A DNA stretch of 64,000 nt from NCBI RefSeq assembly GCF_004803465.1, contig NZ_SRSF01000002.1, forward strand, positions 310,001-374,000, read 5' to 3'. The notes beneath the pieces are model-generated. The model worked only from the letters and a program-made list of their open reading frames with translations, did not search any database and was not told the DNA's origin. How positions within the stretch are numbered: the first letter of the stretch is position 1; each line of letters starts with the position of its first letter. The translations under genes were made by a program, and so were the position numbers. Positions 1 to 64,000 of this stretch are shown piece after piece. The DNA is from Neolewinella litorea. Its GTDB lineage: Bacteria; Bacteroidota; Bacteroidia; Chitinophagales; Saprospiraceae.

Positions 1-257
1 ACAACTACACCCACATCTTCCTGAAAAACGGGCAGCGCATCACGGCTTCCAAGACCATCAAGCTGTACGAGGATATGCTGGCTCCCTTCAACTTCTACCG
101 CGTCCACAAGCGGCACGTCATCAATATGAACTACATGAAGAAATTCGTGAAAGGAGAGGGCGGTTACCTGGTCATGGACGACGATATGCGTATCGAGGTA
201 AGTCGCCGGCGGCGGGCGGCTTTTATGACGCAACTGCGAATGCTGCAAGAATTATAG
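1..257 (+). CDS. LytTR-domain response regulator, C-terminal part (5' truncated by window)
   Basis: The open frame enters from the window edge (frame starting at base 3) and ends with TAG at 255-257. The visible 84 residues form a LytTR DNA-binding domain: a strand pair around YTHIFLKNG, the helix KTIKLYEDML, then the conserved FYRVHKRHVINMNYM segment and a final strand with the basic cluster SRRRR. In this family an N-terminal receiver domain is phosphorylated by a His_kinase-type sensor. The receiver would lie outside the window. The TPR histidine kinase 300 bp downstream on the same strand is the natural partner, with a small peptide gene between them. Family assignment is firm; the full architecture is inferred. 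Confidence 0.88.
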   Translation, partial: NYTHIFLKNGQRITASKTIKLYEDMLAPFNFYRVHKRHVINMNYMKKFVKGEGGYLVMDDDMRIEVSRRRRAAFMTQLRMLQEL

Positions 258-276
258 TTAACTTACACATATTGTA

Positions 277-284
277 TACATTTG
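277..284 (+). promoter_or_regulatory. Candidate -7 box upstream of the peptide gene
   Basis: TACATTTG matches the Bacteroidota -7 consensus TAnnTTTG. No clear TTTG -33 box is seen at the usual spacing. A short inverted repeat (TGGAG, six bases, CTCCA; about 282-297) overlaps and follows the box and could bind a regulator. It would drive the peptide gene at 375 separately from the upstream regulator. Confidence 0.35.
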
Positions 285-374
285 GAGCGTTCACTCCATA
301 GGCCCACTTAAGCGGTTGTTCCGTCACGCGGATCGCCGCCCGTACATTAACCACGCACAAAGACACTCTTCCCC

Positions 375-524
375 ATGGCGCAAAACGGGAAAAAAACAAT
401 TGAGGAACTACGCAACGACCAGCAGGTGAAGGTGCTGGACCGCAACGCGATGGACCAGGTAACCGGCGGCAAGCGTCGCGGGCACTGGTTTCGGCGGGTT
501 TGCGGCGGCATCATGCCCCAGTAA
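375..524 (+). CDS. Small precursor peptide with double-glycine leader (49 aa)
   Basis: ATG at 375 and TAA at 522-524 give 49 residues. Residues 8-32 look like a leader of the Bacteroidota GG type: TIEELRNDQQVKVLDR followed by NAMDQVTGG, where a hydrophobic/polar helix ends at Gly31-Gly32. Cleavage there would release the 17-residue cationic peptide KRRGHWFRRVCGGIMPQ, with five Arg/Lys, one His, one Trp and one Cys (a second GG at 44-45 lies inside it). Such leaders are normally cut by a C39-peptidase ABC transporter; none is in this window. The gene lies between a LytTR regulator and a TPR histidine kinase (32 bp before its ATG). It could be a pheromone, a bacteriocin or a modified peptide. 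The role is inferred and the reading frame itself is not proven. Confidence 0.55.
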   Translation: MAQNGKKTIEELRNDQQVKVLDRNAMDQVTGGKRRGHWFRRVCGGIMPQ

Positions 525-556
525 GTCCAGTTCCCCCTACCGCAGTCAATCCTTCC

Positions 557-2503
557 ATGCCAAATCCGCAGGGCAATGTCCCGGAGCGGGACGAGGATCT
601 CGAGCAGATTGAAGTCGTACGTGATCTGCTCACCGACTATGTCTATACCAAACCAAGGCTGGCCCGTGAACTACTAGAGCGGCAGCGCCGGCTGCTCGAC
701 CTGCACGCACCCGACCTCGCCCGGCTGGAGCACCGCACCGGCCACGATTACCGCCTTGCCTACCACCTTCACCTCGCCAACCTCGAAAGCCAGGAATACC
801 GGCACGAGGCGGCGGTTGCCCCCTTCCGCGCCGCCCTGGAGATCGCCGAACAGCGGGGCGACATCGCCGATCGCCTGGAAGTCTACCTGTCCTACACCGG
901 CCACCTCAGCAACCTCGGCGAGATCGAAGCCGCCGGCGATTACCTGGAGCGCTGTCAGCGGTTACTCGAATCCTACCCCAGCGACCGCTTGAGCGCCCAC
1001 GCCGCCTGCCGCCACGGCTATCTCTACTTGCTTTTCTTCAGCTATCCGAAGGCCACGATGAAGTTCCTGGAAGCGGAAACCCTGCTGGAGGGCGGCACTT
1101 TCGAACTCACGCCCCAGGATCACTATTTCTACTCCCTGACGCAGTCGGGCATGGGCTCAATCTACCAGAACAGTGGAGAGAGCGAACTGGCGGTAGCGGC
1201 CTTCGTGAAGGCCATCCAACGCTGTGAGACCATCGGACTGCGCGCGCGCTTGCCCTGGCACCAGCTCAATCTTGGTAAGGAACTCATCAGCGGGGGCGAA
1301 TACCAGGAAGCTCTCTCCTACTTCCAGGCCGTTGTCGACAGTGCAGCCAACGGCTCCTCCCGCGCGCTGGCGGCCGCCTACGCCAATATGGGCTTCTGCT
1401 ACCACCACCTGGAGCAGCCCGAGCGAGCGAGCGGATACCTGGACCGCGCCGAGGAACTATACCGTAGCGAAGCGGAACCCGACCGGGTGGAACTGGCCAG
1501 CATCGGGTTTATGCGGGCTACCCTGCTGATGGATGCCGCGCGCTGGGAGAAGGCCATCGCTCAGCTGAACCAATCGCTGCCCGTGGCCCAAGTGGATGAG
1601 GAAACCAGCGACCCCCGCCTGCTCAGCATGGTGGCCGATGCCTACCTGTACCTTTCCGTTGCGTACTCCACCACCGGGGATTATGAGGCCGCCTACCACC
1701 ATCATTGCACCTACGACCATTACAACTTGCGCTTCCACAAGCAGATCGACATCCTGCGCCAACAGCAGTTTGCCGCGCAGTTCCGGGCCGAGGAGCGCGA
1801 ACAGGAAAACCGGCAACTGAAGTTGCGGGCCAGCCAGCTCAAGCTTAAGGCCCTGCGGGCGCAGATGAACCCCCACTTCCTCTACAATGCGCTTAACAGC
1901 ATCCAGTCGTTCATCTCAACCAACAACGCCGCGACGGCCAGCAAGCACCTGGCGAAGTTTGCCATGCTGATGCGCCAGAGCCTGGAATACGCCAACCGGG
2001 AATACATCACCCTGGAAGAGGAGCGGCAATTCCTGACCGACTACCTGGAGATCAACCGGCACCTTCGCTATGAAGGCAAGCTTACCTACCGCGTGAACCT
2101 GCACCCCGACCTGGAGGAGGACATCATCGGCGTGCCGACCATGATTCTGCAACCCTACGTCGAGAACGCTATCGAGCATGGGCTCCGCGGGCAGGCAGAG
2201 GGCCACATCGACGTCGAATTCCTTCCGGACGACGATGATCACCTGTTGGCCATCGTGACCGACAACGGCATCGGCCGTGTCCGCGTGCGTGAAATACAGG
2301 CGCGCGACGCCACCCGGATGCACCATAAGTCGCGCGGCACCCAGATCACCGAATCCCGCTTGCAGTTGCTTTCCGACGAAGACCGCGAATGGGTGCAGAT
2401 CATTGACCTTTACGATTCGGACGACCGGGCCAGCGGTACCCAGGTGCGGGTAAGGATTCCCGTAGCCGAGATGCTCCCCCGGCGCGCCGTGCCCCAGGGT
2501 TGA
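557..2503 (+). CDS. TPR-repeat sensor histidine kinase (His_kinase/LytS type), apparently cytoplasmic
   Basis: 648 residues from the ATG at 557; the frame is open from a TTG at 500, but that would overlap the peptide gene. Roughly residues 15-400 are helical TPR-like repeats. A coiled coil (about 405-435, rich in Q, R, E) leads to the His_kinase motif QMNPHFLYNALNS with phospho-acceptor His440, then a HATPase domain with N box (NAIEHGLRG) and G box (TDNGIGR). No signal peptide and no membrane segment is visible, unlike many Bacteroidota TPR kinases. The likely output partner is the LytTR regulator upstream. A soluble TPR sensor beside a secreted-type peptide invites comparison with RRNPP peptide receptors; that link is inference. 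Confidence 0.88.
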   Translation: MPNPQGNVPERDEDLEQIEVVRDLLTDYVYTKPRLARELLERQRRLLDLHAPDLARLEHRTGHDYRLAYHLHLANLESQEYRHEAAVAPFRAALEIAEQRGDIADRLEVYLSYTGHLSNLGEIEAAGDYLERCQRLLESYPSDRLSAHAACRHGYLYLLFFSYPKATMKFLEAETLLEGGTFELTPQDHYFYSLTQSGMGSIYQNSGESELAVAAFVKAIQRCETIGLRARLPWHQLNLGKELISGGEYQEALSYFQAVVDSAANGSSRALAAAYANMGFCYHHLEQPERASGYLDRAEELYRSEAEPDRVELASIGFMRATLLMDAARWEKAIAQLNQSLPVAQVDEETSDPRLLSMVADAYLYLSVAYSTTGDYEAAYHHHCTYDHYNLRFHKQIDILRQQQFAAQFRAEEREQENRQLKLRASQLKLKALRAQMNPHFLYNALNSIQSFISTNNAATASKHLAKFAMLMRQSLEYANREYITLEEERQFLTDYLEINRHLRYEGKLTYRVNLHPDLEEDIIGVPTMILQPYVENAIEHGLRGQAEGHIDVEFLPDDDDHLLAIVTDNGIGRVRVREIQARDATRMHHKSRGTQITESRLQLLSDEDREWVQIIDLYDSDDRASGTQVRVRIPVAEMLPRRAVPQG

Positions 2504-2566
2504 TCTTGCACGCACCCGGTTTCTGAGTCGGTAAGCGTACCTTACCGTTACAATTGTTCCGCGGAC

Positions 2567-3379
2567 ATGCCCGACACCAGCTTACGCCACCGTATCCACG
2601 AAATCATTTTCGAGGCCGACACGCCGGCCGGGAAATTTTTCGACGTGGCCCTGCTGGCGCTCATCTGCTTGTCGATCCTCGTGGTGATGCTGGAAAGCGT
2701 GTCGGAATTCAATGAGAATTACGGCACCCTCTTTTTCTACATTGAGTGGTTTCTGACCATTGTGTTCACCATTGAATACGGTTTGCGGCTGTGGGTCACG
2801 ATCAACCCCGTCAGGTACGCGCTGAGTTTCTACGGTATCGTGGACGTGCTGGCCATCCTTCCCTCTTACCTGGCCCTCTTTCTGGCCAACGCCCAGTACT
2901 TCCTCATCATCCGCATCCTGCGCCTCATGCGGGTGTTCCGCATCTTCAAGCTGGGGCAGTACCTGACCGAAGGCGACCAGCTGATGAAGGCCATCGCGGC
3001 CAGCCGTAACAAGATCTCCGTATTCCTCTTCGTGGTGACCATTCTAGTCATCATCATAGGGTCTTTCATGTACCTGCTGGAGGGCGGGAGCAACGCCGGC
3101 TTCTCTTCCATCCCGCGGTCGGTGTACTGGGCCATCGTTACCATCACCACCGTTGGGTACGGTGACATCACCCCCCAGACGCGGGTCGGGCAGTTCGTTT
3201 CCGCGGTGGTCATGATCCTGGGTTACGCCATCATCGCCGTACCGACCGGGATCGTTACCACTGAGATCATCAATACCAAAAAGGACGTGAGCACCCAGGT
3301 CTGTCGCTACTGCTCCAGGGAAGGCCACACCTCCGACGCCGTATACTGCAAGTACTGCGGCGGCCGACTGAACCCCTAA
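2567..3379 (+). CDS. Voltage-gated-type potassium channel with C-terminal zinc ribbon
   Basis: 270 residues with six membrane helices. S4 carries Arg at every third position (RILRLMRVFRIFK, about 115-130). The selectivity filter TITTVGYGDITP lies near residue 195 between S5 and S6, so K+ selectivity is expected. After S6 the protein has a short cytosolic tail with two CxxC pairs (CRYC and CKYCGG), a zinc-ribbon-like end instead of the usual long C-terminal domain. It is a lone gene 63 bp after the kinase, convergent with the SGNH gene (9 bp between stops). The channel family is certain; gating and the role of the ribbon are unknown. Confidence 0.92.
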   Translation: MPDTSLRHRIHEIIFEADTPAGKFFDVALLALICLSILVVMLESVSEFNENYGTLFFYIEWFLTIVFTIEYGLRLWVTINPVRYALSFYGIVDVLAILPSYLALFLANAQYFLIIRILRLMRVFRIFKLGQYLTEGDQLMKAIAASRNKISVFLFVVTILVIIIGSFMYLLEGGSNAGFSSIPRSVYWAIVTITTVGYGDITPQTRVGQFVSAVVMILGYAIIAVPTGIVTTEIINTKKDVSTQVCRYCSREGHTSDAVYCKYCGGRLNP

Positions 3380-3388
3380 CGGGCTGGC

Positions 3389-4066
3389 TCAATAGCAACT
3401 GCGCACGATTTGCCGGGCCAGCATCTCGTAACCCCGGGCGTCGAAGTGGATCCCATCTGCGCTTTGCTCCAGGACCGCATCACCCGGGCGCTGCTGCCAG
3501 TCCACCAGGCAGAAGCCCCGCGTAGCGGCGGTACGCCGGATCTCGTCGCTGAAAGCCGCCGTACAAGCCCGCGCGCCCTGAAAGGAGCCATTTACCTGGG
3601 CATCCTCGCCCACCGGGGGTGGCGTGAGCAGAACGATGCGGGGTAGGTCCTGACCGCGCTCACCGAAGAACCTCGCGATGCGGTCCAGAAGGGTGTCCAA
3701 GTTAGCAACCAACTGGTCGTGCCGGTCGCTGAACTTTTGCTTGCAGTCGTTGGTGCCCAGGCCGATCAATATCTCGTCGATGGCCCCCATTTCCGCGTAG
3801 CCCCGTCGGAGGTAGGGCGTAAGGTTTTCGAGGGTGTTGCGCTCCACGTTTCCGTCGTCGGTAAAACCGATGGTATTGCCGGAAAGGGCCGTATTGACCA
3901 GGGGCCCACCGCCGCGCAGCTGCTGAAACTGGTAGACCCATCCCCGGTCGGCGGCACCGTTGCTGTCGCCGATGACCAGGACACTCCGCTTCTTGAGCGG
4001 CACCTGACAACTGGAAAGGACCAGGGCCAGGAGGAGCATGGGGAGGGCGGCGGATATCTTCATCAT
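3389..4066 (-). CDS. SGNH/GDSL-type hydrolase lipoprotein
   Basis: 225 residues. The start is set by an ATGA overlap with the flippase stop (4063-4066), implying translational coupling; the longer open frame upstream is only antisense-free read-through inside the flippase gene. A lipoprotein signal ends in LVLSSC. SGNH blocks are visible: GDSN (block I), the oxyanion Gly/Asn in GLGTND, and D-x-x-H in SADGIHF. Family members are esterases or acyl/acetyl-transfer enzymes acting on glycans or lipids. Following a polysaccharide flippase, a role in trimming or deacetylating an exported glycan is plausible but not shown. Confidence 0.85.
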   Translation of the reverse strand: MMKISAALPMLLLALVLSSCQVPLKKRSVLVIGDSNGAADRGWVYQFQQLRGGGPLVNTALSGNTIGFTDDGNVERNTLENLTPYLRRGYAEMGAIDEILIGLGTNDCKQKFSDRHDQLVANLDTLLDRIARFFGERGQDLPRIVLLTPPPVGEDAQVNGSFQGARACTAAFSDEIRRTAATRGFCLVDWQQRPGDAVLEQSADGIHFDARGYEMLARQIVRSCY

Positions 4067-5565
4067 TTCCTGCTTTGTACGGCACCCGCGGCCCCGCCCC
4101 GAAAGGTACGCAGGAGCCATTTGCGCTCGATAAATCCGAAGGCCAAGATAGTAAACAGCAACAGAGCCAGGCGCCACAGAATATGCTCGGAATAGGTCCC
4201 CGCCACGCAGGCCGCTCCCGCCACCAGGAAGTAGAGAAGCATACGCGCAAAGGGGTAAGTGACTAGAAAATAGCGGCGGGAAACCAGGTAGGCCAGTACG
4301 CACATGACCGCGAAACAGGTCAGCATGCCAACGGCCGGTGCCCAGATACCGTAACGGGCCGTGAACAGCAGCGGTCCGCCCACCGCGAAGACCGAGCCCA
4401 CCAGCGCGATACCGCCCCCGAGAAAGGTCTGGTCCGTAAGCTTGTAGGCGATGCTGAGGTTGCTATAGACCCCGAACAGTAGGTTGGCCGCCAGCAGAAC
4501 GGGGAGCACCACCAGGCCCGGACGAACGTCGGCCCCGATGAAGTGCTGCAACCACGGCAACCCCAGCAGGATACCGGCGCTGGCCAGCGTGCCCACCAGT
4601 CCGTACGCCCGCATTGCGTCGGCGTAAATAGTGCGGTCGGCGGTGGCCAGGTCACTGCCTGATTGCCGGAAGAAAAAGGGTTCGGCGGCGTATTGGTAAG
4701 CCGTGACGAACAGGTTAAGGAAGACCGCCATGCGCAGGGCGGCGGTGAAGTAGCCCGCCGCCGCCTCATCGTAGCCGATCAGGACGGTAGGTCCCACCAG
4801 TGCATTGGCAATGCCGGCTACCGATACCACCGTAAGGGGCAGACTGTAGGAAAAGAGTTGCCCCAGGGGGGGTGCACCGCGTTCATCAGCTCCGTCGGGC
4901 ACCTGGTCGAGGGGCACGGCTTCCGACGCCGGTTCGGCGCGCAACAGCCCGTCGACCACCAACATCACGTACCGAAGACCCGCCGCGACGGCCATGGCCA
5001 GCAGGTAGTAACCTACCCGGAAGGTGGGCTCGAACCAGGGTGTGAGGTACACCGGCAGGTAGAACAGCAGTCCGTAAATCAGCAGTACGTTCAGCACCAC
5101 GTTGCTCAGGTTGACCGTCACGAAGAACCAGGCGCGCTGCTGAAGGCGCAGCCGGGCCAGCGGAACGGCGCTCAGGGCGTCAAAAGCGACCATGATCAGC
5201 ACCAACCGCACGTAGGTGGTGGCCGCCGGGGCATCGAGCCACCCGGCGATGCGGTCGGAAAAGAGAAGCAACGGGCCAATCAGCACCCCGATGGCCAACC
5301 ACACCAGCCGCTGACTCTGTCGGAACACTGCCTCGGGATCGAAGTCGCCCCGGCTGGCAAAGCGGAACACCGCCGTATCCATCCGGAAGACCACCAGGGC
5401 AATGAGGAAAGCCGTCCAGAACATCAGGTTGCCGATCTCCCCGAACTCCTCCTCGGTCAGCACCCGGGTGATGAAGGGGGTGACCAGTACGAAGTTCAGC
5501 AGCCGCCCCAGGATGCTGCTGAGGCCGTAGATGAGGGTTTCGCCGGAAAGTTTTTTCAGGGACAC
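4063..5565 (-). CDS. Oligosaccharide/polysaccharide flippase (MOP superfamily)
   Basis: 500 residues with about 12-14 hydrophobic helices and the start MSLKKLSGETLIYGLSSILGR, typical of Wzx/RfbX-like exporters of lipid-linked saccharides. A hydrophilic insert with acidic residues (about 225-245) breaks the helix pattern. It is the middle gene of a three-gene operon (PycTM-domain protein 25 bp upstream, SGNH hydrolase overlapping downstream). The last 13 codons run through a copy of the dispersed GC-rich element (4081-4100), giving the tail RGGAAGAVQSRK, which is therefore probably not ancestral. No polysaccharide synthesis cluster is nearby, so the substrate is unknown. Confidence 0.88.
   Translation of the reverse strand: MSLKKLSGETLIYGLSSILGRLLNFVLVTPFITRVLTEEEFGEIGNLMFWTAFLIALVVFRMDTAVFRFASRGDFDPEAVFRQSQRLVWLAIGVLIGPLLLFSDRIAGWLDAPAATTYVRLVLIMVAFDALSAVPLARLRLQQRAWFFVTVNLSNVVLNVLLIYGLLFYLPVYLTPWFEPTFRVGYYLLAMAVAAGLRYVMLVVDGLLRAEPASEAVPLDQVPDGADERGAPPLGQLFSYSLPLTVVSVAGIANALVGPTVLIGYDEAAAGYFTAALRMAVFLNLFVTAYQYAAEPFFFRQSGSDLATADRTIYADAMRAYGLVGTLASAGILLGLPWLQHFIGADVRPGLVVLPVLLAANLLFGVYSNLSIAYKLTDQTFLGGGIALVGSVFAVGGPLLFTARYGIWAPAVGMLTCFAVMCVLAYLVSRRYFLVTYPFARMLLYFLVAGAACVAGTYSEHILWRLALLLFTILAFGFIERKWLLRTFRGGAAGAVQSRK
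4081..4100 (-). repeat. Dispersed GC-rich element, copy in flippase 3' end
   Basis: On the minus strand it reads GGGGCGGGGCCGCGGGTGCC, sharing the core with copies elsewhere in the window (13310, 24953, 41146). It lies inside the coding sequence, 15-18 bases before the flippase stop codon. Confidence 0.6.
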
Positions 5566-5590
5566 GCCGCAAGGTAAGTGCTTACGGCGG

Positions 5591-6097
5591 CTAGTTGAGC
5601 AACAGGAAAATGACCATCTCGCTGAGCAGGATCAGAAAACTGGCGATAAAGTACCGGATCGAAGAACTCACGTTTTTGAACTTGAGGGAGGCGATCTTGG
5701 CATTAATGAAGATCTGCGCCGCCAGATCGTCGTCGAGCCCGCGCGGGGAGTCGAGCACCTCGTGGCTGAACTTGCGGAAGGTCTGCATGTCCGGACTGTG
5801 CTGCACGATGGATCCGAAAAAGATGATGGACCGGTAATGCTGCTGCACGAGCCGCGGACTGATGCTGCGGAAGCCGTAATAGATCGCGATCAGGGAAGAA
5901 ACGCCAGAAGTGGTGGTAAGCCCGATAAGCATCCAGGAGGTACTGATCACTTCCAGGATCTCCAGGATGCGGGTGAAGGCCACCGTGATGAGCACGCCGT
6001 AGATTGTCAGGATTCCCGTTGCCTTGGCGTCGGAATAGCGAATCCATTCCAGGTTGGCTTCCAGTATCCGCCAGTAGTTTTCCGTTTTCTCGTCCAT
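5591..6097 (-). CDS. PycTM-like (DUF5706, Pycsar effector family) membrane protein
   Basis: 168 residues from the ATG at 6097 (the open frame continues upstream without support). The N-terminal ANLEWIRYSDAKATGIL with the D-x-KA signature opens a pair of membrane helices (about 25-45 and 55-75). After a cytosolic stretch comes DLAAQIFINAKIASLKFK and a last C-terminal helix. This is the layout of the DUF5706/PycTM family, whose known members kill phage-infected cells when bound by cyclic pyrimidine nucleotides. No cyclase is adjacent, and the gene is co-directional with a flippase 25 bp downstream, so it may be a standalone effector or a family member with another job. Confidence 0.72.
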   Translation of the reverse strand: MDEKTENYWRILEANLEWIRYSDAKATGILTIYGVLITVAFTRILEILEVISTSWMLIGLTTTSGVSSLIAIYYGFRSISPRLVQQHYRSIIFFGSIVQHSPDMQTFRKFSHEVLDSPRGLDDDLAAQIFINAKIASLKFKNVSSSIRYFIASFLILLSEMVIFLLLN

Positions 6098-6313
6098 ACC
6101 TAAGCATTGGCTCCGGGCCGGGTGCCGCCGGGACCGGATGGTCGATTCCACGGAGGGCATTCAACCCCGGCGGCAGACAGGGGTTCTCTCCAGGAGACGG
6201 GGCCGGGTGGGCGGTGGCTGTCGTAGTTTGTTCGTCTCAAGATACTTACATACCCGACATTTCCGCTTGCCCTTTCGCCCCCGCCGGCCGTCCCCCGAAA
6301 ATCTTTTCCGTTC

Positions 6314-6904
6314 ATGTACATCATCGGCTCCATCCTCGTCAGCGACGACATCACCGACGAACACTTTGCCTGCAACCTCACCGCCTGCAAGGGCGCCTGC
6401 TGCTGGGAGGGCGATTACGGCGCACCCCTCGAGGAGGATGAGCTCGCCATCCTCGACGAAGTCTACCCCGCCGTAAGCCCCTACCTCACCGAGGCCGGCC
6501 GGGCCGCGATCGCCGAGCAGGGACTTTACGTCCGCAACGGCAGCAGCCACGATACCACCCTGGTCGACGGCGGAGCGTGCGCCTACATGACCCTCGACGG
6601 TACGGGTACGGCCCAGTGCGGTATCGAACAGGCCTACAACGACGGGGCCATCGACTGGAAAAAGCCAATCAGCTGCCACCTCTACCCCATCCGCGTCAAG
6701 AAGAACCCCCAGACGGGCTTCGAAGCCTTGAACTACGACGTATGGGACATCTGTTCGGCCGCCTGCAGCCGCGGGGAACGGGAACGCATCCGCATCTACG
6801 AATTCGCCAAGCCCGCCCTCATCCGTAAATACGGGGAGGCGTGGTACGAAGAACTGGTAGCCGCCGCCGAGCGCGACTCCGAGACTACTTCTCCGGCTCG
6901 TTGA
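6314..6904 (+). CDS. DUF3109 family protein
   Basis: 196 residues. Cysteine pattern ACNLTACKGACCWEGDYGAPL near the N-terminus, then GGACAYM, QCGIEQA, and the motif ISCHLYPIRV, all typical of DUF3109, a family with conserved cysteines resembling the YkgJ-type metal-binding proteins. Its biochemical function is not established. The 3' end overlaps that of the convergent M1 peptidase by 20 bp. Confidence 0.85.
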   Translation: MYIIGSILVSDDITDEHFACNLTACKGACCWEGDYGAPLEEDELAILDEVYPAVSPYLTEAGRAAIAEQGLYVRNGSSHDTTLVDGGACAYMTLDGTGTAQCGIEQAYNDGAIDWKKPISCHLYPIRVKKNPQTGFEALNYDVWDICSAACSRGERERIRIYEFAKPALIRKYGEAWYEELVAAAERDSETTSPAR

Positions 6905-8549
6905 GCACCCGGAGGTCGACCAGGAATCGCGCGTCGTCCACCCGTACCGTTTCGGGGTCAATGCCCCTTCCGAGCGGCTGCCATTCGGCTGTCGTTAGCA
7001 ATCGCACCGGCTCCTCTCCGATGTAGACGCCCACCGGCATCGACAGCCCGGCTACGTCGGCGCGGAGGCGGTATTCCGTCTGCTGCCCGTTGCGGCGCAG
7101 CTCGAGCACCGGCACGGCGGGGTACTTCAGGTACTGATCGAAGAAGGGCTGCAGGTCGCGCTCCGTGAACCGACTGAAGTAGTCGATCACCTGCTGGGTA
7201 TTCACGGTGCTGCGCACGTGATCCTGGTAAAAACTGCGCAGCAACCCGAAGAACAGTGGGTCATCGTTGAGCACTCCCCGCAGGGTATGCAGCATCCACG
7301 CGCCCTTGTAGTAGTGATCGGAGGACGCGAAGTCAGTGAAGTTCACCTCCAACGGGCCCAACATGGGCTCCTCATTGGTGATAAAGCGCCGCTGGCTCTG
7401 CAGGTAGCGGCGGGCGGCCTCCGCCCCGAAGTGGAATTCCACGTACAGGGCCTCCATATAGGTGGTAAAGGATTCGTGCACCCACATCTCGGCGTGGTCG
7501 GCCACGCTCACCGAGTTGCCGAAGTATTCGTGGCCGGCCTCGTGGACGATGATGTAGTCCCAGTCCATATCGCTGGGGATGAGTCCGCCCAGGTAGCCCC
7601 GCATATAGCGGTTGCCGTAGGCGATCCCGCTCTGGTGTTCCATGCCCAGGTAGGGCACCTCGATCAGCGCGAAGCCGTCGTCCCAGAAAGGATACTTGCC
7701 AAAATAGTGCTCGTAAGCCTCCAGCATGGGGTGGACCTCCCGGAACTGCTTGCGGGCCTTTTCCAGGTTGTAGTCCATCACGTAATAGTCCAGCGCCAGC
7801 TCCTCACCGTCAAAGCTGCGGTACACCGTATCGAAGTGTACGTAGTGGCCGATGCCAAGGGATACGTTGTAGTTATTGATGGGATAGCTCACGAACCAGT
7901 CGTAGCGTTTCTTGCCCTCGTCTTCCAGTTCGACCTCCGCACGCAGGTTGCCGTTGCTGGCCACGAAGAGACGGTCGGGAACAGTGACGCTGATGAGCAT
8001 GCTGTCGGGCTCGTCGCTCAGGTGATCCTTGTTCGGCCACCATAGGCTGGCCCCGTCGCCCTCGCAGGCCACGCCTACCCAGTAGCGGTTCTTCTGATCC
8101 AGCGCCCATACGAATCCACCGTCCCAGGGGGCATTCTGGGCCTCAGTGGGGGTTCCACCGTAGTGGATCGTCATGCGGTGGCGGCTACCTATGTCCACCG
8201 GGTGCGGCAGTTCCACGAACACGGCATTGCCCCGCCGCGTGAAGCGCAGGTCAGTCCCGTTCTGCTCGATGCCGTCGATCTGCAGGTTGCGGTAGAGGTC
8301 GAGTTGCAACAGGGGCAGTTCACCGGTAATGGTGTAATCCATCTCCACCCGGCCTTCGATGAGGTGATCTACGGGGGCCACGTCGAGGTGCAGTTCGTAG
8401 TAGGTCACGTCGTAGTTTGTCCGGGCGGGCGTCAGCATCCCCCGCAGGGTATCGGCTTCGGTAAAGTGGCGGTCACTCCAGAAGTCCTGGGCGCGGGCGC
8501 AGGTGCAAAGGAGGATTCCGAAAAGCAGGGTAAGGTGGCAACGCAGCAT
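6885..8549 (-). CDS. M1-family metallopeptidase (aminopeptidase N-like), exported
   Basis: 554 residues. A signal peptide ends near CARAQ. The zinc site is complete: HEAGH at 336-340 with the third ligand in WVHESFTTYMEA (Glu359). The substrate-anchoring GxMEN motif of the family appears as LGMEHQSG (about 301-308). An N-terminal beta domain precedes the catalytic domain, and the protein is shorter than full aminopeptidase N because the large C-terminal helical domain is absent. It probably trims peptides in the periplasm. Monocistronic by spacing: 74 bp after the hydrolase gene on the same strand. Confidence 0.92.
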   Translation of the reverse strand: MLRCHLTLLFGILLCTCARAQDFWSDRHFTEADTLRGMLTPARTNYDVTYYELHLDVAPVDHLIEGRVEMDYTITGELPLLQLDLYRNLQIDGIEQNGTDLRFTRRGNAVFVELPHPVDIGSRHRMTIHYGGTPTEAQNAPWDGGFVWALDQKNRYWVGVACEGDGASLWWPNKDHLSDEPDSMLISVTVPDRLFVASNGNLRAEVELEDEGKKRYDWFVSYPINNYNVSLGIGHYVHFDTVYRSFDGEELALDYYVMDYNLEKARKQFREVHPMLEAYEHYFGKYPFWDDGFALIEVPYLGMEHQSGIAYGNRYMRGYLGGLIPSDMDWDYIIVHEAGHEYFGNSVSVADHAEMWVHESFTTYMEALYVEFHFGAEAARRYLQSQRRFITNEEPMLGPLEVNFTDFASSDHYYKGAWMLHTLRGVLNDDPLFFGLLRSFYQDHVRSTVNTQQVIDYFSRFTERDLQPFFDQYLKYPAVPVLELRRNGQQTEYRLRADVAGLSMPVGVYIGEEPVRLLTTAEWQPLGRGIDPETVRVDDARFLVDLRVLNEPEK

Positions 8550-8623
8550 ACTGCAAATAACGCGCGAAGCGGTGAAATGCTTTTATCGCGGAGGCGATTG
8601 GCGGTGACGAAAACCGGATTTCC

Positions 8624-9406
8624 TCAGGCCGGCGAGGGCTGAGGGGCCGTTACGCGCTGCAGGAAGTTGCCCATGATGCGGTTAAACTCCCGGGGCCGCT
8701 CCATCATTGGCGCGTGGGCGCATTCGTCGATGAAGTGCAGTTCGGAGCCCGCGATCAGTTCCTGAAATTGTTCCCCGACGAAGGGGGGCGTGATCGTGTC
8801 CTGCTTGCCCCACACCAACAGCGTGGGGGCCGTGACGTTGTGCAGCTTGTGGGCCAGGTTGTGGCGTACGGCGGATTTGGCGGTCATCACGATGCGGATG
8901 CCTCGGTTGCGGTCGTTGACGGTGTTGTAGACCTCGTCGACAAGCTCCTGGGTGGAAGTGCTGGGATCAAAAAAGGTGCTTTCCACCTTCTTCTTGATGA
9001 AGTCGTAGTTGCCCCGGGGCGGGAAGCTGTTGCCCATGGCACTTTCGAAAAGCCCGCTGCTGCCCGTCAGGGTGATGGAAGCAATGCGCTCGGGGTGGTC
9101 AATTACATACAGGATGCCGACGTGGCCGCCCAGGCTGTTGCCCATGATGTGTACGGTAGAGAATCCCTTGAAGTCGATAAAATCCGCCAGGTGATCCACC
9201 AGTCCGGCCAGGGAGACCTTGCGCAGCGGCAGGGAAAAAATCGGCAGTGTCGGCACCACCACGTTGAAGCGGCTGCGGAACTCGTCGATCTGCGCACCAA
9301 AATTGCTCAGGCCCCCAAAGAGTCCATGCAACAAAAGGAGGGGTTCGCCGGCGCCACCCGTTTCCAGGTAGTCGAACTTGCCCTCTTTCTTCATCTTCAA
9401 ATCCAT
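8624..9406 (-). CDS. Alpha/beta-fold hydrolase
   Basis: 260 residues starting MDLKMKKEGKFDYLET. Visible landmarks: oxyanion HGLFGG, nucleophile elbow GNSLGGH (Ser about 93), the acid strand LLVWGKQDTITP, and the catalytic His in IDECAHAPMMERP. No signal peptide, so it acts in the cytosol. The sequence resembles the MhpC/2-hydroxymuconate-hydrolase-like group, but the substrate cannot be read from it. It precedes the M1 peptidase on the same strand. Confidence 0.88.
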   Translation of the reverse strand: MDLKMKKEGKFDYLETGGAGEPLLLLHGLFGGLSNFGAQIDEFRSRFNVVVPTLPIFSLPLRKVSLAGLVDHLADFIDFKGFSTVHIMGNSLGGHVGILYVIDHPERIASITLTGSSGLFESAMGNSFPPRGNYDFIKKKVESTFFDPSTSTQELVDEVYNTVNDRNRGIRIVMTAKSAVRHNLAHKLHNVTAPTLLVWGKQDTITPPFVGEQFQELIAGSELHFIDECAHAPMMERPREFNRIMGNFLQRVTAPQPSPA

Positions 9407-9475
9407 GGAGGGGAAATTACAATTTAGACCTCATTATGGGGGATTAACTTCTGAACGGTTTGGCCTTGGTATAGT

Positions 9476-10228
9476 TTGTTTGTACAAAGGCACGCGATCA
9501 TCACTACCCTGACCCTTATTCATTACTCCGGAATCGCCAACCGCATCTGGGCGCTTTCCCAGATGCAACTGGGGCAATCCCGTCTCGCTAAGGTAAGCGG
9601 ATTGTCCTTTTCCCGGCTCATGGGCAGTGGGGGCGGCAATGGATTCAGCCTGCTGCCCAACTTCGGAGTCTTCGCCCTGGTCGGCGAGTGGAAGGACCGA
9701 TCCGCAGCCGACGATTTTTTTGGTCGTAACGAGTGGTATGCCGAAGTAAGCCGGCGGTCGGACCGGCGCATCACCTTTTTCCTCGAGGCTACCATGGCCC
9801 ACGGCGCCTGGGGCGGAGACAACCCATTTACCCCCCACCCGGATCGCTACGACCCGGACGAACCCGTGGCGGTGATCACCCGCGCGACCATCTACCCCTC
9901 GAAGCTGCCCGACTTCTGGCGCTACGTCCCCGCTACCAGTCGCTCGGTGGACGACTACCCGGAGCGGCGATTGAGCGTGGGGATCGGCGAGTATCCGGTA
10001 TTTATGCAGGCCACCTTCAGCGTGTGGACCAGCGGCCGCGCCATGACCGAATTCGCCTACGCGGGCCAGCATCATCGCCGGGTGGTGGCCCTGACCCGCC
10101 GGCGCGGGTGGTACAAGGAGGAGCTGTTCAGTCGCTTCCGCATTCGGGAGATTGTTGGCAAGTGGCCTGACTTTTCACCACCCCCCGGAGTGGTTGTCGG
10201 GCCGCATTTTGTGGCGCAGAAACGTTAA
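9476..10228 (+). CDS. Spheroidene-monooxygenase (CrtA)-like protein
   Basis: 250 residues in the open frame. The block FSRLMGSGGGNGFSLLPNFGVFALVGEW and the later RATIYPSKLPDFWRYVP are characteristic of the CrtA family, heme enzymes that introduce keto groups into carotenoids. No ATG is available before residue 29; TTG at 9476 is the only usual start upstream of the conserved ITTLTLIHY strand, so the start is uncertain. No other carotenoid gene is adjacent, and many family members outside phototrophs have unknown substrates. Confidence 0.78.
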   Translation: MFVQRHAIITTLTLIHYSGIANRIWALSQMQLGQSRLAKVSGLSFSRLMGSGGGNGFSLLPNFGVFALVGEWKDRSAADDFFGRNEWYAEVSRRSDRRITFFLEATMAHGAWGGDNPFTPHPDRYDPDEPVAVITRATIYPSKLPDFWRYVPATSRSVDDYPERRLSVGIGEYPVFMQATFSVWTSGRAMTEFAYAGQHHRRVVALTRRRGWYKEELFSRFRIREIVGKWPDFSPPPGVVVGPHFVAQKR

Positions 10229-10297
10229 AGTGGCGGGGTACCATGTTTCTTTTGGTACCTTAATTTCCGAACGAAACGCCACCGCGGCCCGCCCCCT

Positions 10298-10672
10298 ATG
10301 CCACAGTATTCCTGGAACATTACCGGCCACCAAGGGGAAAGCTACAAACTCGGGCTTTTCCACGGCGACAAGACCCATCACGTGGTGCTCCACTGCAACG
10401 ATCGCGTGGTGCAGATTGACTTCGAGGTACGGGAATCCAAAACCTACTCCGTATTTCTCGATCAGGAGCTCTGCGAGGTGTCCATCGATCACACCGGCGG
10501 CAACCACTACGATTATACCTGTCGCATCAACCACGAGGCCAAGACGCCCCTTAACCAGTGGCGCAAGTCGCACCGCGACAGCCAATCGCGCATGGAGCGC
10601 GTCCGCATGCTCGTGGCCGGCGGCGTGGTGCTCATCGTTTTTGCCTTTCTGCTGAGCAGCTATTTCGGGTGA
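10298..10672 (+). CDS. Hypothetical protein with C-terminal membrane anchor
   Basis: 124 residues. Residues 1-95 form a hydrophilic, beta-rich domain (ITGHQGESYKLGLFHGDKTHHVVLHC, repeated polar/hydrophobic alternation) without a recognised motif. A basic stretch (RKSHRDSQSRMERVR) leads into one C-terminal helix (about 103-121), so it is probably a tail-anchored inner-membrane protein facing the cytosol. No family recognised. It lies between the CrtA-like gene and the Ada-like gene, each about 60-70 bp away. Confidence 0.7.
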   Translation: MPQYSWNITGHQGESYKLGLFHGDKTHHVVLHCNDRVVQIDFEVRESKTYSVFLDQELCEVSIDHTGGNHYDYTCRINHEAKTPLNQWRKSHRDSQSRMERVRMLVAGGVVLIVFAFLLSSYFG

Positions 10673-10731
10673 GGGGGTGAATGCGCAAGGATCGGATTGA
10701 CCGGCCACGGTAGGCACCGCATCTTTACGTC

Positions 10732-11559
10732 ATGTACGATACCGAAACTTACGACCGTATCGCTAGGGCCATTCGCTTCATTCGCGATCGACAGTCCGAG
10801 CAGCCAGACCTGGCCACCGTGGCGGAACACGTTCAACTGAGCAAGTTTCACTTCCAGCGGCTATTCACCACCTGGGCTGGCGTGTCTCCGAAGACCTACC
10901 TGCAGTACCTCACTACCGAGCGCGCTCGCTCGGCGCTGGAGGGCGGAAGCACTACCCTTCAAACCTCGTACGCCAGCGGGCTTTCCGGCAACGCGCGCCT
11001 GCACGAACACTTCGTCAAGGTGCTGGCTTGCACCCCGGGCGAGTACCGTCGGGGCGGGGAGGGACTGAACCTGCGCTATACCTCCTTCCCCACGCCCTTC
11101 GGTACGGCCCTGGCCGCGGAGACCGAGCGGGGCATTTGCAGTTTGTCCTTTTCCGACGGGCCGGCGGATCCCCACAAGTTGCGCGAGGCATTCCCTCGTG
11201 CCACCCTGATTGAGGGTATCGGGGAACAGACCGCCGCGGTCAAGACTTACTTCACCAGCTGGGAGCGTCCCGCGCGACCGATCGGGCTTGATCTGCGCGG
11301 CACGCCCTTTCAACTTCAGGTGTGGCGCGCCCTGCTGGCCATCCCGCCCGGAAAGCTTCTTACCTACGCAGAGATGGCGACGGCCGTCGGCAAACCCTCC
11401 GCCAGTCGGGCGGTGGGCTCCGCCATCGGCAAGAACTCCGTGGCCTACCTGATCCCCTGCCACCGGGTGATCCGCAGCGACGGCGGCCTGGGCGGCTACC
11501 GCTGGGGCTCCGACCGCAAACAGGTTATCAACGACTGGGAAAAATTGCGCGGCCTGTAG
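10732..11559 (+). CDS. Ada-type AraC regulator / O6-methylguanine-DNA methyltransferase
   Basis: 275 residues. Residues 1-105 are an AraC-type helix-turn-helix pair (LSKFHFQRLFTTWAGVSPKTYLQYL). Residues 118-275 are a methyltransferase domain with the acceptor Cys243 in IPCHRVIRSDG and the upstream GTPFQLQVWRALLAIPPGK block. The N-terminal zinc domain of E. coli Ada, which repairs phosphotriesters and triggers activation, is absent. The protein therefore repairs O6-alkylguanine but cannot be switched in the classic way. It is followed directly by the repeat block at 11560. Confidence 0.93.
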   Translation: MYDTETYDRIARAIRFIRDRQSEQPDLATVAEHVQLSKFHFQRLFTTWAGVSPKTYLQYLTTERARSALEGGSTTLQTSYASGLSGNARLHEHFVKVLACTPGEYRRGGEGLNLRYTSFPTPFGTALAAETERGICSLSFSDGPADPHKLREAFPRATLIEGIGEQTAAVKTYFTSWERPARPIGLDLRGTPFQLQVWRALLAIPPGKLLTYAEMATAVGKPSASRAVGSAIGKNSVAYLIPCHRVIRSDGGLGGYRWGSDRKQVINDWEKLRGL

Positions 11560-12098
11560 CGATGGCTTGAGCCGTCAGGCTGCCCACTTATGTAGCGATG
11601 GCTTCAACCGTCAAGCTGCTACAAAACCGGTAACGCCGAAAGTCAATCGGGCTGGAAAGCCCTCAACCCGTTTGGTAGCGATGGCTTCAGCCGTCAAGCT
11701 GCTACAAAAACCGGTAACGCAGAAGGTCAATCGGGCTGGAAAGCCCTCAACCCGCTTGTGTAGCGATGGCTTCAGCCGTCAAGCTGCAAAAAATAACAGC
11801 TATCACAAGCAGCAGGCCGGCTCAAGCCGGCGCTACGGTGCAGGGCCTGTGCGGCAGGTAGCGACGGCTTGGGCCGTCAGGCTGCCCACTTATGTAGCGA
11901 TGGCTTCAGCCGTTAAGCTGCTACAAAAACCGGTAACGCAGAAGGTCAATCGGGCTGGAAAGCCCTCAACCCGCTTGTGTAGCGATGGCTTCAGCCGTCA
12001 AGCTGCAAAAAATAACAGCTATCACAAGCAGCAGGCCGGCTCAAGCCGACGCTACGGTGCAGGAGCAGCGGGCCGGCTCAGGGCGACGCTACACGGTG
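11560..12098. repeat. Intergenic hairpin-repeat block with a 170-bp direct duplication
   Basis: No gene is supported here. The block mixes three short palindrome types: GATGGCTTCAGCCGTC (starts near 11563, 11598, 11680, 11766, 11864, 11899, 11985), GGGCTGGAAAGCCC (three copies) and CGGCTCAAGCCG (two clear copies plus one decayed). A larger unit is duplicated almost perfectly: 11675-11844 and 11894-12063, 170 bp each with two differences by eye. The 210-codon frame across it is a by-product of the repeats. Confidence 0.85.
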
Positions 12099-13265
12099 CT
12101 ACGCCGGCACCACGCGCACAATGCCTGTACCTTCCACGCTGGCGTAGATGTATCCGTCGGGGCCCATACGGACGTCGCGAACCCGGCCGATATTTTTGAT
12201 GAGTTCCTGCTCTCCGGTGACGGCATCGCCGTCGAGGTGAACCAACTTGATGTAGCTGAACTTGAGGCTGCCGACCAGCAGGTCGCCTTCCCATCCTGGG
12301 TAGCGGTCGCCGGTTACGAAGGCCATGCCGCTGGGCGCGATGCTGGGCACCCAGTAGTGGAAGGGTTGCTCCATACCGGCCTTGCCTACCTCCTGCGTGA
12401 TCTGGGTACCGTCGTAGTTGATACCATAGGTAATCACCGGCCAGCCGTAATTTTTACCGGCCTCAATGATGTTGACCTCGTCGCCGCCCCGTGGACCGTG
12501 CTCGTGCTCCCAGATCTGTCCTGTGGTGGGATGCACGGCCAAGCCCTGCAGGTTGCGGTGCCCAAGTGAGTAGGTGGCCTCCTTGGCATTGGGAGCGCCT
12601 ACGAAGGGGTTATCGGATGGGATGCTGCCGTCGGCAGCAATGCGGTACACCTTGCCCCCATCGCGGGTACTGTCCTGGGGGTTTTCGTCGCGGTTGCCGC
12701 GATCGCCAATGGTGAAGTAGAGGTATCCGTCTTCCGGTCCCCAGACCATCCGGCTGCCGTAGTGCTGACCCTTATCGGTGGCCGGGCCACCGTCGTATAG
12801 GGAGGTGAAATTTTCAAGTCGGGTACCGTCTTCACTGAGGGTACCACGTCCCACGGAAGTGAAGCCCTTCTCCCCACCATCTTCCGAGCGGCTGTAGCTG
12901 AGGTAAACGTAACGGTTGGTCGCGAAGTCCTGGTCGAGCAAGACATCGAGCAATCCGCCCTGACCGGCATCCCGAACCTCGGGCACCCCGCTGACCTCCG
13001 TAGCGGAATCGCCCTGCACGTGCAAGAGGCGGCCGTCCTTTACGGTAGCCACCATGTTGCCGTCGGGCAGCCAGGTGAAGCCCCAGATGATGTCCTCGAA
13101 GTTGAATACCGTCTCGGCTTCCACACCGGCGGCCGTCAGCATCATGGTGGGTTCGCCGTCGGCCGCGCGGTTGGGGCCTTCGGTGGTGCTTTCTTCGGTA
13201 GTGGTGGAGGCGGGGTCGCAGGCCACGAAGAGGGAGATTAGAATCGGCAGGAAGAGGTAGCGCAT
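12099..13265 (-). CDS. PQQ-dependent sugar dehydrogenase (GSDH family) lipoprotein
   Basis: 388 residues. Lipobox ISLFVAC (Cys16) followed by a Thr/Ser/Glu linker. The body is the six-bladed propeller of soluble aldose dehydrogenases: FEDIIWGFTWLPDGNMVATVKDG, GQGGLLDVLLDQDF, YGSRMVWGPEDGYLYFTIGDRGN, HRNLQGLAVHPTTGQIWEHEHGPRGGDEVN, and YNW-like calcium/PQQ blades. It would oxidise sugars at the cell surface and feed electrons to the respiratory chain. It is the gene after the M16 peptidase on the same strand, but a strong hairpin separates them. Confidence 0.92.
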   Translation of the reverse strand: MRYLFLPILISLFVACDPASTTTEESTTEGPNRAADGEPTMMLTAAGVEAETVFNFEDIIWGFTWLPDGNMVATVKDGRLLHVQGDSATEVSGVPEVRDAGQGGLLDVLLDQDFATNRYVYLSYSRSEDGGEKGFTSVGRGTLSEDGTRLENFTSLYDGGPATDKGQHYGSRMVWGPEDGYLYFTIGDRGNRDENPQDSTRDGGKVYRIAADGSIPSDNPFVGAPNAKEATYSLGHRNLQGLAVHPTTGQIWEHEHGPRGGDEVNIIEAGKNYGWPVITYGINYDGTQITQEVGKAGMEQPFHYWVPSIAPSGMAFVTGDRYPGWEGDLLVGSLKFSYIKLVHLDGDAVTGEQELIKNIGRVRDVRMGPDGYIYASVEGTGIVRVVPA

Positions 13266-13288
13266 GGGGGTAATTGACTATAAGTAAA

Positions 13289-13325
13289 GCGGGGCCGCCG
13301 GCGCACTTTGCACCCGCGGCCCCGC
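13289..13325 (-). terminator. Hairpin terminator after the M16 peptidase gene
   Basis: A perfect 10-bp stem (GCGGGGCCGC at 13289-13298, GCGGCCCCGC at 13316-13325) with a 17-base loop, followed on the minus strand by TTTACTT. Its right arm and loop contain the dispersed GC-rich element. Confidence 0.6.
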
Positions 13326-13327
13326 CC
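13310..13327 (-). repeat. Dispersed GC-rich element, copy in M16 terminator
   Basis: Minus-strand GGGCGGGGCCGCGGGTGC, matching the flippase copy at 4081-4100 over its length. It forms half of the hairpin at 13289-13325. Confidence 0.5.
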
Positions 13328-13354
13328 TAAGTAACGCATGTTTGCGAAAAAGGG

Positions 13355-16111
13355 TTACGGTTTGATGTCTCCTTCCGTTTTGGCGAAATCGCCGGCGCGG
13401 AGCAGCACCATCTTGTCGACGTCGATGTACTTGCTGATGGCGGCGTTGATCTGCTCGGGGGTGAGCGACATCATCTGTTCCTCCAGCTGCTTGTCCCACT
13501 GCATGGTGCGGTCGAGGTAAGCGTTGTTGGTCAGGGTACCCGCCATACTACGATCCTGGGCCCGACTGACGGCCGCGTTCTGTTTCCAGCCGCTTTTGGC
13601 CGCGGCCAGCTCCTCGGCGGTGAAGCCTTCGGAACGCGCCCGGTCGATCTCTTCTCGGAAAGCTTTCTCGAGGGCCTCGCGGTTTTCGGGATTGTAGATC
13701 GCGTACGACATGAAGGTTCCGTTCTCGTCGATGGCGCTGGCGGCAAACTGGCTGCCTACACCGTAACTGAGGCCGTCCTGCTGCCGGATGCGGGTAGCCA
13801 GGCGACTGTTCAGGAAGCCTCCGCCGAGCATGTAGTTACCCATTACGAGGGCCGGATAATCGGGGTGGGCATCGCTGATGGGCATGGTCTGTACCGCCAC
13901 GAACCAGGCGTTTGCCTTATCGGGCGTCTCGATTTTCACGGCTTCGGGCTTCACCTCCTGGTAGGGCCGGGCAATGCGTTCGAACTCAACGGGGCTCTCC
14001 CAGTCGCCAAAATTGCGGACCAGCGACTCCTTCACGGCTTCAACTTCCATGTCACCGCTGGCGGCGAAAATGGTGTTGCTGCCGCCGTACACCTCTTCGT
14101 AGTAGGCCTTGACGTCCTCCAGTTTGAGGTTTTTCAATGCCTCGATCTGCTCGTCGAAGGTAGGGACGTAATTCGGGTGACCCTTGGGGTAGTTCCTGGT
14201 GCGCCGCTGCATCTCGTTGAAAACGATGGCCTGGGGATCGCTGCGGCGTTCCTCGATCGAGGCCAGTTGTTCCTTGACCATTTTGTCAAACTCCTCCTGG
14301 GGGAAAGTGGGGTTGCGCATGATCTCACCCAGCAGGTCGATCACGGCGGGCAGCTTCTCGTTTTCGGTTTCGATGTAGGCGATGGCCATGCTTTCGTCGC
14401 CCGAGAGGTTAACGCGCGCCTTGAGTTCATCCAGTTTGTCCTGTATCTCCTGGCGGGTATACTGCTCCGATCCCATCATCAGCATCTGGCCGATCTTGCC
14501 GGCGGCGAAGGTGCGGTTAGTAGCGACTTCGAGGTTGCCGAGGTCGAAGCGCAACTGTGCATTCACGCTGTTGCCGCGGGTTTCCTTCGGCAGCAGCATG
14601 TATTCGATATTGTTGTTGTCACCCAGCGTGCCGGTGACGGTGCGGCTGTCGATGTTCTCATAGGAAGGGTCAAACTCCTCCCCTTCAGCGATGGCCTCAC
14701 GGCCTTCGTAGCCTTTGGTGATGGCTTCCAGGTCATTCACTTCGGGAATTGAGGCACGGTCGGGCTGCGCTACAGGGTAGAACCGACCGATAGTGCGGTT
14801 TTGCGGCTTGAAGTACTGTTGGGCGACGCGGATCACGTCGGCCTGGGTCACCTGCTCAACGCGGTCGCGGTAGATGTAGCCGAGTCGCCAGTCGCCCTGG
14901 GCGATGTAGGCGCTCATCAGCAGTCCTACGCGGTTGGCGTCGCGCTGGTTGAGCTCAAAGTTTTTCAAGATCCCGTCTTTGGCGCGCTTGACCTGCTCCT
15001 CGCTGGGGGGATTTTGGGCGAGGCTATCCAGGGTATTCTTGAGTTTGGTTTCCACTTCCATCAGGTCGTTCTCCTTCAGCACGTTGGCGTTGAAGAAAGC
15101 GTATCCCGGCTCGGCGAGGGCCGGCGCGAAACCCCAAAGGCTGCTGGCATTGCCGTTTTCTACGAGGGCCTGGTAGAGGAGTCCGCTGGGCTCGTCGACC
15201 AGGGTATTCATCAGCACGGAAAGGGCGGCGAAATCGGGATGAGGGCCGGCCGGAATGTGGTAGGCGGCCTGTACTACCTGTACGTCGCCTACTCGTTTGA
15301 GTTCGACGAAGCGCTCACCATCCTGTATGGGCTCACGGGTATAGGTGGGATAGAGTTGCCGTTCGGGCTTGGGAATACTGCCGAACTTCTCCTGGATGAG
15401 TTCCAGGGCGCGGGCGGGTTCGAATTTACCGGCCACCACTAGCACGGCATTGTCGGGCTGGTAATACTTGCGGTAGAAGCCCTGGAGCCGCTCGATAGGA
15501 ACGTTTTCCAGGTCGGCCTTCGAGCCGATGGTCGACTTGCCGTAGTTGTGCCAGAGGTAGGCGGTACTCAGCACGCGTTCCATCAGGACGCCGCCGGGAT
15601 CGTTCTCCCCGCTTTCGAATTCATTCCGCACGACGGTCATTTCACTCTCCAGGTCCTTCTTGGCAATGAAGGAGTTGACCATGCGGTCGGCCTCCATATC
15701 CAGGGCCCACTCGAGGTTCTCGTCGCTGGCGGAGAACGTTTCAAAGTAGTTCGTGCGGTCGTACCAGGTGGTACCGTTGGGCCGGGCGCCGTGCTCGGTA
15801 AGTTCCTGGGGAATATTCGGGTGGTCGGGCGTTCCCTTGAATACCAGGTGTTCCAGGAGGTGGGCCATGCCGGTTTCACCGTAGGCTTCGTGGCGCGACC
15901 CGACCTTATAGGTAACGTTTACGGTAGTGGTGGGTACCGATTGGTCGGGGAAAAGCAGCACCGTTAACCCGTTGTCGAGCCGGTACTCGGTGACGCCTTC
16001 TACGGAGGTGATTTTTTCGGGGCCGTCGTAGGATTGGGCCAGCAGCTCCCCGGGGAGGGAAAGGAGCAGCGCACAGCAAAGGGTTAGGAAGGAAAGGCCT
16101 GGGTACTGCAT
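13355..16111 (-). CDS. M16-family zinc peptidase, two-domain, exported
   Basis: 918 residues. A signal peptide ends at about residue 26 (LLAQ). The first half has the inverted zinc motif HLLEH (84-88) in GMAHLLEHLVFKGT; the second half is the inactive M16C-type partner with the RxxxGLSYG block. Two fused halves make the clam-shell chamber of this family, degrading peptides in the periplasm. The stop is followed by a hairpin terminator. The length agrees with full-length bacterial M16 proteins. Confidence 0.93.
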   Translation of the reverse strand: MQYPGLSFLTLCCALLLSLPGELLAQSYDGPEKITSVEGVTEYRLDNGLTVLLFPDQSVPTTTVNVTYKVGSRHEAYGETGMAHLLEHLVFKGTPDHPNIPQELTEHGARPNGTTWYDRTNYFETFSASDENLEWALDMEADRMVNSFIAKKDLESEMTVVRNEFESGENDPGGVLMERVLSTAYLWHNYGKSTIGSKADLENVPIERLQGFYRKYYQPDNAVLVVAGKFEPARALELIQEKFGSIPKPERQLYPTYTREPIQDGERFVELKRVGDVQVVQAAYHIPAGPHPDFAALSVLMNTLVDEPSGLLYQALVENGNASSLWGFAPALAEPGYAFFNANVLKENDLMEVETKLKNTLDSLAQNPPSEEQVKRAKDGILKNFELNQRDANRVGLLMSAYIAQGDWRLGYIYRDRVEQVTQADVIRVAQQYFKPQNRTIGRFYPVAQPDRASIPEVNDLEAITKGYEGREAIAEGEEFDPSYENIDSRTVTGTLGDNNNIEYMLLPKETRGNSVNAQLRFDLGNLEVATNRTFAAGKIGQMLMMGSEQYTRQEIQDKLDELKARVNLSGDESMAIAYIETENEKLPAVIDLLGEIMRNPTFPQEEFDKMVKEQLASIEERRSDPQAIVFNEMQRRTRNYPKGHPNYVPTFDEQIEALKNLKLEDVKAYYEEVYGGSNTIFAASGDMEVEAVKESLVRNFGDWESPVEFERIARPYQEVKPEAVKIETPDKANAWFVAVQTMPISDAHPDYPALVMGNYMLGGGFLNSRLATRIRQQDGLSYGVGSQFAASAIDENGTFMSYAIYNPENREALEKAFREEIDRARSEGFTAEELAAAKSGWKQNAAVSRAQDRSMAGTLTNNAYLDRTMQWDKQLEEQMMSLTPEQINAAISKYIDVDKMVLLRAGDFAKTEGDIKP

Positions 16112-16357
16112 ATATAAATTGGTGTTAGGGGCACAAGAAGTCGATAAAAGTACGGGCTTTCACCGCATTATAGACCAACCGGGGCAGAATGTATACCAAC
16201 GGTCCCGCCTCGGTTCAGGCTGCCAGCGCAGCAACCCCACCCCTCGCTCCGGAAAATAGTGACCTTCCTCGCAAGCCGCGAGGCAGGCGGCGCGGGTTGC
16301 CCGCCCGGCCCGGATGCATTAAATTGAACTGCCATTCCGCGGAACCACCCACCCAGC

Positions 16358-17461
16358 ATGCTTTCTGCCAAACATCGACACCTGATCGCGCGTATCCTGC
16401 CATTCGGGGCAATCTGGCTGTTGAGCTCCATAATCTTCCTGTTGCTGGACTGGTCGGCGGCCGGGGGGCAATTCCCCGAAAACGATACGGCCATCCTCCC
16501 CGATTTCGGCATCCTGATCTATGCGGTGTCCGCTATGGGCTTCCTGGGCCTGGTGGTCGGATACATCGAGCTGACCCTCTTCAGCCGCTGGTTCAACCAC
16601 ACCACCTTCCTGCGCAAGTCGATTTACAAATTCCTGATCTACCTGGTGTTCGTCCATCTGGTGGTGCTCATCACCTACCCCCTGGCCGCCTCCATGGAGA
16701 TGGGCCTGTCGCTTTTCGATCGGGAAGTGTGGAGCAAGCTGGGCCGCTACCTTACCAGCGTCGTCCATCTCAATACGGTCCTGCAACTGGCGATCGTGAT
16801 CGCGCTCTCCATCGTGTACGCGCAGGTCAGCGAGGTGATCGGACACACTACCCTCCTGAACCTCCTGACCGGCACTTACCACCACCCCAACGAAGAGGAT
16901 CGGATCTACCTTTTCCTTGACATGCGGTCCTCCACTACGATCGCCGAACAACTTGGCCACCGCCGCTACTTCGACCTGCTCAAAACGTACTACGAAGACC
17001 TGGCCGACGCCGTGGTGCGCCACGAGGGGGAGGTGTACCTGTACGTTGGGGACGAGATGATTGTATCGTGGAAGTTGCGCGACGGGCTGGAGGACAACAA
17101 CTGCGTGCGTTGCTTTTTTGCCCTGGAAAACGATCTGCGCGCGCGTGCCGAATGGTACCTGGAAGAGTTCGGTTTGAAGCCCAGTTTCAAAGCCGGTCTG
17201 CACTGCGGTACCGTAACTACCGGTGAGGTGGGCGTCCTGAAACGGCACGTGATGTTCACGGGGGATGTCCTGAACGCTACGGCACGCATTCAGGCCCTCT
17301 GCAATACCGTCGGGGTCGACCTGTTAATATCCCGTCCCCTCCTGAAAGCATTGCCCTTGGGAAAGGGATGGCACCCGCGCTCCGTCGGCAAATACGAACT
17401 GCGGGGGAAACGGGAGGAACTCGAACTATTTACGGTTGACCAATCGACCCTTGACGCCTAG
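16358..17461 (+). CDS. Membrane-bound class III adenylate/guanylate cyclase
   Basis: 367 residues. Four membrane helices occupy residues 1-165. The cyclase homology domain follows: metal-binding Asp in IYLFLDMRSSTTIAE, second Asp in YLYVGDEMIVSW, and the GLHCGTVTTGEVG and MFTGDVLNATARIQ blocks. It should make a cyclic nucleotide at the inner membrane; base specificity is not readable with confidence. The stop codon overlaps the stop of the convergent PurF-like gene. It is 10 kb from the PycTM gene, so there is no positional reason to pair them. Confidence 0.9.
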   Translation: MLSAKHRHLIARILPFGAIWLLSSIIFLLLDWSAAGGQFPENDTAILPDFGILIYAVSAMGFLGLVVGYIELTLFSRWFNHTTFLRKSIYKFLIYLVFVHLVVLITYPLAASMEMGLSLFDREVWSKLGRYLTSVVHLNTVLQLAIVIALSIVYAQVSEVIGHTTLLNLLTGTYHHPNEEDRIYLFLDMRSSTTIAEQLGHRRYFDLLKTYYEDLADAVVRHEGEVYLYVGDEMIVSWKLRDGLEDNNCVRCFFALENDLRARAEWYLEEFGLKPSFKAGLHCGTVTTGEVGVLKRHVMFTGDVLNATARIQALCNTVGVDLLISRPLLKALPLGKGWHPRSVGKYELRGKREELELFTVDQSTLDA

Positions 17462-19347
17462 TAAGCCCGCTCCCCGCTGCCTTCCATGTAATTAACGAAG
17501 GCCTTGTTGACGACCCGGAAGCCGCCCGGCGTAGGGTAGTTGCCGCTGAAGTACCAGTCGCCGTTGTTGTTGGGACAGGCCTTGCGCAGGTCCTCGATCG
17601 TCTGGTAGATGACGTCGACCTTCGGCTTGGTGCCCTTGGGCGTCATGATCTGGGCGATCTTCTTGCTCACGTCCTCGTACTTGAACTGGTCGTAGAGTTC
17701 CTTGACGACGTTCTTCTGCTTGTTGTCCGGCTTTTTGAGCTCGGCCACGGCCTTCTTGTACACCTGCTTGAGCAGTTTCTTTTTCCCCTTTTGCTCGAGG
17801 AGGGCTTCCATGGCCTTGAAAGCCACGAACTCGCCCATCTTCGACATATCGATGCCGTAGCAGTCGGGGTAGCGGATCTGGGGGGCGCTGGACACGATGA
17901 TGATGCGCTTGGGCCGAAGGCGGCTCACGATCTTGATGATGGAGTCGCGCATGGTGGTACCGCGCACGATGCTGTCGTCGAGCAGTACCAGGGTATCGAT
18001 TTCGTCGCGCACGATGCCGTAAGTGACGTCGTAGACGTGGCTGACCATGTCGTCGCGGCTGGAAGTATCGGCGATGAAGGTGCGCGTCTTGCCGTCCTTA
18101 ACCACGATCTTCTCGTTGCGGACTTGCGTTTTGAGCACCTTGCCGAAGCCGTTCTTGCCGTCCTTTTTGCGGCGCTTCATTTCCTTCTTGCGCCAGTCGC
18201 GGAGCTCGTCTTCCAGTCCCTCGATCATGCCGTAGAAGGCGGTTTCGGCGGTGTTGGGTACGTAGCTGAAAACGGTGTTGTCGAAATCGTACTTCACGGC
18301 CTTGGCGACCGATTTGGCCAGGCGGCGGCCCAGTTCCTTCCGTTCCAGGTAGATGTCGCGGTCGTTGCCGCGGCTGAAGTAAATCCGCTCGAAAGAGCAG
18401 GCGGCGCGGGGCAGGGGCTTGGTGAAGGGCTCCATGGAGGTCTTGCCGCTCTTCTTGATGATTAGGGCATGGCCGGGCTCGACCTCCTTGATGGTGGCGA
18501 TGGGCACGTTGAAGACCGTCTGCAGGGCCGGTCGCTCGGAAGCTACGGCCACGAATTCATCGTCCTCGAAGTAAAAGGCCGGCCGGATGCCCGCCGGGTC
18601 GCGCATCACGAAGGCGTCGCCGTGGCCGATCATGCCGCCCATGACGTAGCCGCCGTCGAATTTCTTGCTGGCGCGCTTCAGCAGCCGCTGTACGTCGAGT
18701 TCCTCGGCGATGATGTCGTTGATTTCGATGTTGGTGTGGCCGTCGGGCTTGTGCCAGGTGTGGATGCGCTGCACCTCGTCGTCGAGGAAGTGGCCGATCT
18801 TTTCGAGGACGGTCACCGTATCGGATTTTTCCTTGGGGTACTGTCCGAGGTCCACCAGCTCCTGGAAGAGCTCGTTGACGTTGGTCAGGTTGAAGTTGCC
18901 GGCGATGATGAGGCAGCGGGTCTTCCAGTTGCTTTGCCGCAGGAAGGGGTGGCAGGTTTCGATGGCGTTGGTGGAGTGGGTGCCGTAGCGCAGGTGGCCC
19001 ATCATCAGTTCGCCGGTGTAGGGCAGGTTTTCCTTGAGCCACTGTCCGTTGGCCAGTTGCTTGGGGGTGAGCTCGTCGAAGCGGCGGTAGACCCCGCTCC
19101 AGAGGTCGTCCAGGTAGTTGGAGGCGTTGGAGCGCTTGCGGCTGATGAACTTCTTGCCGGGCGGGTGGTCCAGTTTGATGGTGGCCATGCCGGCCCCGTC
19201 CTGTCCGCGGTTGCGCATCTTGCGCATCAACAGCTGCAGGCATTTCAGGCCGTGCAGGGGCGTTCCGTACTTCTTGTTGTAGTAATCAAGTGGCTTTTTG
19301 AGCCGGATCATTGCAAGACCGCACTCGTGGTGGATGGCTTCACTCAT
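17458..19347 (-). CDS. PurF-like amidophosphoribosyltransferase (long form)
   Basis: 629 residues from ATG at 19347; a longer open frame upstream runs through non-conserved intergenic DNA. The class II glutaminase nucleophile would be Cys9 (HECGLAMI), exposed by removing an eight-residue propeptide. Supporting glutaminase features are RNRGQDGAGM and GHLRYGTHS. The phosphoribosyltransferase signature is LVLLDDSIVRGTT. Ordinary PurF has about 470-510 residues; here there are basic, Lys-rich insertions (RKKEMKRRKKDGK, KGKKKLLKQVYKK). It may catalyse the first step of purine synthesis or be a paralogue. Long forms like this are known in Bacteroidota. Confidence 0.87.
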   Translation of the reverse strand: MSEAIHHECGLAMIRLKKPLDYYNKKYGTPLHGLKCLQLLMRKMRNRGQDGAGMATIKLDHPPGKKFISRKRSNASNYLDDLWSGVYRRFDELTPKQLANGQWLKENLPYTGELMMGHLRYGTHSTNAIETCHPFLRQSNWKTRCLIIAGNFNLTNVNELFQELVDLGQYPKEKSDTVTVLEKIGHFLDDEVQRIHTWHKPDGHTNIEINDIIAEELDVQRLLKRASKKFDGGYVMGGMIGHGDAFVMRDPAGIRPAFYFEDDEFVAVASERPALQTVFNVPIATIKEVEPGHALIIKKSGKTSMEPFTKPLPRAACSFERIYFSRGNDRDIYLERKELGRRLAKSVAKAVKYDFDNTVFSYVPNTAETAFYGMIEGLEDELRDWRKKEMKRRKKDGKNGFGKVLKTQVRNEKIVVKDGKTRTFIADTSSRDDMVSHVYDVTYGIVRDEIDTLVLLDDSIVRGTTMRDSIIKIVSRLRPKRIIIVSSAPQIRYPDCYGIDMSKMGEFVAFKAMEALLEQKGKKKLLKQVYKKAVAELKKPDNKQKNVVKELYDQFKYEDVSKKIAQIMTPKGTKPKVDVIYQTIEDLRKACPNNNGDWYFSGNYPTPGGFRVVNKAFVNYMEGSGERAY

Positions 19348-19373
19348 AAGGGGGCGCCCTTTTTTGGGAGGGT

Positions 19374-19381
19374 CAAAGGTA
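19374..19381 (-). promoter_or_regulatory. Candidate -7 box of the PurF-like gene
   Basis: Minus-strand TACCTTTG fits TAnnTTTG and lies 27 bp before the ATG at 19347. No clear -33 TTTG is present at the expected distance. Confidence 0.45.
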
Positions 19382-19413
19382 CAACGTTTTGTCGGGCACG
19401 ATGGGTATACCCC

Positions 19414-19434
19414 GGGCGGCGGCGCGCGGGTGCC
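19414..19434 (+). repeat. Dispersed GC-rich element, copy upstream of PurF-like gene
   Basis: This 21-bp copy (GGGCGGCGGCGCGCGGGTGC plus C) is identical to the copy at 60298-60318, 41 kb away, while the flanks differ. Confidence 0.65.
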
Positions 19435-19539
19435 TGGGTCCGGAACCGCGAATTCCGCTCCATCCCGACCGAACGGTGCAGAGACCTGTATCGCTCTCGA
19501 GGAAACTTCGGGTTCCACATGTTTCAAGGCCTGCCTAAA

Positions 19540-20045
19540 CCCGACGGGACGTCGGGAACCGCACGGCTCGTGACCTCTGGTCGCGGTACCTAATCTTTTC
19601 CAAAACCCGACGAGACGTCGGGAACCGCACGGCTCGTGACCTCTGGTCGCGGTACCTAATCTTTTCCAAAACCCGACGAGACGTCGGGAGCCGGGCGGCT
19701 CGTGACCTCCGGTCGCGGCATCCGAACTTTACCCAGGCCCGACGGGACGTCGGGAACCGCACGGCTCGTGACCTCTGGTCGCGGTACCCGAACATTACGC
19801 AGGCCCGACGGGACGTCGGGAACCGGGCGGCTCGTGACCTCCGGTCGCGGCACCTATGCTTTATCATAGCCCGACGGGACGTCGGGAACCACACCGCCCG
19901 GCTCGTGACCTCTGGTCGCGGTACCCGAACATTACGCAGGCCCGACGGGACGTCGGGAACCACACGGCTCGTGACTTCCGGTCGCGGCACCCGAACATTA
20001 CGCAGGCCCGACGAGACGTCGGGAACCGAGACGTCGCGAACCACT
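19540..20045. repeat. Tandem array of 66-bp double-hairpin repeats
   Basis: The stretch 19348-20088 holds no gene. From 19540 there are seven full units and one partial, starting at 19540, 19606, 19672, 19738, 19804, 19870, 19941 and 20007 (66 bp each; one of 71). Each unit has two hairpins: CCCGACG-GGA-CGTCGGG and CGTGACC-TCC-GGTCGCG (one G-T pair). The last copy decays into AT-richer sequence before the nitrilase gene. Unit-to-unit differences are few, so the expansion is recent. Units are adjacent with no unique spacers, so it is not CRISPR. Confidence 0.9.
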
Positions 20046-20088
20046 ACCTTTTCGTCCCACCAAGTTATTTGCTAGATATTTATCCCTA

Positions 20089-20880
20089 ATGCGCATTGCC
20101 ATACACCAATTTAATGCTGAGCTCGGGGCCGTCGACCGCAACCTGCAGCGGATCGAAGGCCTGCTGGCGGAGCTTGCCCCCGGGGAAATCGACCTCATCC
20201 TCTTCCCCGAAATGTGCGACACGGGCTACGCCATGGACGTCATCATGGAAAACGCGGTGGCCTGGGACGAACACCACCTCGCAGGCGTCAAGCGGGAGGC
20301 GGCGCGACTCGGCGCTACCGTGGTCGTCGGCATCTCGGAACGCGCCGGCAACGATGTCTTCAACACCGCGGCCGTGATCGCCCCCGACGGCAGCTTGATC
20401 TATAAATACCGCAAGACCCACCTGGTTTCCATTGCCCCCATCCACGAGGACCACTACCTCACCCCCGGCGATTCCCTGGGGTACTTCGTTTCGGGCGGCG
20501 TGAACTTCGGCGTGATGACCTGCTACGAGCTCCGCTTCCCGGAAGTGGCCCGCACTTTGACGCTCCGGGGCGCCCAGGTGCTGCTGGTGCCGACGGCCTG
20601 GCCCGCCGTGCGAGTGGAGCACCTGACCAGTCTGTTACGGGCCCGGGCGATCGAGAACCAGCTGTTCGTGGTCTGCGCGAGTCGCGTGGGCACCGACGCG
20701 GACATTACCTTCTCCGGCAACAGTATGGTCATCGACCCCAACGGTAACATCCTGGCCCGTGGCTCGGCCGCGACGGAGGAGTGGCTCCGGGCGGATATTG
20801 ACCTGGAGACCGTCCAACGGTCGCGAGAGCGCATCGCTGCTTTGCTGGAGCGACGGCCCCACCTGTATGGCGGCAAGTAG
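20089..20880 (+). CDS. Carbon-nitrogen hydrolase (nitrilase superfamily)
   Basis: 263 residues with the complete catalytic set: Glu41 in LFPEMCDTGY, Lys109 in YRKTHL, Cys145 in GVMTCYELRFPE. The sequence is closest in style to omega-amidase/NIT2-like amidases, which hydrolyse alpha-ketoglutaramate, but other amide substrates are possible. Cytosolic, with no signal peptide. It begins 44 bp after the 66-bp repeat array. Confidence 0.92.
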   Translation: MRIAIHQFNAELGAVDRNLQRIEGLLAELAPGEIDLILFPEMCDTGYAMDVIMENAVAWDEHHLAGVKREAARLGATVVVGISERAGNDVFNTAAVIAPDGSLIYKYRKTHLVSIAPIHEDHYLTPGDSLGYFVSGGVNFGVMTCYELRFPEVARTLTLRGAQVLLVPTAWPAVRVEHLTSLLRARAIENQLFVVCASRVGTDADITFSGNSMVIDPNGNILARGSAATEEWLRADIDLETVQRSRERIAALLERRPHLYGGK

Positions 20881-20889
20881 TGGTTCCCC

Positions 20890-20909
20890 GGCACCCGCGC
20901 TCCGCCGCC
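20890..20909 (-). repeat. Dispersed GC-rich element, copy after nitrilase gene
   Basis: Minus-strand GGCGGCGGAGCGCGGGTGCC, identical over 20 bp to the copy at 26960-26979. It begins 9 bp after the nitrilase stop. Confidence 0.65.
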
Positions 20910-20987
20910 CCACTCAGAAAGCACTCCGCAGCGCAAACATATCCCGCCGGAATGACCTGCATTATTACCCGATCAATCCGCAACGTC

Positions 20988-21278
20988 ATGACCACCTGTG
21001 AATTTCCTATCACCTTCCACCAGTCCGTAAAAGAACTGATCGACCGCTTCAACGAAGCCATTACCAACAAGGGGGGTACGTTCATGGGCGACGAACGGCG
21101 CGGGGAATTTTCTATCCCCACTTCCGCAGGACCCGTGGAGGGGCGTTACCGGACCGTAGACAACACCTTCCACTTTACGCTCCATGACCTGCCCGCAGCC
21201 GTGACCTGCCACAAGGCCGACAACACCTTTCGGAGTCTGATCGGCTCGCCGCCTGATCTTTCGCTGGATTTTCTTTAG
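20988..21278 (+). CDS. Hypothetical protein (96 aa)
   Basis: Start chosen at ATG 20988 (MTTCEFPITFHQSVKELIDRFNEAI); the frame also opens from an ATG at 20952, whose extra residues look intergenic. The protein has an N-terminal amphipathic helix and alternating strands (GEFSIPTSAGPVEGRYRTVDNTFHFTLHDLP), resembling a small polyhydroxyalkanoic-type or lipid-binding fold, but no family is recognised with confidence. A perfect inverted repeat ACCGCC-AA-GGCGGT (21283-21296) follows the stop. Confidence 0.6.
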   Translation: MTTCEFPITFHQSVKELIDRFNEAITNKGGTFMGDERRGEFSIPTSAGPVEGRYRTVDNTFHFTLHDLPAAVTCHKADNTFRSLIGSPPDLSLDFL

Positions 21279-21524
21279 TCGGACCGCCAAGGCGGTTGAG
21301 TCATTTTACCTTGACTGGCGCGGAATCGGAGCGTTTGCAATTCCGGCACACCCAACCCTATTTTACTGTCTGTTATGAATTGCCTTCCGGCTCCATTTGA
21401 AATCCGGAAGCGAACGGCTTCTGCTTTGGAGCGTGTGTGCAGTCTGTAGGTTCATACACCTTCTTCCGTCAACGTTGCCGTGCCCTGTACTCTGCAGCCC
21501 CTCGAAAATTCACGCGACGCCATC

Positions 21525-21998
21525 ATGACAACGCTTTTTATTCTCTGGCTTACGGTCCTCTTCTTTGCTTTTCACCTGGCGGGCCATCTGTTTGACATGC
21601 GGGCCAACCAACCCAACTGGCGATCGGCGGAACCGGACGCGGTCAAGCGCTACCGCGATTTTTACCGGGTCAGTTCACCGCGCCAGTTCTTTGCTCCGTT
21701 GGTCATCGGGTGTCCGCTGGCCGCCCTGGCCGCCCTGGCGTTCGCGTGGGAGTACGGTGGAGCGGCCCTGGGGTACCTGACCCTCACGTTTTGCACCGGT
21801 CTGGCGGTGTTGATCCTTACCGTTGTCTACTTCGTCCCGGTCAACAAGTACCTCTTTACCGCGGAAAGTCTTGATGCCGGTCGGCTGAAAAAAAGAACTG
21901 CCTTCTGGATGTCGCTGGAGTACGTGCGGGTTTCCTTGCTGGTCGTCGGATTGCTCGCCGCTATTCTGGCCCTGGAGGATTTCCGTACGCTCACCTGA
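21525..21998 (+). CDS. Four-helix membrane protein, DUF1772-like
   Basis: 157 residues from ATG 21525. Four hydrophobic helices (about 1-20, 50-72, 75-98, 133-152) with a hydrophilic loop after helix 1 (RANQPNWRSAEPDAVKRYRDFYRVSSPRQFF) and the motif YFVPVNKYLF before the last helix. This spacing resembles DUF1772/anthrone-oxygenase-like small membrane proteins. No function can be assigned. It stands alone, with 246 bp upstream and 271 bp downstream holding nothing recognised. Confidence 0.65.
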   Translation: MTTLFILWLTVLFFAFHLAGHLFDMRANQPNWRSAEPDAVKRYRDFYRVSSPRQFFAPLVIGCPLAALAALAFAWEYGGAALGYLTLTFCTGLAVLILTVVYFVPVNKYLFTAESLDAGRLKKRTAFWMSLEYVRVSLLVVGLLAAILALEDFRTLT

Positions 21999-22269
21999 AC
22001 CGGGCAGTGTGCAGGTCACCGGTACCTAAATATCACACATGTTCATAGACGCAATCCGGTGCTTCCACCCGATCGCAGCGGATTTTTTCCTAGCCGCCCT
22101 GGTACGCCCTGCTCGGTACTGGCACCACCTACGGCATTGCCAATGGAGGTAAGGGATTGGACCGGATCAGCAATAATTGTCTTGTTGACAAATTAAATGA
22201 GATGAGGATTTCTCCCGCGCTATACGGGTCACTATCTTGGGGCTTCATTGATCCGCTGCCCGTTCCCGG

Positions 22270-24939
22270 ATGGGCAAACTGCATTCGCTCATGCCCCTTC
22301 AGAATTTATCGGCCGCTGGCCTGCTTCTACTGTTCCTTTCGTTCGCCTGCAGTCCCGATCGCCCGTCGGCCACCGCCGATCTGGATGAATTGAACGGCTA
22401 CTACGCCTCCCCCCAGGGCTCTTCGGACTCCGTAACCCTGGTCATGGATACCATTGCCGGTCCGGAAATCGTCCCCAGCCCCGCCTGCCTGGCGGTGCTG
22501 CCCACGGGAGAAGTATTCGTCGGCGTCGACAAGATGGGCTCGCTCGGCAAAGAGCCGGGTTTTGGCGCCATCGTCCGTCTGGTCGACTCCGACAACGATG
22601 GCAAGTACGAGTCGCACACGGAGTTCACCAAGGTGGATAACCCCCGCGGCATCATGGCGGTGGGCGACCGCGTGTACGTTCTCCACACCGCCTTCGAGGG
22701 GAACGACGACGTGGCTACGGGGATGGATCTGGTGGTATATGAAGACCAGGACCACGACGGCGTAGCCGACGGCCCCGCCACTCCCCTAGTCAAGCACCTG
22801 AGCTCCCCCACCCCGCTGCAGGAGCGGGGCACCGACCACGCCACCAACGGTATCCGCATGGGCATCGACGGCTGGATCTACATCGCGGTGGGCGACTTCG
22901 GCTTCCACGACGCCACCGACCGCGCGGAAAAGAAAATGACGATGCTGGGCGGCGGCATCGTCCGCGTGCGCCCCGACGGCACCGGGCTGGAAGTCTACGC
23001 CCACGGCACCCGCAACATCTACGACGTGGCCATTGACCCCTTCATGAACATCTTCACCCGCGGCAACACCAACGACGGCGGCGGCTGGAACGTGCGCTTC
23101 ATTCACTACCTGCAGAGCGGAGAGTACGGCTACCCTACCCTTTTCAAGCACTTTACCGAGGACATCCTGCCCGCGCTAGTCGACGTGGGCGGAGGCTCCG
23201 GCACCGGCAGCTACTTCATGGACGACGACCGCTGGCCGGCCCGCTACAACCATGTACCAATGATGGCCGATTGGGGCCGCAACCAGCTCTACATCCACCG
23301 GGTCGAGCGCGACGGACCAAGCTTTACGCAGGCGGAAGAGGAATTCATCGAACTGCCCCAGATCACGGATGTCGACCTCGACGGCTCCGGCCGAATGTTC
23401 CTCGGTGCCTGGGACGGTGCTGGGTACCGCGGCAGTCCGGACAAAGGGTACGTGGTGAAGGTCACGCCCGCCAACTGGAAATACGAACCCTTTCCCGACC
23501 TGAAGGCGGCTACGGTACCTCAGCTGGGGCAGCTGCTGCAGGCCGGCAATTCCGTCACCCGCTTTCACGCCCAGCAGGAACTGCTCACGCGCCCCCAGGC
23601 GGAAGCCGCGGATGCCGCCTGGGCGGTGGCCAGCGACCCCTCCCTCTCCCTGGCGGCGCGGGTAGCCGGCGTATACACCTACGCCCAGATCGCCTGCGCT
23701 ACCGGCACCGAAAAACTGGAAGAACTCAGCCGGGAAGACAAAATGCGGGAATTCGCCCTGCGGGCCATGGCCGACCGCAAGGATTGCCTGGCCGAAGTTC
23801 CCCTGGAGCCCTACCTGACCGCCGTACACGACCCGAATCCCCGGGTACAGGCGGCGGCTATCGTCGGACTGGGCCGCCTGGGTAAGCTCGAAGCCGCAGA
23901 AACCCTGCTGGAAGTCACCGTGCCCGCGACCGTCAAAGCCCCCGAAGGCGAGGCGGAAGGCCCCCACGCCACCCCGAATAGCTCCATCATTCTGCCCCAC
24001 CTGGCCGTGCGGTCGCTCGTAGAACTCGGCGCGGTCGAGGAAAGCGTCCAGGCCATCGACGACAATCCCGAGCTCGCCCTGTGGGCCCTGCAGTACTTCC
24101 ACGACCCCGCCGCGGTACAGGGACTCATCACAGGCTACGAAACCCACGATCACCCCGAACTGAAGAAGGACATCCTGCAGACGCTCGCCCGACTGTATCA
24201 CCAAGAGGCCCCCTACGCCGGCGACTGGTGGTGGAGCACCCGCCCCGATACCCACGGCCCCTACTACAAGGGGATGACCTGGGAAGCTTCGCCCCGGATC
24301 AGGGAATTCCTGGTACAGGAGGCCACCAAAGCCGACGCGGAGCAAAAATCTTTCTTCGCCCGCCTGAACGAGCGCTACCGCCTGGAAATCACCGAACTGG
24401 GCAGCACCGACGCACTGGCCGAAGGCACCACCGAAGCCGAAGTCGACCTGGCCGCCATTGCCAACGAAAAGGGGGAAGTGGGCAAAGCCTCCATCGAAGA
24501 CGTCATCCTAGCCCTCGCGGACCTGGAGGGCGACCCCGCCCGGGGCAAGGAACTGTTCGTCGACCAGGGCTGTAATGCCTGCCACAGCATCGATAAGGGC
24601 GAGGCGATGAAGGGCCCCTTCATGGGACAGATCGGCTCCATCATGACCCGCGACCAGATAGCGGAATCCATCCTCAAGCCGAACGCGTCCATCTCCCAGG
24701 GCTTCGCTTCCTACCTCATCGAGACGCGGGAGGGGGAAGCCTACGTCGGCTTCATCACCGCCGAATCGGCCGACGCCCTCACGATCCGCGATATGGAAGG
24801 CAACAGTACCACCCTGAAGAAGGCTAATATTACCAATCGCGAGGAACTGCCCACCTCCATGATGCCGGTGGGACTGGCCAACGCCCTGTCCTTCGAGGAG
24901 CTGGCCTCGCTCGTGAATTTCCTGGCACAGCAGAAGTAA
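22270..24939 (+). CDS. PVC-type propeller / HEAT / heme c lipoprotein
   Basis: 889 residues (a second ATG at 22291 is the alternative start). A lipobox LLLLFLSFAC anchors it outside the inner membrane. Residues about 55-400 form a GSDH-like propeller (GIMAVGDRVYVLHT, ATNGIRMGIDGWIYIAVGDFG). Residues 400-690 are HEAT-like helical repeats, and the C-terminal 130 residues are a cytochrome c domain with CNACH (Cys768-His772) and Met-containing MMPVGLAN as the likely axial ligand. Architecture matches PVC-type heme proteins, presumed periplasmic dehydrogenases. No partner oxidase is adjacent. The substrate is unknown. Confidence 0.9.
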   Translation: MGKLHSLMPLQNLSAAGLLLLFLSFACSPDRPSATADLDELNGYYASPQGSSDSVTLVMDTIAGPEIVPSPACLAVLPTGEVFVGVDKMGSLGKEPGFGAIVRLVDSDNDGKYESHTEFTKVDNPRGIMAVGDRVYVLHTAFEGNDDVATGMDLVVYEDQDHDGVADGPATPLVKHLSSPTPLQERGTDHATNGIRMGIDGWIYIAVGDFGFHDATDRAEKKMTMLGGGIVRVRPDGTGLEVYAHGTRNIYDVAIDPFMNIFTRGNTNDGGGWNVRFIHYLQSGEYGYPTLFKHFTEDILPALVDVGGGSGTGSYFMDDDRWPARYNHVPMMADWGRNQLYIHRVERDGPSFTQAEEEFIELPQITDVDLDGSGRMFLGAWDGAGYRGSPDKGYVVKVTPANWKYEPFPDLKAATVPQLGQLLQAGNSVTRFHAQQELLTRPQAEAADAAWAVASDPSLSLAARVAGVYTYAQIACATGTEKLEELSREDKMREFALRAMADRKDCLAEVPLEPYLTAVHDPNPRVQAAAIVGLGRLGKLEAAETLLEVTVPATVKAPEGEAEGPHATPNSSIILPHLAVRSLVELGAVEESVQAIDDNPELALWALQYFHDPAAVQGLITGYETHDHPELKKDILQTLARLYHQEAPYAGDWWWSTRPDTHGPYYKGMTWEASPRIREFLVQEATKADAEQKSFFARLNERYRLEITELGSTDALAEGTTEAEVDLAAIANEKGEVGKASIEDVILALADLEGDPARGKELFVDQGCNACHSIDKGEAMKGPFMGQIGSIMTRDQIAESILKPNASISQGFASYLIETREGEAYVGFITAESADALTIRDMEGNSTTLKKANITNREELPTSMMPVGLANALSFEELASLVNFLAQQK

Positions 24940-24952
24940 CCCGCAAGTAAAG

Positions 24953-24973
24953 GGGGCGCGGCCGCGGGTGCCG
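24953..24973 (+). repeat. Dispersed GC-rich element, copy after heme c gene
   Basis: A 21-bp copy with core GCGCGGCCGCGGGTGCCG, identical to the copy at 41146-41166 on the opposite strand. It lies 13 bp after the stop at 24939. Confidence 0.65.
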
Positions 24974-25027
24974 CACCCTCACCGAACCACCGCCGCGAAA
25001 GGTGGTTTCACCCCAAATCCTTTTCCC

Positions 25028-25453
25028 ATGGCGCAAGGCCCCATTACCGTAAACACCACCGTGGACGCTCCACGGTCCGCTACCTGGCACTACTACACCG
25101 AGTCGGAACACGTGATCAACTGGAACTTCGCTTCCGAAGACTGGCACTGTCCGGCCGCCGTCAACGACCTGCGGGTGGGCGGCGAGTTCCGCATCACCAT
25201 GGCCGCCAAGGACGGCAGCATGAGTTTTGACTTCGAGGGCACCTACAACGAGGTGGAACCCGAACACCACATCGCGTACACCCTCAGCAACGGCCGGCAG
25301 GTGACCGTCGACTTCCAGGAAGATTCAGCAGGGACCGACGTCACAGTGACCTTTGACCCGGAAAAGGAACATTCCCGGGAGATGCAGCAGGATGGCTGGC
25401 AGTCCATCCTCGACAATTTCCGGAAGTACGCTGAAGCGCAGGAGCGGCAGTAA
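25028..25453 (+). CDS. SRPBCC (AHSA1/START-like) domain protein
   Basis: 141 residues from ATG 25028 (MAQGPITVNTTVDAPRSATWHYYT). The VDAP start, the WNFASEDWHCPAAVNDLRVGGEFRI segment, the FDFEGTYNEVEPEHHIAYTL strands and the C-terminal helix GWQSILDNFRKYAE are diagnostic of the AHSA1-like helix-grip fold. Members bind hydrophobic ligands; the ligand is not predictable. It is separated from the heme c gene by a GC-rich element. Confidence 0.9.
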   Translation: MAQGPITVNTTVDAPRSATWHYYTESEHVINWNFASEDWHCPAAVNDLRVGGEFRITMAAKDGSMSFDFEGTYNEVEPEHHIAYTLSNGRQVTVDFQEDSAGTDVTVTFDPEKEHSREMQQDGWQSILDNFRKYAEAQERQ

Positions 25454-25492
25454 TATTTTCCCCACCCCGATCCGAAATTCCTTCTTGAGCAT

Positions 25493-25507
25493 GCACCCGC
25501 GCGCGCC
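25493..25507 (-). repeat. Dispersed GC-rich element, short diverged copy
   Basis: Minus-strand GGCGCGCGCGGGTGC, matching the 3' part of the 19414 and 60298 copies but ending in A instead of C. It is in the 151-bp gap before the MpaB-like gene. Confidence 0.35.
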
Positions 25508-25604
25508 GGAAGGACCAGTATATCCAAAGCATGATCGCTTTAAAAAACAAAGGGCTTTATTTATCTGTTAGCCTAATGACTCTGTATCCGTCTGAAGCTG
25601 CATT

Positions 25605-26390
25605 ATGCAATCCGTCTCCGCCGCCGCCACCCAGTACTTCGTCGACCGCGATTCGATCGTAAGGCGCATCTGGGGCAACGGCGATACCATCCTGTTCATC
25701 TTCGCGGGGGCCGCCGCGGAATTTGCGCTCAACAAGGCCGTCGACTGGCTCTACTTCACGGGTCGGCTGCCCGCCGATCCGATGGGCCGGCTGTTCTCCA
25801 CGGTTGGCTACGCCCGGACCATCGTCTTCTCCAAACGCAGGGATGCTCTGAACGCCATCGATAGCATGGCCCACATCCACGCCGGGGTGGAAAGCCGACG
25901 CGGCGCACGGATCCCCGACTGGGCCTACCGGGATGTCCTCTTCATGCTCATCGATTATTCCATACGGTCGTACGAGATCCTGGAGCGTAAGCTGACCCCC
26001 GAAGAACGGGAGGAGGTATTCACGGTATTCCACCGGGTGGGCACGCGGATGGGCGTGCGGGGCCTACCCGCCACCTACCCCGAATGGGAAGTGATGCGCC
26101 ACGGACACCTCAACGAAAACCTGGAACGGGGGCCGTACACGATAGACTTGTTCCGGCAATACCGCAAGCACCTGGGTACGCCCCGTTACCTGCTGCTGCG
26201 GGAGGCGCAGATGCTCGTGGTGCCGGAACGCGTAAGCCGTTTACTCCACTTCCGCGGTTTTTCCCTGATCGCACCGCTGCTCGGCCTGTACAAGATCGGT
26301 CGGCGCGTCGGACTCGACCGCCCACTGAAGGCCCTGCTGCTCCCCCCGGCCTACCAGCAGGAAATCCGTGCGCTGGACCACGCCCCTTGA
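25605..26390 (+). CDS. Oxygenase MpaB/Lcp family protein (DUF2236)
   Basis: 261 residues. The N-terminal SIVRRIWGNGDTILFIFAGAAAEFA, the AHIHAGVESRRG motif with His residues, and VLFMLIDYSIRSYE match the MpaB / latex-clearing-protein catalytic domain (heme-dependent oxygenases). No signal peptide. It opens a run of plus-strand genes (redoxin, haloalkane- and haloacid-dehalogenase-like) separated by 69, 4 and 9 bp, possibly one operon for breakdown of an organic substrate. The substrate is not known. Confidence 0.82.
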   Translation: MQSVSAAATQYFVDRDSIVRRIWGNGDTILFIFAGAAAEFALNKAVDWLYFTGRLPADPMGRLFSTVGYARTIVFSKRRDALNAIDSMAHIHAGVESRRGARIPDWAYRDVLFMLIDYSIRSYEILERKLTPEEREEVFTVFHRVGTRMGVRGLPATYPEWEVMRHGHLNENLERGPYTIDLFRQYRKHLGTPRYLLLREAQMLVVPERVSRLLHFRGFSLIAPLLGLYKIGRRVGLDRPLKALLLPPAYQQEIRALDHAP

Positions 26391-26459
26391 CCCGCCGACG
26401 CCCGGCAGCCCGCCCAACATACCTCGCCCCGCTCCGGTTAGCCAAGGGAACGCAGCACC

Positions 26460-27026
26460 ATGAACGATCTCCTGCGCCCGGGCGCCACCTTCCCCGATTA
26501 CGAACTGCCGGACCAAAACGGCGTCCGCCGCCGCCTCAGCAAACTGCAGGGCCAGGACCCCATTGCCCTGATGCTGGCCCGCGGCGGCTACTGCCCGAAG
26601 GAAGACCTGCAACACCAGTGGCTGGCGAGCATGCAGTCGGAGATCCAGGTAGGCTACTGCCGGCTGATCACCATCAGCACCGACACGCAACTACAGAGCC
26701 TGGAATGGCGCACCCGCCTCGGCGCCCACTGGCCGTTCCTCTCCGACCCCGATCGCCAACTGCAGCGGGAACTGGACATCCAAGAATACACGGACCCTAA
26801 GCACGATCCGATGATTCCGCATACGGTCTTGCTGGAGCCCGGACTGAAGGTGTACAAGGTCTACAACGGCTACTGGTACTTTGGCCGCCCGACGACGGAG
26901 GAATTGCGGCAGGACTTCCGGTCCATAACCCGCGCGCACCGACCCGACTGGGACATCACGGCACCCGCGCTCCGCCGCCAATGGGAAAGCGGTGACCGCA
27001 CCTCATTTTACCCCTACAAATCCTGA
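26460..27026 (+). CDS. Thioredoxin-fold redoxin (AhpC/TSA-like)
   Basis: 188 residues. LRPGATFPDYELPDQNGVRRRLSKLQGQDPIALMLARGGYCPKED places a candidate peroxidatic Cys45 at the start of the first thioredoxin helix, although the surrounding motif (GGYCPKE) departs from the usual PxxxTxxC. The rest (TISTDTQLQSLEWRTRLGAHWPFLSDPDRQLQRELDIQEYTD) is typical for peroxiredoxin-like proteins. A copy of the dispersed GC-rich element (26960-26979) encodes APALRR near the C-terminus, about 15 residues before the end. The next gene starts 4 bp after the stop. Confidence 0.8.
   Translation: MNDLLRPGATFPDYELPDQNGVRRRLSKLQGQDPIALMLARGGYCPKEDLQHQWLASMQSEIQVGYCRLITISTDTQLQSLEWRTRLGAHWPFLSDPDRQLQRELDIQEYTDPKHDPMIPHTVLLEPGLKVYKVYNGYWYFGRPTTEELRQDFRSITRAHRPDWDITAPALRRQWESGDRTSFYPYKS
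26960..26979 (-). repeat. Dispersed GC-rich element, copy inside redoxin 3' end
   Basis: Minus-strand GGCGGCGGAGCGCGGGTGCC, identical to the intergenic copy at 20890-20909. Here it is translated as part of the redoxin C-terminus. Confidence 0.6.
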
Positions 27027-27030
27027 ACCC

Positions 27031-27903
27031 ATGAGCCACCGCACCACCGCCGATGTCCTCGAAGCCCACCGCGCCGCCGGCAAATTCATCACCGTTGACG
27101 GCTTGCAAACTTTTGTCCTGGACAAGGGGAAGGGCGAGCCCGTGCTTTGCCTGCACGGCGTACCCACCTCTTCCTTTCTGTACCGCAAGGTGATTGACGG
27201 ACTAGCCGCCCACGGCCTGCGGGGGATCTCCTTTGACCTGCCCGGCCTGGGCTTCACGGACCGGCCGGCCAATTTCGACTACGGTTTTTCCAACCTCGCA
27301 CGCTTCTCGGCCCGCGTCACTGAAGTCCTGGGGCTGGACCGCTTTCACCTCGTAGTCCACGACGTAGGCGGGCCAGTTGGTTTCGCCATGGCCGCCGACC
27401 ACCCCGCAAGGATCCGCTCGCTCACCATCCTCAACACGTGGATCGACGTGGTTAACTTCCGCAAGCCGCTTCCCATGCGCCCCTTCGAAATCCCCGTGGC
27501 GGGCGAAGCCGAGCTGGCCACGATCAACCACCTCACCTGGCAACTGATGTGGAAGGGACTGGGGGTCGCGGACGCCGACCAAATCCCGAAGGAAGAAAGC
27601 AACGCCTACGTTGACCTGCTGAAGCGCGACGACGGCGGCACCGCCTTCCTGAAGATCATGCGCAGCTTCGACAGCTCCGAAGCCTTCCGCGACCGCTGTT
27701 ACCGGGCCGTCCACAACGCCTCCTACCCGATACAGGCCGTGTGGGGCAGTGGGGACCCGGCCCTCACCTTCGACCGCTACGGCCAGGAGATCAAACGCGT
27801 GGCGGGCCTTTCCACCGTCCATAAACTGCCCGGAAAACACTTCCTGCAGGAAGACCAGGCTACGGCCCTCGCCGCCCAGATCGCCGTTTTTATCCAACCC
27901 TGA
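27031..27903 (+). CDS. Haloalkane-dehalogenase-like alpha/beta hydrolase
   Basis: 290 residues from ATG 27031. Oxyanion region CLHGVPTSSFLYRKV, and the nucleophile elbow VVHDVGGPVG, where Asp111 replaces the Ser of esterases; this occurs in haloalkane dehalogenases and epoxide hydrolases. The acid is probably in VWGSGDPALTF (about 242) and the catalytic His is His270 (PGKHFLQED). The Trp usually following the nucleophile Asp in haloalkane dehalogenases is Val here, so halide binding is less certain. It sits 4 bp after the redoxin and 9 bp before a haloacid-dehalogenase-like gene. Confidence 0.82.
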   Translation: MSHRTTADVLEAHRAAGKFITVDGLQTFVLDKGKGEPVLCLHGVPTSSFLYRKVIDGLAAHGLRGISFDLPGLGFTDRPANFDYGFSNLARFSARVTEVLGLDRFHLVVHDVGGPVGFAMAADHPARIRSLTILNTWIDVVNFRKPLPMRPFEIPVAGEAELATINHLTWQLMWKGLGVADADQIPKEESNAYVDLLKRDDGGTAFLKIMRSFDSSEAFRDRCYRAVHNASYPIQAVWGSGDPALTFDRYGQEIKRVAGLSTVHKLPGKHFLQEDQATALAAQIAVFIQP

Positions 27904-27912
27904 TCCCCAGCT

Positions 27913-28587
27913 ATGCCGACCCAACCCAAAGTCATCTTCTTCGACGTCAACGAGACCCTCCTCGACCTGCAGCCGGTAAAGGAAAGCGTGGCGAACGCCC
28001 TGAACGGCCGTAAGGAGCTGGTACCCCTCTGGTTCACCACCCTTCTGCAGTACTCCCTGGTGGCTACGGTGGGCGACCGCTACGCCGACTTCGGGGACAT
28101 CGGCGCCGCCACGCTGCGAATGGTGGCCGAAAAGAACCACATCACGCTTTCTCAAGAGGCGGCCGAGGCCGCCCTGAAACCTATCCGTTCCCTGCCGCCC
28201 CACCCCGAGGTGCCGGCCGCCCTGCGTCGGCTTCAGCGGGCGGGTTTCCGGCTGTTCACCCTCACCAACGGGGGCTCGGCGGCATTACAGGACCAGATCG
28301 GTCATGCGGGGCTGGAACCCTACTTCGAAAACCTGCTAAGCGTAGAGTCGATAGGCAAATTCAAGCCCCACCGTGACGTGTACAACTGGGCCGCCGATGA
28401 GGTAGGTGCTTCGCCGAAAGACTGCCTGCTCGTAGCCGCCCACGGCTGGGACGTAGCGGGCGCGGCCTGGGCCGGAATGCAGACCGCCTTCATCGCGCGC
28501 CCGGGCCAGGCACTGTATCCGTTGGCCGGGCCGACCACGTATACCTGTGAAGACCTGTCGAGCCTGGCCGACCGGCTCGTCGACTGA
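27913..28587 (+). CDS. HAD-superfamily hydrolase, haloacid dehalogenase type II-like
   Basis: 224 residues. Motif I is FFDVNETLLDL with nucleophile Asp11; motif II TLTNGG; motif III Lys in SVESIGKFKPHRDVY; and the acidic motif in LLVAAHGWDVAGAAWAG. The FDVNETLLD form and the AHGWD motif are those of L-2-haloacid-dehalogenase-like proteins. Together with the preceding gene it could take a haloalkane-derived haloacid to a hydroxy acid, but many such proteins are general phosphatases or have unknown substrates. Confidence 0.85.
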   Translation: MPTQPKVIFFDVNETLLDLQPVKESVANALNGRKELVPLWFTTLLQYSLVATVGDRYADFGDIGAATLRMVAEKNHITLSQEAAEAALKPIRSLPPHPEVPAALRRLQRAGFRLFTLTNGGSAALQDQIGHAGLEPYFENLLSVESIGKFKPHRDVYNWAADEVGASPKDCLLVAAHGWDVAGAAWAGMQTAFIARPGQALYPLAGPTTYTCEDLSSLADRLVD

Positions 28588-28631
28588 CGCTACCCCGCCC
28601 CGCCGTACATTCCGGTAAACTGAGCTGAACC

Positions 28632-30029
28632 ATGCGCGCCCTGCTTCTTTTATTCCCGCTGTTATGCTGCTTTTCCGGTCTGTCCGCACAAGACAAAAGC
28701 GGACCGCCGAACTTCGTCGTCATTTTCACGGATGACCTCGGCTACGGTGACCTGAGTAGCTACGGCCACCCCACCATCCGCACGCCGCGGCTCGATGAGA
28801 TGGGCCGGGAGGGACAACGCTGGACCAATTTCTACGTCGCGGCCAACGTATGTACGCCCAGCCGCGCCGCCCTGCTCACGGGTCGTTACCCGGTGCGCAG
28901 CGGCATGTCCAGCGACCGCCACCGCGTATTGTTCCCCAACAGTACGGGTGGGCTGCCCGCCTCTGAGATCACCCTGGCTGAGCAGCTTAAGTCTGCCGGC
29001 TACGCCACCGCCGCCATCGGCAAGTGGCACCTGGGTCACCTGCCGCAGTATCTCCCTACAGCCCACGGCTTTGATACCTACTTCGGTATCCCCTACTCCA
29101 ACGACATGGACCTGTCGTCGCCGCTGCCCTACCACGAGTTTTGGCGGCAGTCGCACGATTCCATCCGCGTGGAAAATTTCAACGTCCCCCTGCTGCGGGA
29201 CACCCTGGTCGTAGAACAGCCCGCCGACCAGCGTACCATCACGCGCCGGTACACGCAGGAGGCTATGGATTTTATCAAAAGCCACGCCGGTGGTCCCTTT
29301 TTCGTTTACCTGGCCCATAACCTGCCGCACGTCCCCCTCTTCGCGTCCGACGACTTTTTGGGCAGCAGCGAACGTGGGCTATACGGGGACGTGGTGGAGG
29401 AGATCGATGACGGCGTAGGCCGGATCCTGGACCTCCTCCGCGCCGAGGGACTGGCGGAGAATACCATCGTCGTCTTCACTTCGGATAACGGCCCCTGGCG
29501 GTCTTACGGCCTCGACGGGGGCAGTCCGGGCCCCTTCCGGGCGGGCAAGGGTACCACCTGGGAGGGCGGGCACCGCGTACCGGCCGTTTTCTGGGGACCG
29601 GGCCGAATTGCGCCGGGCACGGTCCGCAGCATGGGCAGCACCCTGGACCTATTTACGACCTTTTCCGCCCTGGCCGGAGTAGCCCTGCCCGACGACCGGA
29701 TCATCGACGGTCTTGATCTGTCGCCCACGCTGTTGCAAGGCCACGACAGTCCCCGCCAGGAAATGATCTTTTACCGGGGCCAAACGCCCTACGCCATGCG
29801 TCTGGGTCAGTACAAGGCCCACTTCATCACCGAGGGGGCCTACGGTCAATTCGGGGAACGGGAGGTGCACGAACCGCCCTTGCTGTACCACCTCGGATAC
29901 GATCCCGGCGAAACGACCGACATCGCCCCGCAGCATCCGGAGGTGATCCAACAGATTGCCGAACGCCTGGACCAACACCGCGCTACGATCACACCGGTGA
30001 AGAATCAGCTGGCTGAACGAAAAAATTAA
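28632..30029 (+). CDS. Sulfatase (arylsulfatase-like), exported
   Basis: 465 residues with a signal peptide (to about 20, GLSAQ). The formylglycine-forming signature is CTPSRAALLTGR, with Cys74 to be matured; the metal site includes FTDDLGYGD near the N-terminus and FTSDNGPW further on. IGKWHLGH is also conserved. It removes sulfate esters in the periplasm, probably from algal or animal glycans. A sulfatase-maturing enzyme is not in this window. The following small gene starts 5 bp after the stop. Confidence 0.93.
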   Translation: MRALLLLFPLLCCFSGLSAQDKSGPPNFVVIFTDDLGYGDLSSYGHPTIRTPRLDEMGREGQRWTNFYVAANVCTPSRAALLTGRYPVRSGMSSDRHRVLFPNSTGGLPASEITLAEQLKSAGYATAAIGKWHLGHLPQYLPTAHGFDTYFGIPYSNDMDLSSPLPYHEFWRQSHDSIRVENFNVPLLRDTLVVEQPADQRTITRRYTQEAMDFIKSHAGGPFFVYLAHNLPHVPLFASDDFLGSSERGLYGDVVEEIDDGVGRILDLLRAEGLAENTIVVFTSDNGPWRSYGLDGGSPGPFRAGKGTTWEGGHRVPAVFWGPGRIAPGTVRSMGSTLDLFTTFSALAGVALPDDRIIDGLDLSPTLLQGHDSPRQEMIFYRGQTPYAMRLGQYKAHFITEGAYGQFGEREVHEPPLLYHLGYDPGETTDIAPQHPEVIQQIAERLDQHRATITPVKNQLAERKN

Positions 30030-30034
30030 CGATC

Positions 30035-30376
30035 ATGCGCCCTGAAATACCCACCCTCCCTACGGATTCCTCCGAAGAGCACTTCCAGAATACCGCCCTG
30101 CGACCAATCCTCAAGCAACAGCACGAGTTATTGACCGCCGTATTGCAGCACTACCTCGTCAAGCGCAAGGTGAATCCGGGTCAGGTGTCGGCGGCCCGGC
30201 GATTTGAAAAAATAAAGGAACTGGTGACCCGCGACAATCGACTACGGGGCCTTCTTTTCGGGATGGTCGTGGGCCACTTCACCAGCGAGGAGTTGTCGTA
30301 CTACCTGGACCACGAAGGTGAGATCAACCGCCGCATCACCAACCTGCTGGTCGAGCGGCTACGCTCTGCCCTGTAA
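30035..30376 (+). CDS. Hypothetical helical protein (113 aa)
   Basis: 113 residues, all helical, no cysteine and no signal. Heptad-like segments LRPILKQQHELLTAVLQHYL and FEKIKELVTRDNRLRGLLFGMVVGHFTSEELSYYL. It is 5 bp downstream of the sulfatase gene and so is likely co-transcribed. No family recognised. Confidence 0.7.
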   Translation: MRPEIPTLPTDSSEEHFQNTALRPILKQQHELLTAVLQHYLVKRKVNPGQVSAARRFEKIKELVTRDNRLRGLLFGMVVGHFTSEELSYYLDHEGEINRRITNLLVERLRSAL

Positions 30377-30496
30377 GTCGGGGTCCCCACCGAAAAGGCC
30401 CACGCAAAGCAGGTCGCCCCCCTGACGTGCCCCGCACTGCCCGCAGTCTTTACCACTGGCGTTCAATACCTTAGCGGACGCCAATATTCTTTCGGT

Positions 30497-31039
30497 ATGC
30501 CTGCCGCCCATATTCTTTTTTTCCTGTTGTTCGCCGCTTCTCTTCCGGCCCAGATCGACCTGCCGCCGGACTTTCTGTGGCGACTGGACAGTCTGGACAT
30601 CCGGTTTACGCCGCCCCTCGACAGTGATTTCCGGGAGACCACCCTGCGTGGCGACAACCGCTGGTTGGAGGAGCACTACGCCATGTCGTCGCGCCGCGAG
30701 AAACTGGAACTGCGCTTCCATATCCTGCCGGAGCACGAAGGCGATCGCTATTATCAATTGCCGCACCTGGCCGCCACTACCCTGGCCATGAATCTTGGCA
30801 GCAACGACGAAGACGCGGTGACCGCGGTACACAGCTTTGACGAGGAGGAACTTGCCCTGTACGGTGCCGATTGGGCCCGTATGTACACCTTCCGGCCAAA
30901 GCGCAGCTTCAGCGACAAGGAGCAGGCACAGCTGATCGCCCTTTACCGGTCGGGACGCGGACTGGCCTACACCATCCTCCTCTTTGATAAGGCCCCCGAC
31001 ACCCTGGAGGGTCGGCAGCTTTCCCTGCGTTTCCGGTAG
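30497..31039 (+). CDS. Hypothetical exported protein (180 aa)
   Basis: A signal peptide (MPAAHILFFLLFAASLPAQ) precedes a mature domain of about 160 residues with charged strands and the segment YYQLPHLAATTLAMNLGSNDEDAVTAVHSFDEEELALYGADWARMYTF. No known motif and no lipobox. Probably periplasmic or secreted. It is convergent with pdeM; the stop codons are 12 bp apart. Confidence 0.7.
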   Translation: MPAAHILFFLLFAASLPAQIDLPPDFLWRLDSLDIRFTPPLDSDFRETTLRGDNRWLEEHYAMSSRREKLELRFHILPEHEGDRYYQLPHLAATTLAMNLGSNDEDAVTAVHSFDEEELALYGADWARMYTFRPKRSFSDKEQAQLIALYRSGRGLAYTILLFDKAPDTLEGRQLSLRFR

Positions 31040-31051
31040 CGCGGAGCCGAC

Positions 31052-31702
31052 CTAACTGACGGCAAGGACGGCATCCTCCGCCAGGACGAAAACCCGGTCG
31101 CCCGGCCGCACCTTCACTTCGGCGCAGCCGGTAAACTCCCCGAACGCCGGCAGGATGCCCTCGTTACTTCCGAAGTAGAAGCTCGGCAACTTCATGCTCC
31201 GCCCGCTTCCGTCCAGCAGCCTTACGCAGGGATGTACGTGGCCGCAGAGGTTGTACTGACCGGCCGGACGGCGTTCCTCAGTCAGCGGATGATGGCTCAG
31301 GCTGAAGGGCCCTTCAGTGATTATTTCCGGATGACAAACGAGCCGGGCCTCCTCGTAACAGTGGGGCGGCAGTACGTCGTGGTTGCCGGGCACCAATTCG
31401 AAGCGGATAGCCGGGCGGGCGGCGGTGAAGGCACAAAAGTCGCCCCACACGTGGTTGTGGTCGCTATGGAACAGATCTCCCAGGAGCAGTACGCGCTCCG
31501 GCCCGAATTCTTCGAGCAGGCCAGCCAGCCGCAGAAAATTGACCGAACTCACCCCCCGCGGCACGGCGATGCCCGCGCGCCGGAAGTGTGCCCCCTTACC
31601 GAGGTGCAGATCGGCCAGCAACAGCATGCGACGCGCTGGCCAGTAGATGGCGCGATCGGGATGGAGCAGCAGCTTTTCCCCGGCTATGATGACGGTTTCC
31701 AT
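31052..31702 (-). CDS. pdeM: Ligase-associated DNA damage response endonuclease PdeM
   Basis: 216 residues from ATG 31702. Calcineurin-like phosphoesterase motifs are in order: LLLADLHLGKGAHFRRAG, LLLGDLFHSDHN, VPGNHD, LSHHPL and NLCGHVHP. The AHFRRAGIAVPRG segment and this length identify the PdeM group. In other bacteria pdeM lies with a DNA ligase, an exonuclease and a helicase in a DNA repair cluster; none of those is here, so it is an orphan copy. A TACTTTTG box (31710-31717) lies 7 bp before the ATG. Confidence 0.85.
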   Translation of the reverse strand: METVIIAGEKLLLHPDRAIYWPARRMLLLADLHLGKGAHFRRAGIAVPRGVSSVNFLRLAGLLEEFGPERVLLLGDLFHSDHNHVWGDFCAFTAARPAIRFELVPGNHDVLPPHCYEEARLVCHPEIITEGPFSLSHHPLTEERRPAGQYNLCGHVHPCVRLLDGSGRSMKLPSFYFGSNEGILPAFGEFTGCAEVKVRPGDRVFVLAEDAVLAVS

Positions 31703-31709
31703 GGGGCCG

Positions 31710-31717
31710 CAAAAGTA
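31710..31717 (-). promoter_or_regulatory. Candidate -7 box of pdeM (near-leaderless)
   Basis: Minus-strand TACTTTTG fits TAnnTTTG and ends 7 bp before the pdeM ATG, implying a transcript with almost no leader. No clear -33 box; the first unit of the repeat block begins at 31730. Confidence 0.4.
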
Positions 31718-31729
31718 CGATTTGTCCGC

Positions 31730-32203
31730 GGCTCGCGACCTCCGGTCGCGGCTCATGGAACCACCAAAAACAGCTTCCGCACGGCTCGTGACCTCCGCCC
31801 GCGGCTCATTGGGTCGCCAATGAAGAATTTGCCCCCGGCTCGTGACCTCCGGTCGCGTCTCATTAGGTCGCCAAAGAAGAATTTGTCCGTGGCTGGTGAC
31901 CTCCAGTCGCGGCGCTGCACAATACCGTTCCCATAAAACCGCAATAGGACCAGCGGCTCGTGACCTCCGGTCGCGGCTCACGAAACCACCAAAAAAACAG
32001 TTTGCCCACGGCTCGCGATCTCCGGTCGCGGCTCACCAAACCACAAAAGAAGAATTTGCCCACGGCTCATGACCTCCGGTCGCGGCCCTGCACAATGACG
32101 TTCCCATAAGACCGCAAAAGGACCAGCGGCTCGTGACCTCCGGTCGCGCCTCACGAAACCACCAAAAAACAATTTGCCCACAGCTCGCGACCTCAGGTCA
32201 CAG
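31730..32203. repeat. Dispersed-hairpin array sharing its core with the 19.5-kb array
   Basis: The gap 31703-32266 holds no gene. Nine copies of the hairpin core GGCTCGTGACCTCCGGTCGC start at 31730, 31783, 31837, 31891, 31954, 32010, 32063, 32128 and 32182, separated by 53-65 bp. Linkers fall into types (with ACCACCAAAAA, with GAAGAATTTG, or with CGTTCCCATAA), and a group of three is itself repeated about 174 bp apart, so the array grew by duplicating multi-unit blocks. The last copy is the most degenerate. The companion palindrome CCCGACG/CGTCGGG of the 19.5-kb array is absent here. Confidence 0.9.
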
Positions 32204-32266
32204 CCCTCCGTAACCCAACAAACAGAAAACCAAAGTTCGCCGAAAGACCTTACTAGGAGTATGCGT

Positions 32267-33070
32267 ATGAACCCCCCGATCTGGCTGTTCCTGGCCCCCC
32301 TTTGCACCTGCGGCCCCGCCCGCATGATGGCCCAGTTCTCCTACGACCTTGACCATCCCGTACTAGTGGCGGAGCTGCCCAAGGAACTCGATGAAATCTC
32401 GGGCCTGACCCTGTGCGGCGATGACCTGCTGGCCGTCGAAGACGAGCACGGCATACTCTACCGCCTCAGCGCCACCGACGGGAGCATTCAAGAGCGCCTG
32501 GAATTCTGGGACGACGGCGACTACGAAGGGCTGGCCGCCGTAAGCGAGGACGAAATCTGGGTAACCAAAAGTAACGGGCGGCTATACCGCATAACCCGCT
32601 CGGGCAACGACCGCCCGCGGGTGGAGGAGTTCAACAACTGGCTCAAGGGAGAAAACGACGTGGAGGGACTGGCCTACGATGCCGCGCGCAACCGTCTCCT
32701 GCTGGCCTGCAAGGACGACCCGAAGGGCAACGGCCTGGACAAGGACAACCGGTACATTTTCGCCTTTGACCTGAAAACCCGCGAACTGAGTGAGGAGGCC
32801 GCCTACAGCATTCCGCGCGAGGACGAATTTTCGCCCTCCGCCCTGGCGATCCACCCGCACACCGGCCAACTGTTTCTGACCAGCAGCGTAGGCAATCGAC
32901 TGCTCGTCACCGACCGCGAGGGCAACATCGAAACGGTGCGGAAACTGGACAAAAAATGGCTGCCCCAGGCCGAAGGCCTGGCCTTCGCTCCGGACGGCAC
33001 GCTATACATCAGTACCGAAGCCAAAGACGGCGAACCGGCCCGGATATATAGGCTACCTTTGGCCCCCTAA
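32267..33070 (+). CDS. SdiA-regulated domain protein, exported
   Basis: 267 residues from ATG 32267, which has an AGGAG 7 bp upstream (32255-32259); the in-frame ATG at 32261 is the alternative. A signal-like N-terminus (MNPPIWLFLAPLCTCG...MMAQ) may carry a lipobox-like Cys. The body is a beta-propeller: ISGLTLCGDDLLAVEDEHGILYRL, YEGLAAVSEDEIWVT, DVEGLAYDAARNRLLLACK, SPSALAIHPHTGQLFLTSS, QAEGLAFAPDGTLYIST. These match the SdiA-regulated (YjiK-like) family, extracytoplasmic propellers of unknown function. Confidence 0.82.
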   Translation: MNPPIWLFLAPLCTCGPARMMAQFSYDLDHPVLVAELPKELDEISGLTLCGDDLLAVEDEHGILYRLSATDGSIQERLEFWDDGDYEGLAAVSEDEIWVTKSNGRLYRITRSGNDRPRVEEFNNWLKGENDVEGLAYDAARNRLLLACKDDPKGNGLDKDNRYIFAFDLKTRELSEEAAYSIPREDEFSPSALAIHPHTGQLFLTSSVGNRLLVTDREGNIETVRKLDKKWLPQAEGLAFAPDGTLYISTEAKDGEPARIYRLPLAP

Positions 33071-33090
33071 CCAGCTGCACCCCCCCAGAG

Positions 33091-34065
33091 ATGGCCGATG
33101 GCCTCGACCAGATAAAGCAACCGATCGCGCACGAACTGGAGACCTTCGAAAAGAGGTTTCGGGAAACGCTGCGGTCGCCGGTGCCGCTCATGGACCGCAT
33201 CACCTACTACATCGTGAGGCGGAAGGGCAAGCAGATGCGTCCCATGTTCACTTTCTTCAGCGCCCAGGCCTGCGGCGGCATCAACGACGATACCTACACC
33301 GCCGCTAGCCTCATCGAACTGGTCCACACGGCCAGTCTGGTACACGACGACGTAGTGGACGAAAGCTACGAGCGCCGCGGTTTTTTCAGCATCAATGCCC
33401 TGTGGAAGAACAAGATCGCCGTGCTGGTGGGCGACTACTTCCTGGCCCGCGGCCTGTCGATCGCCCTGGCAACCAAGCAGTACCGCACCCTCGAGATCAG
33501 CTCCGACGCCGTACAGGCCCTGGCCGAAGGCGAGCTGCTGCAGATTGAGAAGGCCCGGCGGCTGGACATCGACGAGGAGATCTACTTCGAGGTCATCCGG
33601 CAGAAAACGGCCAGTCTGATTGCCGCTTCCTGCGCCGCGGGGGCTGCCTCCGCGACCGACGACGAGGCGACCCTTAAGCGGATGCACACCTTCGGCGAAA
33701 AAATCGGCATCGCCTTTCAGATCCGCGACGACCTGTTTGATTTCGGTCTCGACAACGTAGGTAAGCCCCGGGGCATCGACATCAAGGAAAAGAAGATGAC
33801 GCTCCCCCTCATCCATGCCCTCAACCGGGCCTCCCGCGGTGAACGCCGGCGCATGATCCGTAACATCAAGAAACACAGCGACGACCCCGAGAAGGTGCAG
33901 GAAGTACTGCGCTTCGTCCGCGAAAGCGAGGGTATCGCCTACGCGGAATCCGCCATGTTACGCTACCGCGACGAGGCCTTTGAACTCTTGCGGGCCCTGC
34001 CCCCAACTCCGGCCCGCGACGGGCTCGAGCAGCTTGTCAATTTCGTGGTGGAGCGGGCGTACTAA
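33091..34065 (+). CDS. Polyprenyl diphosphate synthase (trans-isoprenyl)
   Basis: 324 residues. First aspartate-rich motif LVHDDVVDES (Asp86-Asp90), second FQIRDDLFD (about 205-213), plus GKQMRP for substrate binding. These are complete for a long-chain trans-polyprenyl synthase, most likely making the side chain of menaquinone. The chain length cannot be set from the motif alone. It lies 20 bp after the SdiA-regulated-like gene. Confidence 0.93.
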   Translation: MADGLDQIKQPIAHELETFEKRFRETLRSPVPLMDRITYYIVRRKGKQMRPMFTFFSAQACGGINDDTYTAASLIELVHTASLVHDDVVDESYERRGFFSINALWKNKIAVLVGDYFLARGLSIALATKQYRTLEISSDAVQALAEGELLQIEKARRLDIDEEIYFEVIRQKTASLIAASCAAGAASATDDEATLKRMHTFGEKIGIAFQIRDDLFDFGLDNVGKPRGIDIKEKKMTLPLIHALNRASRGERRRMIRNIKKHSDDPEKVQEVLRFVRESEGIAYAESAMLRYRDEAFELLRALPPTPARDGLEQLVNFVVERAY

Positions 34066-34133
34066 ATCCAGTCGCTGACATGAACAATCGGCGGTGCGCC
34101 TCTTTTATTCAGCGCACCCAATCGCTCAATCGC

Positions 34134-35000
34134 ATGGCCCCGAGCAGTAACATCAGTTTACTCTCCATCGTACACGGCAGGCGCTCCCACCTCAATAATC
34201 TCCTGCGGGGGATTGCCGAGCAGCATTGCCCCCCCAAGGAAGTCGTTGTCGTCTTCATGAACGAAGCGATCCCCGATCAGCTCACCGATCCGGGATGCCC
34301 GTTCTTCCCCATCCAGCTCAATTCCGATGATCACCAGTTGCCGCTGGCGGCCACCCGCAACCTGGCCGCGTCACGCGCGCAGGGTGACCTTTTGGCCTTC
34401 CTGGACGTGGATTGCATCCCCGATCCCGACTACCTCTGCCACTTGCAGCAAGCCGTTGACCGAACCCACGGCCTGGTTATGGGCGACGTGCGCTACCTAC
34501 CGCCGGACGCGGCCTCCGGCCACTGGTCCTTCGCCGACCTAGACCGCAAGGCACAGGCCCATCCCCGGCGGCCGGCCATACCCGATGGCAAGGACCTGAT
34601 GACCCTTCCCTACCCGCTGTTCTGGTCCCTCGCTTTCGGGTTGCGCGCCAGCGATTTTGCCCGGCTGGGAGGATTCGATGAGGGGTACGTCGGCTACGGC
34701 GGGGAAGACACCGACTTCGCCTTCAACGCCCGCCTCACCCGGCTTCCGCTCTACGCCTGTACCGCCCGGGCGTACCACCAGCACCATCCGGTCTACTCCC
34801 CACCCTACAATCACCTCACGGACATAGTAAGTAATGCCCAACGCTTCCACGCCAAATGGAAGATCTGGCCCATGGAGGGGTGGCTCAAGCAGTTCCAGCA
34901 CGAAGGCCTGATCCGTTGGGATCTAAATCAACTCGAGATCCTGAAACAGCCCGCGGATCACCAGATCGCCGCCGCCCGCAGCGACGCCCTCTTCGTCTGA
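34134..35000 (+). CDS. Glycosyltransferase family 2-like protein
   Basis: 288 residues from ATG 34134, which puts the first beta strand (ISLLSIVHGR) at the N-terminus; the ATG at 34080 would add 18 residues and lies 14 bp after the previous stop. GT-A features: NLAASRAQGDLLAFLDVDC (DxD-type metal site) and the galactosyltransferase-like acceptor block FARLGGFDEGYVGYGGEDTDFAFNARL. No membrane segment. It transfers a sugar to an unknown acceptor in the cytosol. Confidence 0.87.
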   Translation: MAPSSNISLLSIVHGRRSHLNNLLRGIAEQHCPPKEVVVVFMNEAIPDQLTDPGCPFFPIQLNSDDHQLPLAATRNLAASRAQGDLLAFLDVDCIPDPDYLCHLQQAVDRTHGLVMGDVRYLPPDAASGHWSFADLDRKAQAHPRRPAIPDGKDLMTLPYPLFWSLAFGLRASDFARLGGFDEGYVGYGGEDTDFAFNARLTRLPLYACTARAYHQHHPVYSPPYNHLTDIVSNAQRFHAKWKIWPMEGWLKQFQHEGLIRWDLNQLEILKQPADHQIAAARSDALFV

Positions 35001-35018
35001 CAGCCCCGGAACGGACAA

Positions 35019-35924
35019 TCAATAGATCCCCCCGCTGTGCAGAATGACCACGGTACCCCCCCTGGGGTAATAACCGGCCGATATCCTATGCAGCACTCCG
35101 GCGAACAGTTTGGCCGTATAAACCGGCTCCAGCGGGGGAAGCAGGGGCTCCTTAATTTCCGCCCGCGTAGCCACACTCCCCGCGGGGGTATAGAGGCGCC
35201 AGGCAGCGGGAAACCTGGCGTACCCCCCGAATGAAAAGTCAGTGATCAGGTCCAGCCCGGTTAAGGCTTCGGGCGCAGTCAGCCAATTGCGTATCTCCTT
35301 CGCCATCCAGTCGCCCCGGAGAGCAGGAAAAACCTCGACCCGTGTAGGGCTTCCGTAGGCTGCCAGCAACACTCCCGCCGCCGTTCCGCCGGTACCGGCA
35401 CTGAGGCAAAAGTAGTCTGGGGCCGTGCCAAGCTGATCCACTGTCTCGGCGTAGACGGCACCTGCGTAGGGCAGGGATTCACGTTGGCTTCCTCCTTCGG
35501 GGACGACGATCTCCTCCGTGCGTAGGCCGATCACCCGCTGAAAATCGGGGTCGTGCTTGCGCCGGTAGGCGGTGCGGTCCAGAAAGTGCAGGGTGGAGCC
35601 GTTACGCGTCACCAGATCCAGGGTCGGGTTCCGGACGGCTTCCCCTCTGATGTAAAATCGGGTGCGAAACCCAAAACGCCGGCCGGCAGAGCTCAGGGCG
35701 GCTACGTGGTTGCTGTAAGCCCCGCCGAAGGAGACTACCATGCGGCCGCGAAGGTCATCGCGGGCCAGTAAGGGCGCCAGCTTGCGCACCTTGTTGCCCT
35801 GCAGGGGATCCAGGGGCTCCCAGGAATAGTGGTCGTCGCGCTTGACGAAGAGCTGCACGCCCGCCGCTTCGGCCGCGGGGTGATGCAGGCGCTCCAGCGG
35901 ACTGGCGGGAAGGGGCGGTATCAG
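35019..35924 (-). CDS. 1-aminocyclopropane-1-carboxylate deaminase / D-cysteine desulfhydrase-like PLP enzyme
   Basis: The PLP-binding Lys is in DPLQGNKVRKLAPLL, with Ser/Asn of VSFGGAYSNHVAAL and the glycine loop SAGTGGTAAG holding the phosphate. The usual start codon in frame, GTG at 35858, leaves out residues that match the family N-terminus (LIPPLPASPLERL, HHPAAEAAGVQLFVKRDD). Extending the frame, a CTG at 35924 forms a CTGA overlap with the stop of the upstream HMA gene, so I annotate that as the likely start (301 residues). The family converts ACC or D-cysteine to ammonia and a keto acid. Confidence 0.82.
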   Translation of the reverse strand: MIPPLPASPLERLHHPAAEAAGVQLFVKRDDHYSWEPLDPLQGNKVRKLAPLLARDDLRGRMVVSFGGAYSNHVAALSSAGRRFGFRTRFYIRGEAVRNPTLDLVTRNGSTLHFLDRTAYRRKHDPDFQRVIGLRTEEIVVPEGGSQRESLPYAGAVYAETVDQLGTAPDYFCLSAGTGGTAAGVLLAAYGSPTRVEVFPALRGDWMAKEIRNWLTAPEALTGLDLITDFSFGGYARFPAAWRLYTPAGSVATRAEIKEPLLPPLEPVYTAKLFAGVLHRISAGYYPRGGTVVILHSGGIY

Positions 35925-36136
35925 GCCAGTGGTTTGATGTCGTAGCCGGCTTCCTCGACCACCTGCATGATTTCGGCTTCGGAGGCGGTGCCTTCCACGG
36001 TCAGAAGTTTGCGTTCGTCTTCCACGTCAACGCGCCAGATGGTGACGCCTTCTAGCTCGTCGAGGAAGGGCGTGACACTGCGTACGCAGCTGCCGCAGTT
36101 GATGTTTGTGGTAAAGGACTTAAGCGTAGCAGTCAT
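35921..36136 (-). CDS. Heavy-metal-associated (HMA) domain protein
   Basis: 71 residues, a single beta-alpha-beta-beta-alpha-beta HMA domain with the metal-binding NCGSC (Cys14, Cys17). Such proteins carry copper(I) or mercury to transporters. No copper ATPase is near, and the downstream gene is a PLP enzyme, apparently coupled by overlapping stop and start codons. It may regulate or supply a distant metal exporter. Confidence 0.85.
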   Translation of the reverse strand: MTATLKSFTTNINCGSCVRSVTPFLDELEGVTIWRVDVEDERKLLTVEGTASEAEIMQVVEEAGYDIKPLA

Positions 36137-36179
36137 GGGTGATTATGGTCAATTACGGTCACAGAACACCGCCTGAACA

Positions 36180-36217
36180 AAAATGGGTCACCTTCCAGCC
36201 GGAAGATGACCCATTTT
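36180..36217. terminator. Strong bidirectional terminator after tsf
   Basis: Inverted repeat AAAATGGGTCA (36180-36190) and TGACCCATTTT (36207-36217) with further pairing CTTCC/GGAAG inside; A-runs and T-runs flank both sides, so it can stop transcription from both directions (tsf on the minus strand; HMA gene promoter region beyond). Confidence 0.8.
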
Positions 36218-36237
36218 AATCGGTCTTGCCGGGTTGG

Positions 36238-37068
36238 TTACCCGAGGGCGACGTGCTTGAAGTCGGTGACTTTCAGTCCCTTCTCCACGCTGTCGAGGTA
36301 CTGGGCCACGGTCTGCTTGTCGCTCTTCACGAAGGCCTGGGCTTCCAGGGTATTCTCCTTGTAGAACTTGTTGAGGCGTCCCTGTCCGATCTTCTCTAGC
36401 ATAGCCTCGGGCTTACCTTCCTGGCGGGCCAGATCCATCGCGATGTCGAGTTCCTGATCGACGGTTGCCTGGTCGATGCCCTCCTTATTGACGGCGATCG
36501 GCTTCATGGCGGCAACCTGCATGGCAACGTCGCGGCCGGCGTCGAAGGCGGCTTCGTCATTCTTGTTCAGGGCTACCAGCACACCGGCGCGGTATCCGCT
36601 GTGAATGTAGGGGGCCACCAGGGGGGCACTGAGTTGCTCGTAGGCGGTGATGCTGATCTTCTCGTTGATCTTACCTACCATCTCGGTTACCTTCTCTCCG
36701 ATGGTGAGCTTGCCTTCCATGTTGAGGGCGTTGAGGGCATCGAGATCGGCGGGCCGGTTTTCGAGGGCCAGGTCGGCGATCTTCTGGGCGAAAGCCACGA
36801 AGTCGTCGTTCTTGGCCACGAAGTCGGTCTCGCTGCTCAGGCGCACGACCACCCCGTAGTCATTGGCGTCGTTTACCTGGGCGATCACTACGCCTTCGTT
36901 GGCTTCCCGGTCGCCGCGCTTGGCCGCTACCTTTTCGCCGCGCTTGCGCAGGATCTCGATGGCCTTGTCAAAATCGCCTTCGGCTTCCGCCAGGGCTTTC
37001 TTGCAGTCCATCATACCGGAACCGGTCATGTCCCGCAGTTTCTTTACGTCTTTAGCCGATATAGCCAT
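36238..37068 (-). CDS. tsf: Elongation factor Ts
   Basis: 276 residues. The N-terminal UBA-like VKKLRDMTGSGMMDCKKAL and the signature VVRLSSETDFVAKNDDF are those of EF-Ts, which exchanges GDP for GTP on EF-Tu. Last gene of rplM-rpsI-rpsB-tsf, followed by a strong terminator. Confidence 0.98.
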   Translation of the reverse strand: MAISAKDVKKLRDMTGSGMMDCKKALAEAEGDFDKAIEILRKRGEKVAAKRGDREANEGVVIAQVNDANDYGVVVRLSSETDFVAKNDDFVAFAQKIADLALENRPADLDALNALNMEGKLTIGEKVTEMVGKINEKISITAYEQLSAPLVAPYIHSGYRAGVLVALNKNDEAAFDAGRDVAMQVAAMKPIAVNKEGIDQATVDQELDIAMDLARQEGKPEAMLEKIGQGRLNKFYKENTLEAQAFVKSDKQTVAQYLDSVEKGLKVTDFKHVALG

Positions 37069-37115
37069 TTGTATGGATGTTTTTTTCTGTTATAATCTGG
37101 TTGGAGGAGCATAGC

Positions 37116-37158
37116 AGTACGGCAGTACAGCAGTCAGGAACTGCCGTACTGCCGTACT
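37116..37158 (-). promoter_or_regulatory. Long hairpin in the rpsB-tsf spacer
   Basis: An 18-bp stem with one mismatch: AGTACGGCAGTACAGCAG (37116-37133) pairs with CTGCCGTACTGCCGTACT (37141-37158) across a seven-base loop. It begins 14 bp after the rpsB stop. There is no T-run on the transcript side, so it is more likely an RNA processing, stability or attenuation element than a simple terminator. Confidence 0.6.
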
Positions 37159-37172
37159 ACCACACTGAATTG

Positions 37173-37916
37173 TTACTCTGCGCTGGCGGTCTGCTCTTCT
37201 CCGCTGCTGGCTTTCTCCTCCTTCTCTTCGCTGCGCTCGGCCAGGCCTTCTTTGATGCACTCGACGAGGTAGTTGGTGATCACGCCTACGGCCTTGCTGG
37301 CGTCGTCGTTGCCGGGGATGGCGTAGTCGACACTTGTGGGGTCGGCGTTGGTATCAACGATACCGAAGGTGCGCATACCGAGCTTTTTGGCTTCGGCGAT
37401 GGCCAGGTGTTCGTGTACGATATCGACCACGAAGATGGCGTTGGGGATCCGCTGCATATCAGCGATACCACCCAGTACCTTGTTCATCTTCTCGTGCTCA
37501 CGGGTCAGGGTAAGGCGCTCCTTCTTGGTTACGCTGTCGAGGGTACCGTCGTTGAGCATCCGTTCGATGTTCTGCATCTTGCGGATCGAGCGGCGGATGG
37601 TGTTGAAGTTAGTCAGCATACCACCCTGCCACCGGTCGGTGACGTAGGGCATATTCACTTCCTGCGCGGCGGCGGTGACGATGTCACGGGCCTGCTTCTT
37701 GGTCGCTACGAAGAGAATCTTCTTACCGGCCCGGGCGATCTGCCGCATGGCGTTTCCGGCGCGGTCGAGGTTCTCGAGCGTACGGTTAAGGTCGATGAGG
37801 TGGATGCCGTTCTTCTCGCTGAAGATGTAAGGCGACATCTTGGGGTTCCACTTGCGGCGCAGGTGACCGAAATGTACGCCGGCGTCCAGGAGCTGCTGAT
37901 GGGTTGGCTTAGCCAT
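37173..37916 (-). CDS. rpsB: 30S ribosomal protein S2
   Basis: 247 residues from ATG 37916 (MAKPTHQQLLDAGVHFGHLRRKWNPKM). The conserved HFGH, FVATKKQA and PYVTDRWQGGMLTN, and the later GTLDSVTKKE and FVVDIVHEHLAIAEAKKLG, are those of S2. The C-terminal tail is acidic and repetitive (EERSEEKEEKASSGEEQ), as in other Bacteroidota. Middle gene of the ribosomal operon. Confidence 0.98.
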   Translation of the reverse strand: MAKPTHQQLLDAGVHFGHLRRKWNPKMSPYIFSEKNGIHLIDLNRTLENLDRAGNAMRQIARAGKKILFVATKKQARDIVTAAAQEVNMPYVTDRWQGGMLTNFNTIRRSIRKMQNIERMLNDGTLDSVTKKERLTLTREHEKMNKVLGGIADMQRIPNAIFVVDIVHEHLAIAEAKKLGMRTFGIVDTNADPTSVDYAIPGNDDASKAVGVITNYLVECIKEGLAERSEEKEEKASSGEEQTASAE

Positions 37917-38050
37917 GGTTTTTTTATAGTTGAATCCAGGGTATGAGCCTGAATGGTTTTTTAAGTACCGCGATACGGCAGTAGAATAGTCCGGTAGCAG
38001 AGCGTGCGTACGACGGTACGGACGTACCACAGTACCACACGGTGATCCGT

Positions 38051-38440
38051 CTACCGCTTGGAGAACTGGAAGCTCTTACGGGCCTTGGGCTTACCGTACT
38101 TCTTACGCTCTACCACGCGGGCGTCGCGGGTCAGCAGCTTGTTGCTCTTGAGGGGGCTGCGGAAGTCTTCGTTCAACTTTACCAGCGCGCGGCTGATCGC
38201 CATGCGGATGGCCTCGGCCTGTCCCTTGTAGCCACCACCGTCTACGTTGACCTTCACATCGTAGATGCTGTTGTCGACTTCGATGACCTCAAAAGGCTGC
38301 ACGATCTTACCCTGGACGTGCGTCTGGGGGAAGTAAGCCTTGTAGTCCTTACCGTTAACGGTGATATTACCCTTACCCTGCATGAGGTAGATGCGGGCGA
38401 CGGCGGCCTTGCGGCGACCAATGGCATTGATTTGTTCCAT
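38051..38440 (-). CDS. rpsI: 30S ribosomal protein S9
   Basis: 129 residues. MEQINAIGRRKAAVARIYLM is the standard start, and the C-terminal ARVVERKKYGKPKARKSFQFSKR is the expected basic tail ending in KR, which reaches the P-site tRNA. It follows rplM through a structured 99-bp spacer. Confidence 0.98.
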   Translation of the reverse strand: MEQINAIGRRKAAVARIYLMQGKGNITVNGKDYKAYFPQTHVQGKIVQPFEVIEVDNSIYDVKVNVDGGGYKGQAEAIRMAISRALVKLNEDFRSPLKSNKLLTRDARVVERKKYGKPKARKSFQFSKR

Positions 38441-38463
38441 GGATTATTTTGCTTTGTTGCGGT

Positions 38464-38533
38464 GGTGCGCTTGTTGAGTTGCCTGAGTACCGGGGGGCGG
38501 AAAACCGCTTGTAAAGCAACTCCCGGCCGCACC
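38464..38533 (-). promoter_or_regulatory. Nested hairpin in the rplM-rpsI spacer
   Basis: Three nested complementary arm pairs: GGTGCG/GCACC (38464 and 38529), GAGTTGC/GCAACTC (38476-38482 and 38516-38522) and GCGG-AAAA-CCGC (38497-38508). It fills almost the whole gap between the rplM and rpsI genes. It could be a processing site or a ribosomal-protein-binding leader; that is inference. Confidence 0.5.
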
Positions 38534-38539
38534 AACTGA

Positions 38540-38980
38540 CTATTTGAGTTCCTGCGGTTGCTGGGCGGTGTGGGGATGCTCGGCACCGACGTAAACGTGA
38601 AGTTTACGGTACTGGGCGCGACCGAGTTTGGTCTTGGGCATCATGCCTTTGATGGCGTGCTCCAGCACGAGCTCGGGCTTGCGCGCCAGCAATTGGCGGG
38701 GCGTAGCCTTCCGCTGGCCACCGGGGTAGCCGGTGTGGCGCAGGTATACCTTATTGTTGGTCTTCTGACCGGTAAAGCGGACCTTCTCGGCGTTGATGAC
38801 AATTACGTGGTCGCCGTTGTCGAAATGGGGGGTGTAGTCGGGCTTGTGCTTGCCACGAAGTACACGGGCAATCCGGCTGGCAATGCGACCGACGACCTCG
38901 CCTTCTACGTCGATCACGTGCCACTTGCGCTCAACGGTATTGACGTTGGCCGACTGCGTTTTGTAGGATAATGTATTCAC
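38540..38980 (-). CDS. rplM: 50S ribosomal protein L13
   Basis: 146 residues. MNTLSYKTQSANVNTVERKWHVIDVEGEVVGRIASRIARVLRGKHKP and YLRHTGYPGGQRKATPRQLLARKPE are those of L13. First gene of the rplM-rpsI-rpsB-tsf operon; the promoter lies about 90-120 bp upstream. Confidence 0.98.
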   Translation of the reverse strand: MNTLSYKTQSANVNTVERKWHVIDVEGEVVGRIASRIARVLRGKHKPDYTPHFDNGDHVIVINAEKVRFTGQKTNNKVYLRHTGYPGGQRKATPRQLLARKPELVLEHAIKGMMPKTKLGRAQYRKLHVYVGAEHPHTAQQPQELK

Positions 38981-39066
38981 TGGAAATACTTGATTTTACT
39001 GATTCAATGTCGCGCAGTACTGCGGGACGAAAGCGCCCCAACGGAACGCCGCCACGAAAGCGGACG

Positions 39067-39097
39067 CAAAGGTACGCGTAAGGGAAAACAGAAACAA
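39067..39097 (-). promoter_or_regulatory. Promoter of the rplM operon
   Basis: On the minus strand, TTG (39097-39095) is followed after 20 bases by TACCTTTG (39074-39067), a good Bacteroidota -33/-7 pair. Transcription would start near 39062, giving a leader of about 80 bases before rplM. The 100 bases behind it are AT-rich, as often at strong promoters. Confidence 0.65.
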
Positions 39098-39178
39098 GCA
39101 TTTTTAAGCTTATTTTCCGATCCAACCTTTATAAGTCGCTGAAAAACAGTAAAAATTTCGCACGCCCTTGATCCTGAC

Positions 39179-40381
39179 CTATTTGCGGTCGGGAATCTTG
39201 AAGGTAAATTTCGTACCCTCACCCACGGTGGAGGCGACGGTGATACTGCCCCCGATGGCCTCGATGAGGCGCTTCACGATGGACAGCCCCACCCCGTGGC
39301 TTTGCGTCTTGCCCGCACCCGCGCTGTGGAACAGGCGAAAGATCAGATTCAGGTTCTGCGGCGGGATGCCCGGGCCGTTGTCCTCAACGGTAAACGTGTA
39401 CCATTGCCCGGGCTCGTGTACGCAGTCGATTACGATGCGGCAATCTTCCTTGTCGTTGAACTTGACGGCATTCCCGATCAGGTTCTGTACCGTTTGCAGC
39501 AGCGCGATCGAGGAAGTGTACAATTGCTTTACCTCCCCCACGTATTCCACCTTGCATTCCGCGGGTTTCCCCAGTTGCCGCAGCGCCTGGTCGATGCAGT
39601 GCTGTACGACAACCTCTTCGTGTGCATCCTGCAGACTGCGCGTCACCTGGCTGTACCGCAGCACCCCATCGATCATCATGGAGGCATCCACCGCCCGTTC
39701 CTGGATCATCCGCAGCAGTTCGGCGCCGTCTTCGGGCAGGAGCTTCAGGTAGTCCTCTTCAAGCAGTTCGCCGGCCTGGCGGATGTTGCGCAGGGGGGCC
39801 TTGAGGTCATGGGCGATGACGTGACTGAAGTCGCGCAGTATCCGATAGGCCTGCTCGCGGTCCCGGGAGTTTTGCTCAGCCTCAGCCAGGGCGTGGCGGA
39901 GTTCGAACAGTTTGATCACCTGTCGCGCGAGCTGTTCCAGGGCCCGCAATTGGCTGTCGGCCAGCTGCCGGGGTTCGTGGTCAATCACGCAGAGGCTGCC
40001 CAGGGCGTAACCCTCCCGGCTGATCAGGGGCACCCCGGCGTAAAAAACAACGTTGGGGTCCTTGATCACCAGTTCATTGTTGGCAAAGCGGGGGTCCAGG
40101 CGTGCATCCGGCACCACCATGGTGGTTTCGGGCTCCAGTATATTGTAGGCGCACAGCGCAATGTCACGCGGCGAACCGGTCATGCCCTCGGGCGCACCCA
40201 AGGCAGACTTGAACCACTGGCGATCCTCATCAACGAGCGTGATCAGGGATACGGGAGTACCACAGATCTGGGCGGCAATGGCGGTCAGATCGTCAAACTC
40301 ATCTTCGGGCAAACTGTCCAGGATGGCGTACTTGCGCAGGTTCGCCAGGCGTTGCGCTTCGTTTTCCGGGGTGGGTGGCAT
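39179..40381 (-). CDS. GAF-domain sensor histidine kinase
   Basis: 400 residues from ATG 40381. The GAF domain (about 20-160) includes the VSLITLVDEDRQWFKS block and FYAGVPLI...LGSLCVIDHEPRQL typical of this family's light or small-molecule sensors. HisKA has phospho-acceptor His191 in FSHVIAHDLKAPLRNI. The ATPase domain has NLIGNAVKF, VEDNGPGI and GVGLSIVKRL. No membrane segment. No response regulator is adjacent, so the output is unknown. Confidence 0.92.
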   Translation of the reverse strand: MPPTPENEAQRLANLRKYAILDSLPEDEFDDLTAIAAQICGTPVSLITLVDEDRQWFKSALGAPEGMTGSPRDIALCAYNILEPETTMVVPDARLDPRFANNELVIKDPNVVFYAGVPLISREGYALGSLCVIDHEPRQLADSQLRALEQLARQVIKLFELRHALAEAEQNSRDREQAYRILRDFSHVIAHDLKAPLRNIRQAGELLEEDYLKLLPEDGAELLRMIQERAVDASMMIDGVLRYSQVTRSLQDAHEEVVVQHCIDQALRQLGKPAECKVEYVGEVKQLYTSSIALLQTVQNLIGNAVKFNDKEDCRIVIDCVHEPGQWYTFTVEDNGPGIPPQNLNLIFRLFHSAGAGKTQSHGVGLSIVKRLIEAIGGSITVASTVGEGTKFTFKIPDRK

Positions 40382-40388
40382 CACAGGA

Positions 40389-40396
40389 CAAAGGTA
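40389..40396 (-). promoter_or_regulatory. Candidate -7 box of the GAF kinase gene (near-leaderless)
   Basis: Minus-strand TACCTTTG ends 8 bp before the ATG at 40381, so the transcript would begin within a few bases of the start codon. Confidence 0.45.
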
Positions 40397-40547
40397 ATTG
40401 AAGGAGATTGTATTCGGGGAGGGCCTCATTAAGAAGATCACAATGTCCACAAATTCAAACAGTTCGTGCGTCTGTGCGGGGACCGAACGTCATCTCACAC
40501 CCCATTATGCCCAATTTCTTTCCGCGTTTTTCTCCGTTTCTCCATTC

Positions 40548-40567
40548 GGGCGGGTTCGCGGGTGCCG
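40548..40567 (+). repeat. Dispersed GC-rich element, copy upstream of DUF1761 gene
   Basis: GGGCGGGTTCGCGGGTGCCG differs at one base from the copy at 51356-51375. It lies in the 294-bp gap between the kinase and the DUF1761-like gene; the rest of that gap holds nothing recognised. Confidence 0.6.
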
Positions 40568-40675
40568 TACTGGTAGGACGACGCGGCGCGGCGGCTGTCC
40601 GGCGGTGGTTCACAACGCGGCGGCCGCCAAGCCCCGTGAAAACTGTACCTTGATCGGACCAAATTTGCACTTACC

Positions 40676-41122
40676 ATGACAAGATCCATCAATTGGTGGG
40701 CCATTCTCGGAGCTACCGTCGGCGGCATGTTCGTCGGTTTTCTTTTTTACGGAGCCCTGTTTAATGCCGCCTGGACGGAGGCGGTGGGGCTCACCACCGA
40801 GGACGACGTCAACTTCCGGAAGTACGGTGAAGCGGTCACCCTGGACCCCGTCATGCCCATGCTGATCAACGCCTTCGTAATGGCCGCCTACGCGCTGTTC
40901 CTGTCCTGGCTCATGCAGCGCACCAAACGCACCACCCTCGGCGAGGGCGCCCTGTTGGGCCTGCTGGTCGGACTGGTCGTTGCCGCCAGCCACGGCACGG
41001 GCAATCTCTTCGCCATGAACCCGGCCATCCTAACCGTAATCGACGGCAGTTACCACGTGATACTATTCGCCGTGATCGGTGCCATCGTAGCCCGCTGGCC
41101 CGTTGTCCGGCGGGTACCCTAA
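40676..41122 (+). CDS. DUF1761-like four-helix membrane protein
   Basis: 148 residues. The first helix INWWAILGATVGGMFVGFLFYGALFNAAWTEAVGL carries the gly-rich, tryptophan-containing pattern of DUF1761. Three further helices are at about 60-80, 90-110 and 120-140. Function is unknown for the family. Confidence 0.75.
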   Translation: MTRSINWWAILGATVGGMFVGFLFYGALFNAAWTEAVGLTTEDDVNFRKYGEAVTLDPVMPMLINAFVMAAYALFLSWLMQRTKRTTLGEGALLGLLVGLVVAASHGTGNLFAMNPAILTVIDGSYHVILFAVIGAIVARWPVVRRVP

Positions 41123-41145
41123 CACCTGGCTCGCGGGACCGCCCC

Positions 41146-41166
41146 CGGCACCCGCGGCCGCGCCCC
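41146..41166 (-). repeat. Dispersed GC-rich element, copy before DUF5916 gene
   Basis: Minus-strand copy identical over 21 bp to the one at 24953-24973; its core is GCGCGGCCGCGGGTGCCG. It begins 24 bp after the DUF1761-like stop. Confidence 0.65.
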
Positions 41167-41355
41167 ACTCCAAAGTTCTGGATTGAATTGAACCCCCATC
41201 CGTTACCCTGACCTACCATGCGTCATGGCCAGGTGGCCATTCGCAAAAATCCCTTATCTTATGTGGTCGGGCCGTGCCCGATCTGTGCAACCCCCCTCCC
41301 GCAGCCGCTCGTCGTTCAGAGAATCAAGTCCGCCAAAACACCCAGTCCCCCCTGC

Positions 41356-43797
41356 ATGCCTCTTTTCCTGCTTATCCTGTTGCTCTTTCTGGTACCCCCC
41401 GTGGGCGCGCAGGACAAGCCCACCCTGGAGGCGCATCGCATCGAAACGACGATCACGATCGACGGGCGGCTCGACGAGGCCGCCTGGTCGGAGGCACCGG
41501 TGGCGAGCGACTTTGTCACCCTGCGCCCTAATCCCGGACTGCCGGCCAGCCAGACCACAGAGGTCCGCGTCCTCTACGATAATCGGGGCATCTTCGTCGG
41601 AGCCAAAATGCTCGACACGCGTCCCGACAGCATCCTGGCCGAACTGACCGAGCGGGACGACCTGGGAAACACCGACATCTTCGGACTGGTCCTCGACCCC
41701 TACCAAAGCGGAATTAATGGCTTCACCTTCCTCGTCACGCCCGCCAACGTACAGTTTGACGCCAAACAGAACGACGGCAGGGAAGATCCCGACTGGGACG
41801 CCGTTTGGGAAAGCCAAACCGAACGGACGGACGAGGGTTGGACCGCCGAGATCTTCCTCCCCTACTCCGCCCTGCGCTTCCCCGCCACGGCCGAGCAAAC
41901 CTGGACGATCAACTTCGCGCGCACCCTGCGCCGCAAAAACGAGCAAAGCTTCTGGTCCGAGATCGACCCCAACGTCGACGGATTCCTCAACCAATCCGGC
42001 ACCCTCACCGGCCTCTACGATATTAAAGCTCCCCTGCGCCTGCAGGCCACCCCCTTTGTGGCGGTGTACGGGCTCCAGGGCCGCGAACCCAACGAAAAGG
42101 CCACCTACGGGGCCAGCGTGACCGGGGGCATGGACGTTAAGCTGGGTCTCAACGATGCCTTCACCCTGGACATGACCCTGATCCCCGACTTCGGGGAGGC
42201 GCGGAGCGACGACCAGATCCTCAACCTCGGCCCCTTCGAGCAGCGCTTCGACGAGCAACGGGCCTTCTTCACGGAGGGTACGGAGCTGTTCACCAAGGGC
42301 AGGCTGTTCTACAGTCGGCGGGTGGGGGGCAGCAACTTCTTCCAGCAGCGGGTCTACGACGCGCTCGAGGACGGCGATGAGATCGTCAATAACCCACAGC
42401 GGGCCAAGCTCTACAACGCCACCAAAATCAGCGGCCGAACGGCGCGGGGCACGGGCGTCGGCATTTTCAACGCCGTGGAACAGGAAAACTACGCGACCAT
42501 TCGGAGCGCGGACGGTGATGAGCGGCAGGTACTTACCAACCCCCTTACGAACTACAATATCCTGACCGTCGACCAGAACCTGCCGAACAACTCCTCGGCC
42601 ACCCTCATCAATACCAACGTAATGCGGGAGGGCTCGGCCCGGGACGCCAACGTCACCGCACTGCTGTTCGACATCCACAACCGCGCCAACGCCTACGCCG
42701 TACGCGGCGAGTTCAAGCACAGCCGACAGTACGAAGCCGAACATTCCGAGACCGGCCACGCCCTCGACCTGGAAATAGCCCGTATCTCCGGTCAGTGGAC
42801 CTGGGAGGCGAGTTACGGAGAGGAGAGCGACACCTACGACGTCAACGACCTGGGTATCATGCGCGCCAACAACTCCCGGTTCTGGAGCGCGGAACTCAAC
42901 TACCGGCAGCCCGAGGCCTTCTTCAACGGCTTCTTCCTCAACGGGGGCGGGGGCGTCGATATCGATTACCGCCGGCTGTATGCCCCGAGCCGCTACGTCG
43001 GCACCAACGTGGAAGCCTACGTGTACGCCACCACCCAGGGCTTCTGGAACATCAACCTGTGGACCGAGCACGACGTCGGCGACCAGTTCGATTTCTTCGA
43101 ACCCCGGGTAGCGGGGCGATTCTGGCGCGTACCCGGTAGCAGCAACCTGGGCGGCTGGATCGGTACCGACAACCGCAAGAAACTGCGCCTCAGTACCAAT
43201 TTCAACCTGACGCGCTGGTGGGACGACACGAACCGCTACTCCCTGAACTTCAATCTGAATACCCGCTACCGCTTCAGCGATCGCCTGAGCATGAGTGCTT
43301 TCGCCCGCCGCGGCAACGACTATAACGATGTGGGCTACGTCAACCGCGAGACCTTCCTCGACGGCCAGCGGGAATATACCGACGTCTATTTCGGTACCCG
43401 CGACCGCAACAGCGTAGAGGCCGGCTTGAGCGGCAAGTACAGCTTCTCCGCCCGCATGACCCTGAACCTGCGCGTACGCCACTACTGGAGCGGGGTAGGC
43501 TATTCCCGTTTCCACCTGCTCGATACCGACGGCCAACTTATCGTGACCGATTACTCCGGCAGCCACGACCAGGATTTCGACGCCTTCAACGTCGACGTCG
43601 TCTACCGCTGGCGCTTCGCGCCGGGAAGTGACATCTTCATGGTGTACAAATCCAGCATCACCGACTTCGACCGGCGGGTCTCGGACACCTACGCCGACAG
43701 TTTTTCCGATCTCTGGGGACCCGACACGCCGCTTTCCGGCTCCGTTTCACTGAAGGTGGTCTACTGGCTGGATTACGCCAGCCTGTTTCCGCGGTAG
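41356..43797 (+). CDS. DUF5916 protein with N-terminal CBM9-like domain, exported
   Basis: 813 residues from ATG 41356. After a signal peptide (MPLFLLILLLFLVPPVGAQ), residues 20-210 form a carbohydrate-binding-like domain (ITIDGRLDEAAWSEAPVASDF, VRVLYDNRGIFVGAKMLD). The remaining 600 residues are a beta-strand-rich domain with many aromatic ends (FRLSMSAFARRGNDY, LNLRVRHYWSGVGYSRF), resembling an outer-membrane barrel. This matches the DUF5916 family, found with glycan-degrading genes; its role is unknown. The next gene is a GH43-like hydrolase. Confidence 0.85.
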   Translation: MPLFLLILLLFLVPPVGAQDKPTLEAHRIETTITIDGRLDEAAWSEAPVASDFVTLRPNPGLPASQTTEVRVLYDNRGIFVGAKMLDTRPDSILAELTERDDLGNTDIFGLVLDPYQSGINGFTFLVTPANVQFDAKQNDGREDPDWDAVWESQTERTDEGWTAEIFLPYSALRFPATAEQTWTINFARTLRRKNEQSFWSEIDPNVDGFLNQSGTLTGLYDIKAPLRLQATPFVAVYGLQGREPNEKATYGASVTGGMDVKLGLNDAFTLDMTLIPDFGEARSDDQILNLGPFEQRFDEQRAFFTEGTELFTKGRLFYSRRVGGSNFFQQRVYDALEDGDEIVNNPQRAKLYNATKISGRTARGTGVGIFNAVEQENYATIRSADGDERQVLTNPLTNYNILTVDQNLPNNSSATLINTNVMREGSARDANVTALLFDIHNRANAYAVRGEFKHSRQYEAEHSETGHALDLEIARISGQWTWEASYGEESDTYDVNDLGIMRANNSRFWSAELNYRQPEAFFNGFFLNGGGGVDIDYRRLYAPSRYVGTNVEAYVYATTQGFWNINLWTEHDVGDQFDFFEPRVAGRFWRVPGSSNLGGWIGTDNRKKLRLSTNFNLTRWWDDTNRYSLNFNLNTRYRFSDRLSMSAFARRGNDYNDVGYVNRETFLDGQREYTDVYFGTRDRNSVEAGLSGKYSFSARMTLNLRVRHYWSGVGYSRFHLLDTDGQLIVTDYSGSHDQDFDAFNVDVVYRWRFAPGSDIFMVYKSSITDFDRRVSDTYADSFSDLWGPDTPLSGSVSLKVVYWLDYASLFPR

Positions 43798-43858
43798 CCC
43801 GGGCCCACCACAAGCTGGTATACCCGCGCACGGCTTACCTTCCCACCAAACTGTGCGT

Positions 43859-44800
43859 ATGACCTTCCACTTCCGCCTTGCTGTTTGGCTGACCCTCCTG
43901 GCGGCTCCGCTTGCCGCCCAAAACGAGGAAGTATATCTGTTCTCCTACTTCCAGGGTAACGGGGAAGACGGACTTCACCTCGCCTACAGCGAAGATGGCC
44001 TGGCGTGGACCCCGCTGAACGGAAATGCCTCCCTGCTGACACCCCAGGTCAGTGACGACCGGCTCATGCGCGACCCCTGTATCATTCGGGGTGGTGACGG
44101 CCGGTTTCACATGGTATGGACCGTCAGCTGGCACGAACGCGGCATCGGGTACGCGCATTCCGAGGATCTGATCCATTGGTCGGAGCAGCAATACCTCCCC
44201 GTGATGGAAGACGAACCGGAGGCCGGCAACTGCTGGGCCCCGGAAATCTTCTACGATGCCCCCTACGAGCGGTATATGATCTACTGGGCCACTACGATTC
44301 CCGGACGGTTTCCCGAGACCGACTCCAGCGGCGACAACGGGCTAAACCACCGGATGTACTATACTGTGACGGAGGACTTTGAGACGTTCTCCGATACTCG
44401 CCTGCTCTACGACCAGGGTTTTAACGTCATTGACGCCACCATCCAGCGGATCGACGACCGATTCGTGATGTTCCTCAAAGACGAAACCAAGCTGCCCCGG
44501 GCGGAAAAGAACATCCGCATCGCCTACGGAGACGAACTCACGGGCCCTTACTCCCCGGCCTCCGAGCCAATAACGGATAACTGGGTAGAGGGCCCGACCG
44601 CCACGCGGACGGAACAAGGGTGGGTCGTTTATTTCGATCGCTACACCAATCACGCCATGGGTGCCGTACGCTCTTCGGACCTGGTCGACTGGACGGATAT
44701 CTCCGATCAGTTACGGTTTCCCGACGGGACGCGGCACGGGACCGTACTGCGCGTAGAGCGTCGCGTGCTCGACCGGCTGCTGCAGGAATTTGAGGACTAA
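43859..44800 (+). CDS. GH43-like glycoside hydrolase (five-bladed propeller), exported
   Basis: 313 residues from ATG 43859 (a GTG 6 bp upstream is possible). Signal peptide to about residue 20 (LAAQ). Repeated blade motifs: EVYLFSYFQGN, LHLAYSEDGLAWTPLN, LMRDPCIIRGGDGRFHMVWT, NCWAPEIFYDAPYERYMIYWAT, GPYSPASEPI and WVEGPTATRTEQGWVVYF. The DP(C/x) acid near residue 70, the WAPE glutamate and the later EGP glutamate agree with the GH43/GH32-like catalytic set. Likely periplasmic arabinosidase- or xylosidase-type activity. Confidence 0.85.
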   Translation: MTFHFRLAVWLTLLAAPLAAQNEEVYLFSYFQGNGEDGLHLAYSEDGLAWTPLNGNASLLTPQVSDDRLMRDPCIIRGGDGRFHMVWTVSWHERGIGYAHSEDLIHWSEQQYLPVMEDEPEAGNCWAPEIFYDAPYERYMIYWATTIPGRFPETDSSGDNGLNHRMYYTVTEDFETFSDTRLLYDQGFNVIDATIQRIDDRFVMFLKDETKLPRAEKNIRIAYGDELTGPYSPASEPITDNWVEGPTATRTEQGWVVYFDRYTNHAMGAVRSSDLVDWTDISDQLRFPDGTRHGTVLRVERRVLDRLLQEFED

Positions 44801-44817
44801 ACCCCGAGGTGGACTGA

Positions 44818-45510
44818 TCAGAAAGACGCGGTCTGGAGGGAACTCCCGCTCATAATGGTGGCCAGGTCGGACGCGGCGAAGAAGACCAGCCGTGCCACTT
44901 CATCCGGGCTGGAGACGTGCTCCAGCGTAGGGTCGACCGCCAGCACCCGGATATTTCGCTCGGCCAGTTCCACCGCCAGGGCGCGCGTAAAACCGTGCAT
45001 AGCTCCCTTCGTGGACAGGTACGACCCCTGATGGGTGGAGGTTTTTCGCTGGGCGGGAGCGATGACGTTGATGATGGTTCCGCCGGTACCGGCTTCAATC
45101 ATGACGCGGGCCGCCTGCTGTGCGCAAAAGAAGGTGCCTTTCAGGTTAAGGTCGACCATCCGCTGAAAGCTGGTCCCGTCCATCTCGAGGACGGGCGCGC
45201 AGGGAAAGATATTGGCGACCGTGCACCATACGTCCAGGTGCCCGTGTTCCCGGTCGATGTGATCGGCGACGTCTCTTATGCGATCCAGGTCGGTAATGTC
45301 CAGCGGGTGCCCGTGGGCCCGGTAGCCCTGGGCAATGATCTTGTCCGACAGCCGGGAAAGTTCATCTTCGTCGGAATCCAGCAGGATTACCCGGGCACCT
45401 GATTCGGCGAAGCGCATAGCCGTACGCTGGCCGATGTCCGAGCAGGCCCCGGTAACTGCAACGAATTTACCTTCGAATGAAATAAGGTTTGAAATTGGGG
45501 GGAAGTTCAT
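44818..45510 (-). CDS. Short-chain dehydrogenase/reductase, atypical
   Basis: 230 residues. Rossmann start FVAVTGACSDIGQ (19-28) departs from TGxxxGIG, and the active-site YxxxK is kept (Tyr164, Lys168 in GSYLSTKG). The catalytic Ser, expected 13 residues before Tyr, reads Ala151 (NVIAPA), and the NNAG motif reads VANIF. So the fold is clear but catalysis may be impaired or different. Shorter than usual (250) at the C-terminus. Convergent with the GH43-like gene (17 bp between stops). Confidence 0.8.
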   Translation of the reverse strand: MNFPPISNLISFEGKFVAVTGACSDIGQRTAMRFAESGARVILLDSDEDELSRLSDKIIAQGYRAHGHPLDITDLDRIRDVADHIDREHGHLDVWCTVANIFPCAPVLEMDGTSFQRMVDLNLKGTFFCAQQAARVMIEAGTGGTIINVIAPAQRKTSTHQGSYLSTKGAMHGFTRALAVELAERNIRVLAVDPTLEHVSSPDEVARLVFFAASDLATIMSGSSLQTASF

Positions 45511-45631
45511 AGTGTCAAATTGAATGTGTAAATAGCCTCGACGACCACCGCTAATAAGAAATAGTCACCTATGTACCTATAATTAAGGTACCTACAAATT
45601 AGTTCGAGCTAAAATACGTATCTCCCCGCCG

Positions 45632-48157
45632 TCAGCGAAATTTCACTAATCGCACCCCACCTTCCAGCCCGGAAGGGTGCAGCGGCCAGTCCGCCGCCGC
45701 GAAGGGGCGATAGGTAATGTCCACGAAGTTGATGTCGTAGAAGTTCTTCCACCCGGGATGCTCCCGGTCGTATTTCCGCAGGTAGTTCGCGGATACATTC
45801 TGTACTACCACCCGTAATTCGTTTTCCGATTTCAGATCTTCGGGCCGCAGCTCCAGACTATTCGGGAACGACCAGATCGTGCCCTGCGGCACCCCGTTCA
45901 GGATTACTTCCGCGGATTCGTGGATTCGGTCGAACGCAAGCCGGTAGGCCCTAGCCTCTTCGGGATTCTCTACGGAAAAGGTAGTCCGGTAGGTAGCCTT
46001 TCCGGTGAAGTATTCCAGCGTGTCGGTGCCCCAGCCGGTCCACGAAGTCAGGGTATCCCGTAAGAAAGCCTGTTGGGGAGCGTCGGTACGCGCAGAAGCA
46101 AAATCAACCGACCAGGGGCGCACCAGTTCTACCGTATCCACAGCCACCGGGTTGTCCCAGAGCGGCGCATCGGGGCGTTGGGCGCTGGTTTCGAGAAAGT
46201 ACGACTGCCCTGGCCGAATCTCCAGCGTAAAGCGGTCCTGGGTATTCAGGTAACCGCTCCTCTCGCTTAGGGGGTCGGTGATGGTCACGTAGCGGTATTC
46301 GGCGTTTAATCGCAGCGCGTCGGCGTTCGCCTCACTTCCCAGGTTGGTGACGAAGTACAGTTGCCCCGTAGCGGTCCGTTTGCGGATAAAATCCAGTCCC
46401 AGCTTTTTCAGCTCCTCCTGTCTCGCGCCGAGTTCCTGGAGACTGCGCGGCAGGTTGTCGGTGATCACCATCCGGTCGGGCAGGTTGTCGCCGCCCAGTA
46501 AGTCGGCCGGCTGCTGTGCGTCTTCCAGGTATTTGCGTCCGGCGAATGCGGCGGGCAGTCCTCCCTCGAAAACGATGCTCACCCCTTCGCGCGCCAGCCG
46601 GCGGAGTTCGCGCACGGTTTCGAAGGGGATGTAATCGACCGGGGGCACCACGATGGTGCGGTACCTGCCCCCCTGCTTTCCCGGGTAATGGACCTCGCCG
46701 GAGGAGGTGCCCCGCAGCTGCGAGAGTTGTTGATCGGATACGTAATCAAAAGCAAACCCCTCCTCTTCCAGGTACCGGGCCGTTTGTCCGAAGGCTGTCT
46801 CGCCGAACCACTTATCGTAGTGGTGGACGTCCAGGAAGACCGTCACCGGGGTAGGTTGCTTCGTCCACAGGTCGTGGACGGGAAAGTATAGCAGCACGTC
46901 GTTGTCGCTCGCCGCCGCCTGCAGTTTCGTCTGGCAGTTTTGGATATACCGGTTCAACAGCGGGAGTTCTTCGTAGAAGTGGGACGTCGAGCCAAAATTG
47001 GTGGAAGCATAGAACCGCCAGCCCGGATAGCCGGCTGCCGTGGGCGAATAGGTAGTTCCGTGGAAGAAGACGTGGTTGATCCCGGCCGCGAAGAGTTGAT
47101 CGATCTGGGGTTTTACCTGCCGCAGCGAGACCTTGAAGTGGTTCCCCAGCCAGGTCGCCGTTTCGGAGCTGACCAGCGGCTTGCCCATCAGGTGGGCGGG
47201 TGAACTGGCGAACTTCATCATGAGGGCACTCGGCCGTCCGAAATTGTCCTCACTGTAGTCGGGGTCGCAGGCCAGTCCCGGAATGCCGAAGACGCTGCAG
47301 CCAAAGGATTCGGTCTCGGGGATGTCCGCCAGGCCGTAAAGGTCAAGGATGTTGCCTGGAGACCCGTGGGCCTGCAGCCGGGTCAGGAAACCGCGACTGC
47401 GGCTGAAGTCCGTCCACGTCTTCGCGAATTCCGTGTACAGCAAGTCAGCCAGCGTGGCGCGGATGTCGTGCAACAAAAACGGGCGCTCGGGGTGCAGTGT
47501 ATCGCGCAGCAGGTGCAGTTGGTCCTCCACTGCATACCCGTTCCGGTTGGCGAAGGCGGCCGGGAAGTCCGTCGTCCAGTCGGCACCGTATACCTCGTAA
47601 GAATCGTGGTACAGCGCCCGGGGCTCAATCGGGTGTGCCGTCCGGGCGAAAACGGAGTCAAAGTGGGCGAGATAGTGGTCGACCGCGGTGCCGGAGAAGT
47701 AATCCATCACCTGCCCTTCCCCACCCGGGGCGGCGCGTTTCACGTTTTGCCCGGTCGGTTCCACGGTATAGCCACCTTCGGTGACCACAAGCCGTTGTGC
47801 GGCAAATTCAGGGGTGATCCACGGACCGCCGTAGGGCCACCCGGTGCCGAGGGTCAGGTCGACGCCCAGATCCAGGGCTTCCGCTTCGGCAATGGTGAAT
47901 TCCACCGCCGCCATCCACTCTTCCGAGAGAAAGGGAAGGAACTTGTCTTCGTACCCCTTGGCGCCGTAGATCGGAATAATGTGCACCCCGCCCAGGCCGC
48001 TTTCCGCCATTTCGCCCAGTTGCCGGCTGATCTCCTCGCGTTCCACGGCACTGCCCATCCACCACCAGTAGGTCCAGGGTTTCGCGGTTTGCACGTTGAC
48101 CTGACCAATAAGTCCGACAGAGAGGAAGAGCAGGAATACGGACAGGGATAGACGCAT
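45632..48157 (-). CDS. GH106-like glycoside hydrolase (alpha-L-rhamnosidase family), exported
   Basis: 841 residues with a signal peptide (to about 19). The start of the mature domain, KPWTYWWWMGSAVEREEISRQLGEMAESGLGGVHIIPIYGAKGYE, and DLTLGTGWPYGGPWITPEFAAQ are characteristic of GH106. The middle is a large alpha/beta barrel and the C-terminus a jelly-roll domain (SYFLETSAQ...). These enzymes remove terminal rhamnose from plant or algal polysaccharides in the periplasm. No SusC/SusD pair is visible in the window. Confidence 0.85.
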   Translation of the reverse strand: MRLSLSVFLLFLSVGLIGQVNVQTAKPWTYWWWMGSAVEREEISRQLGEMAESGLGGVHIIPIYGAKGYEDKFLPFLSEEWMAAVEFTIAEAEALDLGVDLTLGTGWPYGGPWITPEFAAQRLVVTEGGYTVEPTGQNVKRAAPGGEGQVMDYFSGTAVDHYLAHFDSVFARTAHPIEPRALYHDSYEVYGADWTTDFPAAFANRNGYAVEDQLHLLRDTLHPERPFLLHDIRATLADLLYTEFAKTWTDFSRSRGFLTRLQAHGSPGNILDLYGLADIPETESFGCSVFGIPGLACDPDYSEDNFGRPSALMMKFASSPAHLMGKPLVSSETATWLGNHFKVSLRQVKPQIDQLFAAGINHVFFHGTTYSPTAAGYPGWRFYASTNFGSTSHFYEELPLLNRYIQNCQTKLQAAASDNDVLLYFPVHDLWTKQPTPVTVFLDVHHYDKWFGETAFGQTARYLEEEGFAFDYVSDQQLSQLRGTSSGEVHYPGKQGGRYRTIVVPPVDYIPFETVRELRRLAREGVSIVFEGGLPAAFAGRKYLEDAQQPADLLGGDNLPDRMVITDNLPRSLQELGARQEELKKLGLDFIRKRTATGQLYFVTNLGSEANADALRLNAEYRYVTITDPLSERSGYLNTQDRFTLEIRPGQSYFLETSAQRPDAPLWDNPVAVDTVELVRPWSVDFASARTDAPQQAFLRDTLTSWTGWGTDTLEYFTGKATYRTTFSVENPEEARAYRLAFDRIHESAEVILNGVPQGTIWSFPNSLELRPEDLKSENELRVVVQNVSANYLRKYDREHPGWKNFYDINFVDITYRPFAAADWPLHPSGLEGGVRLVKFR

Positions 48158-48222
48158 ACGGAAAATCGGTTGTGGAGGTGGGCTACCACAATGTAAGTCC
48201 CGCCGTCAAAATCCGACAAGCA

Positions 48223-48588
48223 TCACCCCGTGGGCTCACTCCTATCTCCGCCATTCACCAGAAAATAGAAGTACACGCCCCCCAGCCCGTAAAACAGGTA
48301 ATCCAGCAGGTCGTGGCGAAAGCCCTCTCCGTAACGCGGAAACACCTCCTCAAAAATCAGGGCCAGCAACAGCGTAGCCACCGCCGTTTCAACCGCACTG
48401 ATCCGCGGTCGTCGGAATACCAGGTTGCGTTCCAGGCTCCAGAGTCCCAGCAGGATCGGGGCCGCACAGAAAGGATCCAGGTAATGATCGACCAGCCCCA
48501 GTTGGAGGCCCCCTACCCGATTCAGTACAAGATGGACCAGAAAGGCAACCACCACGAGCCAGAACCAGGGATTGAGCAGCACTTTCAT
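48223..48588 (-). CDS. Small membrane protein (four helices)
   Basis: 121 residues from ATG 48588, which forms an ATGA overlap with the stop of the upstream gene. Helices at about 5-20, 37-50, 62-80 and 95-110 with conserved-looking DHYLDPFCAAPILLGLWSLERN and FEEVFPRYGEGFRHDLLDYLFYGLGGVYF. It resembles small Bacteroidota proteins often called magnesium citrate transporters without proof. Function is unknown. Confidence 0.7.
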   Translation of the reverse strand: MKVLLNPWFWLVVVAFLVHLVLNRVGGLQLGLVDHYLDPFCAAPILLGLWSLERNLVFRRPRISAVETAVATLLLALIFEEVFPRYGEGFRHDLLDYLFYGLGGVYFYFLVNGGDRSEPTG

Positions 48589-48827
48589 AAAACGGCGAGG
48601 AAGGCGATGATGATGCCCAGCAGGATTACGGGCGAGAGGGCCAGCAGAATCACCACGCCAAGCAGGCGGACGCCGATCTTGACCGCGCCCACCAGAAAGG
48701 GGTCTTCGGCATTGATCGTGGCCAGGTTGTCCCACCACTGATAGGTTTCGGCCGCCCGGTCGGTAAGGGCCTTGGTGGCGGAGGATTTTTCCGCTGGTAC
48801 TTCCGACCGCGGCTGCTTGGGTTCCAT
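48585..48827 (-). CDS. Small membrane protein (80 aa)
   Basis: Hydrophilic N-terminus of 48 residues (MEPKQPRSEVPAEKSSATKALTDRAAETYQWW) and one long hydrophobic C-terminal stretch forming one helical hairpin (about 50-79). It is translationally coupled to the membrane protein downstream. Unknown function; possibly a subunit. Confidence 0.65.
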   Translation of the reverse strand: MEPKQPRSEVPAEKSSATKALTDRAAETYQWWDNLATINAEDPFLVGAVKIGVRLLGVVILLALSPVILLGIIIAFLAVL

Positions 48828-48892
48828 GGGGTTACTACAGACGGCTCAGCCATAAGGTTTTCAACCTGAAGAAGGTGGCACCAAAAGACAAA

Positions 48893-48920
48893 GCGCCCGA
48901 CAGCAGTTGCTGCCGGGCGC
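48893..48920 (-). terminator. Rho-independent terminator of pnp
   Basis: GCGCCCG at 48893-48899 pairs with CGGGCGC at 48914-48920, extended inward by CAGCAG/CTGC. On the minus strand the stem is followed by TTTGTCTTTT. It lies 28 bp after the pnp stop. Confidence 0.85.
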
Positions 48921-48948
48921 CCGTCAAACGTTTGGTGGACCCAGAGGG

Positions 48949-51255
48949 TTAGTCGCGATCGTCGCGATCACGTCCGCCCCGGCGGCCTCCGCCTCCGTTG
49001 CGGCGCTCTCCGCGGTCACGTCCGCCACCGCCGCCACGGCGATCGCCGCGGTCGCCACGATCACCACGTCCGCGCGATTTCGATGCCTTCCGTTCCTCTT
49101 CGAGCTCCTCGTCGGTGGGAATGGTGCCATCGGCACGGGGCATGATGGCCTTGCGGCTCAGGCGCAGTTTACCGGTACGCTCATCGACGTCCACGATCTT
49201 GAACTTCACCTTGTCGCCTTCCTCGAACTCGTCTTCGACGCTTTCGATGCGGCTGTGGCTCATTTCGCTTACGTGGAGGAGTCCGTCGCGGCCTCCTTCG
49301 AAGCCGACAAACACGCCGTACGGCATGATCGTCTTGACGGTACCTTCGTACACACCACCCACTTCGGGGGTGAAGGTGATCTTCTTGATCCGGGCTACGG
49401 CATCGTCGATGGCGGCCTTATCCGAACTGGCGATGGACACGTGGCCCTTGCCGTCGATCTCGTCGATGTTGATGTTGGTGCCGGTAAGCTCCTGCAGTTC
49501 CTGGATGATCTTACCACCGGGTCCGATAACGGCACCGATGTAGCTCTTCTCGATGATGAGCTTGACAATCCGGGGAGCGTGGGGCTTGATGTCCTCGCGG
49601 GGCTCGCTGAGGGTCTTGTCCATCTCTCCGAGGATGTGGAGACGGCCGACGCGGGCTTGCTCCAGTGCCTGCTCGAGTTGCTCGTAGGGCAGTCCGTCGA
49701 TCTTGATGTCCATCTGGCAGGCGGTGATACCTTTGGTGGTACCGGTGACCTTGAAGTCCATATCACCCAGCGCGTCCTCGTCGCCGAGGATATCACTGAG
49801 GATGGCAATCTTGTCGCCTTCGGCTACCATACCCATGGCGATGCCGGCTACGGGGCGCTTGATCTGTACACCGCCGTCCATCAGGGCCAGAGATCCGGCA
49901 CAGACGGTAGCCATAGAGCTCGATCCGTTGGATTCCAGGATATCGGACACCAGTCGAATGGTGTGGGTCATGTCATCGGGCAGTACCTGCCGGATGGAGC
50001 GGCCGGCCAGGTTGGCGTGACCTACCTCGCGGCGGCCGGGGCCGCGCATGGGCTTGGTCTCCCCTACCGAGAAGGCCGGGAAGTTGTAGTGCAGGATGAA
50101 GTTGTCGTAGGTGTTGCTGTGGGCAACGTCGACCATCGCCTGGTCGGTCTTGGTACCCAGCGTCAGGCTGGTCAGCGACTGCGTCTCTCCGCGGTTGAAG
50201 ATGGCGGAACCGTGGGCGGCGGGCAGGTAATCTACCTCCGTCCAGATGGGGCGTACTTCGTCGAAGGCGCGGCCATCGAGGCGCTTCTTCTCGTCGAGCA
50301 TCATATTGCGGATAGTGTTCTTCTGCACCTTGTCGTAGGCGGCGCTTACGTCCTCCTTGTGCTCTTCCATCCACTCCTCGCCTTTCTCTTCCAGGGCGGC
50401 TTCCTTGAAGTTATCCTTTACTTCCTTGAAGGCCTTCTTGCGGTCGGCCTTGTTGGAGGCGCTACGGGATACGCGGAGGATTTCCTCCTTCACCTTCCCT
50501 TCCACGTAGCTGAGTACCTCGGCGTCGATCTCGTGGGTCTCCACTTCGCGGGTGGTGGCTTTGTCGCCCACCATTTCCCGGAGGCGCAGTTGCGCGTCAC
50601 ACATGGTACGGATGGCATCGTGGCCCACCTTGAGAGCCTCCAGGATGGCGCTTTCCTCAACTTCCTTGCCTTCGCCTTCCACCATCATGATGTTGGAACG
50701 GTCGGCCGCGACGATCAGGTCGAGGTCGGCATCCACCAGTTGGGTACGGTCGGGGTTCACCACGTACTCGCCGTTGATCCGGGCAACGCGGCATTCGGAG
50801 ATGGGGCCTTCAAACGGAATATTCGAGCAGGTCAGGGCGGCCGAAGCGGCCAGACCGGCCAGGGCATCGGGCATCACCTCTTCATCCAGGGAGATGAGGT
50901 TGATGATGATCTGGGTGTCAAACATGTACCCTTTGGGGAACAGCGGACGGATGGCGCGGTCGACCAGGCGCGAGATCAGGATCTCGTAGTCGTTCAGTCG
51001 TGCCTCGCGGCGGAAGAAGTTACCGGGGATCCGGCCGGCGGCGGCAAACTTCTCCTGGTAATCCACGCTGAGGGGGAAGAAGTTCTGGCCTTCGCGCACG
51101 CTGGTGCTGGAAACGGCGGAACAGAATAGCATGGTCTTGCCACACTTGACTACGACTGAGCCGTCGGCCTGTGTGGCCAGTTTGCCGGTCTCGATGGTGA
51201 CTTCCCGCCCGTTGGGCAGTTCGAAGTTCACCGACATTGGGGTTTGATTACCCAT
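48949..51255 (-). CDS. pnp: Polyribonucleotide nucleotidyltransferase with RG-rich tail
   Basis: 768 residues from ATG 51255 (or 51237). Two RNase PH-like domains, then KH (IGAVIGPGGKIIQELQELTGTNI) and S1 (VYEGTVKTIMPYGVFVGFEGGRDGLLHVSEMS). The motif GRIPGNFFRREARLNDYEIL is the standard PNPase core. The last ~45 residues are Arg/Gly/Asp repeats (GDRGDRGDRRGGGGG...), much like an RNA-binding RGG tail. It degrades mRNA from the 3' end with phosphate. Monocistronic, with a strong terminator. Confidence 0.97.
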   Translation of the reverse strand: MGNQTPMSVNFELPNGREVTIETGKLATQADGSVVVKCGKTMLFCSAVSSTSVREGQNFFPLSVDYQEKFAAAGRIPGNFFRREARLNDYEILISRLVDRAIRPLFPKGYMFDTQIIINLISLDEEVMPDALAGLAASAALTCSNIPFEGPISECRVARINGEYVVNPDRTQLVDADLDLIVAADRSNIMMVEGEGKEVEESAILEALKVGHDAIRTMCDAQLRLREMVGDKATTREVETHEIDAEVLSYVEGKVKEEILRVSRSASNKADRKKAFKEVKDNFKEAALEEKGEEWMEEHKEDVSAAYDKVQKNTIRNMMLDEKKRLDGRAFDEVRPIWTEVDYLPAAHGSAIFNRGETQSLTSLTLGTKTDQAMVDVAHSNTYDNFILHYNFPAFSVGETKPMRGPGRREVGHANLAGRSIRQVLPDDMTHTIRLVSDILESNGSSSMATVCAGSLALMDGGVQIKRPVAGIAMGMVAEGDKIAILSDILGDEDALGDMDFKVTGTTKGITACQMDIKIDGLPYEQLEQALEQARVGRLHILGEMDKTLSEPREDIKPHAPRIVKLIIEKSYIGAVIGPGGKIIQELQELTGTNINIDEIDGKGHVSIASSDKAAIDDAVARIKKITFTPEVGGVYEGTVKTIMPYGVFVGFEGGRDGLLHVSEMSHSRIESVEDEFEEGDKVKFKIVDVDERTGKLRLSRKAIMPRADGTIPTDEELEEERKASKSRGRGDRGDRGDRRGGGGGRDRGERRNGGGGRRGGRDRDDRD

Positions 51256-51704
51256 TATTGATTGGACTTTAAATGATAATATGCGTTCGTTGACCCCCCC
51301 ACCGCCGAGACGGTACGGGAGCATTGACACAAAACACCAAAGCGGAAGGGGGTGAGGGCGGGTCCGCGGGTGCCGGGCGGCACTGAAAACCAGCCGTGGA
51401 ACGTGGTTGATCACCACGAATGTTGCTCATTCCCGCCGGGGGTCGCTGGAGACCGACGGATACCGCACTGTCGCGGCAGTTCATTTAGTCATTTTGTATC
51501 GCGGCGAATATACGAAACTTTTCGGTCCGGACGGAAATTCCATGTTACGCGCCCGACGGGCCGGTCAATAAGAGAAATTAACCATTGCTAGTCCCTCTCC
51601 AGGGCGTAGATTCGTGAAACTGAATTCGTAGCAATTGTTGCCCGTAAGCCTGCACCGCGGGAGCACTTGCTCGATTTCAATCATTCGCCTTTTCCCACCT
51701 TCCC
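51256..51704. other. 449-bp divergent intergenic region, pnp to CHASE3 kinase
   Basis: No gene is supported. It contains one dispersed GC-rich element (51356-51375). No clear TAnnTTTG promoter box was found for either neighbour. Confidence 0.5.
51356..51375 (+). repeat. Dispersed GC-rich element, copy upstream of pnp
   Basis: GGGCGGGTCCGCGGGTGCCG differs at one base from the copy at 40548-40567. It lies between the divergent pnp and kinase genes. Confidence 0.6.
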
Positions 51705-53171
51705 TTGTCTACACCATCCAATAATCAGCAGGCCGATCACGTATCGGGGAAAAGCCATCGCCTTTTCCGCATCCTCTTTATGGGGTTAAGCCTGCTCACG
51801 CTTATTGTCCTGGCTTCCATTGTCACGGAGATCGCGGCGATCGACGTGCGCAAGAAACTCAACCACGCGCTCCGGCTCGAGCGCGACCTGGGCATGCTGC
51901 TCACCACCGTGCAGGATGCGGAGACCGGTCAGCGCGGTTATCTCCTCACCAAGGAATACCGCTACCTTGCTCCTTACGCCGCCGGAACGCGTGACTCCGT
52001 AGCCGCCATTACCGGCCGCATCCTCGAAGAGGTAAGGCGCGATTCCCTGCAGCTTGACCGCGCCGAACGCCTGCGCTACTTCACTGACCTCAAGTTCAGG
52101 GATATCCAGGAAACCCTCGAACTACAGTACACGGGCGATACCGCCACCCTTAACCAGATACTACGCTCCGAGCGCGGGCGGACCTACATGGACAGCGTCC
52201 GGCGCAACGTAGAATTGCTCCGGCAAGCCGAATACCGCGACGTACGCGTCCGGCAAAGCCAACTGGATAACCTCAGTACGGTTACGACCATCCTCCGCTT
52301 TCTGGGAGCCCTCGGCCTGGCCACGGTGCTCTATTACATCTATAATCAGCTGCAGCCCCTGGTCTCCAGCATCAGCGCCTCCAATAAGAAGCTTTCGGAC
52401 GAGATCGTCGAACGTCGGCGGGTGGAAAAGATGAATACCGACCTGATCCACAGCCTCAACCTCAAAAATCGCGAACTCGACCAGTTCGCCTACATCGCTT
52501 CCCACGACCTGCGCGAGCCCCTGCGTACCGTGAGCAACTACGTGGAAGTGTTGAAGGAAGACTACGATCACCAGTTCGACGAGGCCGGTCGTTCCCACCT
52601 GTCGGTCATCTACCGGGCCACGCAGCGGATGAGCAACCTCATTGAGACCCTGCTCCAGTTCGGTCGCGTCGGCCGCACCGAAGAACCTACGCGCCTCGAC
52701 CTTTCCCGCTCCGTTGAAGAAGCCATAGAAAACCTGGAGGGCCGGATCGAGGAAACCGAGGCTTCCATCCAGGTGGGACCCCTGCCGGAGTTGGTGGGTT
52801 ATCCGGTGGCGATGCGACAGCTTTTCCAGAACCTCATCTCCAATGCTCTGAAGTTTCACTCTCCCGGCACCCCGCCGAGGATCATCATTTCCGGCGAGGA
52901 ATCTCAGGACCAAACCTGTGTTTCCGTGCAGGACTTCGGCATTGGGATGAGCCACGCGGACCAGCAGAAGATATTCGAGCTGTTTACCCGCTTAAATCGT
53001 CCGGAAGACTACGACGGGCAGGGAATAGGATTGGCATTCTGCCAAAAAATCGTACAATTACACCACGGTACGATCACGGTGGACAGTCAACCGGGCAGTG
53101 GAAGTACCTTTACCGTTAGTATTCCAAGGAGTTATGACCAAGAAGAAATTAGGGTGCGTACTACTCATTGA
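51705..53171 (+). CDS. CHASE3-domain sensor histidine kinase
   Basis: 488 residues from a TTG start at 51705, as no ATG lies before the first membrane helix. TM1 is about 20-43 and TM2 about 192-214. The periplasmic CHASE3 domain between them has LLTTVQDAETGQRGYLLT. HisKA follows with His267 in YIASHDLREPLRTV, then the ATPase domain (NLISNALKF, VQDFGIGM, GIGLAFCQKIV). Its 3' end overlaps the receiver gene by 38 bp, so the two form a coupled sensor/receiver pair. Confidence 0.92.
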   Translation: MSTPSNNQQADHVSGKSHRLFRILFMGLSLLTLIVLASIVTEIAAIDVRKKLNHALRLERDLGMLLTTVQDAETGQRGYLLTKEYRYLAPYAAGTRDSVAAITGRILEEVRRDSLQLDRAERLRYFTDLKFRDIQETLELQYTGDTATLNQILRSERGRTYMDSVRRNVELLRQAEYRDVRVRQSQLDNLSTVTTILRFLGALGLATVLYYIYNQLQPLVSSISASNKKLSDEIVERRRVEKMNTDLIHSLNLKNRELDQFAYIASHDLREPLRTVSNYVEVLKEDYDHQFDEAGRSHLSVIYRATQRMSNLIETLLQFGRVGRTEEPTRLDLSRSVEEAIENLEGRIEETEASIQVGPLPELVGYPVAMRQLFQNLISNALKFHSPGTPPRIIISGEESQDQTCVSVQDFGIGMSHADQQKIFELFTRLNRPEDYDGQGIGLAFCQKIVQLHHGTITVDSQPGSGSTFTVSIPRSYDQEEIRVRTTH

Positions 53172-53550
53172 CGATTCAGACGCTGATAATTTCATTCACA
53201 CGCGGCGCCTCAACAAAATGGGGGTCGCAAAAGAGATTGTCGTCCGCGCCAATGGAAGGGAAGGCCTGCAGTACTTCACTAGTCGACTGCCCGACGGAAG
53301 TCGCCCTACCCGCCCCGACCTGCTCTTTCTCGACATCAACATGCCCGTAATGGACGGCTGGGGTTTCCTGGATGAATACCAGCACCTCCGTGAAGAGGAT
53401 CGCGCCCGGGTGACCATCGCCATGCTTACCTCCTCCGCCGGGGATCCCGAACACGAGCGGTATCGCGCCTACAGCGTGGTCGACGGCCACGAGGCCAAGC
53501 CCCTGACCCAGGAAAAGATCACTGCTTTGCTCAATCGCCATTTCGGCTAG
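53134..53550 (+). CDS. Single-domain response regulator (receiver)
   Basis: 138 residues from ATG 53134 (AAGGAG three bases upstream). Receiver fold: CVLLIDDSDADNFI acidic pair, phospho-acceptor Asp67 in LFLDINMPVMDG, Thr/Ser in AMLTSSAGD, and Lys in GHEAKPL. It matches the Rcp1-like stand-alone receivers that partner histidine kinases with CHASE/GAF input. The start lies inside the kinase gene. Confidence 0.93.
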   Translation: MTKKKLGCVLLIDDSDADNFIHTRRLNKMGVAKEIVVRANGREGLQYFTSRLPDGSRPTRPDLLFLDINMPVMDGWGFLDEYQHLREEDRARVTIAMLTSSAGDPEHERYRAYSVVDGHEAKPLTQEKITALLNRHFG

Positions 53551-53551
53551 T

Positions 53552-54019
53552 TCAAACCAACCGGCGCAGGGCAATCATGGTACCGAAGTGCATCGCTTCA
53601 TGCAGGTTGTTGAATTCCACCGCCTCCTCCAGGCCGGACAGCGTGATGCCAAAACTGGTTTCGTACGGGTTGTATGCCGACCAGTCCAGGTCCGTGCAGG
53701 CCTCCCGCAACCTGCGGTGGCCGTCCAGTAATTCTGCGCGAATTAAACCGTATTCCTCGGCCCCGGCTTCGCCTTCCGGTCGCGTACCCTTGCGGTAGCG
53801 GTTGATGAAATCTTTTCCGCTGGGGGTCCGGTGCCCGCCCAGGGCAAAGACGAGCAATTCCTGGGTGGCAATGACGTGCCCCGCATTCCAGATCAGGTTG
53901 TTATTCATTCCTTCGGGCACCTGGTTGAGCTGCGACAGGCTCATGCTTTCCGTGAGGGCCAGGATATTTTTCCTGATCTGCTCGTGGTATTGCAGGGCGA
54001 GGGTAAGGCTTGCATTCAT
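53552..54019 (-). CDS. DinB-family (YfiT/DinB-like) protein
   Basis: 155 residues, an all-helical bundle. QMNALTEMSL-type leader and NLIWNAGHVIATQELLVFALGG contain the first metal-binding His (His45), and NNLHEAMHFGTMIALRR has the other two, as in DinB four-helix metalloproteins that often act on thiols. Convergent with the receiver gene (1 bp between stops). Confidence 0.87.
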   Translation of the reverse strand: MNASLTLALQYHEQIRKNILALTESMSLSQLNQVPEGMNNNLIWNAGHVIATQELLVFALGGHRTPSGKDFINRYRKGTRPEGEAGAEEYGLIRAELLDGHRRLREACTDLDWSAYNPYETSFGITLSGLEEAVEFNNLHEAMHFGTMIALRRLV

Positions 54020-54029
54020 ACGCGATGGC

Positions 54030-54839
54030 TTATTTCAAGCCAAGGTAAGGTACCACCCACCGCCGACCGGTATTCAGCGCGGGCAGGGCGTGCAGGGTCC
54101 GTTGCAGGGGGGCGCTTCCGCCGGTGCAGTAGAAGTCGTAGCGTGCCGGGTCCGTCGGTTCCGAAACCAGCAAGCCCCGCTTTTCCAGCAGGCGTTGCAC
54201 CTGTCGCGCCGCCGCCCCCGATGGATCGATCACATTTACGCCAGGGGGGAGGGCCGCACGTATGTCCTCAATGACCAGGGGGTAATGGGTGCATCCGAGG
54301 ACTACGGTATCCAGGGAATCGGCCTCCCGGAACAGTTCAGCTAAATAGTCGCGTACTGCCGGTGAGCCCGCCCCGAATGCCTCGATGCGTTCCACCAGGC
54401 CGGTACAGGGGCTTTCCCAGACGGGGCGGTCGGTGAGGTAACGCTCCTTGAGGGACTGGTACCGGCTGCTGCGCAGGGTAACGGCCGTGGCCATCACGCC
54501 GATGTGCCGCCCGTCGGCCGCGGGTTTCACGGCCGGCTCGAGTCCGACAAAGGGCACGTCCGGATAAGCTTCCCGCAAGCCGTCGATGGCGATGCTCGTG
54601 GCGGTATTGCAGGCGACTACTACCAACTTTACGCCGGCGGACAGCAGGAAATCGGTGATCTGGCGACTGAACGCGAGCACCTCGCGATCGGTGCGCGCCC
54701 CGTAGGGTGCGTGGTGGTTATCGGATACGTACAGGAGGGAATCGCGGGGGAGTAGCCCACAAATAGCATTGGCGACCGAAAGGCCGCCAATGCCGGAGTC
54801 GAAGACTCCAATAGATCCGTTATGGGGAGGCAGGTACAC
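54030..54839 (-). CDS. murI: Glutamate racemase
   Basis: 269 residues. Both catalytic cysteines are present: Cys77 in VVACNTATS and Cys183 in LGCTHYPL. GVFDSGIGGLSV is the standard start of the fold. It supplies D-glutamate for peptidoglycan. Follows the two OmpH genes on the same strand (8 bp from the stop of the downstream-most one), consistent with an envelope-biogenesis operon. Confidence 0.97.
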   Translation of the reverse strand: MYLPPHNGSIGVFDSGIGGLSVANAICGLLPRDSLLYVSDNHHAPYGARTDREVLAFSRQITDFLLSAGVKLVVVACNTATSIAIDGLREAYPDVPFVGLEPAVKPAADGRHIGVMATAVTLRSSRYQSLKERYLTDRPVWESPCTGLVERIEAFGAGSPAVRDYLAELFREADSLDTVVLGCTHYPLVIEDIRAALPPGVNVIDPSGAAARQVQRLLEKRGLLVSEPTDPARYDFYCTGGSAPLQRTLHALPALNTGRRWVVPYLGLK

Positions 54840-54847
54840 TGCAGCGG

Positions 54848-55354
54848 TTAGAGGCCGAGCTTGGCGCGAACGAGCGCGCTGACGTCCTGGCTGTCCTGAC
54901 CGTACAGGAGGACCTGCTGATCGAAGATGAACTGGTAGCCGTTCTCTTCCGCTACGGCCTTGATGGCGTCGTTGACGGATTTGTAGATCGGTTCCAGCAG
55001 TTCCTGCCGCTTCTTCTGCAGGTCGGTCATCATGGTCTGCTCGAAGTTGCCGATTTCCTCCTCGCGTTTCTGGAGCTTGGCGGCTTCTTCCTGCTGTTGC
55101 TTGGGGCTCATGGTACCCTGCTGGGCCTGGGCCTGGAGTGCCTGGTAGTCGGTCTGGAAGCTCTCCACCATGGCCTGGCCTTTCTTCTGGAGTTGCTTCT
55201 GCAGTCCTTCCAGATTGGACTCGGCGGCTTTCATGGCGGGAAGATCGGCGAGGATCTCGGCCGAATTCACGAAACCGAATTTCTGGGCGGTGGCCACGGA
55301 GGTCGCTACCAGAAGGAGGAGCGCAACAAAGGTGAATTTGAATACTTGGTGCAT
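54848..55354 (-). CDS. OmpH/Skp-family periplasmic chaperone (second copy)
   Basis: 168 residues. Signal peptide (to about 23, VATAQ), then KFGFVNSAEILADLPAMKAAESNLEGLQKQLQKKGQAM and a long charged helical pair. Skp/OmpH subunits form trimers that hold outer-membrane proteins during transport. Sits between the other OmpH copy and murI, separated by 43 and 8 bp. Like its neighbour it has the typical QQVLLYGQDSQDVSALV C-terminus. Confidence 0.92.
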   Translation of the reverse strand: MHQVFKFTFVALLLLVATSVATAQKFGFVNSAEILADLPAMKAAESNLEGLQKQLQKKGQAMVESFQTDYQALQAQAQQGTMSPKQQQEEAAKLQKREEEIGNFEQTMMTDLQKKRQELLEPIYKSVNDAIKAVAEENGYQFIFDQQVLLYGQDSQDVSALVRAKLGL

Positions 55355-55397
55355 GGTTGAAATTTAGGGGTTAGTACTTCTGGACCTTCACGGGGGG

Positions 55398-55916
55398 TTA
55401 GTTGCGCAATGCGCGCAGGATTTCGTCCGTCTTGTCGTACTGATCACTTGAGAAGATGATTCCGGCGGCGCCGGCGCGATCGAAGATAAAGTCGTAGTTA
55501 TTCTGGGTGGCGTAGGTTTCTACGGCCTCGTATACGGCGTCCTGGATGGGCTTGACCAGTTCCTGGCGGCGCTGGAAAAGGGCACCTTCCGGGCCGAAGC
55601 GATCGCGCTGCATGTTGCGGACCTGGGTTTCCCGATCGATGATGGCCTGCTCTTCGCTCTGGCGCTGCTCGTCGGTCATGAGCACCTGCTCGGCCTGGTA
55701 CTTATTGTACATTCCCTTGATGGCGTCATACTCCTGGTTGATCTCCTGCTGCCACTTGGCGGCGAGTTGATCGAGCTGTTCCTGGGCCTCCTGGTATTCG
55801 GTAATGCTCGTGAGGATGCGCTCCATATCGATGGAGGCGATCTTTTGGGCGGACAACTGGGCGCCAAAGCCGGCAAAGGCCAAAATGGCGACCATCAAAT
55901 AGTTGCGAAAACGCAT
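55398..55916 (-). CDS. OmpH/Skp-family periplasmic chaperone (first copy)
   Basis: 172 residues from ATG 55916. Signal peptide ends near LSAQ; the mature part KIASIDMERILTSITEYQEAQEQLDQLAAKWQQEINQEYDAIKGMYNKY is a classic OmpH helical hairpin. In many Bacteroidota, bamA lies directly upstream; here the upstream DNA is a repeat region with a transposase. A TACTTTTG promoter box precedes the gene at 55936-55943. Confidence 0.92.
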   Translation of the reverse strand: MRFRNYLMVAILAFAGFGAQLSAQKIASIDMERILTSITEYQEAQEQLDQLAAKWQQEINQEYDAIKGMYNKYQAEQVLMTDEQRQSEEQAIIDRETQVRNMQRDRFGPEGALFQRRQELVKPIQDAVYEAVETYATQNNYDFIFDRAGAAGIIFSSDQYDKTDEILRALRN

Positions 55917-55935
55917 GGAGGTAAATTTTGGATGA

Positions 55936-55943
55936 CAAAAGTA
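55936..55943 (-). promoter_or_regulatory. Candidate -7 box of the ompH-ompH-murI operon
   Basis: Minus-strand TACTTTTG lies 20 bp before the first ompH ATG. This supports an operon that starts here rather than reading in from a bamA gene. No clear -33 box. Confidence 0.4.
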
Positions 55944-56162
55944 CAGAGGCACGTGCCGATCTGCTAAGGAATAGACGCATAAAGACACTTGAAGTTACTT
56001 CGATAAGGAAGTTTTAATTCTCCGATCATTCGCGTAATTCCTTGCTTACCAAACCCTTATCGGCTCATTTCCGCTGTCGGGACGGGGCCTGTTTAACCTA
56101 ATATTAACGGCTGGGCGGTTTTGGTCTTGGGGCTGTGGGCTGCCTTTTCGTGGTTTGGGGGT

Positions 56163-56290
56163 AATTGTTTTCACCGGGGAGGGGCACATTGTCCTTTCCG
56201 GGTGGGGAAGGGCGGCATCGTCCTTTCCGGGTAGGGAAGGGCAACATCGTCCTTTCCGGGTAGGGAAGGGCCACATCGTCCTTTCAGGAC
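56163..56290. repeat. 29-bp tandem repeats beside the transposase region
   Basis: Four units of 29 bp around TCCTTTCCGGGTAGGGAAGG, with TCCTTTCC/TCCTTTCA at 56192, 56221, 56250 and 56279. The unit has no unique spacers. The inverse-complementary GGGAAGG/CCTTTCC hints at hairpins. The related word GGGAAGGGCCACCTCGTCC recurs at 57627 on the other side of the transposase. Confidence 0.75.
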
Positions 56291-56299
56291 TCTGGTTCC

Positions 56300-56890
56300 C
56301 TTCCCTACTTCGCTGCGTCCCTTCCAGGGCCGCACAACCATGGCCGGACCAGGCCCGGAGAGCATGCAGACCCATAAGCCGAGGGAGCAGCGAAGCGGAG
56401 CCTGCGGCGAAATCATTTTCAGCAAGGGTATGTCGTCCCTTCCAGGGCCGCACAATCATGGCCGGACCGGGCCCGGAGGGCACGCAGACCCATAAGCCGG
56501 GGGAGTAGCGAAGCGAAGCCCGCGGCGAAACCATTTTCAGCAAGGGTATGTCGTCCTTTCCAGGGCCGCACAACCATGGCCGGACCGGGCCCGGAGGGCA
56601 CGCAGACTCATAAGCCGGGGGAGCAGCGGAGTGAAGCCCGCGGCGAAATCATTTTCAGCAAGGGTATGTCGTCCCTTCCAGGGCCGCAGAATCATGGCCG
56701 GACCGGGCCCGGAGGGCACGCAGAACCATAAGTCGGGGGAGCAGCGAAGCGAAGCCCGCAGCGAAATCATTCTCGGAAAGGGTATGTCGTCCCTTCCAGG
56801 GCCGCAGAATCATGGCCGGACCGGGCCCGGAGGGCACGCACACACGTAAGCCGAGGGAGTAGCGAAGCGGAGCCCTCGACGAAATCGAAG
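56300..56890. repeat. 118-bp tandem repeats left of the IS200-like gene
   Basis: Five copies, about 118 bp apart (CATGGCCGGACC near 56338, 56457, 56575, 56694 and 56812). Each carries CCCGGAGGGCACGCAGACCC, then TAAGCCGGGGGAGTAGCGAAGCG, an arm of the palindrome family also found to the right of the transposase. The frames that cross it on the minus strand are by-products. A sharp switch to AT-rich DNA (56887-56923) precedes the transposase ATG. Confidence 0.85.
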
Positions 56891-56923
56891 GTTTTAAAAT
56901 TATTTGTTTTATTTACGCCTAAA

Positions 56924-57469
56924 ATGCCACAATCCTACCTCCGCATCGTCCTCCACACGGTTTTCAGCACCAAGTATCGCCGGCCTACCATCCATCCGCG
57001 CGTAGAGCAGGAGTTGTACAGCTACCTTTCGCGTCGCCTCCAGCTTATGGGGTGCCGGGTGTACGCCATCGGTGGGACACTGGATCATGTCCATATCGTC
57101 CACGGTTTGCCCCGCACAATCTCCATAGCTAAGGTCCTGGAAGACATCAAGTCGCAAAGCTCCCGGTGGATGGGCAAGAACGGGTATCCGGATTTTTGGT
57201 GGCAGAACGGCTACGGTTGTCACTCCGTAGATTATCGCAAAGTGGACGGCATCATACGCTACGTGGAGCGCCAAAAGGAACATCACTACGGCAGTCAGGA
57301 AAACTATCGAATGACCGCCCGTCTGACCTTCGAGGCCGAAATGCTGAAATTTCTCCGCGAATTCGATCTGGACTACGATCCCCAATACCTTTTTCCTTCC
57401 GAACCAAAGTCCAATTGCCAAGACCATCTGGGCCCGGAGGGCACCCAGACCCGTAAGCTGGGGGAGTAG
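56924..57469 (+). CDS. IS200/IS605-like Y1 transposase (RAYT-like)
   Basis: 181 residues. The HUH motif is HVH (55-57, in LDHVHIVHG) and the catalytic Tyr is Tyr113 in IIRYVERQKEHH; WQNGYGCHSV and FDLDYDPQYLF are the family's other blocks. It has no TnpB partner. The last 12 residues (GPEGTQTRKLGE) and the stop are read from a copy of the flanking repeat. With repeats on both sides it looks like a REP-associated tyrosine transposase, which mobilises such palindromes. Activity is not shown. Confidence 0.88.
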   Translation: MPQSYLRIVLHTVFSTKYRRPTIHPRVEQELYSYLSRRLQLMGCRVYAIGGTLDHVHIVHGLPRTISIAKVLEDIKSQSSRWMGKNGYPDFWWQNGYGCHSVDYRKVDGIIRYVERQKEHHYGSQENYRMTARLTFEAEMLKFLREFDLDYDPQYLFPSEPKSNCQDHLGPEGTQTRKLGE

Positions 57470-57905
57470 CGAAGCGAAACCCCAGCGCTGCGATGCCTTA
57501 CATCCCTACCACAGCCACAAAATCATGGACGAACCGGACCCGGAGGGCACCCAGACTCGTAAGCTGGGGGAGTAGCAAAGCGAAGCCCCCAGCGCCCTCA
57601 GCGCCTCCAGCGAATTCGATCACCGGGAAGGGCCACCTCGTCCCTGCAGGACTCTGGTTCCCTTCCCTATTCCAATGCGTCCCTTCCAGGGCCGCCCGAA
57701 TGATATAGGTGGACCGGACCCGGAGGGCACCTAGACCAGTCAGCTGGGGGAACAGAGATGCAAAGCCCCAGCGCTGCGATGCCTTACATCCCTACCACAA
57801 CCACAAAATCATGGACGAACTGGGCCCGGAGGGCACCCAGACCCGTAAGCTGGGGGAGTAGCGAAGCGAAGCCTCCAGCGCCCCCAGCGAAATACGATCA
57901 CCGGG
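57425..57905. repeat. Tandem repeats right of the IS200-like gene
   Basis: Four copies of CCCGGAGGGCACCCAGAC (57433, 57539, 57719, 57826), each followed by TAAGCTGGGGGAGTAGC and then by CCCAGCGCTGCGATG or CCCAGCGCC. This is the same family as the 118-bp repeats on the left, in a slightly different variant. The first copy supplies the transposase C-terminus and stop. No gene is supported between 57470 and 57921. Confidence 0.85.
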
Positions 57906-57921
57906 AAGGGCCACCAAATAA

Positions 57922-60165
57922 TCAGCTACGCATCTTCCGACGCTTCCCCCGACCCTTCGGTTTATCCTGCTTTTTCTTTTCCGGTTCCCCGTGCACTTTG
58001 AGCACCTCGACGAGCGACATGTCGATGCGGCGGCGGTCCAGGTCGACGTCCTCGATGCGGACGCGGACGAGGTCGCCCATCTTGAGTTTCTTGCCCGACT
58101 TCTTGCCCACGATGGAAAGCTTGCCGGCACTCAGGTCGTACGGCTCGTCCATCTTGTCGAAGGGGATCATGCCCTCCACGAAGTTCTCCACCAATTCGAT
58201 GAATACGCCGAAGTCGGCCAGACCATTGATCACGCCGTCGTATTCCGCTCCGACGTTATCGAGCATGAACTCAGTCTGCTTGTATTTGATGCTTTCCCGT
58301 TCGGCGGTCACGGCCTTGCGCTCCTGACTGCTGATGTGCTTGCAGGTTTCTTCCAGCTTTTCCGGATTCGCCTTATAGAGACTGCCCTCTTCCAGGTTCT
58401 TCTCCAGCAGGCGGTGCACCAGCACGTCGGCGTAGCGGCGGATCGGGGAGGTGAAGTGCGTGTAGTTTTCAAAGCCCAGTCCGTAGTGACCGATGTTCTG
58501 GGTGGTATAGACCGCCTTCGACATCGTACGGATCGCGATGGGCGACAGCATTTTGACCAGCGGATCCTCATCCGCCTTCGCCAGTAGCTTGTTGTAGCTC
58601 TGGGCCACGGCCTTGGGCGACCTCAGGTCCATCTCGTATCCCAGCGCGGCGGCGAAGTTGGCCAGTTCGGCCACCTTGTCCATGTCCGGCTCGTCGTGCA
58701 CGCGGTACACGAAGGGGATATTCTGCTTCAGCCGCTCCTCTTTCTTTTTAATAAACCCGGCCACTTCCCGGTTGGCCAGCAGCATGAAGTCCTCGATCAA
58801 CATATTGGTGTCGATGCGATCCTTGATGTAGACCTCCAGGGGTTTGCCGTTCTCATCCAGGCGGAAGCGTACTTCGTTGGTGTTGAAGTCGATCGAACCC
58901 TCCTTGAAGCGGCGCTTGCGCAGCTTATCCGAAATCCGGTCGAGCAGATCCAGTTCGTCGACGAAGTCCCCTTCCCCACTGTCCAGCACCTCTTGCGCTT
59001 CCTCGTAGGTAAAGCGGCGGTTGGAGTGGATGACCGTGCGGCCGAACCAGCGGTCGGTTACCTTGAAGCTCTTTGGGTCGAACTTGAAGATGGCACTGAA
59101 GGTCAGTTTGTCCTCATTGGGCCGCAGCGAGCAAAGCTCGTTACTGATCCGCTCGGGCAGCATGGGGCACACCCGATCCACCAGGTACACACTGGTAGTC
59201 CGGCTGGCCGCTTCTTCATCCAGGGCACTGCCGGGCTTCACGTAGTGGCTCACGTCGGCGATGTGAATACCAACCTCTATTTGGCCGTCCTCCAGGGTCT
59301 GGATCGACAGCGCATCGTCAAAGTCTTTCGCGGTCAGGGGGTCGATCGTGAAGGTGGTCACCTCCCGCATGTCGCGGCGGATGTTGATTTCCTGGGGCGT
59401 AATCTCTCCGGGCAGCGCCTCGCTCTCAGCCAGTACGGCATCGGAGAAGGTGATCTGGAAGCCGTTATTGATCAGGATGGCCTGCATCTCGATATTGCTC
59501 GTACCGGGCTCGCCCAGTACGGCGGTAATCTTACCGCTGATTTGGCCGAAGCGGTTCTCTTCCCAGTCGACGATCTGCACGACTACCTTTTCCCCGCTCT
59601 TTGCGCCGATCAGTTCGGCACGGTGTACGGCCACGCTGATCGTTTTGCCACCGGGCCCGTCGACGACGACCTCAGCAAATTTTTCGTGAATCTTGAGGGT
59701 GCCCACGAAGTGGGTCACGCTGCGCTCCAGCACCTCCGCGACCTCTCCTTCCGGCTTGCGGCGGCCGCCGGGCGTCCAGTAGCGTACCTTGACCTTGTCG
59801 CCGTCCTGGGCGTTGCCGAGGCGGTTCTGCGACACAAAAATGTCGAGGGCCTCACCGTCCATGATGATGTATGCGGCGCCGCTGCGGGTCATGTCGACCC
59901 GTCCCTCGGCGTATTGGCTACTGCGCTTGGTCGATTCGCTGCGGTTGAACTGGTATTGGTGGTCGCCGTTCTGTTTGATCTTGCCGGCTTCGACCATCTT
60001 GTCGAGGGCCGATTGTATGCTCTCGCGGCTGTTTTTGACCTTTAATTTCCGCTGGAGTTGCTTGGGGTTAAGTTGTTTGCGCGCGTTGGCTTTGAATTCC
60101 TGGTACAGGACACGCTCCAAATCGCGGGCTTTGAGCTTGCCGCTCTTCGTATTTTTGTTAGACAT
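57922..60165 (-). CDS. rnr: Ribonuclease R
   Basis: 747 residues from ATG 60165. N-terminal helical domain, two cold-shock domains, the RNB catalytic domain with the acidic cluster in TIDPLTAKDFDDALSI, and an S1 domain (EYDGVINGLADFGVFIELVENFVEGMIPF) near the C-terminus, ending in a Lys/Arg-rich tail (KKKQDKPKGRGKRRKMRS). It degrades structured RNA from the 3' end. Near-standard length. Confidence 0.96.
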   Translation of the reverse strand: MSNKNTKSGKLKARDLERVLYQEFKANARKQLNPKQLQRKLKVKNSRESIQSALDKMVEAGKIKQNGDHQYQFNRSESTKRSSQYAEGRVDMTRSGAAYIIMDGEALDIFVSQNRLGNAQDGDKVKVRYWTPGGRRKPEGEVAEVLERSVTHFVGTLKIHEKFAEVVVDGPGGKTISVAVHRAELIGAKSGEKVVVQIVDWEENRFGQISGKITAVLGEPGTSNIEMQAILINNGFQITFSDAVLAESEALPGEITPQEINIRRDMREVTTFTIDPLTAKDFDDALSIQTLEDGQIEVGIHIADVSHYVKPGSALDEEAASRTTSVYLVDRVCPMLPERISNELCSLRPNEDKLTFSAIFKFDPKSFKVTDRWFGRTVIHSNRRFTYEEAQEVLDSGEGDFVDELDLLDRISDKLRKRRFKEGSIDFNTNEVRFRLDENGKPLEVYIKDRIDTNMLIEDFMLLANREVAGFIKKKEERLKQNIPFVYRVHDEPDMDKVAELANFAAALGYEMDLRSPKAVAQSYNKLLAKADEDPLVKMLSPIAIRTMSKAVYTTQNIGHYGLGFENYTHFTSPIRRYADVLVHRLLEKNLEEGSLYKANPEKLEETCKHISSQERKAVTAERESIKYKQTEFMLDNVGAEYDGVINGLADFGVFIELVENFVEGMIPFDKMDEPYDLSAGKLSIVGKKSGKKLKMGDLVRVRIEDVDLDRRRIDMSLVEVLKVHGEPEKKKQDKPKGRGKRRKMRS

Positions 60166-60297
60166 GTAAGGTATCAATGCGACCGCCCCCTTTGAGCGAT
60201 CGGTGCGCATAACTGGCGCATCGGATATGTGGGTTTCTGAATTACTAGTTGGGCAACACCTAAATGCGTCAGATGTTTGTTAGTCCTTGCCCCGTCC

Positions 60298-60318
60298 GGG
60301 CGGCGGCGCGCGGGTGCC
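60298..60318 (+). repeat. Dispersed GC-rich element, copy between rnr and M48 gene
   Basis: 21-bp copy identical to 19414-19434, in the divergent gap between rnr and the M48 gene. Confidence 0.65.
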
Positions 60319-60380
60319 GGGAACAGTACCGCTAATCTCCCGTCCGCCACCGAACCTGACCGCCTGCCGACCGGGTTTGG

Positions 60381-61181
60381 GTGGAAAAGCCTACCGTGAA
60401 AAGCTCCGTTTTCCTCCTGTCGTTGCTCCTCTTGCTGTCCACCTTCTCCGCTTGCTCCGAAGATGGCGACATCAACGTCTTCTCCGTGGAACAGGATCTC
60501 GAACTTGGCCGGCGAGCCGACGCCGAGATCCGCAGCAAACCTTCGGATTTCCCCATTCTGGACCCCGCCGACCACCCGCAGGCGTACGCCTACCTGCAGG
60601 GCATGGTCGACGAGATCGTTAACCAGGGCATGGTACCCTACCGCGATATCTTTCCCTACGAGGTAGCGATCATCAATCAGGACGTAGAGAACGCCTTCGC
60701 CACCCCGGGTGGGTTCCTGTACGTATACACCGGCCTGATCCAGACCCTCGACTCCGGCGACGAGTTGGCCGGGGTGCTGGCACACGAGATCGCCCACTCC
60801 GCCGAACGCCATTCCACCGATCAGCTGACGCAGCAGTTTGGCCTGTCCACCCTGCTTAGCCTGATAACCGGCAATGCCGATCCGGGCTTGCTCAGCCAGG
60901 TGGCCGGCAGCCTGCTCACCCTCAGTTTCAGCCGGGGCGACGAGTCCGAAGCCGACGCCCGCTCGGTAGACTACCTCTGCAATACCCGGTACGCCGCCAA
61001 TGGAGCCGCAGGATTCTTTATGTCGATTCAGGACGGCTCCAGTCCGCCGGAATTCCTCAGCACCCACCCCAATCCCGACAACCGGGTGGAAGCCATCAAC
61101 GAGCGGGCCGACGAAAAGAACTGCAGTACCGCCACCGCCGACGTGGAAAGCTTCCAGGAGTTTCAGGCCAGGTTGCGGTAG
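60381..61181 (+). CDS. M48-family zinc metallopeptidase lipoprotein
   Basis: 266 residues; the frame uses GTG codons as start (60381, or 60396 as alternative). A lipobox LLLLLSTFSAC (Cys25) anchors it. The zinc site is HEIAH (135-139) in GVLAHEIAHSAERHS, and NAFATPGGFLYVYTGL is the family's substrate-binding strand; the third ligand is in SRGDESEADARSVDYL. BepA/Oma1-like enzymes control outer-membrane protein quality. 100 bp upstream of the flavoprotein gene. Confidence 0.9.
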   Translation: MEKPTVKSSVFLLSLLLLLSTFSACSEDGDINVFSVEQDLELGRRADAEIRSKPSDFPILDPADHPQAYAYLQGMVDEIVNQGMVPYRDIFPYEVAIINQDVENAFATPGGFLYVYTGLIQTLDSGDELAGVLAHEIAHSAERHSTDQLTQQFGLSTLLSLITGNADPGLLSQVAGSLLTLSFSRGDESEADARSVDYLCNTRYAANGAAGFFMSIQDGSSPPEFLSTHPNPDNRVEAINERADEKNCSTATADVESFQEFQARLR

Positions 61182-61281
61182 CACCCGCAAAGCACGGTCT
61201 TGGCCCATTGCACCGCACCTGCGCGCCGCCGCCCCGCGCGCAAAAGCGAACGCCTTCGCGGCTTACCTTACCTTTGCCGCC

Positions 61282-62544
61282 ATGACCCCCACGCCCATTG
61301 TCATTATCGGTGCCGGACCTGCCGGCGCGGCCACGGCCCTGCGACTTTCCTACCTCGGCATCCCCAGTACGCTGATCGACAAGGCCACCTTTCCCCGCGA
61401 CAAGGTCTGCGGCGACGCGATCTCCGGCAAGGTGCCTACCCTGCTCAACCGGCTGGACCCCGCCATCATGGACCGCTTCCGCAAGCGGTTCTCGCCGGCC
61501 GACGTTTGGGGGATCCGCTTTTACCCCCCCAGCAAGAAGCTGATCGAGTTACCCTTCAAGGTGGGCTACGAACGCATCCCCGATGAGGCGCCGGGCTACG
61601 TGAGCAAGCGGATAGACTTCGACGCCTTCCTGATCGAGGAGGTGCGCCGCCGGCCGGATATCGACCTGATCCTCAACACCGAGATCAAGACCACCGAACG
61701 TACGCAAGAAGGGTACCTCCTCCGCGCCAAAGACGGCCGGGAATGGCAATGCCGACTGCTCATCGACGGCAGCGGGGCCCACAGCAGGTTCAGCCGGCAC
61801 GAGGCCGGACAGGAGACCGACAAGGACCACCACGCCGCGGCGGTGCGGGCCTATTACCGGGGCGTGACCGGCTTCCACCCCGACAACTTCATCGAACTCC
61901 ACTTTCTGGACGCCTACAACCCCGGCTACTTCTGGATCTTCCCCCTGCCCAACGGGGAGGCCAATGTGGGACTGGGCATGCGCTCCGATATCGTGAAAAA
62001 GAAGGGGCTTAACCTGCGTAAGGAACTCGACGTCATCGTCGCCTCCGAGCAGTTTCGCGACCGCTTCCGCGACGCGGAACAGATCGATCCGACCGTCGGG
62101 TACGGCCTGCCCCTGGGCTCCAAGGACCGTACCCTATCCGGCGACCACTACCTGCTCACGGGCGACGCCGGCCATCTGATTGACCCCCTGACCGGGGAAG
62201 GGATCGGCAATGCGGTCTACTCCGGCTTCATCGCCGCCGAACTGGCCGAGAAGTGTCTGGCCGAAAACCGCTTTGACGCCGAATTCCTGGCGGCCTACGA
62301 CGTGCGGATCGAACGGGTACTACGCACGGAACTGCGCCTGAGCTACCGGATGCAGCAAATTATGCAGTACAAATGGATAACAAATTTGCTTACGGGCATC
62401 GTGGCAGCCAACCCTAAGGTCATCGAACTGCTCTGTAGAATGTACACCGACTTCGAACTCCGGAAGCAACTGGTGAAGCCGACTTTCTGGTGGAAACTCT
62501 TCCGCACGAAAACCGGCCAGGTACCGGCCGTAGCGCGTAAATGA
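61282..62544 (+). CDS. Geranylgeranyl-reductase-family FAD oxidoreductase
   Basis: 420 residues from ATG 61282; the open frame that reaches back to 61000 overlaps the M48 gene in another frame. FAD-binding VIIGAGPAGAATALRL (7-22), DKVCGDAISGK, and GDAGHLIDPLTGEGIGNAVYSG are the family signatures. Relatives hydrogenate prenyl chains of quinones, lipids or chlorophyll. The substrate here is probably a polyprenyl group. The plus-strand terminator follows at 62655. Confidence 0.9.
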   Translation: MTPTPIVIIGAGPAGAATALRLSYLGIPSTLIDKATFPRDKVCGDAISGKVPTLLNRLDPAIMDRFRKRFSPADVWGIRFYPPSKKLIELPFKVGYERIPDEAPGYVSKRIDFDAFLIEEVRRRPDIDLILNTEIKTTERTQEGYLLRAKDGREWQCRLLIDGSGAHSRFSRHEAGQETDKDHHAAAVRAYYRGVTGFHPDNFIELHFLDAYNPGYFWIFPLPNGEANVGLGMRSDIVKKKGLNLRKELDVIVASEQFRDRFRDAEQIDPTVGYGLPLGSKDRTLSGDHYLLTGDAGHLIDPLTGEGIGNAVYSGFIAAELAEKCLAENRFDAEFLAAYDVRIERVLRTELRLSYRMQQIMQYKWITNLLTGIVAANPKVIELLCRMYTDFELRKQLVKPTFWWKLFRTKTGQVPAVARK

Positions 62545-62654
62545 TGCATATGTTAAAGAGAACAAAAAATGTGTGCCTTTTTGTAACAAAAGGCGATCTG
62601 CCGTAGTTAGGCAGGTAGTTGATTAAGTTTCATATATACTAGTGAGTGTAAAGT

Positions 62655-62696
62655 GAGCCTCCGACCCCATTATGCGGGCCAGGAGGTTCTTTTTTT
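62655..62696 (+). terminator. Rho-independent terminator of the flavoprotein gene
   Basis: GAGCCTCC (62655-62662) pairs with GGAGGTTC (62682-62689) with one G-T pair, then seven T (62690-62696). It lies 110 bp after the stop, in the gap convergent with the porin gene. Confidence 0.75.
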
Positions 62697-62751
62697 GGGG
62701 TCTATTCCCGGTTTTTACTGGTGGATTTATGGCCCCATCAAACCGCACGAA

Positions 62752-64000
62752 TCAATCCAGCAGTCGCCAGCTCGCCCCCAGCCGCAGGGCGTGATCCGGG
62801 TAGGGATGCTCCGCCGTCAGGTAAAGCAAACGATCGTTCAAGATGGTCTGCGCCTGGATATACCTTACAAAAAAACGGAACCGCGTGACGCGCAGGCTGA
62901 AGAAGGGGTCCACTTGGACGTACAGGTCGGTCTGCTGCCGGTCCTGCAACTGGAATTGCTGCAGTAGCGGATTGTAGTACCGGGGCCGCCAGCCGCTCAC
63001 CACCCGTACATCGACGCCGAGATTTACATTGAGTACGCCAAACCATTTGCCAGCGTAGTACAGACTGTGCTCGCCGTAAAGCTGCGGCAGGCGAAACACG
63101 GCCTCGTCGGCTTGCTGCAGCAGCAGTCGATTGTCAAAGCGGTAGCTGCCCAGGGTGAAGTTCCGCTCGGCGGTTAGTTGCAGGATGCTGTGCGGACCGT
63201 CGCTCTGCTGCGGCAAGCCAGCCTCGTCAAAGTAAATGTAGTTCGTCAGCAGGCTGTAGGCCATGCCCGCGCGCACGCCCACGAAGGGCAGGGTGTAGGC
63301 CCCTTCCAGGCGCAGTTCGAGGGTCTTGCCGAAGTCGCGGTCGTAGAGCAAGACATCATTCAGCCGGTAGGTACGCTGTACCAGATCCGGGGAATAGAGC
63401 TGATTGACCGCCCCTACCTCCAGCTTTCCGGCCGCGCCGAGGTCCAGCTCGCCCGTGGCCGCGACCCGGTAGTCGCCGATTTGGCCGATGAGGTTCAATT
63501 GTCCCTCAACCAAGAGCTGAACCCGGTCGCTGGGGCGCAGGCCGATGCTGGCGTTAGCCAGTAGGAAGTTGACGGTACTGTCGCCGCGGTCGCCGCCCAC
63601 GCGGTGCCACTGGTGCGTAAGACTTGCCTCCAATACATCACGCTGCACGGTCTCCCGGCTGGCCGAGCTTCCGCGGCGGTAGGTGGAGAAGCCCAGTTCA
63701 TTGCTGACGAGGTCGTGGGTGATGAGGTTCCGCACGCCCCTTGCATCCAGGTCGAGGAGCGGATTGAGGCGGTAAAAGCTGGTATCGTTCTCGGCGCGCA
63801 GACTGCTCATGCGGTACTGCTGCTGGTCGATTTTTATTTGATGCTGAAGGGTGAAGGCTCGCCGTTCGCGGCCCGTCAGCGTATCCCGGGCGGCGCCGAA
63901 TTGCAGGTACTGGGTGGCGGCAAACTCCCGGTAGGCGTGCCGCAGGAAGGTGCTTTCCAGGAAAGGCCGCAGCTGGGCCAGGTTGTCGATCTCTCCGAGG
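62752..64000 (-). CDS. Putative porin, Porin_10-like (5' end beyond window)
   Basis: The frame is open from the right edge (64000) to the stop at 62752; at least 415 residues are visible and the start is outside. Alternating aromatic/polar strands typical of an outer-membrane barrel (FLLANASIGLRPSDRVQLLVEGQ, LYYAGKWFGVLNVNLGVDVRVV) and the HDLVSNELGFSTYRR block support the Porin_10 family. A Met at 63810 is internal. Ends with a short LRLGASWRLLD barrel strand as expected for the last strand. Confidence 0.85.
   Translation of the reverse strand, partial: LGEIDNLAQLRPFLESTFLRHAYREFAATQYLQFGAARDTLTGRERRAFTLQHQIKIDQQQYRMSSLRAENDTSFYRLNPLLDLDARGVRNLITHDLVSNELGFSTYRRGSSASRETVQRDVLEASLTHQWHRVGGDRGDSTVNFLLANASIGLRPSDRVQLLVEGQLNLIGQIGDYRVAATGELDLGAAGKLEVGAVNQLYSPDLVQRTYRLNDVLLYDRDFGKTLELRLEGAYTLPFVGVRAGMAYSLLTNYIYFDEAGLPQQSDGPHSILQLTAERNFTLGSYRFDNRLLLQQADEAVFRLPQLYGEHSLYYAGKWFGVLNVNLGVDVRVVSGWRPRYYNPLLQQFQLQDRQQTDLYVQVDPFFSLRVTRFRFFVRYIQAQTILNDRLLYLTAEHPYPDHALRLGASWRLLD

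What the first reader, a model, noticed from the sequence alone, without database searches (positions are those of the whole stretch)
1..2503. Candidate peptide-signalling module: LytTR regulator, GG-leader peptide and cytoplasmic TPR kinase
A 49-codon gene (375-524) with a double-glycine leader and a cationic 17-residue core lies between a LytTR response regulator and a His_kinase-type sensor. The sensor's TPR region has no signal peptide or membrane helix, so it must sense something inside the cell. TPR proteins that bind re-imported peptides are known as RRNPP receptors in Firmicutes; joining that idea to a histidine kinase and a GG peptide would be new. Alternative: the peptide is a bacteriocin whose production the kinase controls, or the kinase senses something else.
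Basis: partly seen in the sequence, partly recalled or inferred. Interest (0 to 1): 0.8.

Follow-up and report, generated by a model that had tools for sequence, protein, structure and literature searches.

The report
Exported peptide with soluble sensor kinase
A small gene between a sensor kinase and its regulator makes a conserved, probably exported peptide that may be the message the kinase reads inside the cell, which would be an unusual kind of bacterial peptide signalling.

Summary
The 49-codon gene is protein-coding and under purifying selection. Homologues lie beside the same TPR histidine kinase across Saprospirales, keeping the GG leader and usually a (C)GGI-x-PQ end. None of 25 kinase orthologues has a membrane helix. 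Peptide and kinase persist as a set even where the genes have separated. Genomes with the peptide almost always have a C39-peptidase ABC exporter (71 of 71 in two family samples); most of those without it have none (6 of 29 do). The leader has the hydrophobic -12/-7/-4 residues that C39 domains bind. The charge of the peptide core co-varies inversely with that of the kinase's TPR domain, only in its C-terminal half, also after phylogenetic correction; kinase-domain and regulator charges do not follow. Best reading: a GG-peptide signal exported by an orphan C39/HlyD pair and read by a soluble TPR kinase that drives a LytTR regulator: ComCDE-like in parts, RRNPP-like in receptor. Binding, uptake and output are not shown. 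The main rival is a bacteriocin made under the kinase's control. No Pfam or NCBIfam model passes its cut-off on the peptide, and ten literature searches found no description. A K+-channel homologue is the commonest extra neighbour.

The parts
1..257 (+). C-terminal part of the LytTR response regulator (gene begins 504 bases before the window)
   Evidence: LytTR E 2.5e-12; full 253-aa frame L003:9496-10257
277..284 (+). TACATTTG, a Bacteroidota-type -7 box (TAnnTTTG; consensus recalled) of a likely own promoter for the peptide gene
   Evidence: similar box in the same place in most genus relatives, by eye and by motif search
375..524 (+). GG-leader peptide gene, 49 codons; leader 375-470, core 471-521
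   Evidence: homologues; dN/dS 0.03-0.25; leader positions
557..2503 (+). Soluble TPR histidine kinase, 648 aa: TPR 602-1675, His440 codon 1874-1876, ATPase domain about 1994-2461
   Evidence: Pfam, orthologues, AlphaFold2 model, no membrane segment
2567..3379 (+). K+-channel homologue (Ion_trans E 1.5e-34), possible co-transcribed partner
   Evidence: Pfam; in 18 of 33 loci of the module

Best explanation
A peptide-signalling module. The peptide is made as a precursor, cut after Gly-Gly and exported by the orphan C39-ABC/HlyD pair elsewhere in the genome (well supported, inferred from sequence). Its core, or the precursor before export, is read by the TPR superhelix of the soluble histidine kinase, most likely by its C-terminal half (inferred from charge co-variation). 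This changes phosphotransfer to the LytTR regulator (inferred from the families), which controls the peptide's promoter and perhaps the neighbouring K+ channel (inferred). Whether the core is taken back up, as in RRNPP systems, or the kinase reads the cytoplasmic pool is open; I slightly favour uptake.
For: Conserved gene adjacent to the kinase in 22 of 25 and 19 of 28 loci. Where peptide and kinase genes are apart the set persists: 9 of 10 such genomes have a TPR-covering kinase, and 5 of 9 named kinase genomes without an adjacent peptide have it elsewhere. C39 in 71 of 71 family genomes with a peptide match against 6 of 29 without. Leader residues -12, -7, -4 hydrophobic in 23, 22, 23 of 23 and -8 acidic in 17, as C39 domains need (PMC6363468, passages). 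Kinase soluble in 25 of 25. Core charge against TPR charge r -0.61 (52 pairs), independent contrasts r -0.43 p 0.003, C-terminal half r -0.50, kinase domain r -0.09; with eight pairs added, r -0.67 and contrasts -0.38, -0.47, -0.06; regulator charge r 0.19. G029, without peptide and C39, has the most diverged TPR (-3.8 s.d.).
Against: Charge co-variation was noticed before it was tested; its sign tests are not significant (p 0.06-0.13; 0.85 for linked pairs only), and leader charge shows a similar contrast. Conserved TPR residues are mostly kept in kinases without an adjacent peptide. L155 lacks peptide and C39 yet its TPR is only 1.1 s.d. off. G070 has peptide but no C39 hit. G381 has a peptide but no TPR-covering kinase hit. 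No uptake route is tied to the module. Co-occurrence counts are not corrected for phylogeny, and the tree-based test had no power.
Confidence: 0.58

Rival explanations
1. The peptide is an output: a secreted cationic bacteriocin or other effector exported by C39, made under control of the kinase-LytTR pair in answer to some other cytoplasmic signal.
For: GG leader and cationic core; weak bacteriocin-family matches (bacteriocin_sig 7 of 25 members, bactofencin 5 of 25; Bacteriocin_IIc E 0.084). A kinase and regulator without peptide exist in G029.
Against: Conserved tail across genera (20 of 23 end in PQ), one strong copy per genome in 60 relatives, no immunity-like gene recurrent beside the module, and co-variation of core and TPR charge.
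Confidence: 0.25
2. The kinase gauges export from inside: it binds unexported precursor, so that low or high precursor reports C39/HlyD activity or envelope state, with no cell-to-cell signal.
For: The kinase is cytoplasmic and both leader and core charge co-vary with the TPR.
Against: Conservation is high at the core's very end as well as in the leader; not decisive.
Confidence: 0.2
3. The peptide is the precursor of a modified RiPP, unrelated to the kinase's signal.
For: Weak TIGR04149 (rSAM-modified RiPP) leader matches in 7 of 25 members, best E 0.00098.
Against: No modification-enzyme-like family stood out among the recurrent neighbours (no dedicated search for such enzymes was run).
Confidence: 0.05

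Closest known systems
ComCDE / BlpC-BlpRH of streptococci
   Same: GG-leader peptide cut by a C39 ABC transporter, histidine kinase, LytTR regulator (LytTR nature of ComE recalled; the rest from passages of PMC9638458, and PMC6363468).
   Different: There the receptor is a membrane HPK10 kinase with extracellular loops; here a soluble TPR kinase of the PF06580 class. ComC and BlpC cores are polymorphic; here the core end is conserved across genera. The exporter is not linked.
RRNPP receptors (Rap, NprR, PlcR, Rgg)
   Same: Cytoplasmic TPR protein beside a small peptide gene; Foldseek and sequence matches to Rap and NprR.
   Different: RRNPP criteria in PMC10075063 (passages): SEC or PptAB export, receptor of 250-500 aa acting itself as inhibitor or transcription factor. 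Here GG/C39 export, 648 aa, and a kinase as output.
FimS-type TPR kinases of Bacteroidota
   Same: TPR plus kinase; weak FimS model match, E 7.8e-9, 34 bits against a cut-off of 600.
   Different: Far below the family's cut-off; FimS is membrane-bound (recalled), this kinase is not.

Membership tests
ComCDE/BlpRH quorum sensing | GG-leader peptide suited to a C39 transporter | tested here: met
   Leader positions; C39 co-occurrence
ComCDE/BlpRH quorum sensing | LytTR response regulator | tested here: met
   LytTR E 2.5e-12
ComCDE/BlpRH quorum sensing | Membrane-spanning HPK10 receptor | tested here: not met
   No membrane segment in 25 of 25; PF06580 kinase with TPRs
RRNPP | Cytoplasmic TPR receptor next to a small propeptide gene | tested here: met
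RRNPP | Receptor of 250-500 aa that is itself inhibitor or transcription factor | tested here: not met
   648-aa histidine kinase; criterion from PMC10075063 passages
RRNPP | SEC- or PptAB-exported propeptide | tested here: not met
   GG leader of the C39 type; SignalP was not available, no hydrophobic signal stretch is seen by eye
RRNPP | Re-imported mature peptide binds the TPR domain | not testable with these tools
   Only indirect: charge co-variation
Class II bacteriocin | Family model above its cut-off | tested here: not met
   Bacteriocin_IIc 13.3 bits against 27.1; A3 members have weak matches only
Class II bacteriocin | Adjacent immunity gene | tested here: inconclusive
   No small recurrent neighbour of 80 aa or more; shorter ORFs were not clustered
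TIGR04149 rSAM-modified RiPP | Family match and neighbouring radical SAM enzyme | tested here: inconclusive
   Weak leader matches in 7 of 25; no radical SAM search was run

The most novel reading that the evidence does not exclude
A peptide-pheromone system of Bacteroidota in which a C39-exported GG peptide returns to the cytoplasm and is read by a soluble TPR histidine kinase: an RRNPP-like sensor wired to a two-component system, possibly setting K+-channel activity.
Probability: 0.35. Interest if true: 0.92.

Novelty: new variant of a known kind. Interest (0 to 1): 0.82.

Why it matters
My ten searches (open-licence PMC papers only) found no peptide-signalling module of this build in Bacteroidota. 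It occurs in cultured organisms (Neolewinella marina, Lewinella cohaerens), has a 17-residue core that can be synthesised and a soluble receptor that can be purified, and nature supplies pairs with cationic, neutral and acidic cores for specificity tests. It makes the question whether histidine kinases can act as cytoplasmic peptide receptors directly testable.

Tried and rejected
Local exporter: none in 10 kb upstream or on the contig. The L056 C39 locus has GG-peptide-like ORFs of its own, so the orphan C39/HlyD pair in L057 is the better candidate.

Tree-based test of peptide against C39: too few independent pairs to reach significance, and its labels were wrong for the G034, G070, G077, G079, G080 and G081 kinases, whose genomes have the peptide elsewhere; its Fisher values used the same early labels and are replaced.

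TPR residues kept only where the peptide is adjacent: no clear set. TPR-specific divergence stands out in G029 only.

LytTR-site search: an AAAAATGTA-like element in 11 of 36 upstream regions (shuffle mean 0.9, maximum 5) was defined after seeing the data and is only suggestive.

PHROGs: no useful match. The pdb_via library was absent.

Full report
What is there. The window lies on contig C12 of a 4.40-Mb genome, 98.8% complete. The nearest named kinase relative is that of Neolewinella marina, 91% (Lewinellaceae, Saprospirales). The order is LytTR regulator (starting before the window), 49-codon GG-peptide gene 375-524, TPR histidine kinase 557-2503, ion channel 2567-3379. Upstream of the regulator are housekeeping-looking genes (names such as Maf and LptC are my recall).

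The small gene is real. In 25 kinase loci, from the window's genome and 24 relatives, the peptide sits directly upstream of the kinase in 22, and in 21 of these the regulator is adjacent too. The other three are a contig that begins inside the kinase (G018), G034, where the peptide sits with the regulator elsewhere, and G029, where none was found. dN/dS is 0.03-0.25 in the 18 printed pairs of 13 equal-length genes. In 60 relatives, own genome included, 23 genomes gave one strong hit each (E below 1e-14), each at a kinase locus; in G008 the kinase runs off the contig. In the named collection the peptide is next to the kinase in 19 of 28 loci whose match covers the TPR region (the scan kept the best 80 of at least 588). 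A profile search of 396 genomes of the order hit 66, of which 64 in the same family; some weaker hits rest on the leader alone and belong to a second peptide family.

Anatomy of the peptide. In 23 diverse members the residues at -12, -7 and -4 from the cut are hydrophobic in 23, 22 and 23, and -8 is acidic in 17. [quoted passage not shown] The core has a variable, often cationic stretch and a conserved end; 20 of 23 end in PQ. For the window's peptide no NCBIfam match and one weak Pfam match appear; across 25 members the matches are weak and mostly to GG-leader families: TIGR04149, bacteriocin_sig, bactofencin, ComC, Bacteriocin_IIc.

The kinase is cytoplasmic. After the assigned start the highest 19-residue hydropathy is 0.66-1.43 in 25 of 25 (two are partial, and starts are my assignment). 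AlphaFold2 gives a TPR superhelix (16-373), a long signalling helix with His440 and an ATPase domain, mean pLDDT 87. The best solved matches are a designed TPR protein and LGN with bound partners; RapF, NprR and Rap3T follow within the top 50. By sequence Rap3T matches at 1.2e-8. TPR folds are common, so this is support in kind only.

The parts belong together. In several lineages the linkage breaks but the set survives. G034, G246, G356 and G070 keep regulator plus peptide in one place with the kinase elsewhere; G306, G312, G316 and G403 have the peptide alone. Of ten genomes with peptide and kinase hits not adjacent (G034, G246, G306, G312, G316, G323, G328, G356, G381, G403), nine have a TPR-covering kinase and G381 does not (for G323 and G328 this rests on coordinates, and their peptides were not read). 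Of nine named kinase loci without an adjacent peptide, five genomes have it elsewhere, one (G082) has only the second peptide family, and three (G076, G078, G083) have none clear.

The exporter follows the peptide. C39 is found in 24 of 24 relatives with the peptide, own and G034 included, against 4 of 12 family members without (G018 set aside because its contig is cut). In the wider family it is found in 47 of 47 genomes with a peptide match, a few by the leader alone, against 2 of 17 without (the 17 are those that one search printed). Together 71 of 71 against 6 of 29, Fisher p 2e-17, not corrected for phylogeny. In the genus, G013 and G019 have no peptide, no C39, and kinase matches to the kinase domain only. 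The orphan C39/HlyD pair of the own genome (L057) has full-length orthologues at 55% or more in 16 of 16 genus relatives with the peptide, and also in G018 and G010. Against this, G070 has regulator, peptide and kinase but no C39 hit (completeness not given). In the named set of 24 genomes, 22 have C39; the two without are G070 and G076, and G076 has no peptide found. Several handles have identical coordinates and seem to be the same assemblies, so the named set is not added to the totals.

Co-variation of receptor and ligand. In 52 natural pairs, each from one genome, core charge and TPR charge correlate at r -0.61. On 46 rows with a tree of the kinase domain, independent contrasts give r -0.43, p 0.003, against -0.09 for the kinase domain's charge. 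The signal lies in residues 181-373 (r -0.50, p 0.0005), not in 16-180 (r 0.08). The regulator's charge does not follow (r 0.19, 41 rows) where the TPR does (r -0.74). One search had left out near-copies and some available pairs by hand; with eight of them added (60 pairs, 51 in the contrasts) the values are r -0.67, contrasts -0.38 (p 0.006), C-terminal half -0.47, kinase domain -0.06. Limits: the pattern was noticed before it was tested; sign tests are not significant (p 0.06-0.13; 0.85 for linked pairs only); leader charge behaves similarly (contrasts -0.35 to -0.41), so mature core and precursor are not told apart. Seven of the 52 pairs are unlinked genes; for G246, with two peptides, the one beside the regulator was used.

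Loss of the peptide. G029 has regulator and kinase but neither peptide nor C39; its TPR domain is 3.8 s.d. more diverged than its kinase domain predicts and has changed Q79, Y81, N119, R231, W234 and G240. L155 (G076), also without both, is only 1.1 s.d. off and keeps most of these residues. So relaxed constraint is suggested once and not confirmed.

Expression and neighbours. A TAnnTTT-type box follows the regulator's stop in most genus relatives, and terminator-like hairpins follow the peptide in some distant loci (read by eye), which would fit a peptide made in excess of the kinase. The commonest extra neighbour is a K+-channel homologue, in 18 of 33 loci: downstream of the kinase in 3, upstream on the same strand in 1, divergent upstream of the regulator in 14 (flank lengths differ, and 2 of 35 loci were dropped because no kinase was recognised). 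Different placements hint at a functional tie, not shown.

Reading. The simplest account is a peptide signal with C39 export, a TPR kinase as receptor and a LytTR regulator as output. Shown: conservation, solubility, co-occurrence, co-variation. Inferred: export, binding, phosphotransfer, autoregulation. Unknown: whether the core returns to the cytoplasm. The own genome has one SBP_bac_5-type oligopeptide-binding protein, so uptake is possible but not tied to this module.

Literature. Ten searches returned no paper that, by title and abstract start, describes such a module in Bacteroidota; only open-licence PMC papers were searched. Passages were read in PMC8895600, PMC10075063, PMC6363468 and PMC9638458; others were seen in listings only.

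Noticed in passing
L236:3525-3728, L243:5723-5917, L264:1396-1605, L267:1405-1599, L269:1438-1701: A second GG-peptide family (leader similar, core with RWTxxDTR) lies beside a homologous soluble protein of about 530 aa with weak TPR matches, in 5 genomes (6 loci with L268); not found beside the similar peptide in L118. Possibly a second peptide-receptor pair.
   Followed up: partly
L056:7028-16241 (G000:C1): HlyD plus C39 transporter followed by GG-peptide-like ORFs and two CPBP-like membrane proteins (CPBP by eye): looks like an ordinary bacteriocin locus.
   Followed up: no
window 2567-3379: The K+-channel homologue has a C-terminal zinc-ribbon-like CxxC...CxxC stretch and moves around the module in different lineages.
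   Followed up: partly
L237:5371-5526 and L238:5597-5764 (G246): One genome has two peptides with nearly the same core end, one beside the regulator and one alone.
   Followed up: no
window 11567-12199: The translated ORF consists of repeated blocks, suggesting a DNA repeat array rather than a gene.
   Followed up: no
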